Position numbers and translations under genes: made by a program
IMG/VR virus record: IMGVR_UViG_3300032288_002980
Coordinates: 1-44,578 of that record
Source: a virus
Length of the DNA stretch: 44,578 bases
Reading direction: 5' to 3' (one strand)
Shown here: positions 1 through 44,578 of the stretch, one piece after another
How positions within the stretch are numbered: the stretch's first letter is position 1
How the letters are laid out: the number at the start of each line of letters is the position of its first letter
The notes under the pieces: generated by a model
Database searches by the model: none
Told to the model about the DNA's origin: nothing
The model's input: only the letters and a program-made list of their open reading frames with translations

Positions 1-548
1 GCCTTCCCCTCCCTTTCCTGTTTAGCTTCCTTTACTTCTCAGGAATAATTCCGTTTTCGTTCCCGTTCTTAAACAGGAATGATTCTTATTTGCGTTTCGT
101 TTTCTGTTTCAGCCCTGACAGCACAGGAACGTACAGGAACGTACCATTGGCAGCAAAGGAACGAAACAGAGGCACGGGGCTTTCCTGAATCCGTTTCGGA
201 GCGATAACGGAGGCAGGGGAGGGGAGGGGGGGCCGTCCCCATTACGTACATTCATAGCCACCGTGGGAGTACGGGGTACGTCACGCCGTTCCTGCTGTCC
301 TTTCCTGTGGGCACGGGGTAATTCCTGAAACGTTCCGGGACGTTCCTTTGGGGAGGGGGCTATGAGTGTAGAAAGTGGATAGAAAAAATTGCCGTTTCGG
401 ATGGAATGTTTCCCATTCTTGAAAGAGGCGTACGTTCAAGGGTGTTCTGGGGTTCTCTTTTATATAAAAAAGTATATAATAAGAATAGATAGAGAAGCCT
501 TTGTAACACGTTTAGTGTCAATAACTTGTCAATTTAAAAGTACTCGTG
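1..548. other. Noncoding GC-rich to AT-rich upstream region
   Basis: No convincing gene is present in this stretch. The left 360 bases are GC-rich and carry nine copies of TTCCTG or its complement CAGGAA (at 15, 40, 74, 124, 134, 182, 289, 302 and 322). They also hold a perfect tandem 10-base repeat, ACAGGAACGT, at 123-142 and G runs at 216-232. From about 450 the sequence turns AT-rich and leads into the repeats at 549. The short reading frames here have no protein-like composition. It could be an origin, packaging or genome-end region; nothing in the sequence decides which. Confidence 0.5.
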
Positions 549-598
549 TACGAGTATTTAACGCTCGTGTACGAGTAGTGGAATATGTGATACGAGTA
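549..598 (+). repeat. Three TACGAGTA repeats at exact 21-bp spacing (iterons or operators)
   Basis: TACGAGTA occurs at 549-556, 570-577 and 591-598, exactly 21 bases apart, which is two helical turns. The first copy belongs to an inverted repeat, TACTCG-TGTA-CGAGTA (541-556), and the second to CTCG-TGTA-CGAG (564-575). The third is a half site. The array ends 40 bases before the promoter-like TATATTTG at 639 and 67 bases before a RepL-like gene. Helical phasing puts all copies on one face of the DNA, as in plasmid iterons and cooperative operators. Confidence 0.6.
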
Positions 599-638
599 GT
601 ATGTACTTTTTTTGTTAGTACTTTTCAGAAAAAGGTGG

Positions 639-646
639 TATATTTG
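639..646 (+). promoter_or_regulatory. Bacteroidota-type -7 promoter element TATATTTG
   Basis: TATATTTG fits TAnnTTTG, the -7 element of Bacteroidota promoters. A TTTG at 611-614 could serve as the -33 element, though the spacing of 24 is slightly long. It lies 19 bases before the ATG at 666 and downstream of the repeat array, so a protein bound to the repeats could control it. Confidence 0.5.
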
Positions 647-665
647 TCGCAGATTTTTAGGACAA

Positions 666-1178
666 ATGGCAACGAAGAAGAATTTGAGGATAGTGTCCAT
701 GGAGGATGAGAACGGAAACAAGACGTTCCAGACAGAGACACAGTTTTATAGCATTCCGTTCAAGGGGGATGAGTTTTACATGACGTATTACAAATACATG
801 GCTCCCTTGTTTCGCATAAAAAGTTTACATGACGTTAAGGTGTTGTGGCAGCTTACACAATATGCTGAGTTCGGAACGGGGGTGGTGGTGCTTTCCCCTG
901 AAAGACGTAAGCACATTGCTGCCATTACAGGAATAGGACTAAATAATTTGCCTAAACATTTGAAAAGCCTTAGTGTCCTTGGGTTGATTTACGGGAGCCG
1001 GAATGACTACGTTCTTAGTCCTGTCGTGTTTTGGAGGGGGAGCAATAAGGACAGAAATGATTTCATGGAAACAGACGAAGGGCGTAGGGTGGTGCTGGAG
1101 TTCAGGAAGGTGACAGAGGATGGAGAGTATTTCCCTGACGATAAAAAGGTGAGCATAATTGATAATGAAGAAGAATAA
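666..1178 (+). CDS. RepL-like winged-helix replication or regulatory protein
   Basis: A 170-residue protein. Its centre reads as a winged helix: a stretch beginning near VVLSPERRKHIAAITGIG, a recognition-helix-like NNLPKHLKSLSVLGLI, then a wing ending YVLSPVVFWRG. That last element resembles the Y-x-x-NP-x-x-F-x-x-G signature of RepL-type plasmid replication proteins. The start at ATG 666 was chosen because it follows the promoter at 639 by 19 bases; upstream in-frame codons lie inside the promoter. The gene sits directly after phased repeats, as expected of an initiator with its iterons or an autoregulator with its operator. The family call is from pattern memory. A non-replicative transcription factor is the main alternative. 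Confidence 0.5.
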   Translation: MATKKNLRIVSMEDENGNKTFQTETQFYSIPFKGDEFYMTYYKYMAPLFRIKSLHDVKVLWQLTQYAEFGTGVVVLSPERRKHIAAITGIGLNNLPKHLKSLSVLGLIYGSRNDYVLSPVVFWRGSNKDRNDFMETDEGRRVVLEFRKVTEDGEYFPDDKKVSIIDNEEE

Positions 1179-1389
1179 TTATTTTCGCCCTATGGAAACG
1201 AATTACGCCCTCTGCTCGAACAAGAAGTGTTACATGAGGCTTAAATGCCTGCGTTATTTCCTGTTCAAGAGTGAGCTACACGATGCCACAGACGAAGTGG
1301 TGGAATTTGAGCCTGATGACGAAGGGGAATGTGAGCATTTCCTTCCTTTCCTCCAAGAGAACGAAATGGACGACACAAATGAAGAATAA
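1165..1389 (+). CDS. Small Cys-rich protein
   Basis: A 74-residue protein of unknown function. The N-terminal half carries a Cys pattern, CSNKKCYMRLKCLRY, followed by an acidic C-terminal half with one more Cys in the context GECEHF. The spacing (C-x4-C-x4-C, then a distant C) is shared with the gene at 11702, so the two look like members of one small metal-binding family. ATG 1165 overlaps the stop of the preceding gene, which suggests translational coupling. An internal ATG at 1192 is a possible alternative start. Confidence 0.55.
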   Translation: MKKNNYFRPMETNYALCSNKKCYMRLKCLRYFLFKSELHDATDEVVEFEPDDEGECEHFLPFLQENEMDDTNEE

Positions 1390-1678
1390 AGAAGAAACAT
1401 TGGGGCAGAAACTTAGTCCGCTCCTTGCTGCAATAGAAACGACGCTCTGGGAATCGGAGGCAATGTATGGCCTTCAGCCTCGTTATACGGAGGAGGGCTT
1501 CCGGGGAGCCGTTAAGATATTCATGTCGGCCATTATGGATAAGATGTACGATGTCCAGAGCTCAGATGGAATGAGCCTTGATGACATGGCTAATATGGCC
1601 ACCTCTTGCGGACAAGAGCTGAGCAAGTTCGTTCACACTTACACAGGAATAAACACGAAGGAATTGTATGCAGAATAA
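1379..1678 (+). CDS. Hypothetical small protein
   Basis: A 99-residue, mostly helical protein that I do not recognise. The start at ATG 1379 overlaps the previous stop by 11 bases and removes a Ser/Trp-rich N-terminal extension that is only a shadow of the upstream gene. The body includes the segment LSPLLAAIETTLWESEAMYG and ends in a helix-like stretch with LSKFVHTYTG. It sits in a tight run of small early genes with overlapping ends and probably belongs to one transcript starting near 650. Confidence 0.5.
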   Translation: MKNKEETLGQKLSPLLAAIETTLWESEAMYGLQPRYTEEGFRGAVKIFMSAIMDKMYDVQSSDGMSLDDMANMATSCGQELSKFVHTYTGINTKELYAE

Positions 1679-1889
1679 CATAACGGCAATAGAATGGCTT
1701 CGGAAGCAATTGGAAGGGCTATATTATCTTGACACAACTCCTTACGAGAGTGTATTTGAGGAAGCCAAAGAAATGGAAAAGGAGCAAATCATTAATGCCT
1801 ATTCAATGGGACTTTCAGATGAAGGTATAAAGTCAATACATACAAGAGCAAACGCAGAAGAATTTTACAACGAAACTTATGGAGAATAA
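1668..1889 (+). CDS. Small acidic protein, tandem paralogue A
   Basis: A 73-residue protein of unknown function. It opens with ITAIEWLRKQLEG, contains EAKEMEKEQIINAYSMG, and ends in EEFYNETYGE. The next gene (1879) shows the same plan: TAVEWLQEAL, then AIEMNKDQIIDAH, then EYYENTYG. The pair arose by tandem duplication. Proteins of this form are frequent as small accessory genes in Bacteroidota phages. It overlaps the preceding gene by 11 bases and the next by 11 bases. Confidence 0.6.
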   Translation: MQNNITAIEWLRKQLEGLYYLDTTPYESVFEEAKEMEKEQIINAYSMGLSDEGIKSIHTRANAEEFYNETYGE

Positions 1890-2130
1890 ACAAACGGCAG
1901 TGGAGTGGCTACAAGAGGCATTAAGGCCGCATCTTACATTTGAGCAAAGTGTCCAATTTGAGGGACTATTTCAGCAAGCCATTGAAATGAACAAAGACCA
2001 AATAATTGATGCCCACGATGCCGCTTACATTGCCATGAACCTTTGCTTTCGTGGGTTTGACAGAAGTGTGGAATATTATGAGAACACTTATGGCGCACAG
2101 AACAACGGCAATAGTAAAGGAATGCCGTAG
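1879..2130 (+). CDS. Small acidic protein, tandem paralogue B
   Basis: An 83-residue paralogue of the preceding gene, sharing the TAxEWL opening, the helix with M-x-K-D/E-QI, and the Y-E-N-TYG ending. It has about ten extra residues at the C terminus after that shared end (AQNNGNSKGMP). Function is unknown. Its stop codon TAG (2128-2130) forms the first three bases of the promoter-like element TAGATTTG, so a new transcription unit appears to begin as this gene ends. Confidence 0.6.
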   Translation: MENKQTAVEWLQEALRPHLTFEQSVQFEGLFQQAIEMNKDQIIDAHDAAYIAMNLCFRGFDRSVEYYENTYGAQNNGNSKGMP

Positions 2131-2135
2131 ATTTG
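2128..2135 (+). promoter_or_regulatory. -7 promoter element TAGATTTG
   Basis: TAGATTTG matches TAnnTTTG and overlaps the stop codon of the upstream gene. The 175 bases that follow hold no gene but several hairpins and a tRNA-like element, so this promoter would make a structured RNA or a long leader for the gene at 2315. Confidence 0.45.
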
Positions 2136-2211
2136 TGTTGCAGAGGTATGGATGACTAATGGCTTCCTCAATAGACAATAGCGCATTGACATCCTGGAAA
2201 GACAGGAATAA

Positions 2212-2310
2212 CGTGAGAGCGCAATGGAAGCGCAATTATTTGTTAGGGAGCGTACGGCCCGACCATAAACAGAAGCAAGTAATATGAGGGTTCGATTCCC
2301 TCTCTCACGG
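2212..2310 (+). ncRNA. tRNA-like structured RNA (degenerate or noncanonical tRNA)
   Basis: The 3' part is a textbook T arm: GAGGG, loop TTCGATT, CCCTC (2286-2302). It is followed by TCTCACG, which pairs perfectly over 7 bases with CGTGAGA at 2212-2218 like an acceptor stem. A D-arm-like hairpin, GCGC-AATGGAA-GCGC, lies at 2219-2233. ATTAT (2235-2239) can pair with GTAAT (2279-2283) as an anticodon stem, but the loop between them is 39 bases and begins TTGTTA. The two linker bases after the acceptor stem are missing and the variable loop is only two bases. It is therefore not a normal tRNA. It may be a decayed tRNA, a tRNA with an insertion, or a tRNA mimic. No CCA is encoded. Confidence 0.4.
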
Positions 2311-2314
2311 CAAA

Positions 2315-2521
2315 ATGGAAGTGATAATCAAATTTACGCAACAGGACGGGGAGGAGGAATACATGACAGCCCTGAACGGCTGGAAGTATAAGCTCATCCT
2401 GTTCGACCTAATGAACCTCCTCCGGAGCCACGAAAAGGGGTGGAGCAACGAAGAGTTTAGCCCAGACCTTGTGAGGCAGTTCATTGCCGACAAATTAGAA
2501 GAACACACAATTAATTTATAA
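2315..2521 (+). CDS. Hypothetical small phage protein
   Basis: A 68-residue protein that I cannot assign. It begins with a short beta-type segment, MEVIIKFTQQDGEEEYMTA, followed by helices containing LILFDLMNLLRSHEKG and LVRQFIADKLEEH. The start lies five bases after the end of the tRNA-like element, so that RNA is effectively its leader. The next gene begins two bases after its stop. Confidence 0.5.
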   Translation: MEVIIKFTQQDGEEEYMTALNGWKYKLILFDLMNLLRSHEKGWSNEEFSPDLVRQFIADKLEEHTINL

Positions 2522-2522
2522 C

Positions 2523-2828
2523 ATGGGAAATTTAAGACAAAGCATGACAGACGAGGAATGGAACGCAATGGGGCTTGCAATGGGCCTGGTTCCGGAAGAA
2601 GAAAGGCCAATGGAAGCCACAAATAACGTCCACCATCCGAAACATTATGGGGGAGAAGACAACCCTTATGAGGTTATTAAAATCATTGAGGCTTACGATT
2701 TAAATTTTCAGGAAGGTAATGTTTTAAAGTACCTGTTACGCTACAAAAAGAAGAACGGCATAGAGGACTTATGGAAGGCCCATTGGTATTTGACAAGGCT
2801 CATAAAGCAACAGGAGGAGAAAATATGA
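2523..2828 (+). CDS. DUF3310-type protein
   Basis: A 101-residue protein. The C-terminal two thirds show the DUF3310 pattern: VHHPKHYGGEDNPYEVIKII, then LNFQEGNVLKYLLRYKKKNG, then EDLWKAHWYLTRLI. The HP-x-HY and GN-x-x-KY motifs with the following KA-x-WYL are the family's hallmark. The family is common in tailed phages, often in nucleotide-metabolism or replication neighbourhoods, but its biochemical role is not established. It overlaps the next gene by four bases (ATGA), indicating coupled translation. Confidence 0.8.
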   Translation: MGNLRQSMTDEEWNAMGLAMGLVPEEERPMEATNNVHHPKHYGGEDNPYEVIKIIEAYDLNFQEGNVLKYLLRYKKKNGIEDLWKAHWYLTRLIKQQEEKI

Positions 2829-3202
2829 GCTCTGTCTATAAATTAAAACGTGTGAGCTACATTTATCAATTTGACGTTGATGTTACTCTGATTGCCGTCT
2901 ATCCCTCCCTGAAAGAAGCGGAACGTGTCACGGGAATTGCCGATTCCACCATTGGCACTGCCATTTACAGGAGGGGAATATGCCGTGATAAATGGTATTT
3001 CTCCCGTGAAAGAGAATTTGAGCCCCGTTTAAGAATATACAACCCCGTTGCTGGGAAGAGGTTTACGGTGACGGTGACGGATGAAATATGGGACAGGCTT
3101 CTTGTTGCTGTCGGACAGAGGAAAAAACAAGATATTTTCCGAAATTTGCTGTTAGAATGGCTGGAAAATGAGGAACGGAAACATGACGGAAAGAGCAATT
3201 AA
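2825..3202 (+). CDS. NUMOD1-like DNA-binding protein
   Basis: A 125-residue protein. Residues about 20-58 resemble the NUMOD1 helix-turn-helix found in homing endonucleases and as a free domain in Bacteroidota: YPSLKEAERVTGIADSTI, then a short gap and CRDKWYFSRE. The remainder has a beta-like segment (RFTVTVTDEIWDRLL) and a charged helical tail. No nuclease motif is visible, so this is probably a small DNA-binding protein or a remnant of a homing endonuclease. The ATG at 2825 overlaps the upstream stop; earlier in-frame codons lie inside the DUF3310 gene and were rejected. Confidence 0.5.
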   Translation: MSSVYKLKRVSYIYQFDVDVTLIAVYPSLKEAERVTGIADSTIGTAIYRRGICRDKWYFSREREFEPRLRIYNPVAGKRFTVTVTDEIWDRLLVAVGQRKKQDIFRNLLLEWLENEERKHDGKSN

Positions 3203-3428
3203 GAAACTTGAAAACGAAATTGTCCTTCTCCAGGACGAACAGACGGCTCTTCTGAGGCGTAAATGGCAATTGGAGGACGAAGTGAGAAAGCAAAAGAAAC
3301 GCATTCAGGAATTGGAGATGGGCTACACGGAGGAAACGCAGAGAAAGGGGGCATGGAAGAAAGCTGCGGCTCTTATGCTTGCCTTGTGGACATTATTCCT
3401 CTCCATGTTCCACATTGAAAGAAAATAG
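3183..3428 (+). CDS. Coiled-coil protein with C-terminal membrane segment
   Basis: An 81-residue protein. Residues about 5-52 form a heptad-like, highly charged coiled coil (KKLENEIVLLQDEQTALLRR and following). A single hydrophobic segment, AAALMLALWTLFLSMF, lies near the C terminus with a short basic tail. This tail-anchored layout suits a membrane-associated scaffold or a lysis accessory protein, but nothing identifies it as a holin or spanin. The start at ATG 3183 overlaps the preceding gene by 20 bases. A promoter-like element follows its stop directly. Confidence 0.5.
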   Translation: MTERAIKKLENEIVLLQDEQTALLRRKWQLEDEVRKQKKRIQELEMGYTEETQRKGAWKKAAALMLALWTLFLSMFHIERK

Positions 3429-3431
3429 GCA

Positions 3432-3439
3432 TACATTTG
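3432..3439 (+). promoter_or_regulatory. -7 promoter element TACATTTG
   Basis: TACATTTG matches TAnnTTTG and lies just after the stop at 3428. Downstream is a 90-base hairpin-rich stretch ending in a U-run terminator, and then a second promoter-like element. This promoter therefore seems to drive a short untranslated RNA. Confidence 0.5.
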
Positions 3440-3444
3440 CAACG

Positions 3445-3528
3445 AATTGGTATATGAAATAAGGAAACATTCCATTTTGCTTTGGAATTTCTGGGAAAAA
3501 ACGGGTGCTTATAGTGTCCGTTTTTTTT
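3445..3528 (+). ncRNA. Candidate short RNA ending in an intrinsic terminator
   Basis: Between the promoter at 3432 and the next at 3532 there is no credible gene. The sequence can form ATTCCA / TGGAAT (3469-3474 with 3483-3488) and then AACGG / CCGTT (3500-3504 with 3518-3522), followed by a run of T. With transcription starting five or six bases after TACATTTG, the product would be about 80 bases. It may be a small regulatory RNA or simply an attenuated leader for the phosphoesterase gene. Confidence 0.4.
3495..3528 (+). terminator. Intrinsic terminator
   Basis: An A-run flanks the stem AACGG-loop-CCGTT and is followed by eight T residues (3521-3528). The A-run before and the T-run after can extend the stem, so it may work in both directions. 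It separates the early gene run from the phosphoesterase unit. Confidence 0.6.
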
Positions 3529-3531
3529 ATT

Positions 3532-3539
3532 TATTTTTG
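3532..3539 (+). promoter_or_regulatory. -7 promoter element TATTTTTG
   Basis: TATTTTTG fits TAnnTTTG. It lies directly after the terminator T-run and 17 bases before the ATG at 3557. It supports that ATG as the start and argues against the in-frame GTG at 3539, which is part of the promoter itself. Confidence 0.45.
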
Positions 3540-3556
3540 TGTTTCAATACATTGGA

Positions 3557-5542
3557 ATGAACAAGTCCTCATTAGCCCGTGAATACAGGGACAAGTATGG
3601 GAGTGAAATGCCCACAAAGAAACTTGCCCGTATTATGTATTCTGAACATCCGCTCCTTTTCTCACATTTAGAAGATGCAAGAACAACGCTTCGCTACATT
3701 GAGGGAAAGTTGTCGCACAAAGACATAAAGAAGGTGAAAGACTCTCCATATTTCATGGACACGCCTCGCCCTCTCAATCCCTACAACCTTCCGGCAAGTG
3801 ACGAAAAAGAATACGTTCCATACGTTATAGAAGGGCCACAGCGAATTGCGGCCCTTTTTGATGTACATTGTCCCTATCACAGCATAGAAGCTCTCACAGC
3901 GGCCTTAGAATGGCTAAGGGAGCAGAAGCCTACAATGCTTTTGATAGGAGGGGACTTCTTTGATTTCTATGGCCTCTCACGCTTTATGAAAGACCCCGAC
4001 AAGCGTTCTCCTGCCGAGGAAATACGAATAGGCGTGGAATTGCTCAAGGCGCTATTCACGGCCTTGCAGCCCCAGAACGTGATATTTAAGATGGGGAATC
4101 ACGATGAGCGGTTTGAACACTTCCTGTGGCAGAAGATGGGGGAGATGAGTGGGCTACAGGACTTGGAGGAGCTGAAGGAAATAACGCTTGAGAACATCCT
4201 GCGGAAACGGCTGGGGAATAAGTTACCTCTTGACTTCGTGGGGGACAAGAGGATAATTAAGGCCGGAAGCCTGAACATTACGCATGGCCATGAGTTCCCC
4301 TCTGGCATAGCGTCTCCTGTAAACGTGGCAAGGGGATTGTACATGAGAGCAAAAGCCAATGCCATATGCGGACATCACCACAAAAATTCTCTGCATGTAG
4401 AGCAAGATATTAATAGTCAAATGATTACAACGTGGTCTGTGGGCTGTCTTTGCTATTCAGAAGATACGGAGATATTAACTCAAGATGGGTTTAAGTTTTT
4501 TAAAAATGTTTTAGATAGTGACTTGATTGGAGTTTATGATATAGAATCAAACTCAATTAGACTTTCAAAACCACTTGCAAGACAGGAGTATGATTATCAT
4601 GGAGAAATGGTAAACTTTTTTGACAATAAAATAGATTTATTAGTAACTCCAGAACATAAAATGATTTATAAAAATCATTCTGGTAAAAATGCAATATCAG
4701 AAGCGCAATCATTAGCTAAGTCTAATGGAATTTACAATTATTACTCATCTGCAAAATTTCAATCTCTAACATCTTTTAATTCTGATTTGTCTGAACTTTG
4801 TGCATGGATAGTTACCGAAGGTACTATAGATTATGCAAAAGAGAAGTACCCAAGAATATCAATTTATCAGAAAAAAGAAGAGCCTCGTTTGAAATTGGAA
4901 AGTTTAATTCAAAGATTAGGCATTGAGTTTAGTGTCAGTATAGACCAAAGAAACGGAGTTAGTAGATATAGATTATCAAACGAGTCTTCCCGTGAAGTAA
5001 TAGAAAAAATTTGGGGTGGAAATTTTGAAAAAAGAATCCCAAGAAAAATTTTGAATTCAGACTATAATGTTCTTAGTAAAGTTTATGAAACCCTGATTAT
5101 AACAGATGGGCATAGACGAAGTGATAAAAAAAGTCAAAAAGGAACCGATTATTTGCCAACAAAAGACATTGATTTAGCAAATGATTATGCAGAAATTGCC
5201 ATTAAATTAGGATTTACTTGTTACATTAAAAAAGAAATAAGAAATACTAACTACAAAAAAAATTCAACAATATATCTTGTTAGAATTAGAAAATCTCAAG
5301 TAACTCAATGCCGCAATGTTTCTTTTCAAAATTATACTGGGAAAGTATATGATTTTAGTTCAGAAACAGGTTGGCTTGTTGTTAGAAGAAATGGGAAAGT
5401 TTCAATATCAAGCAACTGCGACCTCCACCCCCTCTATATGCCCATTAATTCCTGGAATCACGGGGTAGCCCTCATTACGCTTGACGAGGAAGGGAACGTG
5501 GACGTTCAGAACAAACGAATAAAGAACGGCAGGATTATGTAA
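3557..5542 (+). CDS. Calcineurin-like metallophosphoesterase interrupted by an intein
   Basis: A 661-codon precursor. The host protein (exteins of 298 and 41 residues) carries the metallophosphoesterase motifs in order: DVHCPYH, GGDFFDF, GNHDE, THGHEF and GHHH. These bind two metal ions and hydrolyse phosphoesters. Phage members are often nucleases or phosphatases of DNA metabolism; the substrate is not evident here. The intein occupies residues 299-620, between WSVGCL and CDLHPLYM, just after the last metal motif. Splicing would restore a 339-residue enzyme. The N-terminal 95 residues before the catalytic domain look helical and may bind DNA. The start is ATG 3557, set by the promoter at 3532. 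Confidence 0.85.
   Translation: MNKSSLAREYRDKYGSEMPTKKLARIMYSEHPLLFSHLEDARTTLRYIEGKLSHKDIKKVKDSPYFMDTPRPLNPYNLPASDEKEYVPYVIEGPQRIAALFDVHCPYHSIEALTAALEWLREQKPTMLLIGGDFFDFYGLSRFMKDPDKRSPAEEIRIGVELLKALFTALQPQNVIFKMGNHDERFEHFLWQKMGEMSGLQDLEELKEITLENILRKRLGNKLPLDFVGDKRIIKAGSLNITHGHEFPSGIASPVNVARGLYMRAKANAICGHHHKNSLHVEQDINSQMITTWSVGCLCYSEDTEILTQDGFKFFKNVLDSDLIGVYDIESNSIRLSKPLARQEYDYHGEMVNFFDNKIDLLVTPEHKMIYKNHSGKNAISEAQSLAKSNGIYNYYSSAKFQSLTSFNSDLSELCAWIVTEGTIDYAKEKYPRISIYQKKEEPRLKLESLIQRLGIEFSVSIDQRNGVSRYRLSNESSREVIEKIWGGNFEKRIPRKILNSDYNVLSKVYETLIITDGHRRSDKKSQKGTDYLPTKDIDLANDYAEIAIKLGFTCYIKKEIRNTNYKKNSTIYLVRIRKSQVTQCRNVSFQNYTGKVYDFSSETGWLVVRRNGKVSISSNCDLHPLYMPINSWNHGVALITLDEEGNVDVQNKRIKNGRIM
4451..5416 (+). 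mobile_element. Intein with a LAGLIDADG-type homing endonuclease domain
   Basis: A 322-residue in-frame insertion. It starts with Cys in CYSEDTEILTQDG (splicing block A) and has VTPEHKM (block B with the T-x-x-H motif). It ends YDFSSETGWLVV and RRNGKVSISSN, followed by Cys as the +1 residue. The penultimate residue is Ser instead of the usual His, a variant seen in other inteins with the VVRRNGKV ending. Between the splicing blocks, LCAWIVTEGTI and VYETLIITDG look like the two LAGLIDADG helices of a DOD endonuclease. The insert is far more AT-rich than its host gene (about 25% GC on one sampled line against about 50% in the flank), which indicates recent arrival. Confidence 0.88.
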
Positions 5543-5547
5543 CTTTG
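5540..5547 (+). promoter_or_regulatory. -7 promoter element TAACTTTG, 4 bases from ATG
   Basis: TAACTTTG overlaps the stop of the phosphoesterase gene and ends four bases before ATG 5552. If transcription starts five to seven bases after TTTG, the message would begin at or inside the start codon, so it would be leaderless or nearly so. Confidence 0.5.
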
Positions 5548-5551
5548 TGCT

Positions 5552-6079
5552 ATGCCCAAACACACCCCTCTCCCGTTCCATTTCTACGTGAACGTCAATA
5601 ACGCCTTCCTTGGCCCCGATATGCCGGAGGGCGTTACGAAGGGGATATGGCATGGCGTATATTGCCGGGAGTACCAGGTGCTTTCCTGCCATGTGTTCCT
5701 TGAGAGTGGGGCGCATTGGAGCGGGCTGCCGATTCACGCCATTTCCTGTACGGATGATTTCCGTCACGATGGGAATACATTGATGCCCTGGTGCGGAATG
5801 GGAGAGGAAATAGAAGCTGTCTATATGCCGTTCCTTGAGGGCTTGGAAGTAGCCACTATCCCCGGAAGGCACACGGGCATTATTATTGACTGGAAGGACG
5901 GGTATTCACGTTATCCTGCTGAACACAAGCCTCTCTCCCTCATCCAGCTTGAAACGGGACAGTTTGCTCTATCGCCCAATAATTATTTGACGTACAAGGA
6001 GAAGCATTTCGTCAATGAGAAGGCAAAGGAGAACATGAAGCATTACAGGAGGGGAGAGGAAGTGTATTGGGAGAAATAG
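5552..6079 (+). CDS. Hypothetical protein
   Basis: A 175-residue protein that I do not recognise. It looks like a beta-rich globular domain in its first 130 residues (HFYVNVNNAF, GVYCREYQVLSCHVFLESG) with several Cys and His residues, followed by a charged, basic C-terminal helix. No signal peptide or membrane segment is visible. The gene has its own promoter-like element ending four bases upstream, and no Shine-Dalgarno sequence. Its place after the phosphoesterase suggests a role in phage DNA metabolism, but nothing specific supports that. Confidence 0.55.
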   Translation: MPKHTPLPFHFYVNVNNAFLGPDMPEGVTKGIWHGVYCREYQVLSCHVFLESGAHWSGLPIHAISCTDDFRHDGNTLMPWCGMGEEIEAVYMPFLEGLEVATIPGRHTGIIIDWKDGYSRYPAEHKPLSLIQLETGQFALSPNNYLTYKEKHFVNEKAKENMKHYRRGEEVYWEK

Positions 6080-6082
6080 AAT

Positions 6083-6090
6083 TATCTTTG
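6083..6090 (+). promoter_or_regulatory. -7 promoter element TATCTTTG, 4 bases from ATG
   Basis: TATCTTTG ends four bases before ATG 6095, the same spacing as at 5540. This fixes the start and points to a leaderless or nearly leaderless transcript. Confidence 0.5.
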
Positions 6091-6094
6091 CGTT

Positions 6095-6778
6095 ATGGCA
6101 GACAAGAATTTCAAAGGAGGCCCAGGAGGGAGATTGAAAGCAGCAGAGGCCAAGAACACACTCTATGTGAACAATCCTAATGACCCTCGGCTAAGGATGT
6201 ATGAAGATAGCTTGACTGCAAATGATTTTATAAAAAACTTAAACAAGGGGGTGGATTTTTTAAAATCTCAACCAATGGATAGGAGAAGGGAATATTATAA
6301 AAACTTTACATCACTTGTTGATGAGCTCCCCAACCAAAAAGAAACAATGAAAGCAGTTAGCCGACTTGAAAAGGCAAACAAAAAACAATATGGCACAGAA
6401 GAAGACAAAAAAAGAAAGCCAGTTATTATTTCTGCTCCAAAAAATTATAGATATGAAATATCGCCCGAAGAATCAGTTAATGAGATTGGACTTAATTACA
6501 TGAAAGAACAACTGCCAAAGCGAAAAGTTGTTTTTAAGAGGGAAGAAATTGAACCCATATCCCCTCGCCAATCTCCTGCTCCAACATTCACTCCAGAGGA
6601 AATTGTGGCTCCAGTAATGCGTCCCTTTCCTATGGAGAATCCAGTCGTTACGGAGGAAGTGGCCATTCAGAAGCCTATTGCAAGGAAACTCCCAAGAGCC
6701 GTGATGCCTACAAGGCAAGGGGGATGGGGTAATCAGCCGTTGCTTATGCAGCTCTTCCCGAAACTTTACGAGAAATAA
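6095..6778 (+). CDS. Hypothetical Lys- and Pro-rich protein
   Basis: A 227-residue protein of unknown function, probably largely disordered. The N terminus is Gly/Lys-rich (KNFKGGPGGRLKAAEAKN). A charged helical part with many Lys follows to about residue 115, and the C-terminal third is rich in Pro and Glu (RQSPAPTFTPEEIVAPVMRP). The DNA from about 6190 to 6560 is clearly more AT-rich than the ends of the gene, suggesting a patch of different origin. The composition recalls virion-associated or linker proteins, but that is only an impression. Confidence 0.5.
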   Translation: MADKNFKGGPGGRLKAAEAKNTLYVNNPNDPRLRMYEDSLTANDFIKNLNKGVDFLKSQPMDRRREYYKNFTSLVDELPNQKETMKAVSRLEKANKKQYGTEEDKKRKPVIISAPKNYRYEISPEESVNEIGLNYMKEQLPKRKVVFKREEIEPISPRQSPAPTFTPEEIVAPVMRPFPMENPVVTEEVAIQKPIARKLPRAVMPTRQGGWGNQPLLMQLFPKLYEK

Positions 6779-6824
6779 TTTTGCGAATTATTAAAGGATT
6801 TTTCTTTTTTTCTTTTTGTTTTTG

Positions 6825-6832
6825 TATTTTTG
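6825..6832 (+). promoter_or_regulatory. -7 promoter element TATTTTTG
   Basis: TATTTTTG lies 19 bases before ATG 6852 within a T-rich intergenic stretch. The T-runs just upstream (6798-6820) have no associated stem, so they are not called a terminator. Confidence 0.4.
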
Positions 6833-6851
6833 ATGTTAAAATATTAAAAAC

Positions 6852-7181
6852 ATGAACAAAATATTAAAAACAGAACCTATTAATATGGGAGTGGAAATGG
6901 TGGGAGAAGGTGAGCCAAAAATAGTTTACGACTATTACATCAATGAATTTGGGGCTTTAGGAAAAGAAGTTAAGATAAGTCCTAAACAATTAGTTATGTT
7001 TCACAAAGAAGGGTATAAATTGACAATTAACACTTCCGCCGTAAGTGTTGCGATAGGTATTGGTGATAATCATGTTGCTGATTTAGTAATGTCAGAAGAT
7101 GCGTACAATGCCCTTAAAGAGGGAGCTTCTCTTGAGATAACTACCGTGAAAAAATTTAAGGAAACTTATGGCCTAAAATAA
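6852..7181 (+). CDS. Hypothetical protein
   Basis: A 109-residue protein that I cannot assign. It looks alpha/beta, with segments PKIVYDYYINEFGALGKEVK, KLTINTSAVSVAIGIGDN and ISPKQLVMFHKEGY. No known motif is visible. It is preceded by its own promoter-like element and followed after 26 bases by the promoter of the first kissing-loop leader, so it seems to be a single-gene transcription unit. Confidence 0.5.
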   Translation: MNKILKTEPINMGVEMVGEGEPKIVYDYYINEFGALGKEVKISPKQLVMFHKEGYKLTINTSAVSVAIGIGDNHVADLVMSEDAYNALKEGASLEITTVKKFKETYGLK

Positions 7182-7207
7182 TTTTGCGAATGTGAAATAA
7201 GTATTCG

Positions 7208-7215
7208 TATCTTTG
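7208..7215 (+). promoter_or_regulatory. -7 promoter element TATCTTTG of leader RNA 1
   Basis: TATCTTTG has a TTG 21 bases upstream (7184-7186) that could be the -33 element. It ends exactly four bases before the first hairpin of leader RNA 1, the same offset as at the second leader (7575-7582). Confidence 0.6.
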
Positions 7216-7219
7216 CAGA

Positions 7220-7322
7220 GCCGAAAGGCCGCTGGGTAGGAGCAGCGTTTGTAAGATACTTAATGCCCCTTTGTCCGCTTAGTAGAGACTCCTACCTCGA
7301 ACGGCGAACAAAGGGGTTTTTT
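7220..7322 (+). ncRNA. Kissing-loop leader RNA 1 with terminator
   Basis: Hairpin P1 is GCC-GAAA-GGC (7220-7229). It is followed without a linker by P2, CGCTG / CAGCG (7230-7234 with 7243-7247), whose entire 8-base loop is GGTAGGAG. A terminator stem, CCCCTTTGT / ACAAAGGGG (7266-7274 with 7308-7316), is followed by six T. Inside its 33-base loop is CTCCTACC (7289-7296), a perfect complement of the P2 loop. The RNA can therefore form a P2-terminator kissing interaction, or a pseudoknot that competes with a local GTAG/CTAC hairpin in the terminator loop. The same plan recurs at 7587-7713 with unrelated bases. It probably controls read-through into 7352 and beyond. I do not recognise a named RNA class. 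Confidence 0.7.
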
Positions 7323-7358
7323 ATTTTAAAAAATTTAAACAACAAAAAATTATGGTAA
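7263..7358 (+). CDS. Possible 31-codon leader peptide in leader RNA 1
   Basis: ATG 7263 lies three bases before the terminator 5' arm. The frame runs through the whole terminator and stops at 7358, overlapping the start of the 7352 gene. A ribosome on this frame would melt the terminator and could re-initiate at 7352. The peptide itself, which begins MPLCPLSRDSYLE, is not distinctive. The second leader also carries a small frame in the same relation to its terminator and its downstream gene, which is the only reason to list it. Confidence 0.25.
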   Translation: MPLCPLSRDSYLERRTKGFFILKNLNNKKLW

Positions 7359-7558
7359 CAGTTTCAATGAATCACAGTAGGCATGACGATGATGCGAAAT
7401 TAATGTATGAATTAGAACTTATTAAGCACCAAAGGATAAATCATGTTATCCTTATTTTAAAGGACGACTCAATAGAAGACCCAATAGAAGTTTTAGTACC
7501 ATTTGGGAAGTTGGTTGATTTTGTGAAGTCTGCCAACAAAATTCACATTCAAGTGTAA
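7352..7558 (+). CDS. Hypothetical small protein downstream of leader RNA 1
   Basis: A 68-residue protein, probably alpha/beta, of unknown function. A hydrophobic beta-like segment (NHVILILKDDSIEDPIEVLV) occupies the second half and ends in DFVKSANKIHIQV. It is the only gene between the two leader RNAs. A regulatory role in the switch between them is conceivable but not supported by any motif. The ATG follows an A-rich stretch typical of Bacteroidota translation initiation. Confidence 0.5.
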   Translation: MVTVSMNHSRHDDDAKLMYELELIKHQRINHVILILKDDSIEDPIEVLVPFGKLVDFVKSANKIHIQV

Positions 7559-7574
7559 TCAAAAATATTTTTGT

Positions 7575-7582
7575 TAGTTTTG
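7575..7582 (+). promoter_or_regulatory. -7 promoter element TAGTTTTG of leader RNA 2
   Basis: TAGTTTTG fits TAnnTTTG and ends four bases before the first hairpin of leader RNA 2, exactly as for leader RNA 1. No clear -33 element is visible. Confidence 0.5.
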
Positions 7583-7586
7583 TAAC

Positions 7587-7713
7587 GGCGAAAGCCCCCG
7601 ATTGGAACCGGGAAAATTCATTATGAAAAATCTTAAACAAGCCCCTTCCGGCGTACCTGTGCAGTTTGAAATTTCTGCGTTCCAAACAGGGAAACCGGGA
7701 GGGTTTTTGTTTT
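7587..7713 (+). ncRNA. Kissing-loop leader RNA 2 with terminator
   Basis: P1 is GGC-GAAA-GCC (7587-7596), followed at once by P2, CCCG / CGGG (7597-7600 with 7609-7612), with the 8-base loop ATTGGAAC. A terminator-like stem pairs CCCTTCCGG (7643-7651) with CCGGGAGGG (7695-7703) and is followed by TTTTTGTTTT. Inside its loop a hairpin CCTGT / ACAGG (7656-7660 with 7686-7690) surrounds GTTCCAA (7679-7685), the complement of TTGGAAC in the P2 loop. Order, spacing, the GAAA tetraloop and the loop-loop pairing match leader RNA 1 while the bases differ, which is covariation between the two copies. It precedes the replication initiator gene. Confidence 0.7.
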
Positions 7714-7727
7714 ATGGAAAAGCATAA
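7623..7727 (+). CDS. 34-residue small protein or leader peptide in leader RNA 2
   Basis: ATG 7623 opens a 34-codon frame that crosses the terminator of leader RNA 2 and stops at 7727, 14 bases inside the initiator gene. The peptide starts MKNLKQAPSGVPVQFEIS and ends GFLFYGKA. It has balanced composition and reads more like a real protein than chance. It may be translated to couple ribosome movement to terminator opening, or it may be an independent small protein. Confidence 0.35.
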   Translation: MKNLKQAPSGVPVQFEISAFQTGKPGGFLFYGKA

Positions 7728-8616
7728 GAACGAATTTATAAAGCGCACAAAGAGAAGAGATAACTTTGTAATGATTGGTAATGAGGTTATTCAAGATGAC
7801 CGAATAACAATCGAGGCAAGAGGTGTTTTGGTATTTCTTTTGTCTCTACCCCAGGATTGGGTGGTTAGGAAAAATGACCTTCAAAAGAGGTTAAAAGTAA
7901 GCCGAAGAACCATTGATAGATGCTTTGATGAAATGAAGCAATGTGGCTATTTGTGCGAAACAGATTTTGTAAAAAAGGACGGGAAGTTTGACGGAAAGGG
8001 CTACCTTATTTACGATTATTCAATTTTTGGAAACCCTCCTGAAATGTTTTCTACCGATGCTCATAGTGAGCAACGGAGTGACCTCACCGATGCCCAAGGT
8101 GAGCACCGGACCGGTGCTCATGGTGAGCAGCTAACAAAGAACACAGAAATACAACAAAGAACACATTTAAATACACCCCCTATATCCCCCAAGGGGGAAA
8201 GGGAAAATTTTGAAATCAATAATGACCTTATTGATAAAAAAGGATTGGACGATGCTGTTGATTTATGGTTGGAGTATAAGAGGGAGAAAAAGCAAAAATA
8301 TAAAGGGTCTAAGTCCACACAGGTTATGATTAACAATTTGTGGAAGATGTCAAATGGGAATTCTAATCGAGCAATGGAAATTGTAGAATTTTCTATGGGC
8401 AACAACTACTCAGGACTTGTTGAGCCAAGGCAAAGCAAAAATAATTTTGCCTCTAATGCCAACCAGCCATCAAGCATACCCGTAAAGCAGAAGGTTGAAT
8501 ACTACAACACTCGTTGGCCTGATAGAATCTACATCTGCACCGAAGAGCAGTTCAAACAGATTTGCGAAGGCAATCCTGATGAATCCTATGTCGTAAAGCG
8601 TAAATTCTCTGCCTAA
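7714..8616 (+). CDS. Phage replication initiator (O/DnaD-like, winged helix)
   Basis: A 300-residue protein. Residues about 10-100 form a winged helix of the kind seen in phage replication initiators: NEVIQDDRITIEARGVLVFL, LPQDWVVRKNDLQKRL, then SRRTIDRCFDEMKQCGYL. A hydrophilic linker (about 110-160) follows. The C-terminal part has the motif AMEIVEFSMGNNYSGL typical of O-like and DnaD-like phage proteins that contact the helicase. Three 23-base repeats inside the linker-coding DNA (8054-8131) look like the initiator's own binding sites. ATG 7714 was chosen because the upstream in-frame TTG at 7666 lies inside the terminator stem of leader RNA 2. The primase-helicase gene starts at its stop codon. 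Confidence 0.8.
   Translation: MEKHKNEFIKRTKRRDNFVMIGNEVIQDDRITIEARGVLVFLLSLPQDWVVRKNDLQKRLKVSRRTIDRCFDEMKQCGYLCETDFVKKDGKFDGKGYLIYDYSIFGNPPEMFSTDAHSEQRSDLTDAQGEHRTGAHGEQLTKNTEIQQRTHLNTPPISPKGERENFEINNDLIDKKGLDDAVDLWLEYKREKKQKYKGSKSTQVMINNLWKMSNGNSNRAMEIVEFSMGNNYSGLVEPRQSKNNFASNANQPSSIPVKQKVEYYNTRWPDRIYICTEEQFKQICEGNPDESYVVKRKFSA
8054..8131 (+). repeat. Three in-gene iterons, candidate replication origin
   Basis: Three related 21-23-base units lie in the linker-coding part of the initiator gene: CCGATGCTCATAGTGAGCAA (8054), CCGATGCCCAAGGTGAGCAC (8087) and CCGGTGCTCATGGTGAGCAG (8111). Each contains the partial dyad GCTCA-n3-TGAGC. Units 2 and 3 together form a perfect 21-base palindrome at 8100-8120 (arms TGAGCACCGG and CCGGTGCTCA around one A). 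An A-rich, easily melted stretch follows (8132-8185). Iterons plus an AT-rich unwinding region inside the initiator gene is the layout of the lambda origin in gene O. Confidence 0.65.
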
Positions 8617-10478
8617 TGGAAATTAACGGATTTGAAATTGACGAATACAATGTCCACGGAATTAAGCAGGGAGCAACCTCATGGACTTGTCCAAAGTGCA
8701 GCCATACAAGAACGCACAACAAAACCCAAAAGTGTATGTCGGTTTTTTGGGACACTGGCCTCGGACAGTGCAACCATTGTTCCGCCACCATTCAGCTTCA
8801 CACTTACAAAAAAAAATCGGCCATGAATACGCAAAAGATTTATGAAGTTCCTGCTGCAAGGCAAGCAGAAAAGAAAGCATCCGATGCTTTAGCCGAATAT
8901 GTTTTGAAAGAAAGAGGAATCGGCAAGGAGGCTCTTGATAAACTGAAAATCGTTCAAGGCAAAATGTGGATGCCCAAGGTTAAGAAGGAAGTTAGCGTAA
9001 TCGAGTTCCCATACTTTGTGAACGGCCAATGCGTAAATGTTAAATATCGTGGGCCGAATAAGGATTTTATGTTTGAGAAGGGGTGCGAGCTTGTTATGTA
9101 CAACCTTGATAACGTAATGCACGAATCAGAGTGCATCATCGTAGAAGGGGAATACGATGCCGCAGCGTTTGTGGATGCTGGATTTCTGAATGTAACGAGC
9201 GTTCCGAATGGATTTACGCCTCCGAAGCCTGATGGCTCAAGCAGTATCAACCTTTCCTATCTTGACAACTACTATCAATTCTTCGAGAACAAGGAGCGCA
9301 TCTACCTTGCTGTAGATAATGACGAGCCAGGAAATCACGGAAGAGCGGAGTTGATAAGGAGATTTGGCGCTGAGAAATGTTGGAACGTGGATTTTGCAGA
9401 CTGCAAGGATGCTAATGATTACTTGCGGAAATACGGGAAACAGGCTTTGGCCGCCACAATTGCAAACGCAAGACGGATTCCTCTTGAAAACGTGGAAAGC
9501 GTTTATGATTTCCGTGCAGACCTTGAAAACTTTTACATCAATGGCGCACCAAGGGGATTTACTACTGGGATGGAGGGGCTTGACAAAATGTACAGCATCG
9601 AGCCGGGGCAGTACACGATAGTCACTGGGCCTCCGCAAAGCGGGAAAAGTGAGTTTGTGGATTCAATCTGCTTGGGGTATGCCTTGAGATATGGGATGAA
9701 AACAGCCTTTGCATCTGCCGAGAACAAGCCGAACTATCTTCATGCCGATAAAATCCTGCGGAAGATAAATGGGTTTAGGCCGACCAGCACTGACTATCTT
9801 AAGTCTAAAAAATGGAACAAGGCAATAGAGTTTTACTCCGAACACTTTTTCCATGTGGAATTTCGTGATGGGTACAACTTGCAAAAAATTTTAGCCAAGT
9901 TCGAAGAGTTAGTGCACAGAAAGGGCGTAAGGGTTTTTGTGATTGACCCATTCAACAAAGCGAAGCTGAAGGAAAGCGCAAGCAAAAACATAAACGATTA
10001 CACTGCCGACTATCTCATGGAGATTGACACTTTCTGTCGTAAAACAAACAGCATCGTTTATTTGGTCGCCCACCCTACCAAGATGAAAAAGATAGACGGA
10101 ACCAACACCTATCCGATGCCAGATGCCTATGACATCAAGGGTGGAGGCGAAATGTTTGACATGGCCTATCACATTCTTGGACTTATCAGGAACATGGAGG
10201 GAGAGTATGTTGCCGTAAGAACTTTGAAAGTAAAGTTTCAGCATTTAGGAAACTATGGCGAAGAAGGGTATTTCAAGTGGAACATAAATAACGGCAGATA
10301 CGAAACAATAGATTTTGAGCCGAAAGAAGGAGGTCAGATACCGATGCCTGTTTGGAATAACAAGTATTGGCTAAATGAAGAAGAACAAAATGACGAGAAG
10401 TCTCACGAGTTCAGAATTGACAGTTTTGAGAAGGAAAAGTTTTTAGAAGCCATTGATACCAATGAAGCCCCATTCTAA
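8616..10478 (+). CDS. Primase-helicase (T7 gp4 / Twinkle type)
   Basis: A 620-residue bifunctional replication enzyme. The N terminus has a zinc-ribbon with CPKC (about residue 25) and CNHC (about residue 50), as in primases. A TOPRIM domain follows with EGEYDAAAF (about 177) and the metal-binding DNDEPG (about 234). The C-terminal half is a DnaB-like RecA-fold helicase with Walker A GPPQSGKS (about 338), Walker B VFVIDPFN (about 440) and a following motif IVYLVAHPTK. It would unwind DNA and synthesise primers at the phage fork. Its ATG overlaps the stop of the initiator gene by one base, so the two form one operon. Confidence 0.93.
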   Translation: MEINGFEIDEYNVHGIKQGATSWTCPKCSHTRTHNKTQKCMSVFWDTGLGQCNHCSATIQLHTYKKKSAMNTQKIYEVPAARQAEKKASDALAEYVLKERGIGKEALDKLKIVQGKMWMPKVKKEVSVIEFPYFVNGQCVNVKYRGPNKDFMFEKGCELVMYNLDNVMHESECIIVEGEYDAAAFVDAGFLNVTSVPNGFTPPKPDGSSSINLSYLDNYYQFFENKERIYLAVDNDEPGNHGRAELIRRFGAEKCWNVDFADCKDANDYLRKYGKQALAATIANARRIPLENVESVYDFRADLENFYINGAPRGFTTGMEGLDKMYSIEPGQYTIVTGPPQSGKSEFVDSICLGYALRYGMKTAFASAENKPNYLHADKILRKINGFRPTSTDYLKSKKWNKAIEFYSEHFFHVEFRDGYNLQKILAKFEELVHRKGVRVFVIDPFNKAKLKESASKNINDYTADYLMEIDTFCRKTNSIVYLVAHPTKMKKIDGTNTYPMPDAYDIKGGGEMFDMAYHILGLIRNMEGEYVAVRTLKVKFQHLGNYGEEGYFKWNINNGRYETIDFEPKEGGQIPMPVWNNKYWLNEEEQNDEKSHEFRIDSFEKEKFLEAIDTNEAPF

Positions 10479-10911
10479 CGAATCGAAACGAAAGTGGGAA
10501 ATTTTAGAGACGTTCTGTTTCGCCTACATTTGCCAACCGCCCAAGGAATACGAACAGGACGACGAATACATGGCCCATCGTGATTTTCTGATGAAAGCAA
10601 TAGGAAATAACGTCCATGTTACGAACTGGAAACAACTATTCAGGGAATATTCCGAAATGAGGCCCGTAACATTGAGCATAAGACACGCAAGGGAATTTTA
10701 TGAAGCTGAGGTCCAAAAAGAAGAAACAGAGGCTTACAGAGCGATTAAAAGCTATTTCGTAAAAACGGACAGGCAGAGGCAAATTATACGGAAAAGTCCC
10801 GGCTGTGATATTTCTTACATAACGCTCTATTTGAAAGACGGGGAGCAATACAGGAATCCCACGGAAACGTGGACAATGGAAACCAAGAAAATTAAACCAA
10901 AAGCAAAATGA
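10462..10911 (+). CDS. Hypothetical protein in replication module
   Basis: A 149-residue charged, mainly helical protein of unknown function. It overlaps the primase-helicase gene by 17 bases and the NinB-like gene by four, so it is part of the replication and recombination operon. Segments such as VTLSIRHAREFYEAEVQKEE and the basic C-terminal tail ending KKIKPKAK would be compatible with nucleic-acid binding. The start at ATG 10462 was preferred to an upstream in-frame TTG. Confidence 0.5.
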   Translation: MKPHSNESKRKWEILETFCFAYICQPPKEYEQDDEYMAHRDFLMKAIGNNVHVTNWKQLFREYSEMRPVTLSIRHAREFYEAEVQKEETEAYRAIKSYFVKTDRQRQIIRKSPGCDISYITLYLKDGEQYRNPTETWTMETKKIKPKAK

Positions 10912-11294
10912 TAGACTTAGTAATTGATTTTGATTCACAGGACGATAAGGCCAAGCTGTTCGGCCTCCTAAAGCACTTGAAAGGCCGTCATGCGGTGGGC
11001 ATAAAGAAAGACCGAAAGACACGTTCTTTGGCCGAAAATCGCTACTACTGGGGAATTGTGCTGACATATCTTGCCGAAGAAACGGGCTACACCAAAGAAG
11101 AAACCCATCAGCTCATGCAGCGAATGTTCCTCCGTTACGACAAAGAGATGTCCAATGGCGCATCCGAAACTTTTGTTCGTTCCACCACGTCCCTGAATAC
11201 TTTTGAAATGGAAGAGTATTTGGAAAAGATACGGATATTTGCCCTTTCAGAACTTGGAACGTATATTCCGCTTCCTAATGAAATCAACTATTAA
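10908..11294 (+). CDS. NinB-like recombination protein
   Basis: A 128-residue protein that fits the NinB (Orf) family of phage recombination mediators. Landmarks are the basic RKTRSLAENRYYWGIVLTYL, then GYTKEETHQLMQRMFL, then a C-terminal EEYLEKIRIFALSELGTYIP with the ending LPNE. Lambda NinB binds single-stranded DNA and SSB and can replace RecFOR. The size is close to the family's usual 130-145 residues. It overlaps the HNH nuclease gene by 17 bases. Confidence 0.7.
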   Translation: MIDLVIDFDSQDDKAKLFGLLKHLKGRHAVGIKKDRKTRSLAENRYYWGIVLTYLAEETGYTKEETHQLMQRMFLRYDKEMSNGASETFVRSTTSLNTFEMEEYLEKIRIFALSELGTYIPLPNEINY

Positions 11295-11700
11295 AAAACG
11301 AACCCCAAGAAAACCTGTAACGCCCCGTGTTGAACGGACAAGAAACGGAGGGCACGAAACGCAAAGTATGCACATGGGAAAGATACGCTCCGCCTTGCGA
11401 AACCTTTCCCGCTGGTGGAAGCCCTTTGCCGTTGCCCTGAAGAACGCCTCTCACATTTCCTATGTAGGCAGGGCGAAACGTGTGCTATATCTGTGCGCCT
11501 CCTGTAATAAACTGCATGGCAGGAAGAGCGTGGAAGTGAACCACATGATTCCACTTGGAAGCCTGAAGACATACCAAGACCTTCCAGGCTTCTGCGAAAG
11601 GCTTTTCGTGGAGGACATCAGCAAGTTGGAAGTGCTGTGTAAGGAATGCCACAAGGAGGAAACGGCAAAGCAACGAGAAGAACGAAAACTAATTCAATAA
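11278..11700 (+). CDS. HNH endonuclease
   Basis: A 140-residue protein with a basic N terminus (KKRTPRKPVTPRVERTRNG) and a zinc-bound HNH fold. Visible elements are LCASCNKLHG, then VEVNHMIPLGS with the catalytic His, then a C-terminal LEVLCKECHKEET. Such small nucleases sit beside terminases in many phages or act in recombination. Here it follows the NinB-like gene, so recombination or repair is the likelier setting. The start at ATG 11278 overlaps the upstream gene; the longer upstream frame is a shadow of that gene. Confidence 0.8.
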   Translation: MKSTIKKRTPRKPVTPRVERTRNGGHETQSMHMGKIRSALRNLSRWWKPFAVALKNASHISYVGRAKRVLYLCASCNKLHGRKSVEVNHMIPLGSLKTYQDLPGFCERLFVEDISKLEVLCKECHKEETAKQREERKLIQ

Positions 11701-11701
11701 T

Positions 11702-11914
11702 ATGGACATATCGAAATGCTACGGTCGGGAATGCCCCCTAAAGCCAACTTGCCATCGCTACACAGCAAAGCCAAGCGAATACGCACAAGCCTTCATTGAG
11801 CCTCCTTACGAACTCACGGAGGACGGACAAATTGTGTGTAATATGTATTGGGGAGACGAGCAGCAAAACCTCATGGACCACCTCATTTCCATTACGCAGG
11901 GAAAAGAAAAATAG
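11702..11914 (+). CDS. Small Cys-rich protein
   Basis: A 70-residue protein with the pattern CYGRECPLKPTCHRY near the N terminus and a single Cys later in the context IVCNMYWG. The N-terminal pattern C-x4-C-x5-C resembles the protein at 1165, suggesting a shared small metal-binding fold. Function is unknown. It starts one base after the stop of the HNH gene and is the last gene before a promoter-like element. Confidence 0.5.
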   Translation: MDISKCYGRECPLKPTCHRYTAKPSEYAQAFIEPPYELTEDGQIVCNMYWGDEQQNLMDHLISITQGKEK

Positions 11915-11944
11915 GCATTTGTTTTGTTTGTGAAAGAAACAGCA

Positions 11945-11952
11945 TACATTTG
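11945..11952 (+). promoter_or_regulatory. Bacteroidota-type promoter, TTG-18-TACATTTG
   Basis: TACATTTG has TTG 18 bases upstream (11924-11926), close to the usual -33 to -7 distance. It is one of the best promoters in the window. It ends eight bases before ATG 11961 and would drive the MazG-GroES-cpn10 group. Confidence 0.6.
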
Positions 11953-11960
11953 TGCGCTGT

Positions 11961-12356
11961 ATGGAAAAGCAAATAAAACAAGTGCAAGCCTTCTACGAGG
12001 CTTTTAATATGCCTCTCCCGGAAACTATGCGTTTCCTTCACAAGGAAAGGGCATTGTTGCGTCACAAACTCATTCAGGAGGAAGTGGGGGAGCTTCTTGA
12101 TGCCAGTATGTCTTCGGGCGGAACGCTTGTGGACGTGGCTGATGCCATTACAGATTGCTTCTACATTCTCATTGGAACGGCCATTGAATACGGCATTTCC
12201 GACAAGCTCACCGCCCTATTTGATGAAGTTCATAATAGCAATATGAGCAAACTCGGAGAGGACGGGAAGCCCATTTACAGGGAGGACGGAAAAGTGATGA
12301 AAGGACCGAATTATAAAAAGCCTAATTTAAAATCAATAGTATATGGTGGAGCATAA
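11961..12356 (+). CDS. MazG-like nucleotide pyrophosphohydrolase
   Basis: A 131-residue all-alpha NTP pyrophosphohydrolase. The metal-binding motifs are visible: HKLIQEEVGELLDA (EExxE), then DVADAITDCFYILIGTA with the downstream E/D-x-x-D motif, then FDEVHNSNMSKLGEDGKP, which is typical of the phage MazG and phosphoribosyl-ATP pyrophosphohydrolase-like branch. Such enzymes hydrolyse nucleoside triphosphates or (p)ppGpp, and in phages probably adjust nucleotide pools or delay starvation signalling. The start at ATG 11961 follows the promoter by eight bases. Its end overlaps the GroES-like gene by 14 bases. Confidence 0.8.
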   Translation: MEKQIKQVQAFYEAFNMPLPETMRFLHKERALLRHKLIQEEVGELLDASMSSGGTLVDVADAITDCFYILIGTAIEYGISDKLTALFDEVHNSNMSKLGEDGKPIYREDGKVMKGPNYKKPNLKSIVYGGA

Positions 12357-12627
12357 GCATATTCCGAAGGTGACAATGATTGAAAGCCGTGTTCTTGTTC
12401 TTCCGGACAAGGCGGCTGAGTTTTATGACGAAAAAGGAACGCTTGTTGTTCCCGACACCGCAAAGGAATCCCCTCCGCAGGGTGAAGTGATTTCCATTGG
12501 AGATAAGGTGGAAGTGGTGAAGGTGGGCGATAAGGTGTTGTACACAAGAGGAGCTGGCACGAAAGCCGAGTTTAACAAGACGGAATACCTCATTATGAGG
12601 GAATACGAAATCCACTGCATTCTGTAA
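12343..12627 (+). CDS. GroES-like co-chaperonin (cpn10)
   Basis: A 94-residue protein with the cpn10 order. It opens with IESRVLVLPDKA, continues with a mobile-loop-like GTLVVPDTAKESPPQGEV, and then has the beta-barrel core VISIGDKVEVVKVGDKVLY and the ending EYLIMREYEIHCIL. Phage co-chaperonins (T4 gp31 and relatives) replace host GroES on GroEL so that the capsid protein can fold. No GroEL is encoded in the window, so it should work with the host chaperonin. It is directly followed by a second, longer cpn10-like gene. Confidence 0.8.
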   Translation: MVEHKHIPKVTMIESRVLVLPDKAAEFYDEKGTLVVPDTAKESPPQGEVISIGDKVEVVKVGDKVLYTRGAGTKAEFNKTEYLIMREYEIHCIL

Positions 12628-13271
12628 TGGCATTTGTCACCAAATATTCTCCAAGCCTCACTCCCATAAGGGAATACCTTGTGGCTATTGACGGCATCTA
12701 TCAGAATACGATAGAATACGGCACATTGCTTCTCCACAGGCCATCCAACATCTACAACGAGACGGGTGGCTTGTGCGAAGAGGGCGTTGTCGTTAAGGCT
12801 CCGTTGAAGGATGGCTTGGAGGAGGACATTGTTGGCAAACGGGTTAGATTTTGGTTCTCTGAGGCTCATGCTACATACAAGGGCAATATGCCCAAAATAG
12901 ACGAGCATCTTATGGTGGCTCCAAATAGCATCATAAGCATTGAGGACAGGGAGGTGAACGACCACATCCTTTGTAAGCCCATAGAAACGGCAAGGAGCGC
13001 ATCTGGACTCATCATTCCCAACATTGAACTCATAAGCTACGACACACTTCAGAAGCCACAACAGAACTTCCGGGAGTTCTATACGGACAGAGGAATTGTT
13101 GTGGGCAAGAACGAACACTTCCCCGAAGGCACTGCGTTGTTCTGGGGCGATGAAAGCAATGTGCGTATTGGATGGAACGGCAACTTCCTTGTTAGAAAAA
13201 GAATGGTGATGGCAAGTGGGGATGACGCTAAGGCTCTCACGTATGTAAAGAAGAAGGTGAGAATGGCGTAA
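12627..13271 (+). CDS. Tandem two-domain cpn10-like protein
   Basis: A 214-residue protein that appears to hold two co-chaperonin-like domains. In the first (about 12-100), LTPIREYLVAIDGIYQ is followed by a divergent loop, then CEEGVVVKA and VGKRVRFWFSEA. In the second (about 105-205), VNDHILCKPIETARSASGLI is followed by FYTDRGIVVGKNEHFPEG and GNFLVRKRMVMA. The second keeps the S-G-L-I-I-P mobile-loop pattern and the G-I-V-V-x-x-G turn. It starts at the stop of the single-domain gene. It may act with it as a mixed GroEL cap, or be a diverged structural protein. The domain assignment is by pattern only. Confidence 0.55.
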   Translation: MAFVTKYSPSLTPIREYLVAIDGIYQNTIEYGTLLLHRPSNIYNETGGLCEEGVVVKAPLKDGLEEDIVGKRVRFWFSEAHATYKGNMPKIDEHLMVAPNSIISIEDREVNDHILCKPIETARSASGLIIPNIELISYDTLQKPQQNFREFYTDRGIVVGKNEHFPEGTALFWGDESNVRIGWNGNFLVRKRMVMASGDDAKALTYVKKKVRMA

Positions 13272-13516
13272 TGGCAAGGAAGAAGAAAATAGAAGTGCCT
13301 TTATTTGAAAAGAAGGGGAGAAAGGGAAGACCAATAAAATACGATTTCTCTGCCTTCAAGAAGCAAAGCACTTCCTATTTACTGCTTCAGGGAATAGGCC
13401 AAAAGGAATACGATTCCCTCCGCTCTACGTTTGCCCGTTGGAGGCGCTTGCAGAACATACAAGGACGATTCCGTTATGACTTTTTGGACAATGGAATAGC
13501 CATTTGGAGACAATGA
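13271..13516 (+). CDS. Small basic hypothetical protein
   Basis: An 81-residue, strongly basic protein that I do not recognise. The N terminus, ARKKKIEVPLFEKKGRKGRP, is Lys/Arg-rich, and the C-terminal part looks helical (DSLRSTFARWRRLQNIQG). DNA binding is plausible from charge alone. Its ATG overlaps the stop of the cpn10-like gene by one base, and its end overlaps the next gene by four bases. Confidence 0.5.
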   Translation: MARKKKIEVPLFEKKGRKGRPIKYDFSAFKKQSTSYLLLQGIGQKEYDSLRSTFARWRRLQNIQGRFRYDFLDNGIAIWRQ

Positions 13517-13821
13517 ATGAGAACTATTTTGTTTCATACACAAAGCACAGGAGAGGCAGAATCCGATTCTACCAGTTTCGGGAGTTTCTTGAATCCGGCA
13601 TCCAATGGTATGAATATGCCACAATAAAAGAACTAAGCAAGTCATGGCAAATCACACGAAAGCTACTCAGGACACGCTCACGCCCAAAAGCCCAAATGGG
13701 AATAAAGAATGGGAAGGAGGGGATTTACGTATTCCGGCAGCCAAGGATTTATGGCGAAGAGTCTTTAACCGCCACCTTAAATGCTACGAGATTTACGTCA
13801 GAGGCACAAACATACTTGTAG
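13513..13821 (+). CDS. Hypothetical basic protein
   Basis: A 102-residue basic protein. The first 80 residues look protein-like, with a helix-turn-helix-like stretch YATIKELSKSWQITRKLLRT that might bind DNA. The last 20 residues are Thr/Ala-rich and lie in the zone overlapping the next gene. The overlap with the gene at 13644 is 178 bases in another frame, which is unusual. Either both frames are used or the true end of this gene is altered by a sequencing or biological frameshift. Confidence 0.4.
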   Translation: MNENYFVSYTKHRRGRIRFYQFREFLESGIQWYEYATIKELSKSWQITRKLLRTRSRPKAQMGIKNGKEGIYVFRQPRIYGEESLTATLNATRFTSEAQTYL

Positions 13822-14093
13822 CCACAGGAATTGGAAACACGGGAGATAGCTTCTTAATAGGAGCGCTCCCTGCTATAATGACAACATTTATTCAAATCAC
13901 AAAGCAAATAGAAGATGGCGAAGTTAGCGAAGAAACATACAGAAACGCCCTCAACCTCATCCACGGATTTAAGCATAATATCAGAAAAGGAGAGAACGTG
14001 GATAGAGGCGGTGTATTCGGACTCAATTCCATTGAGCTTGACCTGGAAGGGCAGGGTGGAGGAAGTTACAAGGAGATTGGGCTATGGGATTAG
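13644..14093 (+). CDS. Hypothetical protein
   Basis: A 149-residue protein of unknown function. After a disordered N terminus, the core reads LRIPAAKDLWRRVFNRHL, then ILVATGIGNTGDSFLIGALP, then a helical region with SEETYRNALNLIHGFKHNIR and a Gly-rich end. Its position just before the terminase region suggests a packaging accessory role, but no motif supports it. It overlaps its upstream neighbour by 178 bases and its downstream neighbour by 179 bases, both in different frames. Confidence 0.5.
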   Translation: MANHTKATQDTLTPKSPNGNKEWEGGDLRIPAAKDLWRRVFNRHLKCYEIYVRGTNILVATGIGNTGDSFLIGALPAIMTTFIQITKQIEDGEVSEETYRNALNLIHGFKHNIRKGENVDRGGVFGLNSIELDLEGQGGGSYKEIGLWD

Positions 14094-14484
14094 TCCTAAC
14101 GCCTTACGCTACGGGAGCCAGCTCTATTTCGTTCACAACATAAAGGCAGAAGCCTATTGGAGTATGGTGGTGATGTACCACAACGTCTGTGATTCCATCC
14201 GCACGCCGGAAGCCTCCGGGGACGGGAAGGCATCCAACGAGAACTCCTCCTACAAGGTGAAGATTGAGAATAGCCTTAAATTGAAGCCTGTAATGGACGA
14301 GATAAAAAGACTGGCAGAGGATTTGTTTAAGAAAAATGAGGCCGCCGAAGCTGATTTCAATGCCGGGAAGCTGGAAAGTGATTTTGGTGAAGGAGCATTG
14401 GAGGCCGCACTAAGAGAAGTGAACAATGGCAATGAAGGTGACAATAGTGGGGCCAAAAAAAGAAAAGCGCCCAAGGAAGCCTAA
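13915..14484 (+). CDS. Hypothetical protein, possible small terminase subunit
   Basis: A 189-residue frame. Its middle looks real: EKERTWIEAVYSDSIPLSLT, then EVTRRLGYGISPNALRYGSQ, resembling a helix-turn-helix. A long helical part (LKPVMDEIKRLAEDLFKKNE) and a basic C terminus follow. Two genes upstream of the large terminase, a DNA-binding helical protein is a natural candidate for the small subunit, but I cannot show homology. The first 55 codons lie inside the preceding gene in another frame. No in-frame ATG exists at a more conventional position, so either the overlap is real or the start is a non-ATG codon. Confidence 0.4.
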   Translation: MAKLAKKHTETPSTSSTDLSIISEKERTWIEAVYSDSIPLSLTWKGRVEEVTRRLGYGISPNALRYGSQLYFVHNIKAEAYWSMVVMYHNVCDSIRTPEASGDGKASNENSSYKVKIENSLKLKPVMDEIKRLAEDLFKKNEAAEADFNAGKLESDFGEGALEAALREVNNGNEGDNSGAKKRKAPKEA

Positions 14485-14776
14485 ACGGGAGGAATACATA
14501 TTCCGAAGCCGAAAGTTATGGGAAACGCCCCTTGGACACCTTGCGGTGATAGAGAAGCAACAGTTTGTTGCCTTTACGCATATAGAGTTTAAGAAATATT
14601 TACGCAGGATGTTCAAGGGGTGTTTCATTCTTTTCACAGAAACGAAAACATCTTGGATAGTAAAAAGAATATATGCCTCAAAAGAAAGTGAGGAAAATGA
14701 TACGCCTCGCAGAAGGTACTATTATCTACCTAAAAGGACATCAGGTGATAATACGTTACGAGGTGGAGAGAATTGA
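14426..14776 (+). CDS. Hypothetical basic protein
   Basis: A 116-residue basic protein that I cannot assign. The N terminus, GPKKEKRPRKPKREEYIF, is very basic. The centre looks like a small alpha/beta unit (ETPLGHLAVIEKQQFVAFTH, KGCFILFTETKTSWIVKRIY). It overlaps the preceding gene by 59 bases and the next by 104 bases. The last 30 residues, in the overlap, are low in hydrophobic content, so the next gene's frame dominates there. Confidence 0.4.
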   Translation: MAMKVTIVGPKKEKRPRKPKREEYIFRSRKLWETPLGHLAVIEKQQFVAFTHIEFKKYLRRMFKGCFILFTETKTSWIVKRIYASKESEENDTPRRRYYYLPKRTSGDNTLRGGEN

Positions 14777-15089
14777 CGAAAACGGACATTGCCATCTTGT
14801 CCAGCACGGAGAGGTGAAGAAACGCTTTGTCTATCCGGCGCAATCGTATGCCCTTGGAGAGCCGCTGTTCCGTCACGGCCTTCGTGCCTACGCTCCCTCC
14901 TCACTCCTGGAGCGGGATTGGGAGGCATTTGAATCACGGAAGAAACTTATGGGCTTATTCAGAAGGCTTGAAAGAATCGGGGGGCGACTCCCTAAATTGC
15001 AAAACAGCAAGAAAATGCTAAATTGCATAGGCATTGTGGATGAGTTCATTAACAAAATGCAGGAGGCTCTACGAAAGCAAAAGAAATGA
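14673..15089 (+). CDS. Hypothetical protein upstream of terminase
   Basis: A 138-residue protein of unknown function. The N-terminal half looks like a small beta-barrel: LAEGTIIYLKGHQVIIRYEV, then HCHLVQHGEVKKRFV. The C-terminal half is helical and basic. ATG 14697 (giving MIRLAEG) is an alternative start that would shorten the overlap with the preceding gene. It overlaps the large terminase start by four bases (ATGA), so the two are probably translationally coupled. Confidence 0.5.
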   Translation: MPQKKVRKMIRLAEGTIIYLKGHQVIIRYEVERIDENGHCHLVQHGEVKKRFVYPAQSYALGEPLFRHGLRAYAPSSLLERDWEAFESRKKLMGLFRRLERIGGRLPKLQNSKKMLNCIGIVDEFINKMQEALRKQKK

Positions 15090-17305
15090 AAGAAGGAATG
15101 AGGGTGGAGAAAGGCGTGGTGATGGAGCGTATATGGACGCTTGATTGTAAAACTCCGCCCATTCCCGAAGACCTCACAATTGTGCCGGGCTATGGCAATC
15201 CCAAGGCTAAGTTCACAAGAACGCCCATTCCCGAATACATGAACATCGAAAAGAGCCAAATCCAAACGGACGGCTCAATTCGTTATACGCCCCTACAGCA
15301 GCAGTTCATCAAGGATGAGGTAAAGAAAATATTCCATTTAGGACATTGGTGTTACATAAGAGGAAATCTCACATGGCTCACCCCGTGGATGTACTTTGGC
15401 CTAAACTATTGGAAGCCCTCTGTGGAAACCAATGACGGCTTTCTTGAATACCGGGACAGGCAGAGAAAGATTCTTCATTTCTGTTGGAACATCTATCAGC
15501 ACCACAAGGAGCTTGGAGTTGTCTATCTCAAGGGTAGGCAGGAAGGACTTTCCACTTGGGGTCACCTGATAATGTTCTGGCTTGCCATCAGGGCTGAGAG
15601 GCAGAACATAGGTCTTTCCTCTTCCGACCAAAAACTCGCAGACGAAAACTTTGACGAGCTGATAAGTAAGCCTGTCAATGCCCTTCCGATATGGCTCATT
15701 CCTGTACACAGGATGAACAAGAACGAACTCTTGCTCGTTGAGCCACCAGAACGCCAATCGAAAACTAAGAAAACTGCCAGCGTTTCCAAAGCACTCGGAG
15801 GTTCCATCAGGCTTCGTGCCCTCACCAAACGTGGATGGGATGGTAAACGCCTGAATGGCCTCTTTGCCGATGAAGGCGGTAAGTGGGTGCAGGTGCAAAT
15901 TAGTAAGTGGTGGAGTAAGCAGGTGAGAGCCCTGATGGTGAATGGCCGCAAGAGGGGCTTTGCGTTCTTCCCAACAACAACGGAAGAGGGCGACCAAGGG
16001 GGAGCGGAGTTCCAGCGTTTCTACACACAGGCCGACATTGACACACGGCAGAACGGCAAATATCCCACCACGACAAACAAGCTCGTAAACCTTTTCCTCC
16101 CGGCCTACATGGGGCTTCCTGGTTGGACAGATGCCTACGGGAATGACATTGTGGACGCTCCTGATGACGAGCAGTGGGAATGGATGCAGCGCAATGGCCA
16201 CGATGAACGAATAGGAGCGAAGGAGAAGCTAATGCGTGACAGGCAACAGCTTCTTGATGCGGGGCTTGACGACCTCTACGCAGAGGAAATGAGGCAGAAC
16301 CCATTCACGCCTTCTGATGCGTTCAATAGCCTTAATGAGAACTGTCCGTTTGATGTCACCATCCTGCAAGCCCTGAAGCGTACAGCAGACACGCAGGAGG
16401 TGCAGAACAGAATCAGGAGGGGCTATTTCTATTGGCTTGACGTGAGGGAGCGTAGTATTGTGGGATGGAAGGAAGATGCCAATGGGCCATTTGAACGTAC
16501 ATGGGAGCCGCCTCCGAACTTGATAAACAAGACGCAATCAAGAAGGGGCATAAAGGCTCCGTCAAACGGCAAGCTGGGCGCATTTGGTGTAGACCCCTAT
16601 CTGAAAGCAAGCACCAAAAAGAAGGGCTCTAAAATGGCCGTAACGGGGAAGCTGTACTACAACCGCTATCACGAAGAGCAGAATAAAAAGGAGCGTGACA
16701 CAACAGGCCGTGATATGCCGGGATATTTCCCAACGCCTGCCATATTCCTTTCCTTTGCCAACAGAAGCCCGGATAGCCATTACGACATGGAGCAGCTTCT
16801 TATGGCCGCTGTGTATTATTCCATGCCAATTGTGATTGAGAATAACGCCTCTATTGCTGTGGAGAACTTCTTCAACGCAAGGGGCTACGGAGGCTTCCTG
16901 TTGCGTGAGGCTGAAATCCTGAACGAAACATCCCCAACACAAGTGCAGTGGGACACCACAGGAATCCATACAGGGGTGGAGGGAGCAGGAAGTGATGTTG
17001 TCCGCAGGGGAGCAACGTATTTCAATGACTTCCTCAGAGGGGACAGTTTATTCCTGAGCGACCACACATACAAGATAGCAGAGGAGCCGATACGCTATCC
17101 GTTCCTGACAAGCATAAACGACAATATGCAGTTTGATATTACGGACAGAACCAAGAGCGATGCCACGATGTCAATAATAATGGCTCATTTCTACGAGTAT
17201 AACGTGAACGAATATGACAATCCGCTTGCGTACAGTAGCACCCCTCAGAGCGATGTAAAGAGGCTTTTTCCAAGGGGGACGTTCCTTAGAAGGGTGAGGG
17301 TTTGA
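15086..17305 (+). CDS. terL: Terminase large subunit
   Basis: A 739-residue DNA-packaging motor. The ATPase half has a Walker A-like element in VVYLKGRQEGLSTWGH (about 145-160) and a Walker B-like GLFADEGGKW (about 258-267). The element lacks the usual GKS/T lysine and is of the diverged RQ-x-G-x-ST type. The nuclease half has the acidic motif AFGVDPY (about residue 500), an IVIENNASIAVENFF segment near 600 and SDATMSIIMAHFYEY near 700. It would bind the portal, cut concatemers and translocate DNA into the capsid. It overlaps the upstream gene by four bases. The length suits the large TerL of crAss-like and related Bacteroidota phages. Confidence 0.88.
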   Translation: MKEGMRVEKGVVMERIWTLDCKTPPIPEDLTIVPGYGNPKAKFTRTPIPEYMNIEKSQIQTDGSIRYTPLQQQFIKDEVKKIFHLGHWCYIRGNLTWLTPWMYFGLNYWKPSVETNDGFLEYRDRQRKILHFCWNIYQHHKELGVVYLKGRQEGLSTWGHLIMFWLAIRAERQNIGLSSSDQKLADENFDELISKPVNALPIWLIPVHRMNKNELLLVEPPERQSKTKKTASVSKALGGSIRLRALTKRGWDGKRLNGLFADEGGKWVQVQISKWWSKQVRALMVNGRKRGFAFFPTTTEEGDQGGAEFQRFYTQADIDTRQNGKYPTTTNKLVNLFLPAYMGLPGWTDAYGNDIVDAPDDEQWEWMQRNGHDERIGAKEKLMRDRQQLLDAGLDDLYAEEMRQNPFTPSDAFNSLNENCPFDVTILQALKRTADTQEVQNRIRRGYFYWLDVRERSIVGWKEDANGPFERTWEPPPNLINKTQSRRGIKAPSNGKLGAFGVDPYLKASTKKKGSKMAVTGKLYYNRYHEEQNKKERDTTGRDMPGYFPTPAIFLSFANRSPDSHYDMEQLLMAAVYYSMPIVIENNASIAVENFFNARGYGGFLLREAEILNETSPTQVQWDTTGIHTGVEGAGSDVVRRGATYFNDFLRGDSLFLSDHTYKIAEEPIRYPFLTSINDNMQFDITDRTKSDATMSIIMAHFYEYNVNEYDNPLAYSSTPQSDVKRLFPRGTFLRRVRV

Positions 17306-17335
17306 AATTTTTTTTAGGATGCCCCAAAGATTTCG

Positions 17336-17343
17336 TATTTTTG
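17336..17343 (+). promoter_or_regulatory. -7 promoter element TATTTTTG
   Basis: TATTTTTG follows the terminase stop by 30 bases and precedes ATG 17371 by 27. Together with the terminator at 17642 it would make a short single-gene message. Confidence 0.45.
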
Positions 17344-17370
17344 GGCTTCACATTTAAAAACATTTTCTCA

Positions 17371-17613
17371 ATGGCACTTCTAAAAATGATGACTACAACC
17401 AACCCTGCAACAGGAACTTCTGTAGTGGGCGGTTCTGCTTTCTATCTTTATAACACAGACCAAATCAACTGGCTCACTTTGGCTTCCAAAACCGGAACTA
17501 CAGCATCAAGCGTATTCGACTATCAGTTGAATGGCGGTGGAATTGGTAAGGCTGCTGTAAAGCATAGTGTTGCTAACATCACCACTGCTGCTTCCGCTAC
17601 CACCGTAAGCTAA
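17371..17613 (+). CDS. Small Thr/Ser/Ala-rich protein, probably virion-associated
   Basis: An 80-residue, small-residue-rich protein of beta-like composition (TGTSVVGGSAFYLYNTDQI, then LASKTGTTASSVFDY, ending SVANITTAASATTVS). The codon choice is smoother than in its neighbours, as in the capsid gene, which suggests strong expression. With its own promoter and a strong terminator it is probably an abundant decoration or head protein. The longer frame starting at 17302 includes the promoter and was rejected. Confidence 0.5.
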   Translation: MALLKMMTTTNPATGTSVVGGSAFYLYNTDQINWLTLASKTGTTASSVFDYQLNGGGIGKAAVKHSVANITTAASATTVS

Positions 17614-17641
17614 TAAAATTAAAAGTCCTTGAGACAATTAG

Positions 17642-17664
17642 GCCGCCCTTCACGAGAGGGCGGC
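17642..17664. terminator. Strong bidirectional terminator between convergent genes
   Basis: GCCGCCCT / AGGGCGGC is a perfect 8-bp stem (17642-17649 with 17657-17664) with a short loop. On the plus strand it is followed by a T-rich run. It lies between the plus-strand gene ending at 17613 and the minus-strand gene whose stop is at 17675, so it separates the two converging units. Confidence 0.8.
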
Positions 17665-17674
17665 TATTTGTGTT

Positions 17675-18712
17675 TTATTTGACATCCTTGAAGTATCCAT
17701 CATAATCTTCTATCCCAATGTTGTGTGGAAGACTATGTTTGCTTATTGATTCTAAGTTAAATCTATTTCCCGTTTCGCCATTTTCATTTTGCCAATCTCC
17801 CTCGTGTGGGTAGTGATAGCATATATTGTACGGGAGTTTATGTTTTACTTCATCAGCCCATATATTATCCCATGCGGCTCGTCCAAGCATAAGAGGAATA
17901 TTTAAAAGCCTTTGTATGCAAGATGCGTTAGGGCGAAAAACAAAAAGGTCAATGCCTTCGTGTTCTTTCTTCCCAACTAAATCAACCGCTCCTATTAATT
18001 TCTCAAAATAGCAATCAACACGCTTTGCGTAGCAAGACTCAAGATTGTGTGTGTCCATGTGAGCCCTGATTATTCCTGTAGCCTCTGGCACAAGACAAAT
18101 GTCCCGGTTCATAATAATGAGTAGGTCATCGGGATGGGAGAAGCAAGAAATCCCATCGGCAAGCATATCGTTCACTTTGGGCCACTCCTCTGATGAATGA
18201 AGCAGAAGAGATGCGTGAATGTCTATTGTGCATAACTTACTCCAACTAAATGCTGCTATTCCATGCCTGCCCATTGTATGCGTTTCCTGTGTCTGATATT
18301 CGTTCACAAGAATGTATGTTGTGGCCCTGTTTAAGTCGTAGTGCTGCCTCACGGAAGTATTCTTGGCGATGCAGGCAATCATTTGAGAGGCATCGTGCCC
18401 AATCATCTCCTGGGTGAATATGCCAATGGTGGAAGGCTTCGGGGTGGCCTGCACCCAAGGCGCACTTCTGCATATCAGAATATGAGGCTTTTCGCACAAA
18501 TGGAATTGAAGGCTGTCGTTCAGGATGTACAAAGTGTCTTCCTGATTCATGTCCCTGTGTAGCTTCTTGAAGCCAAAGTTGTGAGGCTTATAAACTTCAA
18601 ACGGAATGCCCAAAGAGGAAAGGGCGTACCGTGTGTTTATCAGAATGTTTTTGTCTGTGATTTTGCTTGAGTTCCCATCAAGGGCAATGATGGCTTTCTT
18701 AAAGTTGTGCAT
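17675..18712 (-). CDS. Glycosyltransferase-like protein (third gene of minus-strand operon)
   Basis: A 345-residue protein, probably a glycosyltransferase or sugar-processing enzyme. A beta-alpha N terminus, FKKAIIALDGNSSK, and the pair DDLLIIMNRDICLVPEATGI and HEGIDLFVFRPNASCIQRLL recall GT-A enzymes and their acceptor region. A classical DxD motif is not obvious. It overlaps the stop-proximal end of its operon partner by 14 bases. The substrate is unknown; virion or host-surface glycans are the natural targets. The assignment rests mostly on context with two clearer neighbours. Confidence 0.45.
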   Translation of the reverse strand: MHNFKKAIIALDGNSSKITDKNILINTRYALSSLGIPFEVYKPHNFGFKKLHRDMNQEDTLYILNDSLQFHLCEKPHILICRSAPWVQATPKPSTIGIFTQEMIGHDASQMIACIAKNTSVRQHYDLNRATTYILVNEYQTQETHTMGRHGIAAFSWSKLCTIDIHASLLLHSSEEWPKVNDMLADGISCFSHPDDLLIIMNRDICLVPEATGIIRAHMDTHNLESCYAKRVDCYFEKLIGAVDLVGKKEHEGIDLFVFRPNASCIQRLLNIPLMLGRAAWDNIWADEVKHKLPYNICYHYPHEGDWQNENGETGNRFNLESISKHSLPHNIGIEDYDGYFKDVK

Positions 18713-19745
18713 AGTATTCCTGAAAGGCTTGAAAACTTCTGAACGGGAGAACGAGTTTTGGGTCTTGTCCGTCTTGCTGGCAAATGGTTACTTTTTTGTT
18801 AGGGTATTTCGTTTTTGCCATTATGGCTGCTTTTTTTGGCTCTCTTGCGTATTCATTACCAAGTTCAAGAACTTCGTGCTGCGGAAATAGGTCGTAAACA
18901 ATTTGTGCAAACTGTGTCATGCAACAAATGATGGAAGGCTGCTTGAGTTTCTTGCACACCATGTAAATATCCCCGAAGCGACCAAGAATGACATACACAG
19001 GCCATTCTTTTTCCAAAGGGTAAAGAACGTGCTCCCAATATTCTATTTGCCCATCCGGGTCAATAAGTCCCGAAGCAACAAGTCCAGGCCATGCCCTTCC
19101 TCTGTGCGTTCCTCCATGTTCTCCGCAATTGTAGGCACGAGAAATGGAAGGAAGGATTTCCACTCTGTCGCCTAAATGGCTGCTCACGATTACGTCCCAC
19201 GATGTGTCGTGAGAGTCACTTCCGGTAGTCCATGTAGCAAACATTTCCTCCCACCTGTCTTTCCATGTTCCCCATCCCCAACAAGTGAAGTAGTTTTGGC
19301 GCATCACCTTCCCGTGTTCTTTTTCAGAAAGGGTAGAGCCAAGTGCATACCCGTTGTCATGCCCCCAAAGGCCAATGGTGCGAACAGAGGAGTCGTCCTT
19401 GTATTTCTCTGCTGCCCATTCAATGTACATGAGGGCATCATCAGAAATAATAATATCGTCCTCAATCATCAGAACGAAATCGGGGTTATCTTCCCACGCA
19501 AGCTCCAAAGCCTTTTTAATCGTGTAATTGCATCCGTGCTTTGAAGGAACAATGTGTGGATTGATTCCAAATGCCTGAAACGCCCCCAGCACTTCCATGT
19601 TAAAGGAGTTGTCTTCAAGCCTGTCCATTGCGGCAAATATCTTGTAGCGGTTTTTGTTAAATCCCTTTGCCCCAAATATGGCAGCAAGAGAGCGTCGGGA
19701 ATACTCCGGCCTATTGTAGGCGGAAATTGCAATGTTTATTTTCAT
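18699..19745 (-). CDS. GT2-type glycosyltransferase (GT-A fold)
   Basis: A 348-residue protein with the GT-A signature. It opens INIAISAYNRPEYSRRSLAA, like many family 2 enzymes, followed by a nucleotide-sugar-binding region and FVLMIEDDIIISDDAL, in which EDD is the DxD-type metal site (about residue 115). The motif NYFTCWGWGTWKDRWEE then resembles the acceptor part of such enzymes. The C-terminal 120 residues form a second, helical domain. It lies five bases after the preceding operon gene and overlaps the next, all on the minus strand. Confidence 0.75.
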   Translation of the reverse strand: MKINIAISAYNRPEYSRRSLAAIFGAKGFNKNRYKIFAAMDRLEDNSFNMEVLGAFQAFGINPHIVPSKHGCNYTIKKALELAWEDNPDFVLMIEDDIIISDDALMYIEWAAEKYKDDSSVRTIGLWGHDNGYALGSTLSEKEHGKVMRQNYFTCWGWGTWKDRWEEMFATWTTGSDSHDTSWDVIVSSHLGDRVEILPSISRAYNCGEHGGTHRGRAWPGLVASGLIDPDGQIEYWEHVLYPLEKEWPVYVILGRFGDIYMVCKKLKQPSIICCMTQFAQIVYDLFPQHEVLELGNEYAREPKKAAIMAKTKYPNKKVTICQQDGQDPKLVLPFRSFQAFQEYYAQL

Positions 19746-19750
19746 ATAAA

Positions 19751-20356
19751 TTATGGATGTTCTCGTCTTTGCCCATCTTCATTAACCCTGTAGAACAGAT
19801 AGTCAATTAAATGTGTTGGTATTTCATTTTGCCTCAGATATGCTTCAAGTTTGGATTCTGAATTCCCTTCATATCTATGGCAGTGGAAGTAGAAGTCGCA
19901 ATAAATAAGCATCTGATTATATGGGCCAATAGCAAGCCTATCATTAATTCCTCCATGTCCTCCCCAAGAACAGGCATTGATTTTTGTAGGGTTGATGTCT
20001 TCTAATAATAATGGAGAAATAAAGTCATTGTCCGGTCTTGTTCTTATCACAAAGTCATAATCATTGCGACTCAATAACATTAACTCTTTGCACTTGTATA
20101 GAGAATACCATTGCTGCAAAAATTGTTGCTTATTGGCATAAGGATAGTTGTCTATTGAAGAAACATCGTGAGAAATATCGGCTTCATAGACCAAAGAATG
20201 AGGCGTTATATATTCCTCTATTTGGTAAGGAGAAGGAACTTGTAAATAGAAAAATAAATCAACTTCGCCAAAGTTTGAGAGTAAATTGTCTTTTAGGTTT
20301 TGGACAACGTGTTTGAATCCTCTTGCTTGACCACTTATTAAAATGGCTGTCTTCAT
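19751..20356 (-). CDS. Glycosyltransferase-like protein (first gene of minus-strand operon)
   Basis: A 201-residue protein. It begins KTAILISGQARGFKHVVQNL, a start found in small Bacteroidota and phage proteins annotated as glycosyltransferase-like. A middle motif, DYDFVIRTRPDNDF, contains the R-x-R-x-D-N/D element of that family and could hold the metal. The start codon follows a minus-strand TACATTTG by four bases, so this is the promoter-proximal gene. Function in glycan transfer is inferred from the motif and the two neighbours. Confidence 0.6.
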   Translation of the reverse strand: MKTAILISGQARGFKHVVQNLKDNLLSNFGEVDLFFYLQVPSPYQIEEYITPHSLVYEADISHDVSSIDNYPYANKQQFLQQWYSLYKCKELMLLSRNDYDFVIRTRPDNDFISPLLLEDINPTKINACSWGGHGGINDRLAIGPYNQMLIYCDFYFHCHRYEGNSESKLEAYLRQNEIPTHLIDYLFYRVNEDGQRREHP

Positions 20357-20360
20357 GGCG

Positions 20361-20368
20361 CAAATGTA
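20361..20368 (-). promoter_or_regulatory. Minus-strand -7 promoter element TACATTTG
   Basis: On the minus strand TACATTTG ends four bases before the ATG at 20356, the same tight spacing as at 5540 and 6083. It is the only clear minus-strand promoter in the window and would drive the three glycosyltransferase-like genes as a leaderless or nearly leaderless message. Confidence 0.6.
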
Positions 20369-20388
20369 AAACTATTCGCATACAAAAC

Positions 20389-20399
20389 TGCGCTGCGCA
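20389..20399. promoter_or_regulatory. Palindrome between divergent promoters, possible operator
   Basis: TGCGC-T-GCGCA is a perfect 11-base dyad placed where the -33 region of the minus-strand promoter should be, and also upstream of the plus-strand gene at 20452. It is GC-rich in an otherwise AT-rich intergenic stretch. A repressor or activator bound here could set the balance between the glycosyltransferase operon and the virion operon. Confidence 0.35.
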
Positions 20400-20451
20400 A
20401 AACATTCATTGAATTGTTAATGGGAAAATTATGTTGTAAATTGCAGCCACT

Positions 20452-21156
20452 ATGGATGTCCTTCAAAGACTTATCACCACCGTTCTTACATACCTCAATG
20501 CTTCGGGGTATTACAAGAGCGCAGAGGAAATACAGAATGCCATCAACGTAGCCCAGCTTGACCTCTACAAGAGGCTCAGGGGGAACTTGGCACAATACGC
20601 TCCGGGGAGGCCATCTTCGGCCATTTATCCGGAAGTGACAACAACGGCAGCGGATGCTATTGCAGAGCTTTACGTTTCCTTAACAAACCAACCATTCGTT
20701 CCTCAAGAGGGATATGTGGTATTGGATGCCGGGGTGGGCATAAACACCGACATCGTGCTTTCGCTTGAGGTGGCCTACAATGACGCTCCTCAAAAATATT
20801 ATCCTGTCAATATCGTTCCCGACAACCAATACCTGATGCTTGCGAACAATCCCGTAGTGCCTCCGGTGAAGGAGCGGCCAATAGGAAGGATGTATTCTCT
20901 GCTCACCTATAACGTACTCCCGATTAGTGATGCAAACAACTTCAGGGCAAGAATAATAAAACTCCCCACTCCTGTAGCATTTACATTCACAGAGAACAAT
21001 GGCCCGATTCCTACTATTAATGTTATTACGCCTATTGACTGGACGGCTGACAAGCTGGACAATTTGGTTTATGGAACGGTGGCCAATCTGGGCTTCAATC
21101 TTTCAAATGGTATTCTTGTTCAGAGCGGGAACGCAATGAACGATAAGATTCTATAA
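20452..21156 (+). CDS. Probable virion protein, head-tail connector region
   Basis: A 234-residue protein, first of the late plus-strand run. The N terminus is helical (LQRLITTVLTYLNASGYYKS, AINVAQLDLYKRLRGNL); the rest is beta-rich with the phrases GYVVLDAGVGINTD and PVNIVPDNQYLMLANNP. No catalytic motif is visible. It is followed within two bases by two more connector-like proteins, and together they resemble the ring or adaptor set between portal and tail in crAss-like podoviruses. A TAAATTG element at 20437-20443, eight bases before the ATG, could be a weak promoter. Confidence 0.5.
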   Translation: MDVLQRLITTVLTYLNASGYYKSAEEIQNAINVAQLDLYKRLRGNLAQYAPGRPSSAIYPEVTTTAADAIAELYVSLTNQPFVPQEGYVVLDAGVGINTDIVLSLEVAYNDAPQKYYPVNIVPDNQYLMLANNPVVPPVKERPIGRMYSLLTYNVLPISDANNFRARIIKLPTPVAFTFTENNGPIPTINVITPIDWTADKLDNLVYGTVANLGFNLSNGILVQSGNAMNDKIL

Positions 21157-21157
21157 T

Positions 21158-21781
21158 ATGGACTACAACTACGTTGCCAATCAAATCGTGCTGATGTTTA
21201 TGGCCGGAAGGCCAACAACAGAAGGCATAGACGTTCGGGAAGTGGAAGCATGGGTGAAGGAAGCCCACGCTGCCATTGGTCGTCAGGAATACTTTGAGAA
21301 CTACAAAGCCGAGAACCAATCCTCCGTGAATGGCAATTGGCTCGTAAGCTATCCCATAAACATTGAAGCTGCTCCCGATGCCGTAACGGGCTATCATGTA
21401 GCAAGGCTCACAGAGAACTACCTTCCTCTCCCAAAGAACAGGGGCGTAGTGAGAGTGAGCATAGCCGACAAGGACTACAAGGGAAAGAAGCAAATAGCCT
21501 TCATTTCATTTGACAATTACGAGAACATCAGGGGAGGAAGCGCAATTAAGTTTGCTGGGGATTATTTCTATTCTCTAAACAACAATAGCGTTTACATTCT
21601 TCCGGCCTGCAACAATCCGATTAAAATAAAGTCTCTCACCGTAACGCAGGCAGTGGCTAATGACGCTACGCTGAATGATAGCCATGTGATGCTTATTGTG
21701 AGCCAAGTGATGCCCTTAATGATGCAGAGGTTCGGAAGGAAGGCCGACATGATGAGTGATGCCAACCCTAATCAGCAATAA
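21158..21781 (+). CDS. Probable virion protein, ring/adaptor type
   Basis: A 207-residue protein. A helical N terminus (VEAWVKEAHAAIGRQEYFEN) precedes a beta-rich body with RGVVRVSIADKDYKGKKQIA and the C-terminal helix LIVSQVMPLMMQRFGRKADM. It sits one base after the previous gene and two bases before the next. The helical-N, beta-body plan and the gene position suggest a connector or ring component. No specific homologue is claimed. Confidence 0.5.
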   Translation: MDYNYVANQIVLMFMAGRPTTEGIDVREVEAWVKEAHAAIGRQEYFENYKAENQSSVNGNWLVSYPINIEAAPDAVTGYHVARLTENYLPLPKNRGVVRVSIADKDYKGKKQIAFISFDNYENIRGGSAIKFAGDYFYSLNNNSVYILPACNNPIKIKSLTVTQAVANDATLNDSHVMLIVSQVMPLMMQRFGRKADMMSDANPNQQ

Positions 21782-21783
21782 TT

Positions 21784-22533
21784 ATGATGACAGATAGCGT
21801 AGATAGCATTGTAGGGCAGGTGATGGAGGACTTAGACCTCCCGGCAAACCTCCAGTTCCGTTTCATGGGATGGGCATTGGACTATGTTCGTGCTTTGCAG
21901 AAGGACGTTCAGACAATGATTCCGGACAGAACGAAGGAAATCTTTTATGAGTTTGACACCTTTGGCTATCACACCGTAAAGCTGCCAAATGACTACTACG
22001 ACTTCAATGCCGTAGGAACTCAGGTGGGGCATTACGTCAAGGGGCTTTCCATGAACAACAGGCTTACAACGCACAAGAGGCAGCCTGAAATGTTCCCGTT
22101 GTTAAGCAGCTACAATAACGCAAACGTGTGGTATTGGGGAGGCTTGTACAGCTACGGGATGTTGTGGAATGGAACGGGAAGTGGCGTTCAGGCTTACGGC
22201 AACGGCAACGACTACGGAGACGTAATGATAGACGTTCAGAATGGTGTGTTGATTACATCGCCTACGTTCCGCTACAGGAATGTCCTGCTGACGTATTACA
22301 CGAATTGCGTAACGCCTTCCGAAGAAACGGTGATACACCCTTGGTTCATTGAGGCCATGAAATTTTATTTATACTATAAATATTATTTCACAAAAGGGGA
22401 CGCAAGATGGCAGGCAAGTAAAATAGAATACGAAAATCTATATTTGTACGCCCTGCAAAGCAAATACAGGATGAAGATTCCTACAATTGTTAGAATTGTT
22501 GAACGCACAAGGGGCTACAGGAACATACTATAA
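21784..22533 (+). CDS. Ring/adaptor protein of crAss-like type
   Basis: A 249-residue protein with a layout I associate with the ring (tail adaptor) proteins of crAss-like phages. It starts with a helical segment and continues with TVKLPNDYYDFNAVGTQVGH. An aromatic and Gly-rich middle follows (ANVWYWGGLYSYGMLWNG), then VLLTYYTNCVTPSEETVIHP and a C-terminal helical bundle, PWFIEAMKFYLYYKYYFTKG. The P-x-D-Y element after a beta strand and the late HP-W-x-x-E-A helix are the recognisable points. It would sit below the portal in the tail neck. Confidence 0.6.
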   Translation: MMTDSVDSIVGQVMEDLDLPANLQFRFMGWALDYVRALQKDVQTMIPDRTKEIFYEFDTFGYHTVKLPNDYYDFNAVGTQVGHYVKGLSMNNRLTTHKRQPEMFPLLSSYNNANVWYWGGLYSYGMLWNGTGSGVQAYGNGNDYGDVMIDVQNGVLITSPTFRYRNVLLTYYTNCVTPSEETVIHPWFIEAMKFYLYYKYYFTKGDARWQASKIEYENLYLYALQSKYRMKIPTIVRIVERTRGYRNIL

Positions 22534-22535
22534 AT

Positions 22536-24044
22536 ATGGCACAGGAAACAGCAGGAACCATTGGCATTCCCGTTCTCAAGAACGAGGTGCTTCCCTATTT
22601 GACGGACTACGCCAAGCGCAAGGAACGTGCTGAATTATATAAGCAGAAGGCAGAGCAGAGAGCAGCGGAACTTGCGGCCAAGAAGGCGGCGGAGGATGCT
22701 AAATATGTTCCGAAGTATGAGCCCGGTCTTGGGTCTGATATGTGGGAACACGTTGATAGGGCCAAGAACGAAGCCGACATTCAGCAAGGGCTTGCATTGG
22801 CAAAAGACCAAACCGTTCCAAGGCAACAAGTAATGTCTGCTTCAAATGAGATAAACAGAAGGGTGAGTCAGCGGTCAAACATAAGCAAGCAACTCAAAGA
22901 GAACACCCTAAAAACTGCTGAGGACTTAAAGAATAGATATAGAAAGGTGGGGCCGGAATATGCCTACCAATGGGCAAGACAGCAACAGGACTACAAAAGC
23001 CCTGAAGAATTTGCCAAAGATGTACGCTCCAACCCCGACCTTATTGATTTCGATGCCATAGGCAATAAGGCAAAAGACTATCAGCAACAACAATATTCAT
23101 ACAGAGGGCCAGGTGGTGAAACAAGACAAATAGGCATAAGCCCATTGTTTGAATATAAAATGGAGAAAGACCCTATAGTGGGAACTGAAGTTCCTGTTGT
23201 AACGGGTATCAATGGCGTTGAGGCTCAAAAACTAATTGAAAGCGACCAAGACATGAAGGAGGCTTTTGATGTTTTTGTAAGAAATAGGGCCGAGGCAAAC
23301 AAATCCAAAACGTACATAGACCCGCAAACGGGCTCTCCAATAATGCTTCGGCCCGAAATAGCCGAACAAAAGGCGGCGGAAGAGTTTATGAACAATGCCT
23401 TCGGAAAGTATGGCAAAGTGAAATACGGGCAGTCATTCCAAATGCCGAGAAGGGCGGGAGGCGGTGGCAGCGAAAAGCAGGACTATTCATATAAGGAGAG
23501 TGAAAGTATTGTTGAAACTCCTGTATATGACAACGCAAACGGAATGGGATATAGGAAGTTTAAAATAGGAACTTCTTCCGATAGGGGCTATCCAATGGGG
23601 ACAACGAATCACCAAGCTGGGCTACGAGGCGTTCCACTTAGCAATACAGATAATTTGAGCGGGGTCATTAAGGATAATGGCGATGGCACTTGGACAATAA
23701 ATCGTTCTATAACTTATGACAATCCAAAGGAAAGAACAGTTTATCGGGCAAAAAGTGACATTCGTTTTTTTGATGGGAATGGCAATGTTTTGTACACAAA
23801 GAAAAAAGGCGGCATTTTAGGAAATGACGAGGCCGGAGTATTGCTTTCAGGACCAAATAGCAAACTCATCAGAAAAGAATCTGGGTATCAAATTACAGCA
23901 AGAGCAAAGTCTCCGATTACTGATGAGGAAAAGGAGATTGTAATGTATGTGAGTGGGCCTGATGCTGCCTCAATAGCAGGGAATATAAATAAATTCCAAA
24001 AGGGAAAGAAGCCAGTTAGAGATGTAAAAAAGATAGTATTTTGA
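22536..24044 (+). CDS. Large coiled-coil virion-type protein
   Basis: A 502-residue protein of unknown function. The first 150 residues are highly charged and helical (ERAELYKQKAEQRAAELAAK), then come repeats of Gln-rich sequence (KDYQQQQYSYRGPGGETRQI). The C-terminal 200 residues look beta-rich, with SGVIKDNGDGTWTINRSITY and AGVLLSGPNSKLIRKESGYQ. The DNA of the last third is more AT-rich than the first part. It lies between the ring proteins and the first giant protein, so an internal or tail-assembly role is likely. Confidence 0.45.
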   Translation: MAQETAGTIGIPVLKNEVLPYLTDYAKRKERAELYKQKAEQRAAELAAKKAAEDAKYVPKYEPGLGSDMWEHVDRAKNEADIQQGLALAKDQTVPRQQVMSASNEINRRVSQRSNISKQLKENTLKTAEDLKNRYRKVGPEYAYQWARQQQDYKSPEEFAKDVRSNPDLIDFDAIGNKAKDYQQQQYSYRGPGGETRQIGISPLFEYKMEKDPIVGTEVPVVTGINGVEAQKLIESDQDMKEAFDVFVRNRAEANKSKTYIDPQTGSPIMLRPEIAEQKAAEEFMNNAFGKYGKVKYGQSFQMPRRAGGGGSEKQDYSYKESESIVETPVYDNANGMGYRKFKIGTSSDRGYPMGTTNHQAGLRGVPLSNTDNLSGVIKDNGDGTWTINRSITYDNPKERTVYRAKSDIRFFDGNGNVLYTKKKGGILGNDEAGVLLSGPNSKLIRKESGYQITARAKSPITDEEKEIVMYVSGPDAASIAGNINKFQKGKKPVRDVKKIVF

Positions 24045-24054
24045 TAAAAATATT

Positions 24055-27000
24055 ATGGCAGAAGACAATCAATTAAAAGTTCTTTATAGGAAAATGCTTG
24101 TTGATGAGGCTACTGCTGAATCGACAAAGAAATATTCAATTGGCGGTTTTGAAAAGAAGCTGTTAAGCGATAAGGCTCTCACCGATAAAATAGCCGACCT
24201 TGCCGTAGAAAGAAATTGGGCTGCGGATAAGGATGATTTTTATACAAAATACTTTCCCGCCCCAAAAGCCGCTCCTGCCGCTCCAGTACAACAGCCTATT
24301 GAACCGATGCCTATAGAGGAGGAGGATACATACATCCCTGAACCTCAACCTGCTGTAGGAACGCCCGAATACGATGCCGAGCTTCAGAAGCAATACGGAG
24401 GAACGGCTCCTACATTAGGAGCGACATTCGGAGGTGCGCCTGCTGTTTTTGAAACGCCTGAGCAAAAGAAACAGGAACGAATCAGTCCTGCGTTCAAGGC
24501 GCAGAATTTGGCCTACCAAGAAGTTCCCATTGCCTCCGAACAACGGAGAGCGCAGAGGGAGTTTGCTAAAGCCGCAAAAGAGCAGCAGAAGGCTGCGTTA
24601 AGAGGAGGAACGGGGGCGGAATTAAAAAAGTATCGTCAAGCAGAAAGCGAGGGACCAGCAGATAGAGTTGCTGCTAATGTTGAGGCATTATGGGAGGGAG
24701 CAAAGAATGCTGGAATACAAATATTCAATGGATTAAAAACGGTGATGAATGCCGCAGCCTTGAATGAAACTCCAATGGATGAAGATGAGAGAGAATATTA
24801 TCAGCAACAGGAGTTTGGCAAAATGTATGAAGCCTCAAAAGAGGCAGAGAATAATTTTCAAGATGAACTATATCGACTGAATGTTAGTAATGATGTATTA
24901 AAGGCAGTAGATGAGGGCAACTATAGCAAAGTGCCTGAAGCAACATTGCAAACCATAGGCAATGTTGGAATTTCTGCAATATCAAGTTTCCTCACCGCTG
25001 GTGGCTCTATGTATTTTCAAACTCTTCCAGAGCAATACAGGGATGGCGTAGAGGCAATAGCAAGAGAGAAAGGTATTACTCCCGAAGAGGTTATCAGAAG
25101 TGGAGAGGATGCTAAAATGACTGCACAAACCGTTGGAGGCATAGTCGCTGCTTTAGAAAGAGCCGGAGCTGGCAGACTAAGTAAGTCCATAATGAATAAA
25201 GGCGGGTACAAAGCCGTAAGGGATTTTCTAATCCGCAATGGATTTGGCAAGAATGTAGGTAGAGTCGGCGGCCTTGCGTATTCAGGGTCTGGCGAGTTTA
25301 TGACAGAGTATGGACAACAAGCCTCGCAACAGTTGGGCCGAATTGCCGCAGCTTCAGAAGACGCATCACAATTCTTTAAAAAACTTCCAAAAGAGTTTTT
25401 GAGTAAAGAAGCATTCAAGGAAAGATTTGGTGCTGGCGTTGGTGGATTTGTTGGAGGCGCAGGAGTTGTAGGACTTGGTAGAGGGCTTAAAAAGGCACTT
25501 GGCGGAGGGATTTCGTTAGATAAGTTTAGCGAGAGCATTTCTAATAACGAATTGATACAAAATGCCGCAAAGGACTATGCGGACAATATAACAAGAGCAA
25601 AAGAGCAGGGAAGAAAGCCAGATTCCTTTAATCAAAAACAACTAAAGAAAATCGTAAACGACCCCGAATCTTGGGTTAAAGACGAGATAAAATATCTCAA
25701 ACAAACAATAGAAGGCAACAAAAAAGCAAATCTTGACTCCAAGGTAGAGGAAAATAGTTTGGCCAAAGCCAATTCTCTTTTAAATCAAATCAAGGCAGAA
25801 AAGAAAGCAATAGAGGAGGCTGATATTGCTTCGGCAGAGCAGCCCGTTGCGACACAAGAAGCAGAGGTTGTAGCTCCCGAAGCACCCGTTGCTCCCGAAG
25901 CCCCAATAGTGCCACCCGAAGCTCCTCCTGTCGCCCCTATAGAGGAAGTAACAACGCCCGAACCGGGAATGTTTGCCGGAATAGAAGGCCCGACAGAGGA
26001 AGCCCCGGCAACGTCAGGAATGTTTGAGGGAATCACAGGGCCGCCACAGGAAGCCCCTGTTGCTGCCGAGGAAGTTCCCGTTGCTGCGGAAGAAGTGGTG
26101 GCGGCGGAGGAAGTTCCTGCTCCCGCTCCGAAAGGAAGGAAGAAGCAACCCGAAGCTCCCAAGCCAGCCCCCGTAACGCCCTTTGCCGCTCCGAAGGCAC
26201 AGCCTGTGGTGGAGAAGAAGGTAAAGGTAAACCCTATTGAAAAAACTCCCATAAAGCCATCTCCCGATGACCCTAATGAGGTGGCAGATGCTATTGGTAA
26301 CGCAAGATTTGTAGGGAACAAAAAAATCTCTATAGATAAACTTGTGGGTGGAGTTGATTTATCTCAAAAGTCCGAAAGGGCAAGAGTTGATAAACTAATC
26401 GAAAAAATCGCCTCTGATGATGGATATATAGCAAGGATTGTTGTAGACCAAAACGGAAATGTTTTGGAAGGACAGCATAGGCTTGAGGCTTTGCGTAAAA
26501 TTGGAGCAACAGATGTTCCAGTTTCGGTTGTTGAGGTATTGTCGTCCGATGTGGTTTCCGAAGCCGACCTTGAAAAAGCGATTGATGATGCACAATCAAT
26601 TGGGCACTACCAAAAGCAAGAATTAATTAAAAACTTTTTAGAAATTCTTGCTGATGAGAAGCAAGACATACAAGAAGTAAAGTTATATGAAGAGCCTCCC
26701 GGATACGGCAAAGCGTGGAGAGCTATGATTTCGTTATATGAAAATGCCACATCAAAAGCCAAAAAAACCGCCCCCGTAACCCCCCAAGAAGGCAGCAAAG
26801 TGAACCTCCCTCCGCAGTCCAAGTACACCACAGAGCCTCGCAGGATGGTGTTCAAGGATGGGGAGTGGAAGCAGGAAGTGGGAGGACAAATTGTTTCCGT
26901 AGGAGAACCCGTTCAGAAGCAGGCACAGGAAGCGTTCTCTGGGAAGGCGGAGGCAAAGGCAGAGGAAACGAAACCGGAGGAAACAAAGGTTGAAGAAACG

Positions 27001-27909
27001 ATTCCTGTAAAAGAAGCTGAAAAAGAAGTTGAATTAGAGCCGAAAGCGGCCAAAAAGATAGCCGAAATAACACCTCAAAATCTTCAAGTATTTAAGGGCA
27101 TAGTGTCAAAGGAGATATTAAGGCCCAATATGCAGGGCGTTTACTTTGACAAAAAGAATCAAAAGATTGTTGCCACCGATGCTATGAATATGGTGGTGAT
27201 AAATGCGGATGTAAAAACAGACGGCATAATTGACCCAAAAACAGGTAGGACATTAGACGTAGAATTCCCAGACTATCAAGCAACTATCCCCACCTATTAT
27301 AAGAAGGGCGTAAAGGATGTAAGCATCAATGAACTTATCGAAAAACTAAATGGCATAATAGGAACGCCTCAAAGCAAAAACGAACCAATTTTTGCCACAA
27401 TAGGATTTGATGGTGAGAAAATTGGTATATCGCCCAAGCTATTAAAGGCTGGGCTAAAAGTATTGAAAGACCTTGGATATAGTACGGCAAGATTAGAATA
27501 TGAATCTTCCAATAAGCCTTTGTTGGTAAAGACAGCAGATGGAAGGGCGACATTGCTGACTATGCCAATATTTCTATCCGAGGATATAAAACCTGAGCGA
27601 GTTGTTTCTATTGGAGAATACACTACGCAGGATATTTCGGGCAAGCCGACAGAGGAAACGAAACCCGCTCCCAAAACCCCCGAAACGAAGCCTGCCGAAG
27701 AAACGAAACCAACATCAGAGTTCACCTCCAAGCAAGAAGGCAACGCTTCCACAGAATTTGACGGCATAAAGAAGCCATCAAAAATCAAAACGAAGTCCTT
27801 TGACAACAAATACGGCAAGGGAGCCTTTGAGCGTATGCAGAACATCACGCAGAACTTTGAAGACATAATGGACGGCCTGTCCGAGAAAATAAAACAAGAT
27901 TGTCTATAA
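24055..27909 (+). CDS. Giant polyvalent-type protein with ParB-like and sliding-clamp-like domains
   Basis: A 1284-residue protein. The N terminus is helical and Pro-rich; residues about 300-480 are Gly/Ala-rich and hydrophobic (VGGFVGGAGVVGLGRGLKK). A low-complexity Pro/Ala/Glu zone (about 600-730) contains two copies of a GMFxGIxGPxxEAP repeat. A ParB/sulfiredoxin-like domain follows (about 758-835) with NVLEGQHRLEALRKIGATDV. Residues about 1005-1172 read like a beta-clamp unit: EILRPNMQGVYFDKKNQKIV, ATDAMNMVVINA, then FPDYQATIPTYY, then the final LLTMPIFL. Such mosaics are typical of polyvalent proteins that phages package and eject to protect or process entering DNA. The clamp call is by pattern only. 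Confidence 0.55.
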   Translation: MAEDNQLKVLYRKMLVDEATAESTKKYSIGGFEKKLLSDKALTDKIADLAVERNWAADKDDFYTKYFPAPKAAPAAPVQQPIEPMPIEEEDTYIPEPQPAVGTPEYDAELQKQYGGTAPTLGATFGGAPAVFETPEQKKQERISPAFKAQNLAYQEVPIASEQRRAQREFAKAAKEQQKAALRGGTGAELKKYRQAESEGPADRVAANVEALWEGAKNAGIQIFNGLKTVMNAAALNETPMDEDEREYYQQQEFGKMYEASKEAENNFQDELYRLNVSNDVLKAVDEGNYSKVPEATLQTIGNVGISAISSFLTAGGSMYFQTLPEQYRDGVEAIAREKGITPEEVIRSGEDAKMTAQTVGGIVAALERAGAGRLSKSIMNKGGYKAVRDFLIRNGFGKNVGRVGGLAYSGSGEFMTEYGQQASQQLGRIAAASEDASQFFKKLPKEFLSKEAFKERFGAGVGGFVGGAGVVGLGRGLKKALGGGISLDKFSESISNNELIQNAAKDYADNITRAKEQGRKPDSFNQKQLKKIVNDPESWVKDEIKYLKQTIEGNKKANLDSKVEENSLAKANSLLNQIKAEKKAIEEADIASAEQPVATQEAEVVAPEAPVAPEAPIVPPEAPPVAPIEEVTTPEPGMFAGIEGPTEEAPATSGMFEGITGPPQEAPVAAEEVPVAAEEVVAAEEVPAPAPKGRKKQPEAPKPAPVTPFAAPKAQPVVEKKVKVNPIEKTPIKPSPDDPNEVADAIGNARFVGNKKISIDKLVGGVDLSQKSERARVDKLIEKIASDDGYIARIVVDQNGNVLEGQHRLEALRKIGATDVPVSVVEVLSSDVVSEADLEKAIDDAQSIGHYQKQELIKNFLEILADEKQDIQEVKLYEEPPGYGKAWRAMISLYENATSKAKKTAPVTPQEGSKVNLPPQSKYTTEPRRMVFKDGEWKQEVGGQIVSVGEPVQKQAQEAFSGKAEAKAEETKPEETKVEETIPVKEAEKEVELEPKAAKKIAEITPQNLQVFKGIVSKEILRPNMQGVYFDKKNQKIVATDAMNMVVINADVKTDGIIDPKTGRTLDVEFPDYQATIPTYYKKGVKDVSINELIEKLNGIIGTPQSKNEPIFATIGFDGEKIGISPKLLKAGLKVLKDLGYSTARLEYESSNKPLLVKTADGRATLLTMPIFLSEDIKPERVVSIGEYTTQDISGKPTEETKPAPKTPETKPAEETKPTSEFTSKQEGNASTEFDGIKKPSKIKTKSFDNKYGKGAFERMQNITQNFEDIMDGLSEKIKQDCL

Positions 27910-27910
27910 C

Positions 27911-28402
27911 ATGAAAGAATCACTATTAAAAGCCAGCGACAAGAAGCTGCTGAACGAAGCCGTAGGGCACGAACTCTACGCTTCCAACTTTTACAAGTAT
28001 GCCGCCTCCTGCTGTCAGAAGCAGGGCCTATTTGGAGCGCAAAAGTTCTTTGAAGCGGAATCCGCTGACGAACTGAAGCACTACTATAAGCTGCGGGATT
28101 TTTTTAACGACAGAGGGGACGAAGCCGATATGCCTGAAGTGGATGAAGTGGACTTCAAGGAGGGCATTGACCTCATGGGCATCCTTGACGCTGCCTATAA
28201 TCTTGAGAAGGACTTGGGTGAGTTCTATAACGACTTCTACTTCTCCACAAAGGATGCAACAGTGCAAGTGGAACTTCACGATTTTGTGGGATTCCAAACG
28301 AAAGCTGTAGGCGAATACGGAGACCTCCTTGCTCGTCTCTCCCTCGTTTCGGAATGTCCCGGAGGGCTTCTTATCTTTGACCAAGAATTAGGAAATAAAT
28401 AA
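27911..28402 (+). CDS. Ferritin-like protein
   Basis: A 163-residue four-helix-bundle protein of ferritin type. Helix A has AVGHELYASNFYKYAA with the ligand Glu21, and helix B has FFEAESADELKHYYKLRDFF with Glu54 and His57 in the E-x-x-H arrangement. Helix C carries Glu99 in AAYNLEKDLGEFYNDFY, and helix D has DFVGFQTKAVGEYGDLL with Gln129. The Glu21-Glu54 spacing of 33 equals that of E. coli FtnA, and the helix order and the RGD turn after helix B fit as well. The residue matching FtnA Glu130 is absent. It should bind or oxidise iron. Two bases separate it from each giant-protein neighbour, so it is co-transcribed with virion genes. Confidence 0.78.
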   Translation: MKESLLKASDKKLLNEAVGHELYASNFYKYAASCCQKQGLFGAQKFFEAESADELKHYYKLRDFFNDRGDEADMPEVDEVDFKEGIDLMGILDAAYNLEKDLGEFYNDFYFSTKDATVQVELHDFVGFQTKAVGEYGDLLARLSLVSECPGGLLIFDQELGNK

Positions 28403-28404
28403 AC

Positions 28405-31400
28405 ATGGCTAAACTTCCTTGCGTTCCGCAGTCCCGGATGTTCACTTTGAAGGACACCGGGGAGACAATGTCCTACGACCAGGTGCGTCAGTACCTAATG
28501 GAGAACCCCGACATTTGGCTTGGGGCAAAGGAGGGCAAGGAAGTGGCCAATGCTCTCAAGGATGTTGAGAGTACGGCTAAGGCTTTGGAAGGGGTAGATA
28601 CAAAAAGTATAAAAGAAAAAATTAAAGACTCTGATTGGCTTTCTAAAGGGTGGATGGATAAGCAACAAAGTATTGTAAATGAGTTGCCAAGAAAAAAAGT
28701 CAATTACAAGGATATTAAAAAGGCTGGTACACTTGGTGCTATATTTAACAACCCCAATGCTTTAAATGCCTCGTTTTTTAAAAGTGCAAAATCTATTTAT
28801 AATGATATTGTTAATGGTAAGCCAATAAAAAATATTCCTTATGTTAATGAAAAAATGGAGTTATTGGATGGCAATAATAGAGTATCAGCACAAGTAGCAG
28901 CAGGAATTGAAGATATAGAGGTGGCTGTTGTAGATAATGCTTTTTATGATTATTTGGGTAAAAGAGTTTCTGAATTAGATAATAAATCCATTTCCGAAGC
29001 CTACCACAAAGCCAAGAAGGACGGAACGAATCCCGAACTTGTCAAAGCCGTAGAAGAACTTCTTGGAGGCAAGGAAGTGGAACAACCACAAGCCCCATCA
29101 GGCCCAGTTCCCGCTCCTGCTCTTACGGAAGAACAGAAGGCAGGGGAGAAGGAAATGGACGTTTTGCAAGATGGGGACTTCATCACCACAAAGAATCCTA
29201 TACGCCTTCTGAAAGGCATTTATGGCAAACGAAATGTTGATGGAACTATACGCAGTGCCCACACAGGAGTTGATGGCATATTCTCTTCCATTACGGAGAA
29301 GATAGCAAAGCGGTACGAAGGAGAAGAAGGAATGGTGGTGTTTGAAGTTCCTGCTGGCGTTACAGTGGAAACCATTCAAATATACAGAAAGAGGATAAAG
29401 GGGGATGAAGGAGTGAGCAAGCTGAGGCCAATGGAAACGGAGGCCATCAATAACAGCAAGGCTCAGGTGGTGAAGTTGATTACGTTTGATAGCAGGGGTC
29501 CCGAAACCCAATACATCATCAAAGACCCTGCGTTACGGAAGCTGGGCTATAGGCCGAGCGAAAAGGCGATAGAGAAGCAAGACCCCGTTATTGCCTTCCT
29601 CCGTTCACAAAGGAGCGACCCGAACGTTCTTGGTCTTAACGCTGCTCTATGGAACGGATTTCTTATGGCCGTGGAGAAGGCATGGGTTGCCTCCAAGTCC
29701 GCAGCAAAGGCTTTCCAGGCGGGCATTAACTTCCTGAAAGAGAAGAAGGAAAACTTAAAGGAATGGGAGCAATATATTAATCCCGTGAGAGAAAGGCTTC
29801 AAAAGCTCGAAAAGGAAGAAGCCGGAAAGAAGGGAGCAGCGGAGGCTCCTCCTGTAACGCCTCCAAAGGAGAAGAGGGAGGATAAGAAAGAGCCAAAACG
29901 AGAGTTGCCAGAAGGAGAGGAAGAAGAAACGGAAAAGCCTATATTAGGAAGAGCTTTCAGAGGAACTACAGACGAAGCCATTGCAGAGAAACTTGCCGCA
30001 ATGGGTCTTTACAGAACGCCTGCCAATATTGAAGAAGCGTTTGAAATAGGCCAGCAGCTTGTTGATTCTTTGGGAACGGACAAGGCTATAGAACTTGGGA
30101 CGAAAGGAGAAGTTCCTAACGGGCTTGTTCGTATAGGCATATTGAAAGCCGTCCTTGCTGACATAAATAAACAAAGGGATGCGCTCAAGATTGGGGATGA
30201 CGAAAAGGGAGAACAGAAATATCAGGATGCCTTTGATGAACTTGGCGATAAGTACGCAGAAGCCTTAGCTGCATTCTCTCCTTCCCTTACAGAATCAGGT
30301 CAAGTTCTTAGGGCTTGGCAGGAAGTGATAAAGAGTTCCGAGTTTGAATTTGACTATGAAGGCAGAAAGACCCGGTACAAAACTTTGTTTGGCGATGAGG
30401 CATACACAGAAGAAGTGGACGAACGCTTCAAGGAGTATGATAGAAAGCTGAAAGAGGCTAACGAACGAGCCAAACAGCTTCAAGACAAAATAGACGCACT
30501 TGAAGCGCAAGGCATAGTTGATAATATTGAGAGCCAGGCACAGGAAGAAAAGAAGGAAAAGAAACCCACTTCATTTTTCAAGCAAGCAGCAGAGCGTGTT
30601 AGGAAGTTGAAGCTATCTCGCCCCGGAATTTTCAGTGCCGCTACGCCTGCCTCACTTGCTTGGGATGCCACCATTGAGGCCGTCGCCACCGTGCTTGATG
30701 CCTCCGGAACGCTTGAGCAAGCTATTGTTGCAGGGATTAAGAAACTTAAATCAACAGATTGGTATAAGTCCCTTAATGCTTCAAAACAGTCTCAGGCAGA
30801 AAAGGAATTTTCAGGAGCTATAAAGGATTCGTACATTCTCAAGGCAACCGTAGATGACAATGGGAAAATTCAAATCCCATCTGGGCTTCTGCGCTCCTAT
30901 GTGACATCCGGGATAAAAGATGCCAACGACATTATTGCTGACATCGCCTCCTATCTACAAGAAGGCAACCCCGAAATTACGGAATCGGATGTGCGTAACG
31001 CTATTTTAGAAAAAGGTAAGAAGGAAGCACCCAAGGCAAGTGAAATCACAAAGAATGTCAATACGCTCAAGTCTATTATAAAAATGATAGGACAGCTTGA
31101 GCAGGTGGAGAAGGGTAAGAGGATAACAAAAGGAGAGGGCAAGAAGAAGGACGTGGACAAAACTATTGCCTCTCTTAAAAAGCAAATTGAGCAAAAGCAT
31201 ATAGAGCAATTTGGCGTTAAGCCAGGAGCATTGACAGACGAGCAGCGTCTTGCCAATATTAAGAAGAACGCTTTACAACGCATAGCCGACATGAAGGCAA
31301 TGAAGCCACGCCCCGAACCAAGAGAGAGGGTGAAGTGGGATGCCGAAATGAATAGGATAGCCAACGAAGAGTTTAGGATTAAGGAAAAGTGGAATCAAGA

Positions 31401-33315
31401 TTTTAAGGAAGCCGAAAGACAGAAGAAAGGCGCAATGCAGAAGTTCTTTAGGGGAGCCTATCTCACCGTAAACTTCTCAAAAACCATAATGACAGGAATA
31501 GGCGACCTTGGCGTATTGCTTATTCAAGGCTCTATGCTTCCTTTCCGTAGTGCAAGCGTTACTAAAGAGGCTATAGCCAATATGGGAAAAGCCTTTCTAA
31601 GTCAAGAGCAATATGTTGAGCAGCTTCGTAAAATAAACGAAAGCGAATTGTACAGGGTGGTTCGCAAGAGCGGCCTTGACCTTCCACAAATCACGGGTCT
31701 TGAAATCGAAAAGATTGAGGAATCAAACTTAGGCGCACTTGGAGAAACAATATTTGATGTGATGTTTCTCCCATTCAAGTATGTTCCTAAGATAGGCCCG
31801 AAGATGTATGAATGGGCTAAGAACCACTTGAATGTCCCAAGGGTGTTTAACAGAACGCAAACGGCTTACATGAATACGCTTCGTTATGGCTCTTTTGCGT
31901 TGAGCGCACAAAACCTTATGGAGAAGGGAATATCTTTCCAAGATAATCCAAAAGCCTATGAGGATGTGGCGGCTATGATAAACACCATGAGCGGAAGAAC
32001 AAAGTTGAAAGGCGAAGAATCTCCTTCCATAATGAGGGGATTAAACCTTGTGTTCTACTCTCCGAAGAACTGGGCTTCTCAAATAAAAATGTTTACGCCC
32101 GTAATACTCTGGCACGTAGGCAGAAGAAGAGCAGATTCAATTGGTGTACTTGGAATGTCTGAGGCGCAGCAAACATTCATTCGCACCTATGCTTCATGGA
32201 TAGCAACATCCGCTGCCCTAATGTTTGTCTTAAAAGCAATGACAGATGGAGAGGATGAGGATGAGGAAAAGAAGAGAGAGAAGGGAAATGTTTCTATTGA
32301 TTGGGAAAATCCTCAAAGTAGTGCCTTCAATAAAATACGCATAGGCAACCAAGTTTTTGACCCTTGGGGAGGAAAGCAGCAAATCATCACTCTTCAAGCA
32401 AGGCTAATAATTCATGCAATAGGAGGAAGAGCCTTCAAAGACCCATACACAGGAATGGAGAAAACTTTGGAAGAAACGCCAAGGTTTAAGCATCCTCTTG
32501 GGTTGATGAACGAATATGCCAAAGGCAAGTTCTCCCCATATATGTCTGCCGCTGTAAAACTTCTTTCCTCTCAAAAGGCTAAGGGTAAGGAGTGGTATAT
32601 TAGGCAGCCATCAGAAGGCGGCCCTGATTTTAACATAATAGACCCCGTTTCTGAAAGCTATACCAATATTACTTATAGTGCTATTCAGGACCTTTATGGG
32701 TCTCAGCCGCTCACCATTGCAGAAGTGATGACGTTGTTCCTTGTTGCAGGTGGTGGTATCACTACACTAAACGACCAAGAGGGCAGAACCATCGTAAGTC
32801 AAATTAGAGAAAGCATAAACCCAGGAGAAGATGAAAAGCGGAGGTACGCAGCAAATATGGCTTCTCGATTAAAAGATGGGGACATTGAAGGAGCTGCCAC
32901 CGTTTATAATGAGGCGATGGGAATAAAGGGTGTGACCGATAGTCGTAAGGCAGTTAAACTTAGAAGAGAGGGAGCAAACAAAATGTACGAATCTGCTTCT
33001 AAGGATGTTGTAGCCCAAAGGTACGGAGTGGACGATATGTACAGAAAGTATCTTTTTGAGGTTGTTTACCAAAACAAGCCCATTCCGGTTTCTTCCTCTC
33101 TATCGGCAAAGAAAAAGCAAGTGCTTGACGCTCTTAATGCGCTCACTCCTGAGCAGAAGCAAGAGATAAAGGTGGATTATGACTACAAATACGAGGAACT
33201 AATGAATGTTGCAAAGGGAATAGATAAGCTCACATCTCAGCCCGGCAAGTACGAAAAAAGAGCATCAAGCGAGGTTTGGGTGAAGCAGTACAAAAAAGCG
33301 ACGGGTAAGAAGTAA
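28405..33315 (+). CDS. Giant polyvalent-type protein with ParB-like domain and LPP-type C terminus
   Basis: A 1636-residue protein, the largest in the window. A ParB-like domain (about 62-194) contains MELLDGNNRVSAQVAAGIED and is coded by distinctly AT-rich DNA. Residues about 250-380 might be an ADP-ribosyltransferase-like unit: NPIRLLKGIYGK, GIFSSITEKIAKRYEG, ETQYIIKDPALRKLGY. Long coiled coils fill about 680-1010. Residues about 1010-1470 match the C-terminal helical region of large polyvalent proteins: NFSKTIMTGIGDLGVLLIQG, then SIMRGLNLVFYSPKNWASQI, then KIRIGNQVFDPWGGKQQ. A hydrophobic segment near 1261 (WIATSAALMFVL) could cross a membrane during ejection. It probably enters the host with the DNA. 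Confidence 0.6.
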   Translation: MAKLPCVPQSRMFTLKDTGETMSYDQVRQYLMENPDIWLGAKEGKEVANALKDVESTAKALEGVDTKSIKEKIKDSDWLSKGWMDKQQSIVNELPRKKVNYKDIKKAGTLGAIFNNPNALNASFFKSAKSIYNDIVNGKPIKNIPYVNEKMELLDGNNRVSAQVAAGIEDIEVAVVDNAFYDYLGKRVSELDNKSISEAYHKAKKDGTNPELVKAVEELLGGKEVEQPQAPSGPVPAPALTEEQKAGEKEMDVLQDGDFITTKNPIRLLKGIYGKRNVDGTIRSAHTGVDGIFSSITEKIAKRYEGEEGMVVFEVPAGVTVETIQIYRKRIKGDEGVSKLRPMETEAINNSKAQVVKLITFDSRGPETQYIIKDPALRKLGYRPSEKAIEKQDPVIAFLRSQRSDPNVLGLNAALWNGFLMAVEKAWVASKSAAKAFQAGINFLKEKKENLKEWEQYINPVRERLQKLEKEEAGKKGAAEAPPVTPPKEKREDKKEPKRELPEGEEEETEKPILGRAFRGTTDEAIAEKLAAMGLYRTPANIEEAFEIGQQLVDSLGTDKAIELGTKGEVPNGLVRIGILKAVLADINKQRDALKIGDDEKGEQKYQDAFDELGDKYAEALAAFSPSLTESGQVLRAWQEVIKSSEFEFDYEGRKTRYKTLFGDEAYTEEVDERFKEYDRKLKEANERAKQLQDKIDALEAQGIVDNIESQAQEEKKEKKPTSFFKQAAERVRKLKLSRPGIFSAATPASLAWDATIEAVATVLDASGTLEQAIVAGIKKLKSTDWYKSLNASKQSQAEKEFSGAIKDSYILKATVDDNGKIQIPSGLLRSYVTSGIKDANDIIADIASYLQEGNPEITESDVRNAILEKGKKEAPKASEITKNVNTLKSIIKMIGQLEQVEKGKRITKGEGKKKDVDKTIASLKKQIEQKHIEQFGVKPGALTDEQRLANIKKNALQRIADMKAMKPRPEPRERVKWDAEMNRIANEEFRIKEKWNQDFKEAERQKKGAMQKFFRGAYLTVNFSKTIMTGIGDLGVLLIQGSMLPFRSASVTKEAIANMGKAFLSQEQYVEQLRKINESELYRVVRKSGLDLPQITGLEIEKIEESNLGALGETIFDVMFLPFKYVPKIGPKMYEWAKNHLNVPRVFNRTQTAYMNTLRYGSFALSAQNLMEKGISFQDNPKAYEDVAAMINTMSGRTKLKGEESPSIMRGLNLVFYSPKNWASQIKMFTPVILWHVGRRRADSIGVLGMSEAQQTFIRTYASWIATSAALMFVLKAMTDGEDEDEEKKREKGNVSIDWENPQSSAFNKIRIGNQVFDPWGGKQQIITLQARLIIHAIGGRAFKDPYTGMEKTLEETPRFKHPLGLMNEYAKGKFSPYMSAAVKLLSSQKAKGKEWYIRQPSEGGPDFNIIDPVSESYTNITYSAIQDLYGSQPLTIAEVMTLFLVAGGGITTLNDQEGRTIVSQIRESINPGEDEKRRYAANMASRLKDGDIEGAATVYNEAMGIKGVTDSRKAVKLRREGANKMYESASKDVVAQRYGVDDMYRKYLFEVVYQNKPIPVSSSLSAKKKQVLDALNALTPEQKQEIKVDYDYKYEELMNVAKGIDKLTSQPGKYEKRASSEVWVKQYKKATGKK

Positions 33316-33320
33316 CTTTG
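33313..33320 (+). promoter_or_regulatory. -7 promoter element TAACTTTG, 5 bases from ATG
   Basis: TAACTTTG overlaps the stop of the giant gene and ends five bases before ATG 33326, the same arrangement as at 5540. It suggests an internal promoter for the tail, portal and capsid genes. Confidence 0.5.
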
Positions 33321-33325
33321 CAATT

Positions 33326-36300
33326 ATGATACACAGGATAGACAGGGTGAATCCCGATGTGGATGACAGAGTGATAAAGCCTAACGAGGCACGGATGGCT
33401 AAGAACCTCCGTTTCGGGGCTTCCACGGACGACACAAACCTTTCGGGAGGAACGCTCATATTGGGCAACAAGAAACTCACGGCTTTCGTTCCCCCTGCGG
33501 GAGCAAACAAGGTGATGGGCGTATATGCCGACCTTGAATCCCGGAACGTGTTCTTTGCCATGTATAACAGCAATGGCGACCACGGCATCTATCGTATCAA
33601 TGGAGCAACGGATGTTGTTCAGGCTGTAGTGTCTGGAAGCTGGCTTGACTTCCAAGGGAACGACGAATACAACGTGTCCATCACGAGTGTTGATGGGAAG
33701 CTGTATTGGACGGACAATGTAAACGAGCCACGGATGGTTAATGTCGAGAAGGGCATCAGAACACAATTGTTCCTTTCGGGAGTTGGCTCTGACGCTGATA
33801 TTTACCCTCTTGAAGTTGAACCGTGGCACTACACGCAAATCAAGAGGCCGCCGGGACAGGCATTGGAAGTGTTCCCGATACTTGAAGGCGACCTTGCTGC
33901 CATAAGTTTAACGAAACAGAATAGGTCATTAACGCAAACGGGCTTCCAATATTCATACTACTATGTGTATGACAATAGCGAGGAGAGCCGTCTTGCTCCG
34001 TTCAGCATAAATACATTTACAAACTTTAATGTAACGCTGACAATCCCCGGCAATGAGTTCACAAATTACGCAAGACAAACAAGCCTGATAAAGGCTATTG
34101 TGTTTGTTATTCGTAACGGGAACGATGGCGTTTGGAGGGAGCTGCGGTATGTCAAGAATGATGGCACTACGGCCACATTCCTGTTTAGCGACATACTTGC
34201 CACAAGCACTACAACAGTGAGTTCCGATATTGTGGAAGCCCGATATGATGCCGTTCCTCGAAGGAGCGTAACAAATGAAATCGCCCAGAACAGAATAAAC
34301 CACGCCAACTATTTAACGGAATACAATAGCGTAACGGGGATGACATTTACCGCCTCTTTGGTTAGACAGTCATTAACCCCAATAATTAATAGCCCCGTAA
34401 ACAGGTCTTTTACGCCTTGGGGAAGATATACAATAGGCGTAGAGTTTGTTGATAAATACGGAAGAACGCAACCTGTTTCGCTTGTTTCGGAAGTAACTTG
34501 TGGCACTACATTTTCGGAATATGTTACGCCAGGAACGACAAGCGGGAGTGACAGCACAGCATACAATGTTGTCATTCCATTGCAATATGTAAACTCCTAT
34601 GGGTCCACCGTTCCTGAGTTTACAGACCAAAGGATAGGCCGATATGTTGCTGAATATACAATTGGGGGACAACTTCCCGAATGGGTGGACAGGGTGAATA
34701 TTGTACGGAGTAAGTGTAAGAACATCACTTCGTTCAAGCAATCAATGGGCCGTGTCTATTTGTGGTATCAGAAAAGCACGGGAGGGGATTTTTTCTTCAC
34801 ATGGGTTCCGTATGCCATAAACCCATTGTCTCAGCAAGAAGCTAATATGACCGAGCTGTCGGACAAGAATGACCCGAACGTAAAATATACATTCATAGGA
34901 TATATTGTTGAATTTGAATCGGGAGAAAACTTTACCCCCGGCGATAATCAATATATCTACTTCAATACGCAATATGATGCAGGGGGCGACCCAACACCAA
35001 ACAATGAGGTTTACACTTCAATCAGTAAGTTTAAAGTAAACAACATTATAGGGAATAGAATCTTTATCAAAGCCGCTGATGGTGTTCAAGTAAACCCGAC
35101 AATTACTCTTGATAATTTTGGTAATGACCAAGTTATAACTCCATATACGCTTCCTGTTGCCTGCTATGACGTGAACATTGATACTTTTGTTCAGCAAGCC
35201 AACATAGACAATTATGTTCAATTGCTGTACAACTTCACGCTCACTACGGAAGGGAACTTTGACGAACAAATCCTATACACCACAGAGGCCACTTATTCTG
35301 CTCAGGAATACAACGACATCCTTGCGGAAAGTGGCCAAGTGACTGGGTATTTATATGGGGATATGAATTTTAATCTTGCCGTCAAAAACTTATTAGCTCA
35401 AACTAATAGTATTAAAGTATTTGTCGGAATTTATGATGGGCAGTCATACATGGAAGATGCCGAACAAAGTATTGGGGCGCAAGGATGGAGGGGATATTTC
35501 CTTTCAATGTCTCCCATTGACATATACAATGAACAATGGAGTCAAAACATTGGGCAAACAAATACCACCAACTTCCTCGCCAACGAGAACACAAGGCTAA
35601 ACAACGCCATCTGCTTCTCAAACCCACTCATTCAGGGGACAAGGGTGAATGGCCTGAACAAGTTCAACTCTGTTGATTTCCGGCAAGCTCCTTCAGAGAA
35701 CGGCCCCATCACCTCTCTTGTCACCACCAATGCCACGCAGAGAGAGCCGGGAGTTCTTCTTGCCATTGGAACATTTGGCGTGAGTTCATTCTATTACGAT
35801 GCCATTCAGCTTACGAATGTGGACGGCTCAAATAACGTCACAACAACAGACTCCTACCTTGCATCCCAAAGGCCGCTTGTCGGGCAATACGGAACAGCAA
35901 GGCCAATGAGCGTAACAAAGACGCCTCTTGGCACAGTGTATTGGTGGAGTGATGTGGTGAACGATTTGATACGCTATTCCAACGCTGGGCTTGAAAGGCT
36001 CGGCAATACATATTCGTTTGCCAACTATCTACGCAAAACCTACAACGATACGCCCCTTCTGATTACATGGTATGACCAAGTGACGGATGAAGTCAATCTG
36101 ATTGGAACGAGCAAATTTGCCTCCGTGTTTAGCGAAAGGTTCAAGACGTTCCAAGGGGAGAGGGACTATACAGCTCCATTCCCAACGGGAGGCTTAACCC
36201 CTGACAGAGGAATAGGCATAGCAACAAAGCAATATTTATTTGTGAACGGGGAAGTATATGTGACGGACGTGGACGATTCCTCTGTTCCAAACAATTTCAT

Positions 36301-36661
36301 ATTCGGGCAGTTCAAGAATCCCGATTTGACAATTGTAACGAACGAAAGCCCCGTTAATGTAAAGAGGTGGAATCAGATAAAAATGTTTGGCAGCAGACCT
36401 ACAAGAGTGATTCTGAGTTCGTCTGGCTTTGAGAATGTTCTTCCTGATACGCTCCTGAGTTACATTGAACCGGGATGGTGGATAAAGAGAAAGGGGGATT
36501 GGGAAGCTGCAATACGCAGAGCCTCTAATACAGAGGGCGGTGTATATGCGGGGAAACTTATGGAAAGTAGGATAATATATTCTAACTTTGCGTTTAGTGC
36601 AGAAGGCTTTGAAAAGCTGAACTTCATTGAAGTAAAAAGTAACGTCTCAATAGTTCAATAA
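33326..36661 (+). CDS. Large tail protein, stabilization/muzzle-like
   Basis: A 1111-residue, beta-rich protein. The N-terminal part has repeating blade-like units including VYADLESRNVFFAMYNSNGD and SITSVDGKLYWTDNVNEPRM; LYWTDN is the YWTD-type propeller motif. I associate an xWTDNxxEPxxxN phrase near the N terminus of a roughly 1000-residue protein with the tail stabilization or muzzle protein of crAss-like phages. The middle has long Thr/Asn-rich strands and the C terminus a conserved-looking WWIKRKGDWEAAIRRASNTE. It would close the tail end and carry the receptor-facing parts. No enzymatic motif is visible. Confidence 0.55.
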   Translation: MIHRIDRVNPDVDDRVIKPNEARMAKNLRFGASTDDTNLSGGTLILGNKKLTAFVPPAGANKVMGVYADLESRNVFFAMYNSNGDHGIYRINGATDVVQAVVSGSWLDFQGNDEYNVSITSVDGKLYWTDNVNEPRMVNVEKGIRTQLFLSGVGSDADIYPLEVEPWHYTQIKRPPGQALEVFPILEGDLAAISLTKQNRSLTQTGFQYSYYYVYDNSEESRLAPFSINTFTNFNVTLTIPGNEFTNYARQTSLIKAIVFVIRNGNDGVWRELRYVKNDGTTATFLFSDILATSTTTVSSDIVEARYDAVPRRSVTNEIAQNRINHANYLTEYNSVTGMTFTASLVRQSLTPIINSPVNRSFTPWGRYTIGVEFVDKYGRTQPVSLVSEVTCGTTFSEYVTPGTTSGSDSTAYNVVIPLQYVNSYGSTVPEFTDQRIGRYVAEYTIGGQLPEWVDRVNIVRSKCKNITSFKQSMGRVYLWYQKSTGGDFFFTWVPYAINPLSQQEANMTELSDKNDPNVKYTFIGYIVEFESGENFTPGDNQYIYFNTQYDAGGDPTPNNEVYTSISKFKVNNIIGNRIFIKAADGVQVNPTITLDNFGNDQVITPYTLPVACYDVNIDTFVQQANIDNYVQLLYNFTLTTEGNFDEQILYTTEATYSAQEYNDILAESGQVTGYLYGDMNFNLAVKNLLAQTNSIKVFVGIYDGQSYMEDAEQSIGAQGWRGYFLSMSPIDIYNEQWSQNIGQTNTTNFLANENTRLNNAICFSNPLIQGTRVNGLNKFNSVDFRQAPSENGPITSLVTTNATQREPGVLLAIGTFGVSSFYYDAIQLTNVDGSNNVTTTDSYLASQRPLVGQYGTARPMSVTKTPLGTVYWWSDVVNDLIRYSNAGLERLGNTYSFANYLRKTYNDTPLLITWYDQVTDEVNLIGTSKFASVFSERFKTFQGERDYTAPFPTGGLTPDRGIGIATKQYLFVNGEVYVTDVDDSSVPNNFIFGQFKNPDLTIVTNESPVNVKRWNQIKMFGSRPTRVILSSSGFENVLPDTLLSYIEPGWWIKRKGDWEAAIRRASNTEGGVYAGKLMESRIIYSNFAFSAEGFEKLNFIEVKSNVSIVQ

Positions 36662-36662
36662 T

Positions 36663-37424
36663 ATGGCGGAGTTTGACTACAATCAACTTATTGCTCCCGG
36701 AATAGGAGCGGGGGCTGCGTTCCTTGGAAGCATCCCTCAAATGGCAGAAGCCCGTAGGCTTCGTAAAGAAAGGGAACGCCTCCTAAAAGAAGGAGCGCCC
36801 GGCCTTACGCCTATTGAACAAGAGCAAATGGCCGCTGCAAGAGCAAGGGCTGCTTCTGCACTCGCTCCAGGCTACGGGCAGGAAATGGAAGGCATTGCCC
36901 AGCAGCAGGCTGATGTTCTTGCTGCCGGAAAGAGAGGAAGCGCAACAGGAAGTAACTTGCTCAATCTCCTTTCAAGAATGAACGCACAGGGACAGGCCGC
37001 AAGGCGTAATCTTGCTATGCGTGGGGCACAGGCTCAAAGGCAAGCACAGGGAGAATTGACAAGTCTTTCTATGAGTGCTGATGCAAGAAGGGAGAACCGG
37101 ATGCGTAGGTATGAGGATGATTTGGCGGCTATGGATGCAGCGAGAAGGCAATACAACGCCGCTGCGGGAATGGCTCCGTTACAAGGGGCGTTAGCCTTTA
37201 TGCCTGCGGAGGGCTTTAAGTTTGGCGCAACAAAACCGGAAATTGATGTTCCGGAGGAAATGAAGCCAATGGAAATAATGGCTCCTAAGTTTGGAACGGC
37301 ACAAGTTCCGCAAAGAACGCCTTCTATTGCTCCGGGATTTGGCATGGGGTCATCCACTTATAACCCCCAAATTACACAGGCTTTATACAATAGGAAATAT
37401 TACCCATATAAGAAGGGATTCTAA
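36663..37424 (+). CDS. Ala/Arg-rich helical protein, probable ejection protein
   Basis: A 253-residue protein. A Gly/Ala-rich hydrophobic start (IAPGIGAGAAFLGSIPQMAE) is followed by a long Ala, Gln and Arg-rich helical region (about 25-165, e.g. RRNLAMRGAQAQRQAQGELT). A Pro-rich tail ends in YYPYKKGF. This resembles internal virion proteins that podoviruses eject to extend the tail through the envelope (P22 gp7 or T7 gp14 type), but only in style. It lies between the tail protein and the portal, the usual place for such genes. Confidence 0.5.
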   Translation: MAEFDYNQLIAPGIGAGAAFLGSIPQMAEARRLRKERERLLKEGAPGLTPIEQEQMAAARARAASALAPGYGQEMEGIAQQQADVLAAGKRGSATGSNLLNLLSRMNAQGQAARRNLAMRGAQAQRQAQGELTSLSMSADARRENRMRRYEDDLAAMDAARRQYNAAAGMAPLQGALAFMPAEGFKFGATKPEIDVPEEMKPMEIMAPKFGTAQVPQRTPSIAPGFGMGSSTYNPQITQALYNRKYYPYKKGF

Positions 37425-39743
37425 ATGTTCGCACCAGACCTATCCGTTCCGTTTGAGAAGAAGAAGTCCAAGGAGTTCGGGAAGGACTTTGCTTCGGGCT
37501 TGGAGTCATGGCACTTGATGCAGATAGAAAGCCCCAACTTTCCAAAGAGGAGATGGGCTGAGAACTATCAATACGCATTAGGCAACCAAACCTATTTGCG
37601 TACCACGCAGCCAATAGACAACCTTGTAGGAACGGACAGTCAAACGCTTCCCGGAGCAGACCTCCGGAATATGAAGCTAACGTCCACCATCCTTGAGAGT
37701 ATTGTAGGCAAGCTGAACAAGCAGCGATTCCGTCCCACCGTTTCCATGATAGATGCGCTTGCTATGAATGAGCGCACAGACATGAAAGCCAAGATGGAAC
37801 TTGCCATGTACCTGAAACAACAGGGCATGGAGATGGCGCAAATTACGCAGCAGCTTGGCCTAACTCCTGATGATGTCCCAATGGACACAACGGAACTACA
37901 AATCCTGCTTGATTGTATGCCTCAATTCGTTGAGGAAATGAACATTGAGCTTGCCCTTAATAAAATAGGAAACGAAAACAACCTTGACATTCTTGCGAGG
38001 ATGGCCGACTATGACGATGCCATCACTGCCGTAAGGGGTCACTACATCAATCGAATCAATGGCAAACGGCAAATCGAATGGTTGGACCCGCTTAATAGCG
38101 GCCATAGTATGTCCTTTTATCCTGATGGGCGTGACATTGTTTGGAGCTACAGAATTCGTCCTGTCCCTGTGGAGCAAGTTCGCATCGAAGCGCAGGAAGA
38201 CCTCACGGATGAACAACTCAACAACCTGAGAGGGGGACAATTTAGCCTTCTCTATAACTGGTTGTTCTGGTGGAACGCCTCCAATCAGCAGAACTATCTC
38301 ACAACATTCACAAACACATATACGGACTATGTACTCGTCATGGACTTTGAGTTCGTCTCCACTGACGTTCTCTATACAAATGTCAAGAACGGGAGGGCAT
38401 ATAATGGATATTCCAAAAAGACTCCCGGAAAAGATGGAGACGTTTACACAGCTAAGGTGCAGAACCTTTTCGGTGGTAAGTACATTTGCGGCTCCGGATA
38501 TTTGTATGACTACGGTGTTAAATCAGGGATACGTCAGCCTGTCGTAACAAGGAACGAGGATGCCTTTAAGGTGAATGCCTCTAAGGTGTATGGCAATTTC
38601 GTATGGCATCATTCCTCCCTGATAAGGGGCGAATCAATTTCCATTATTGACAGAGCCAAGCCTCACATTGATTCCATTGAAATCACCTTCAAGAAATTCA
38701 AGACATACGTTAAAGAGTTTCTTCCTTGGATGATAAGGGTGGACCAGGATGCCCTTGCCGACCTTGCAATGAAGGAAGGCGACGACGTAACAGCAGAAGA
38801 CTTAATGACTACGCTCCTTGAAAGAGGAATAGGCGTTGTGTCTTCTTCTGCTTATAAAGGCTTCCATAACGCTTCTGTAAAGGATGCCCTCACGATTATT
38901 TCCAATGACGGAGGAGGAAACCTACAAGTGCTGTGGAGCTTGTTGCTTCAGCAAATCAATCTCCTGCACGATGTTGTGGGCGTTCCTAAAATAGACACCG
39001 GCGGTGGCGTAAGTCCTGAGCAAGGAAAGGCCGTTTCTCAAATGCTCCTACAGGGGAGTGAGAACGTTCTCTCCGGCCTTATGGCTGCCAAAATTGGGCT
39101 ATACACAACGCTATGGGAAAACCTGATGTACGACATTATGCAATCAGGAGAAGCCGGGGTTGTGGGCAATAAGCCTTTCAGTATTCCTCCGGGCAATCCT
39201 GACGAGCGCATCCCCAATCTTGTTGTAGAGCCATTGCCTACAGACATGGACTGGCAGGACTTGTTTGCCAAAGCACAGCAGGCTCTTGCAGCAGGAAGCC
39301 TTACAATGGACCAATATGCCTACCTGAAAATCATTGACAACATGAAGCAGGCGTGGGGCTATCTGTCCGTTCAGCAGAAGCGTAACGACATCAAGAAAGC
39401 TCAGATGCAACAAATGGCAGACCAAGCCAACACGGAGCGTCAAATGATGTCAAATCAGCAGGCTCAGGAAGGCAAAGAAAAACTTGAGCAACTTAAAATT
39501 ATAGGAAATGTAATAGGGGAATATGCGAAGGCTGCCTTTGCCAACCCTATGAATACTCAGAATCCTGAGTTAATTTTGCAAAGAATACAATTAGAATTAG
39601 ATAGAATGTATGGAAACACAGGAAATACAGCAGGACAACCTGCCCCAGGAGAGCCTTCAATACCAACAGGAGGAGCAGAGCAATCTGCCCTTCAAGGTGG
39701 CGAAGGTGGAGGACTATCCGTCCCAGAATACGCAGGAGAATAA
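37425..39743 (+). CDS. Portal protein
   Basis: A 772-residue protein assigned as portal from size, position and layout. The N-terminal half has NFPKRRWAENYQYALGNQTY and LRNMKLTSTILESIVGKLNK, resembling the wing region that starts most portals. The middle is a beta-rich clip-like part with SGHSMSFYPDGRDIVWSYRI. Two long helical regions follow, one with LQVLWSLLLQQINLLHDVVG and GGGVSPEQGKAVSQMLLQGS, and the C terminus has a coiled coil (MQQMADQANTERQMMSNQQA). It forms the dodecameric ring for packaging. The gene begins directly after the previous stop, and its last 134 bases overlap the scaffold gene. Confidence 0.75.
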   Translation: MFAPDLSVPFEKKKSKEFGKDFASGLESWHLMQIESPNFPKRRWAENYQYALGNQTYLRTTQPIDNLVGTDSQTLPGADLRNMKLTSTILESIVGKLNKQRFRPTVSMIDALAMNERTDMKAKMELAMYLKQQGMEMAQITQQLGLTPDDVPMDTTELQILLDCMPQFVEEMNIELALNKIGNENNLDILARMADYDDAITAVRGHYINRINGKRQIEWLDPLNSGHSMSFYPDGRDIVWSYRIRPVPVEQVRIEAQEDLTDEQLNNLRGGQFSLLYNWLFWWNASNQQNYLTTFTNTYTDYVLVMDFEFVSTDVLYTNVKNGRAYNGYSKKTPGKDGDVYTAKVQNLFGGKYICGSGYLYDYGVKSGIRQPVVTRNEDAFKVNASKVYGNFVWHHSSLIRGESISIIDRAKPHIDSIEITFKKFKTYVKEFLPWMIRVDQDALADLAMKEGDDVTAEDLMTTLLERGIGVVSSSAYKGFHNASVKDALTIISNDGGGNLQVLWSLLLQQINLLHDVVGVPKIDTGGGVSPEQGKAVSQMLLQGSENVLSGLMAAKIGLYTTLWENLMYDIMQSGEAGVVGNKPFSIPPGNPDERIPNLVVEPLPTDMDWQDLFAKAQQALAAGSLTMDQYAYLKIIDNMKQAWGYLSVQQKRNDIKKAQMQQMADQANTERQMMSNQQAQEGKEKLEQLKIIGNVIGEYAKAAFANPMNTQNPELILQRIQLELDRMYGNTGNTAGQPAPGEPSIPTGGAEQSALQGGEGGGLSVPEYAGE

Positions 39744-40671
39744 CACTCTCTTCGAAAACAATGAGGAGCCTCAAATGGAGGCTGAAGCTCCTGTAACGCA
39801 AGAGGAGCCTCAAGGGAATGTAGGCGATGATATAGAATCCCTGAGAGCAAAACTTGCCGAGCTTGAGCAGCAGCTCCAATCAAAGGAGGAGGCTCCAAGA
39901 GTGGAATACAGGATGCCCGAAGAGGTGCTTGCCCTCTTGAACAATCCTGAAACCTTGTCTGTCCTGAATGAGGACTACGAGAACAAAAGCGTTCTTGACC
40001 TCATTAAAACGGCTTTCAAAGAAGCCAATCCGTGGGCGAAGACAGACCGCCACATTGAAGCACACCTGAGAAGGCAATATCCTGATATTGACTTTGACAT
40101 ACCTGAGAATCTCGGACTGGCCGAGGAAGACTATGACGCTATTGCGTGGCAAGCCGAGGGCATCCGCCAACAGCTCATTTCCACCCAGAATGAGATTAAA
40201 GGGAAGTTAGAGTCTGCAACAAACAGCCCTGCTTATTCGCAGGAGGACTTGGACGGCTATCAACAGCAGTTCAACTCTCTTGTGGAAGACGGCATAAAGG
40301 GCATCAAGCCTGAGCCTTTAGCCTTGGACATTCCGGGGTATAAGATGCCTCAGCTTGACTTTGAGAAAATCAAGGATATTGTTTATAGTGAAGCTGTCCC
40401 GCTGTCGTTAGACGCAAATGGCAATGTGTGGCCTAACATGAAGGCAGCACAAGCTATGGCAGAATTGGAACTGCTCAAGAGCCAAATTCCGGCGATGTTG
40501 GAAGCGGCACGAAGAGCAGCCCCGAAGGAAGCCGTTGAAGCGATAAACAGAACGCTGAACAATCAAGTGCCCCAGCAGAACGCTGCCACGATGGACCCCA
40601 AACAAATTGCTGCTGCTAAAGCACCAATGCTGAATGGAATGCGAATCATGGGCGTTCAAGCAACATTTTAA
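39610..40671 (+). CDS. Scaffold-type protein
   Basis: A 353-residue acidic, Glu/Gln-rich, mostly helical protein directly before the capsid gene, as expected for a scaffold. A disordered N terminus precedes a coiled coil, DDIESLRAKLAELEQQLQSK (about 74-93). Further helices include AEGIRQQLISTQNEIKGKLE, and the C terminus reads MLNGMRIMGVQATF. The start at ATG 39610 overlaps the portal gene by 134 bases in another frame. ATG 39775, preceded by GAGGAG, is a possible second start giving a shorter form, as known for some scaffold genes. Confidence 0.7.
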   Translation: METQEIQQDNLPQESLQYQQEEQSNLPFKVAKVEDYPSQNTQENNTLFENNEEPQMEAEAPVTQEEPQGNVGDDIESLRAKLAELEQQLQSKEEAPRVEYRMPEEVLALLNNPETLSVLNEDYENKSVLDLIKTAFKEANPWAKTDRHIEAHLRRQYPDIDFDIPENLGLAEEDYDAIAWQAEGIRQQLISTQNEIKGKLESATNSPAYSQEDLDGYQQQFNSLVEDGIKGIKPEPLALDIPGYKMPQLDFEKIKDIVYSEAVPLSLDANGNVWPNMKAAQAMAELELLKSQIPAMLEAARRAAPKEAVEAINRTLNNQVPQQNAATMDPKQIAAAKAPMLNGMRIMGVQATF

Positions 40672-40692
40672 TTTTTTTAACAAAACAAGACA

Positions 40693-42147
40693 ATGGCTCT
40701 TAACACAAACCCGGCTTTCAGTGGCGCACAAGCCACCTCGCCTCTTAACCCAGCAGATGCCGCCACCCTATCCGGACTTGCGGACAACACCTCATTCGTG
40801 AGGGATTTCTGGCCTACCCTTCTTGACCGTTATCCTGACCGTCAGCTCATTGAGAACGGCCTTATGGCTCACCTCGTGGACAACAAGGCTTTTGTAGGCG
40901 TTCAAACCAACACTACACAAGTTTTCCATGCTGAACAAGGTTCTGTTCTGAACACGCTGACAGTGGCCGCAGGTTCTACATTCAGCGGTACTGCCGGTGG
41001 AGAATCTACCATTGTTGTGAATTCTATTTCCTACGATGCGGCTCTTTATAACTACGCCACTCTTGGTCAGAACTTTCAGATTGCTGGAAACCCAAGCATC
41101 ATCCTGAACGTTACAGAGGCTCCAACTACACAAGGCAGTGCTACATTTTCTTTCAAGGTTAAGCCTTCTGATGATGTCACCCTGACTTCCACTATTCTTC
41201 CTGTTGGTAGCGTTCTCCTTCCACAAGATGCTGTGAATGATGTGAACGGAAACTTCCCCGATGGCTCTGTTCGTGGTTGGTCTCGTTATGGCGTGAACTT
41301 CCAGTATATGTCCACTGGCTCCGCCATCGTTGGTCAGGACACTTACAATCAGGCTTTCATGTTCCAACTTGAAGGCGGTCAGTCCATCCTTGCTCCTCGT
41401 ATCTTCGCTGATGCTTTGATGACTGCTATGCTTCGCAAGTCTGCTGCCATCACTCGTGGTCGTGGTGAAGTTTACGGTGCTACTAATGGTCGTCAAACCA
41501 CTGTCGGATTTGTTTCTGCTGCTCAGGCTTTCGGTTTGACAGACGACTATCAGGCAGGTGGTGTTCAGATGAATGACCTTGAGGACATCGGCATCCGTCT
41601 TCAGAACCGTGGCGCGGGCACTGAGCTTGACCTGTGGGGTGGCTACAACTTCCTTCAGAGCATTCAGCGTAACGCTTTGTCTCCATTGACAGGTGGTGCT
41701 GTTCAATACATCTCTGGTGAAATGAACAACACTTCAGGCCGTCCTGGTTTGAAAAAGTCTCTTGGTCACTTCATCCTTGGTAAGTTCAAGGTGAACCTGA
41801 ACGAGGCTTCTGAGTGGGCGCACAAGGCTATGTACTCTCCTGACATCACCGGAACTGATTCCCTGACTTCAGGCTATTGGGCTAATGCTTTCTGCATCAT
41901 TCCAAAAGAAGATGTTGCTGTTCCTCGTGAACTCACCAACACATCTTACACCGTCACTGCTCCTATGTTCCGCGTTCTTCAACTGAAAGCCCCTGTAACA
42001 ACTGGTGGTACTCCGGTGATGAACCAAATCGTGAAGCGTGACCCCGCACACTTTGGCGCTATGAAGTATCAAATCATCAACAATGAATACTTCGCTGCTC
42101 AGACGATGCTTGCTTCTAAGCTATACTTCGGAGGAACTATTATGTAA
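40693..42147 (+). CDS. Major capsid protein (HK97-like fold expected)
   Basis: A 484-residue protein, identified by position after the scaffold and by composition. It has a helical N arm (TSFVRDFWPTLLDRYPDRQL), a beta-rich middle and a final domain. Its codons differ from the rest of the window: Arg and Gly are mostly CGT and GGT instead of AGG or GGA, the pattern of very strong expression. A strong terminator follows. Segments such as FQLEGGQSILAPRIFADALM and EASEWAHKAMYSPDITGTDS are typical of capsid sequences of Bacteroidota podoviruses. An A-rich leader (40672-40692) rather than a Shine-Dalgarno precedes it. Confidence 0.85.
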   Translation: MALNTNPAFSGAQATSPLNPADAATLSGLADNTSFVRDFWPTLLDRYPDRQLIENGLMAHLVDNKAFVGVQTNTTQVFHAEQGSVLNTLTVAAGSTFSGTAGGESTIVVNSISYDAALYNYATLGQNFQIAGNPSIILNVTEAPTTQGSATFSFKVKPSDDVTLTSTILPVGSVLLPQDAVNDVNGNFPDGSVRGWSRYGVNFQYMSTGSAIVGQDTYNQAFMFQLEGGQSILAPRIFADALMTAMLRKSAAITRGRGEVYGATNGRQTTVGFVSAAQAFGLTDDYQAGGVQMNDLEDIGIRLQNRGAGTELDLWGGYNFLQSIQRNALSPLTGGAVQYISGEMNNTSGRPGLKKSLGHFILGKFKVNLNEASEWAHKAMYSPDITGTDSLTSGYWANAFCIIPKEDVAVPRELTNTSYTVTAPMFRVLQLKAPVTTGGTPVMNQIVKRDPAHFGAMKYQIINNEYFAAQTMLASKLYFGGTIM

Positions 42148-42168
42148 TAGCTTCCTGTGAAAAAAAGA

Positions 42169-42198
42169 GGGGCCATCTGAAAAGTTGGCCCTTTTTTT
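42169..42198 (+). terminator. Intrinsic terminator after the capsid gene
   Basis: GGGCCA / TGGCCC (42170-42175 with 42186-42191) form the stem, followed by seven T. It ends the capsid message. Confidence 0.85.
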
Positions 42199-42234
42199 GT
42201 TTATTTGCCTAATAAATATAAAACAACATATTAT

Positions 42235-43209
42235 ATGGTAGTTTCAACAGACAGAAACAGTATTAACGAAATCAACACATGGCCCGAAGAAGTGGAAGCA
42301 AAGTTGATTGAATTGCAGCCCGGCGAGATTGTAAAGGTGAGGCTTAACCCCGTTCTTTGGTTTAATGTCCTTGAGCAGAGAGGGACGAGCAACGATTACA
42401 ATCGCCCCACATCACAAGGGATGGTGAAGAAAGTAGGACAACATGGCATTCCTTCCCCTTGGACAATTCGATATAACAGACAACCTTTCCAAATCGGATT
42501 TCTTGAGGGGTATGATGCGCAGGGAGTGGCTCGTTACACTAAGCCCTTGTTCAGCGACCAAGGAGAACTGGTATTTAATGGCGACCGTGTAGGCGACAGG
42601 GAGCGTTTCTTTGTGATTCAGCTTCACCCTCAGATGCGTATTGACCCTCTGACGGGACTTGAGCGCATGAATTGGAAGTTTGAAATTGTTGATGCTGAGA
42701 AAGAAAGCACAGGAATTACGCAGAACTTTGAGGCTAAACTTGCTCTCCTTAACAAGATTAAAGATTTGAACGAGCAAAGCCTGAATACGCTAATGAAGTC
42801 TTCTGTTTACGGAAGGGTGTTCTTCCATAAGCCTGACCTTATAGGAAAGACAAAGGCTTCTCGTGCCGTTCTTGTGAAGAAGGTGGAAGAAGGAAGGCTC
42901 AAGGAGGTGAACGATATGCTTAAAGCTCTTGACGAGGTGAATAAAATTAGCCTCGTGTATGATGGTCTTGTAGCCAAGAAGCTCATTTGCACAGAGACGA
43001 AATTGCTTCGTTACGATGGATTGGAAATTTGTACCTTTGCAGAGGAGATAAGCATCCCGAACATGGAGGAAGCCGCCATCAACATCTTCAAGTACGCAAG
43101 CCACTTGCCTGCCTTTGAAGAGAAAGTGATTGAGTTTCTTCGTGAAGGATATGAGGGTGCTAAATCCACTGTTCACAAAGCCCGCAGGGGAGTAAAAGGA
43201 GAAGAATAA
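42235..43209 (+). CDS. Hypothetical protein downstream of capsid
   Basis: A 324-residue protein of unknown function. The first 170 residues look alpha/beta (IELQPGEIVKVRLNPVLWFN, RERFFVIQLHPQMRIDPLTG). The rest is helical and charged, ending in ARRGVKGEE. ATG 42235 was chosen; the longer in-frame start at a TTG (42205) sits in the T-run region just after the terminator. Its place between capsid and two small genes suggests a head-completion or virion-related role, without direct support. Confidence 0.5.
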   Translation: MVVSTDRNSINEINTWPEEVEAKLIELQPGEIVKVRLNPVLWFNVLEQRGTSNDYNRPTSQGMVKKVGQHGIPSPWTIRYNRQPFQIGFLEGYDAQGVARYTKPLFSDQGELVFNGDRVGDRERFFVIQLHPQMRIDPLTGLERMNWKFEIVDAEKESTGITQNFEAKLALLNKIKDLNEQSLNTLMKSSVYGRVFFHKPDLIGKTKASRAVLVKKVEEGRLKEVNDMLKALDEVNKISLVYDGLVAKKLICTETKLLRYDGLEICTFAEEISIPNMEEAAINIFKYASHLPAFEEKVIEFLREGYEGAKSTVHKARRGVKGEE

Positions 43210-43409
43210 TGGACACCGCAGAAACATTGTACGGAAAGTATCTGGCCTCCCTTGGATGGGATATTCAAGGGGGATGCACGGCTGCTTCTGTTAAAACGCA
43301 AACACTTCTTGCTTTCTATCAGGAAGTGCTTTACAGGCAGAGCGCAGCAGTGAGTGATGAAGTGACGGCTAATCAGCTTCTCACGTTCACATACCAGAAC
43401 TACCAATAG
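43209..43409 (+). CDS. Hypothetical small protein
   Basis: A 66-residue helical protein that I do not recognise (LYGKYLASLGWDIQGGCTAA, LLAFYQEVLYRQSAAVSDEV). It overlaps the previous stop by one base and is followed by a terminator, so it ends the short unit beginning at 42235. Confidence 0.5.
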   Translation: MDTAETLYGKYLASLGWDIQGGCTAASVKTQTLLAFYQEVLYRQSAAVSDEVTANQLLTFTYQNYQ

Positions 43410-43442
43410 AGCCGCGCAATGTTTCCACAAATTGAAACAGAG

Positions 43443-43474
43443 AGGGAGGGAGTAATATTCCTCCCTTTTCTTTT
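43443..43474 (+). terminator. Intrinsic terminator
   Basis: AGGGAGG / CCTCCCT (43443-43449 with 43460-43466) is followed by a T-rich run. It precedes a promoter-like element by only a few bases. Confidence 0.75.
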
Positions 43475-43481
43475 ACATTAG
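43474..43481 (+). promoter_or_regulatory. Variant -7 promoter element TACATTAG, 4 bases from ATG
   Basis: TACATTAG differs from TAnnTTTG by one base and ends exactly four bases before ATG 43486, repeating the spacing at 5540, 6083 and the minus-strand 20361. It overlaps the T-run of the terminator. Confidence 0.4.
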
Positions 43482-43485
43482 CGCA

Positions 43486-43908
43486 ATGAATACAAAACTC
43501 GGCATTCATGTAGGAATCAAGGGAAAGATTCCTCAGACGGAACAGGAGGTATTGGCCTATTTGGCCTCGATATATTCCTGGCAGGAATGGAATGGCCCGC
43601 TTGTCTTAGCTTGTGATGAAGATTTTTATATGTGGCTTCACGACTTTGGAGCGGAGTTTTTCTATGTGGACATCATTCCCCTACATATTGAATATGAGAA
43701 CGAGGATGATGTAAAAGAGCATTTCAAGAAACATACGCCTTACGATTTATATTTCGTTGGGCTTTACGAAAGAGCCTTGATGGATGGGGATGGGAAAGTA
43801 ATTGATTTAAAGGAATGCTATGAACAAAAAGATTTCGTAGATTTGCAATTAGAACTTCTTCCTGAAGATTACAAAAAACTGATATGGCAACACCCTCACA
43901 ACCCGTAA
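43486..43908 (+). CDS. Hypothetical acidic protein
   Basis: A 140-residue acidic protein, probably alpha/beta, of unknown function. Segments include IPQTEQEVLAYLASIYSWQE, VLACDEDFYMWLHDFGAEFF and YDLYFVGLYERALMDGDGKV. Its last 25 bases overlap the start of the next gene. Confidence 0.5.
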   Translation: MNTKLGIHVGIKGKIPQTEQEVLAYLASIYSWQEWNGPLVLACDEDFYMWLHDFGAEFFYVDIIPLHIEYENEDDVKEHFKKHTPYDLYFVGLYERALMDGDGKVIDLKECYEQKDFVDLQLELLPEDYKKLIWQHPHNP

Positions 43909-44578
43909 GGCTTACATATACGGCTTCGGGAATAACATTTGCAAAGGCCAATGAAAACAACATTGCCATTGCCAATACCCAAAGCGGCCTTGGAGAATTG
44001 ACGGACGTTATTGCTCCTGTGACGCTTGCAACAGGCGTAATTACGGTGAGTACAACAACTGTAAATGGCTTAGGAACTTCTTTCCTTACAGATTTTAAGG
44101 CGGGGCAATATTTGTTTTATTATAACAACGAAGGAGAGCCTGCGCTTCTTGGGAAGATTATGTCTGTTACAAACGATGTGTTAATGACGCTCACGGCAAA
44201 CGCTGCAATAAGCGTCACAGATGTATATTGCGGGATGGCCTCCACAATTCTTGGCACGTCAGAGAACCTGATGATACGGATTCCTGTAGTGTCAAGTGGC
44301 CCTAATGTCATCATCCCGAACTGGGCGGCATATAGGGTTGTTGAAACGCCTCTTGATGCTACGGCATATAACAATGAAACGTACAGCAATCTTGAGCAAT
44401 ACAGTGACGTAAACGCTCCTCAGACTCCGACTCAGACCCCGACAAAAATCCCTTATACAATTCAACCCGTCTATAATTTCCAGAGCTATCAGACTCTTGT
44501 GAACGGGCAGAAAACGACATTGTATTTTCAGACAGCGGCAAACTTTCCAAGTTTTTGTTACGCAGTGCTGAATCCATA
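43884..44578 (+). CDS. Structural protein, 3' end beyond the window
   Basis: An open frame from ATG 43884 runs 231 complete codons without a stop to the edge. It begins ATPSQPVRLTYTASGITFAK. The middle carries a motif common in phage head and tail proteins: TVNGLGTSFLTDFKAGQYLF, then a step to GKIMSVTNDVLMTLTANAAI. A Pro/Thr linker (APQTPTQTPTKIP) separates it from a second beta-rich part. It overlaps the previous gene by 25 bases. Likely a tail or fibre-associated structural protein; the rest of its length is unknown. Confidence 0.6.
   Translation, partial: MATPSQPVRLTYTASGITFAKANENNIAIANTQSGLGELTDVIAPVTLATGVITVSTTTVNGLGTSFLTDFKAGQYLFYYNNEGEPALLGKIMSVTNDVLMTLTANAAISVTDVYCGMASTILGTSENLMIRIPVVSSGPNVIIPNWAAYRVVETPLDATAYNNETYSNLEQYSDVNAPQTPTQTPTKIPYTIQPVYNFQSYQTLVNGQKTTLYFQTAANFPSFCYAVLNP

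Follow-up and report, generated by a model that had tools for sequence, protein, structure and literature searches.

Phages of Bacteroidota carry leaders, mostly ahead of replication genes, in which a 5' hairpin loop complements the loop of an intrinsic terminator

Introduction

In ColE1 (RNA I/RNA II) and in IncI/IncB, replication is controlled by 7-bp kissing loops between two RNAs, with no partner in a terminator loop. The put element of phage HK022 consists of two hairpins right behind a phage promoter, and its conserved sequence acts on RNA polymerase. Plasmid rep attenuation, as in pT181 and pIP501, combines a terminator in the leader of the replication initiator gene with a separate counter-transcribed antisense RNA. 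CI-type immunity of satellite phage P4 has relatives in N15 and in P1 c4. In the P4 system, short self-complementary leader sequences (CI RNA, seqA–seqC) govern premature transcription termination (PMC4825925).

The leaders described here were identified in an IMG/VR virus record (IMGVR_UViG_3300032288_002980) of 44,578 nt, the whole of which is referred to below as the window, and whose portal and terminase are distantly related to those of Flavobacterium and Cellulophaga phages. As in P4 CI, an untranslated leader RNA lies ahead of phage replication genes. Unlike P4 CI, however, these leaders have a built-in intrinsic terminator, whose own loop forms a 7-bp kiss with a 5' hairpin; they are not known to yield a processed trans RNA, and the host phylum is another one. 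As in pT181 and pIP501, a replication initiator gene has a terminator in its leader, but pairing takes place within one RNA. The 7-bp kissing is the same as in ColE1 and IncI/IncB, but it likewise occurs within one RNA, with the partner in a terminator loop. Two hairpins follow the phage promoter closely, as in HK022 put, whose loops lack a partner in a terminator. The open-access literature yielded no description of such an RNA; attenuators and kissing loops are already known, but a conserved phage class in which a 5' hairpin kisses, within one RNA, the loop of an intrinsic terminator appears to be new.

Results and discussion

Two leaders in one virus record

A sequence-only reading of the window had described two leaders, and both are present, with every coordinate correct to the base; the leaders and the genes directly behind them lie on the plus strand. 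The promoter of copy 1 (7184–7215), assigned from its sequence, family enrichment and the published consensus (PMC7366714), comprises a TTG (7184–7186) and the −7 element TATCTTTG (7208–7215). The spacer CAGA leads to a 5' tetraloop hairpin, GCC-GAAA-GGC (7220–7229; sequence and RNAfold), which is followed by hairpin H1 (7230–7247; sequence, RNAfold and family covariation) with the first kissing loop, GGTAGGAG (7235–7242). The terminator (7266–7326; RNAfold and covariance model R1) consists of a hairpin at 7266–7316 and a U-tract from 7317. Its loop holds CTCCTACC (7289–7296), the complement of GGTAGGAG, and the kissing loop reads A+CUCCUAC (7288–7295). The arm, placed by R1 at 7271–7311, carries a putative bulged-G (sarcin-ricin) motif of AGUA (7281–7284) and GAA (7299–7301), with an upper stem GAG/CUC. 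In copy 2, the −7 element TAGTTTTG (7575–7582; assigned from sequence) is followed by the spacer TAAC, so that both copies have the claimed four bases between promoter element and GAAA hairpin. The hairpin GGC-GAAA-GCC (7587–7596) and H1 (7597–7612) together span 7587–7612 (sequence and RNAfold), and the H1 loop reads A+UUGGAAC (TTGGAAC at 7602–7608). The terminator (7643–7713; RNAfold) has a hairpin at 7643–7703 with a CGUA/GAAA internal loop and a side hairpin GCAG..CUGC, the kissing strand GUUCCAA (GTTCCAA in the DNA, 7679–7685) in its loop, and a U-tract (7704–7713) that abuts the initiator ATG at 7714. A leader ORF of 34 codons (7623–7727) begins behind H1, crosses the terminator and stops beyond this ATG.

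RNAfold reproduced the described secondary structures exactly (z −2.4 for copy 1, −2.3 for copy 2), and loop 1 is complementary to the terminator loop in both copies; the chance of a single match, taken alone, is ~0.001 for copy 1 (8 nt) and ~0.013 for copy 2 (7 nt). Gene calls likewise confirmed the genes said to lie behind the copies, namely a small gene of 68 aa without family match (7352–7558) and the replication initiator gene (HTH/DnaD-like, 7714–8616), which is directly followed by a primase-helicase (8616–10478). The idea of one architecture in different bases needs revision: the architecture is shared, but copy 1 has an AGUA/GAA arm, while copy 2 has a CGUA/GAAA arm, an extra hairpin and the leader ORF, and they are two distinct sub-types, not one RNA. 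Their differences had been taken for covariation within one genome, a claim that fails for the same reason; true covariation is seen across phages. Elsewhere in the window, a metallophosphoesterase gene (3539–5542) is broken by a LAGLIDADG-type, intein-like insert.

The TAnnTTTG element was correctly noted ahead of both leaders, but it is the known −7 promoter element of Bacteroidota, accompanied by TTG about 20 nt upstream, and not part of the RNA (PMC7366714). Both window copies have a −7 element of this Bacteroidota type. Among 72 kissing leaders, 37 have a TTG 18–22 nt upstream, compared with 444 of 3023 TAnnTTTG sites in general (15%), a 3.5-fold enrichment. Since TAnnTTTG is the −7 element, the RNA should start at or just before the first hairpin. 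Among the TAnnTTTG sites scanned on the minus strand of the window, none is placed to transcribe across H1 of either copy; with no TAnnTTTG promoter suitably placed opposite the leaders, control of the pT181/pIP501 type from such an antisense promoter was rejected.

Loop–loop complementarity across the family

One relative of the initiator gene led to another leader, whose loop sequence differs from those of both window copies, and two scans of IMG/VR extended the comparison. In the first, sites were chosen only by the −7 box and GCCGAAAGGC, the kiss not being a criterion, and a 7–9-nt match between the next hairpin loop and the terminator loop occurred in 40 of 59 distinct sites, against 0 for reversed, 0 for complemented, 0 for identical-sequence and 3 for shuffled-loop controls. 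In the second, terminator arms were chosen only by the bulged-G AGUA/GAA motif, and an upstream partner loop of at least 6 nt was present for 38 of 39 arms (controls 0, 0, 0 and 6); at a threshold of at least 7 nt, 30 arms matched against 0 in the controls. The remaining arm (L288) has an 8-nt match by eye, with a weak hairpin.

In an alignment of 19 members, each of the seven kissing pairs had changes at both of its positions, and the kissing covariation score was 0.80 against 0.06–0.10 for slid partners, in a set preselected for perfect matches, the unbiased tests being the scans of 59 sites and 39 arms. Pairs of the terminator stem covary as well. Alignments A2 and A4 were used, the MAFFT alignments A1, A3 and A5 being out of register. 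A chance match is ruled out by the enrichments in the two scans together with this covariation, and the intramolecular loop–loop complementarity is maintained by compensatory change. Two further sites (L196, minus strand, 177; L199, plus strand, 4527) share the promoter and GCCGAAAGGC, but their loops match only weakly and their long terminator is of another kind; they possibly represent another sub-type.

Sub-types of the leader

Across sub-types, the constant features are the kiss, the hairpins, the U-tract and an adjacent start codon. Loops are mostly 8 nt on both sides, with one unpaired base followed by seven paired bases, which is classic kissing geometry, and the loop–loop helix is 7 bp (range 6–9) with a drifting sequence. 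A Shine-Dalgarno-like role of GGUAGGAG was rejected because the loops of other members are unrelated. Terminator arms range from −15 to −28 kcal/mol, a U-tract follows most of them, and the start codon lies 4–9 nt past the U-tract in most of 31 members. With a GC-rich hairpin plus U-tract between promoter and gene, the leaders have the layout of an intrinsic terminator or attenuator. The 5' GAAA hairpin is not constant, being missing in L127, L130, L143 and L163.

The sub-types differ in the terminator arm. Copy 1 and about 30 relatives carry what, by sequence, would be a bulged-G (sarcin-ricin/loop E) motif, with AGUA facing GAA. In this sub-type the motif lies beside a non-canonical position that switches as a unit, U..C alternating with G..A in nearly all of the ~30 relatives, and is followed by a 3-bp stem and the loop. 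In L031, L110, L180 and L195, the motif is replaced by UGAUG/CUGAU, for which a kink-turn was rejected as there is no 3-nt bulge; a tandem G.A loop was preferred by eye. The CGUA/GAAA sub-type with a side hairpin includes window copy 2, L035, L050 and L172, among others.

In the copy-2 sub-type, an ORF typically starts just after H1, remains open over both kissing strand and terminator, and reaches its stop codon beyond the ATG of the gene. This ORF of ~34 codons was free of stops in 15 of 15 leaders, all already selected for carrying it, while 29 of 30 alternative frames contained stops. In L166 it is open as well, although its frame is shifted with respect to the landmarks of the RNA, suggesting that the act of translation counts for more than the peptide made. 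No such ORF is present in two or three leaders that resemble copy 2 (L066/L103, L022).

Distribution and downstream genes

The leader class is present in many viruses of Bacteroidota, including laboratory-grown phages. Elemovirus elemoF (L337, a Flavobacterium phage), in which the leader was located via related portal and terminase genes, has the kissing pair GUGGAGG/CCUCCAC, and Olleya phage Harreka_1 has GUGGUGG/CCACCAC, a double compensatory change within a region of ~71% identity. The pair in elemoA (L341) is UGAGAGC/GCUCUCA, on a different arm, with promoter and downstream sequence conserved; between elemoA and elemoF the whole leader is swapped for another sub-type between conserved flanks, as if cassettes move. 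In the cultured phages, the leader precedes small gene(s) and the replication protein. A blastn search of the window leaders and an L050 leader against cultured phages gave nothing useful. Model R1, built without the elemo and Harreka phages, matched Harreka_1 (E 4e-4) and elemoF (E 0.08) and had no match in 262 kb beyond these two and the window. Among 20 virus records, R1 also found a single copy-1-type leader in each of 17 and no such leader in three.

In a collection of host genomes, the kissing leader was absent from 15 candidate sites, and R1 matched 0 of 395 Bacteroidota genomes, a weak negative, with 16 candidates scored per genome and no positive control. On these counts, a bacterial or prophage origin was rejected, and the class is apparently restricted to phages. 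A known Rfam class was rejected as well: at the curated gathering thresholds of Rfam 15, the window, both leaders and 12 related loci match tRNA only, and the best sub-threshold matches to the leader region are at chance level. One such tRNA match, at window positions 2212–2310 (plus strand, 99 nt, 33.5 bits), has no ARAGORN call and may be a tRNA that is degenerate or interrupted.

Directly behind the leaders, the first one or two genes mostly serve phage replication and belong to several families. For 76 of the 101 leaders, a number that includes related contigs, gene 1 or 2 falls into one cluster with the replication initiators of the window and Elemovirus (single-linkage BLAST). Representatives have matches among initiator, primosomal, DnaD-like, primase and helicase families, and of the other guarded genes tested, most resemble primase, helicase or initiator families. 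Less often, the guarded gene is DNA methylase/ParB-like or encodes an HNH/NUMOD-like endonuclease. In L180 (minus strand, 10272), L098 (plus strand, 9854) and L188 (plus strand, 5028), leaders of the kissing type but with other arms stand before NUMOD4/HNH-like homing endonuclease genes. The proposal that the leaders are attenuators or RNA switches belonging to no named class is supported by dozens more copies without an Rfam match and with replication genes downstream. Copies with compensatory changes, on whose existence that proposal had staked itself, likewise occur by the dozen, in IMG/VR and in cultured Flavobacterium and Olleya phages.

Proposed mechanism and alternatives

Judged by its layout, each element is on balance probably an attenuator that acts in cis, close to the promoter, on the transcription of phage replication genes. 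A terminator hairpin ~100 nt after the promoter shows the exact complement of the 5' hairpin loop, and with a promoter, a strong terminator 100 nt on and a start codon behind it, expression depends on read-through. When the RNA is cut before the 3' arm of the terminator, loop 1 is predicted to pair with the kissing strand in both copies, so that the kiss can form first. The 5' loop would capture its complementary strand on emergence, before the terminator's 3' arm is made, and the arm would then zip round the kiss to give a compact, ribosome-poor terminating structure. By default there would be little read-through and low initiator synthesis, with read-through occurring when the kiss is prevented or the hairpin opened. 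In the copy-2 sub-type, the likely opener would be a ribosome that starts on the leader ORF beside H1 and passes through the terminator into the initiator start codon. In the copy-1 sub-type, an ORF through the terminator is not general, being absent from 28 of 66 leaders, so one trigger does not serve all; here the opener may be a protein, of phage or host, or a further RNA. The free variation of the kissing sequence excludes an outside factor that reads those bases; selection acts on the pairing itself. A kiss-locked terminator, opened by ribosomes in the copy-2 sub-type, is thus the favoured explanation, with a direction and a trigger of the switch that we infer; that some guarded genes (the HNH/NUMOD endonucleases and the methylase) are not replication genes is a counterpoint to it.

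A further counterpoint is that the terminator is stable without the kiss, which need not favour termination and could equally hinder it. This stability is also compatible with antitermination, in which the 5' hairpins and the kiss would act on RNA polymerase in the manner of put, or block closure of the terminator, so that the kiss leads to read-through. The 5' hairpins do lie directly behind the promoter, and for RNA lacking the 3' arm, prediction gives a long helix of loop 1 and the kissing strand that encloses the 5' arm. However, kiss and terminator can coexist in 23 of 28 members by an estimate of linker length against arm geometry that is too crude to decide between the models. The GAAA hairpin is dispensable, and, the bulged-G motif aside, no conserved primary sequence was seen for contact with RNA polymerase; antitermination is accordingly plausible but unlikely.

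The replication genes guarded by the leaders also bring to mind an immunity or copy-number RNA acting in trans, whereby a terminated leader would kiss nascent leaders of the same type and raise termination as genomes multiply, or when a phage with a matching kissing type superinfects. In satellite phage P4, CI RNA controls replication genes by pairing-induced termination (PMC4825925). The kissing sequence differs among related phages, with elemoF, elemoA and Harreka_1 differing at one locus, and the 20 virus records contain at most one copy-1-type leader each. Yet an intramolecular kiss would be much faster than one in trans, and GUAGGAG is common to many phages, so that diversifying selection is not evident, making such a role quite unlikely. 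A broader proposal, tentative and itself unlikely, is that of a phage-specific class with the kiss within an intrinsic terminator, in which the drifting loop would serve as a private code, released leaders kissing, in trans, those nascent leaders that share their code. If true, this code would set genome copy number or exclude superinfecting relatives via control of the replication initiator.

The kiss might instead only compact and protect the 5' end of the mRNA and present a U-rich stretch for stability or translation, with termination incidental. The short distance between U-tract and start codon in most members fits such a 5'-UTR element, but the GC-rich stem and U-run are the hallmark of an intrinsic terminator and are kept across sub-types and in the cultured phages, and this reading is improbable. 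A metabolite riboswitch, to which the conserved non-canonical AGUA/GAA module in a terminator-bearing leader could point, is most improbable, as replacement of the module by UGAUG/CUGAU or CGUA/GAAA elsewhere leaves no constant ligand-binding core, and the class is apparently confined to phages and without an Rfam match.

Conclusion

Phage gene regulation in Bacteroidota is poorly known. The cultured carriers, Elemovirus on Flavobacterium sp. BAL314 and Harreka_1 on Olleya, make the function of the leaders immediately testable, and the loop pair lends itself to clean compensatory mutants and orthogonal variants and may also be useful as a genetic part. The kissing leaders appear to be an undescribed and widespread class of structured RNA that links transcription termination to the replication decision in phages of Bacteroidota.
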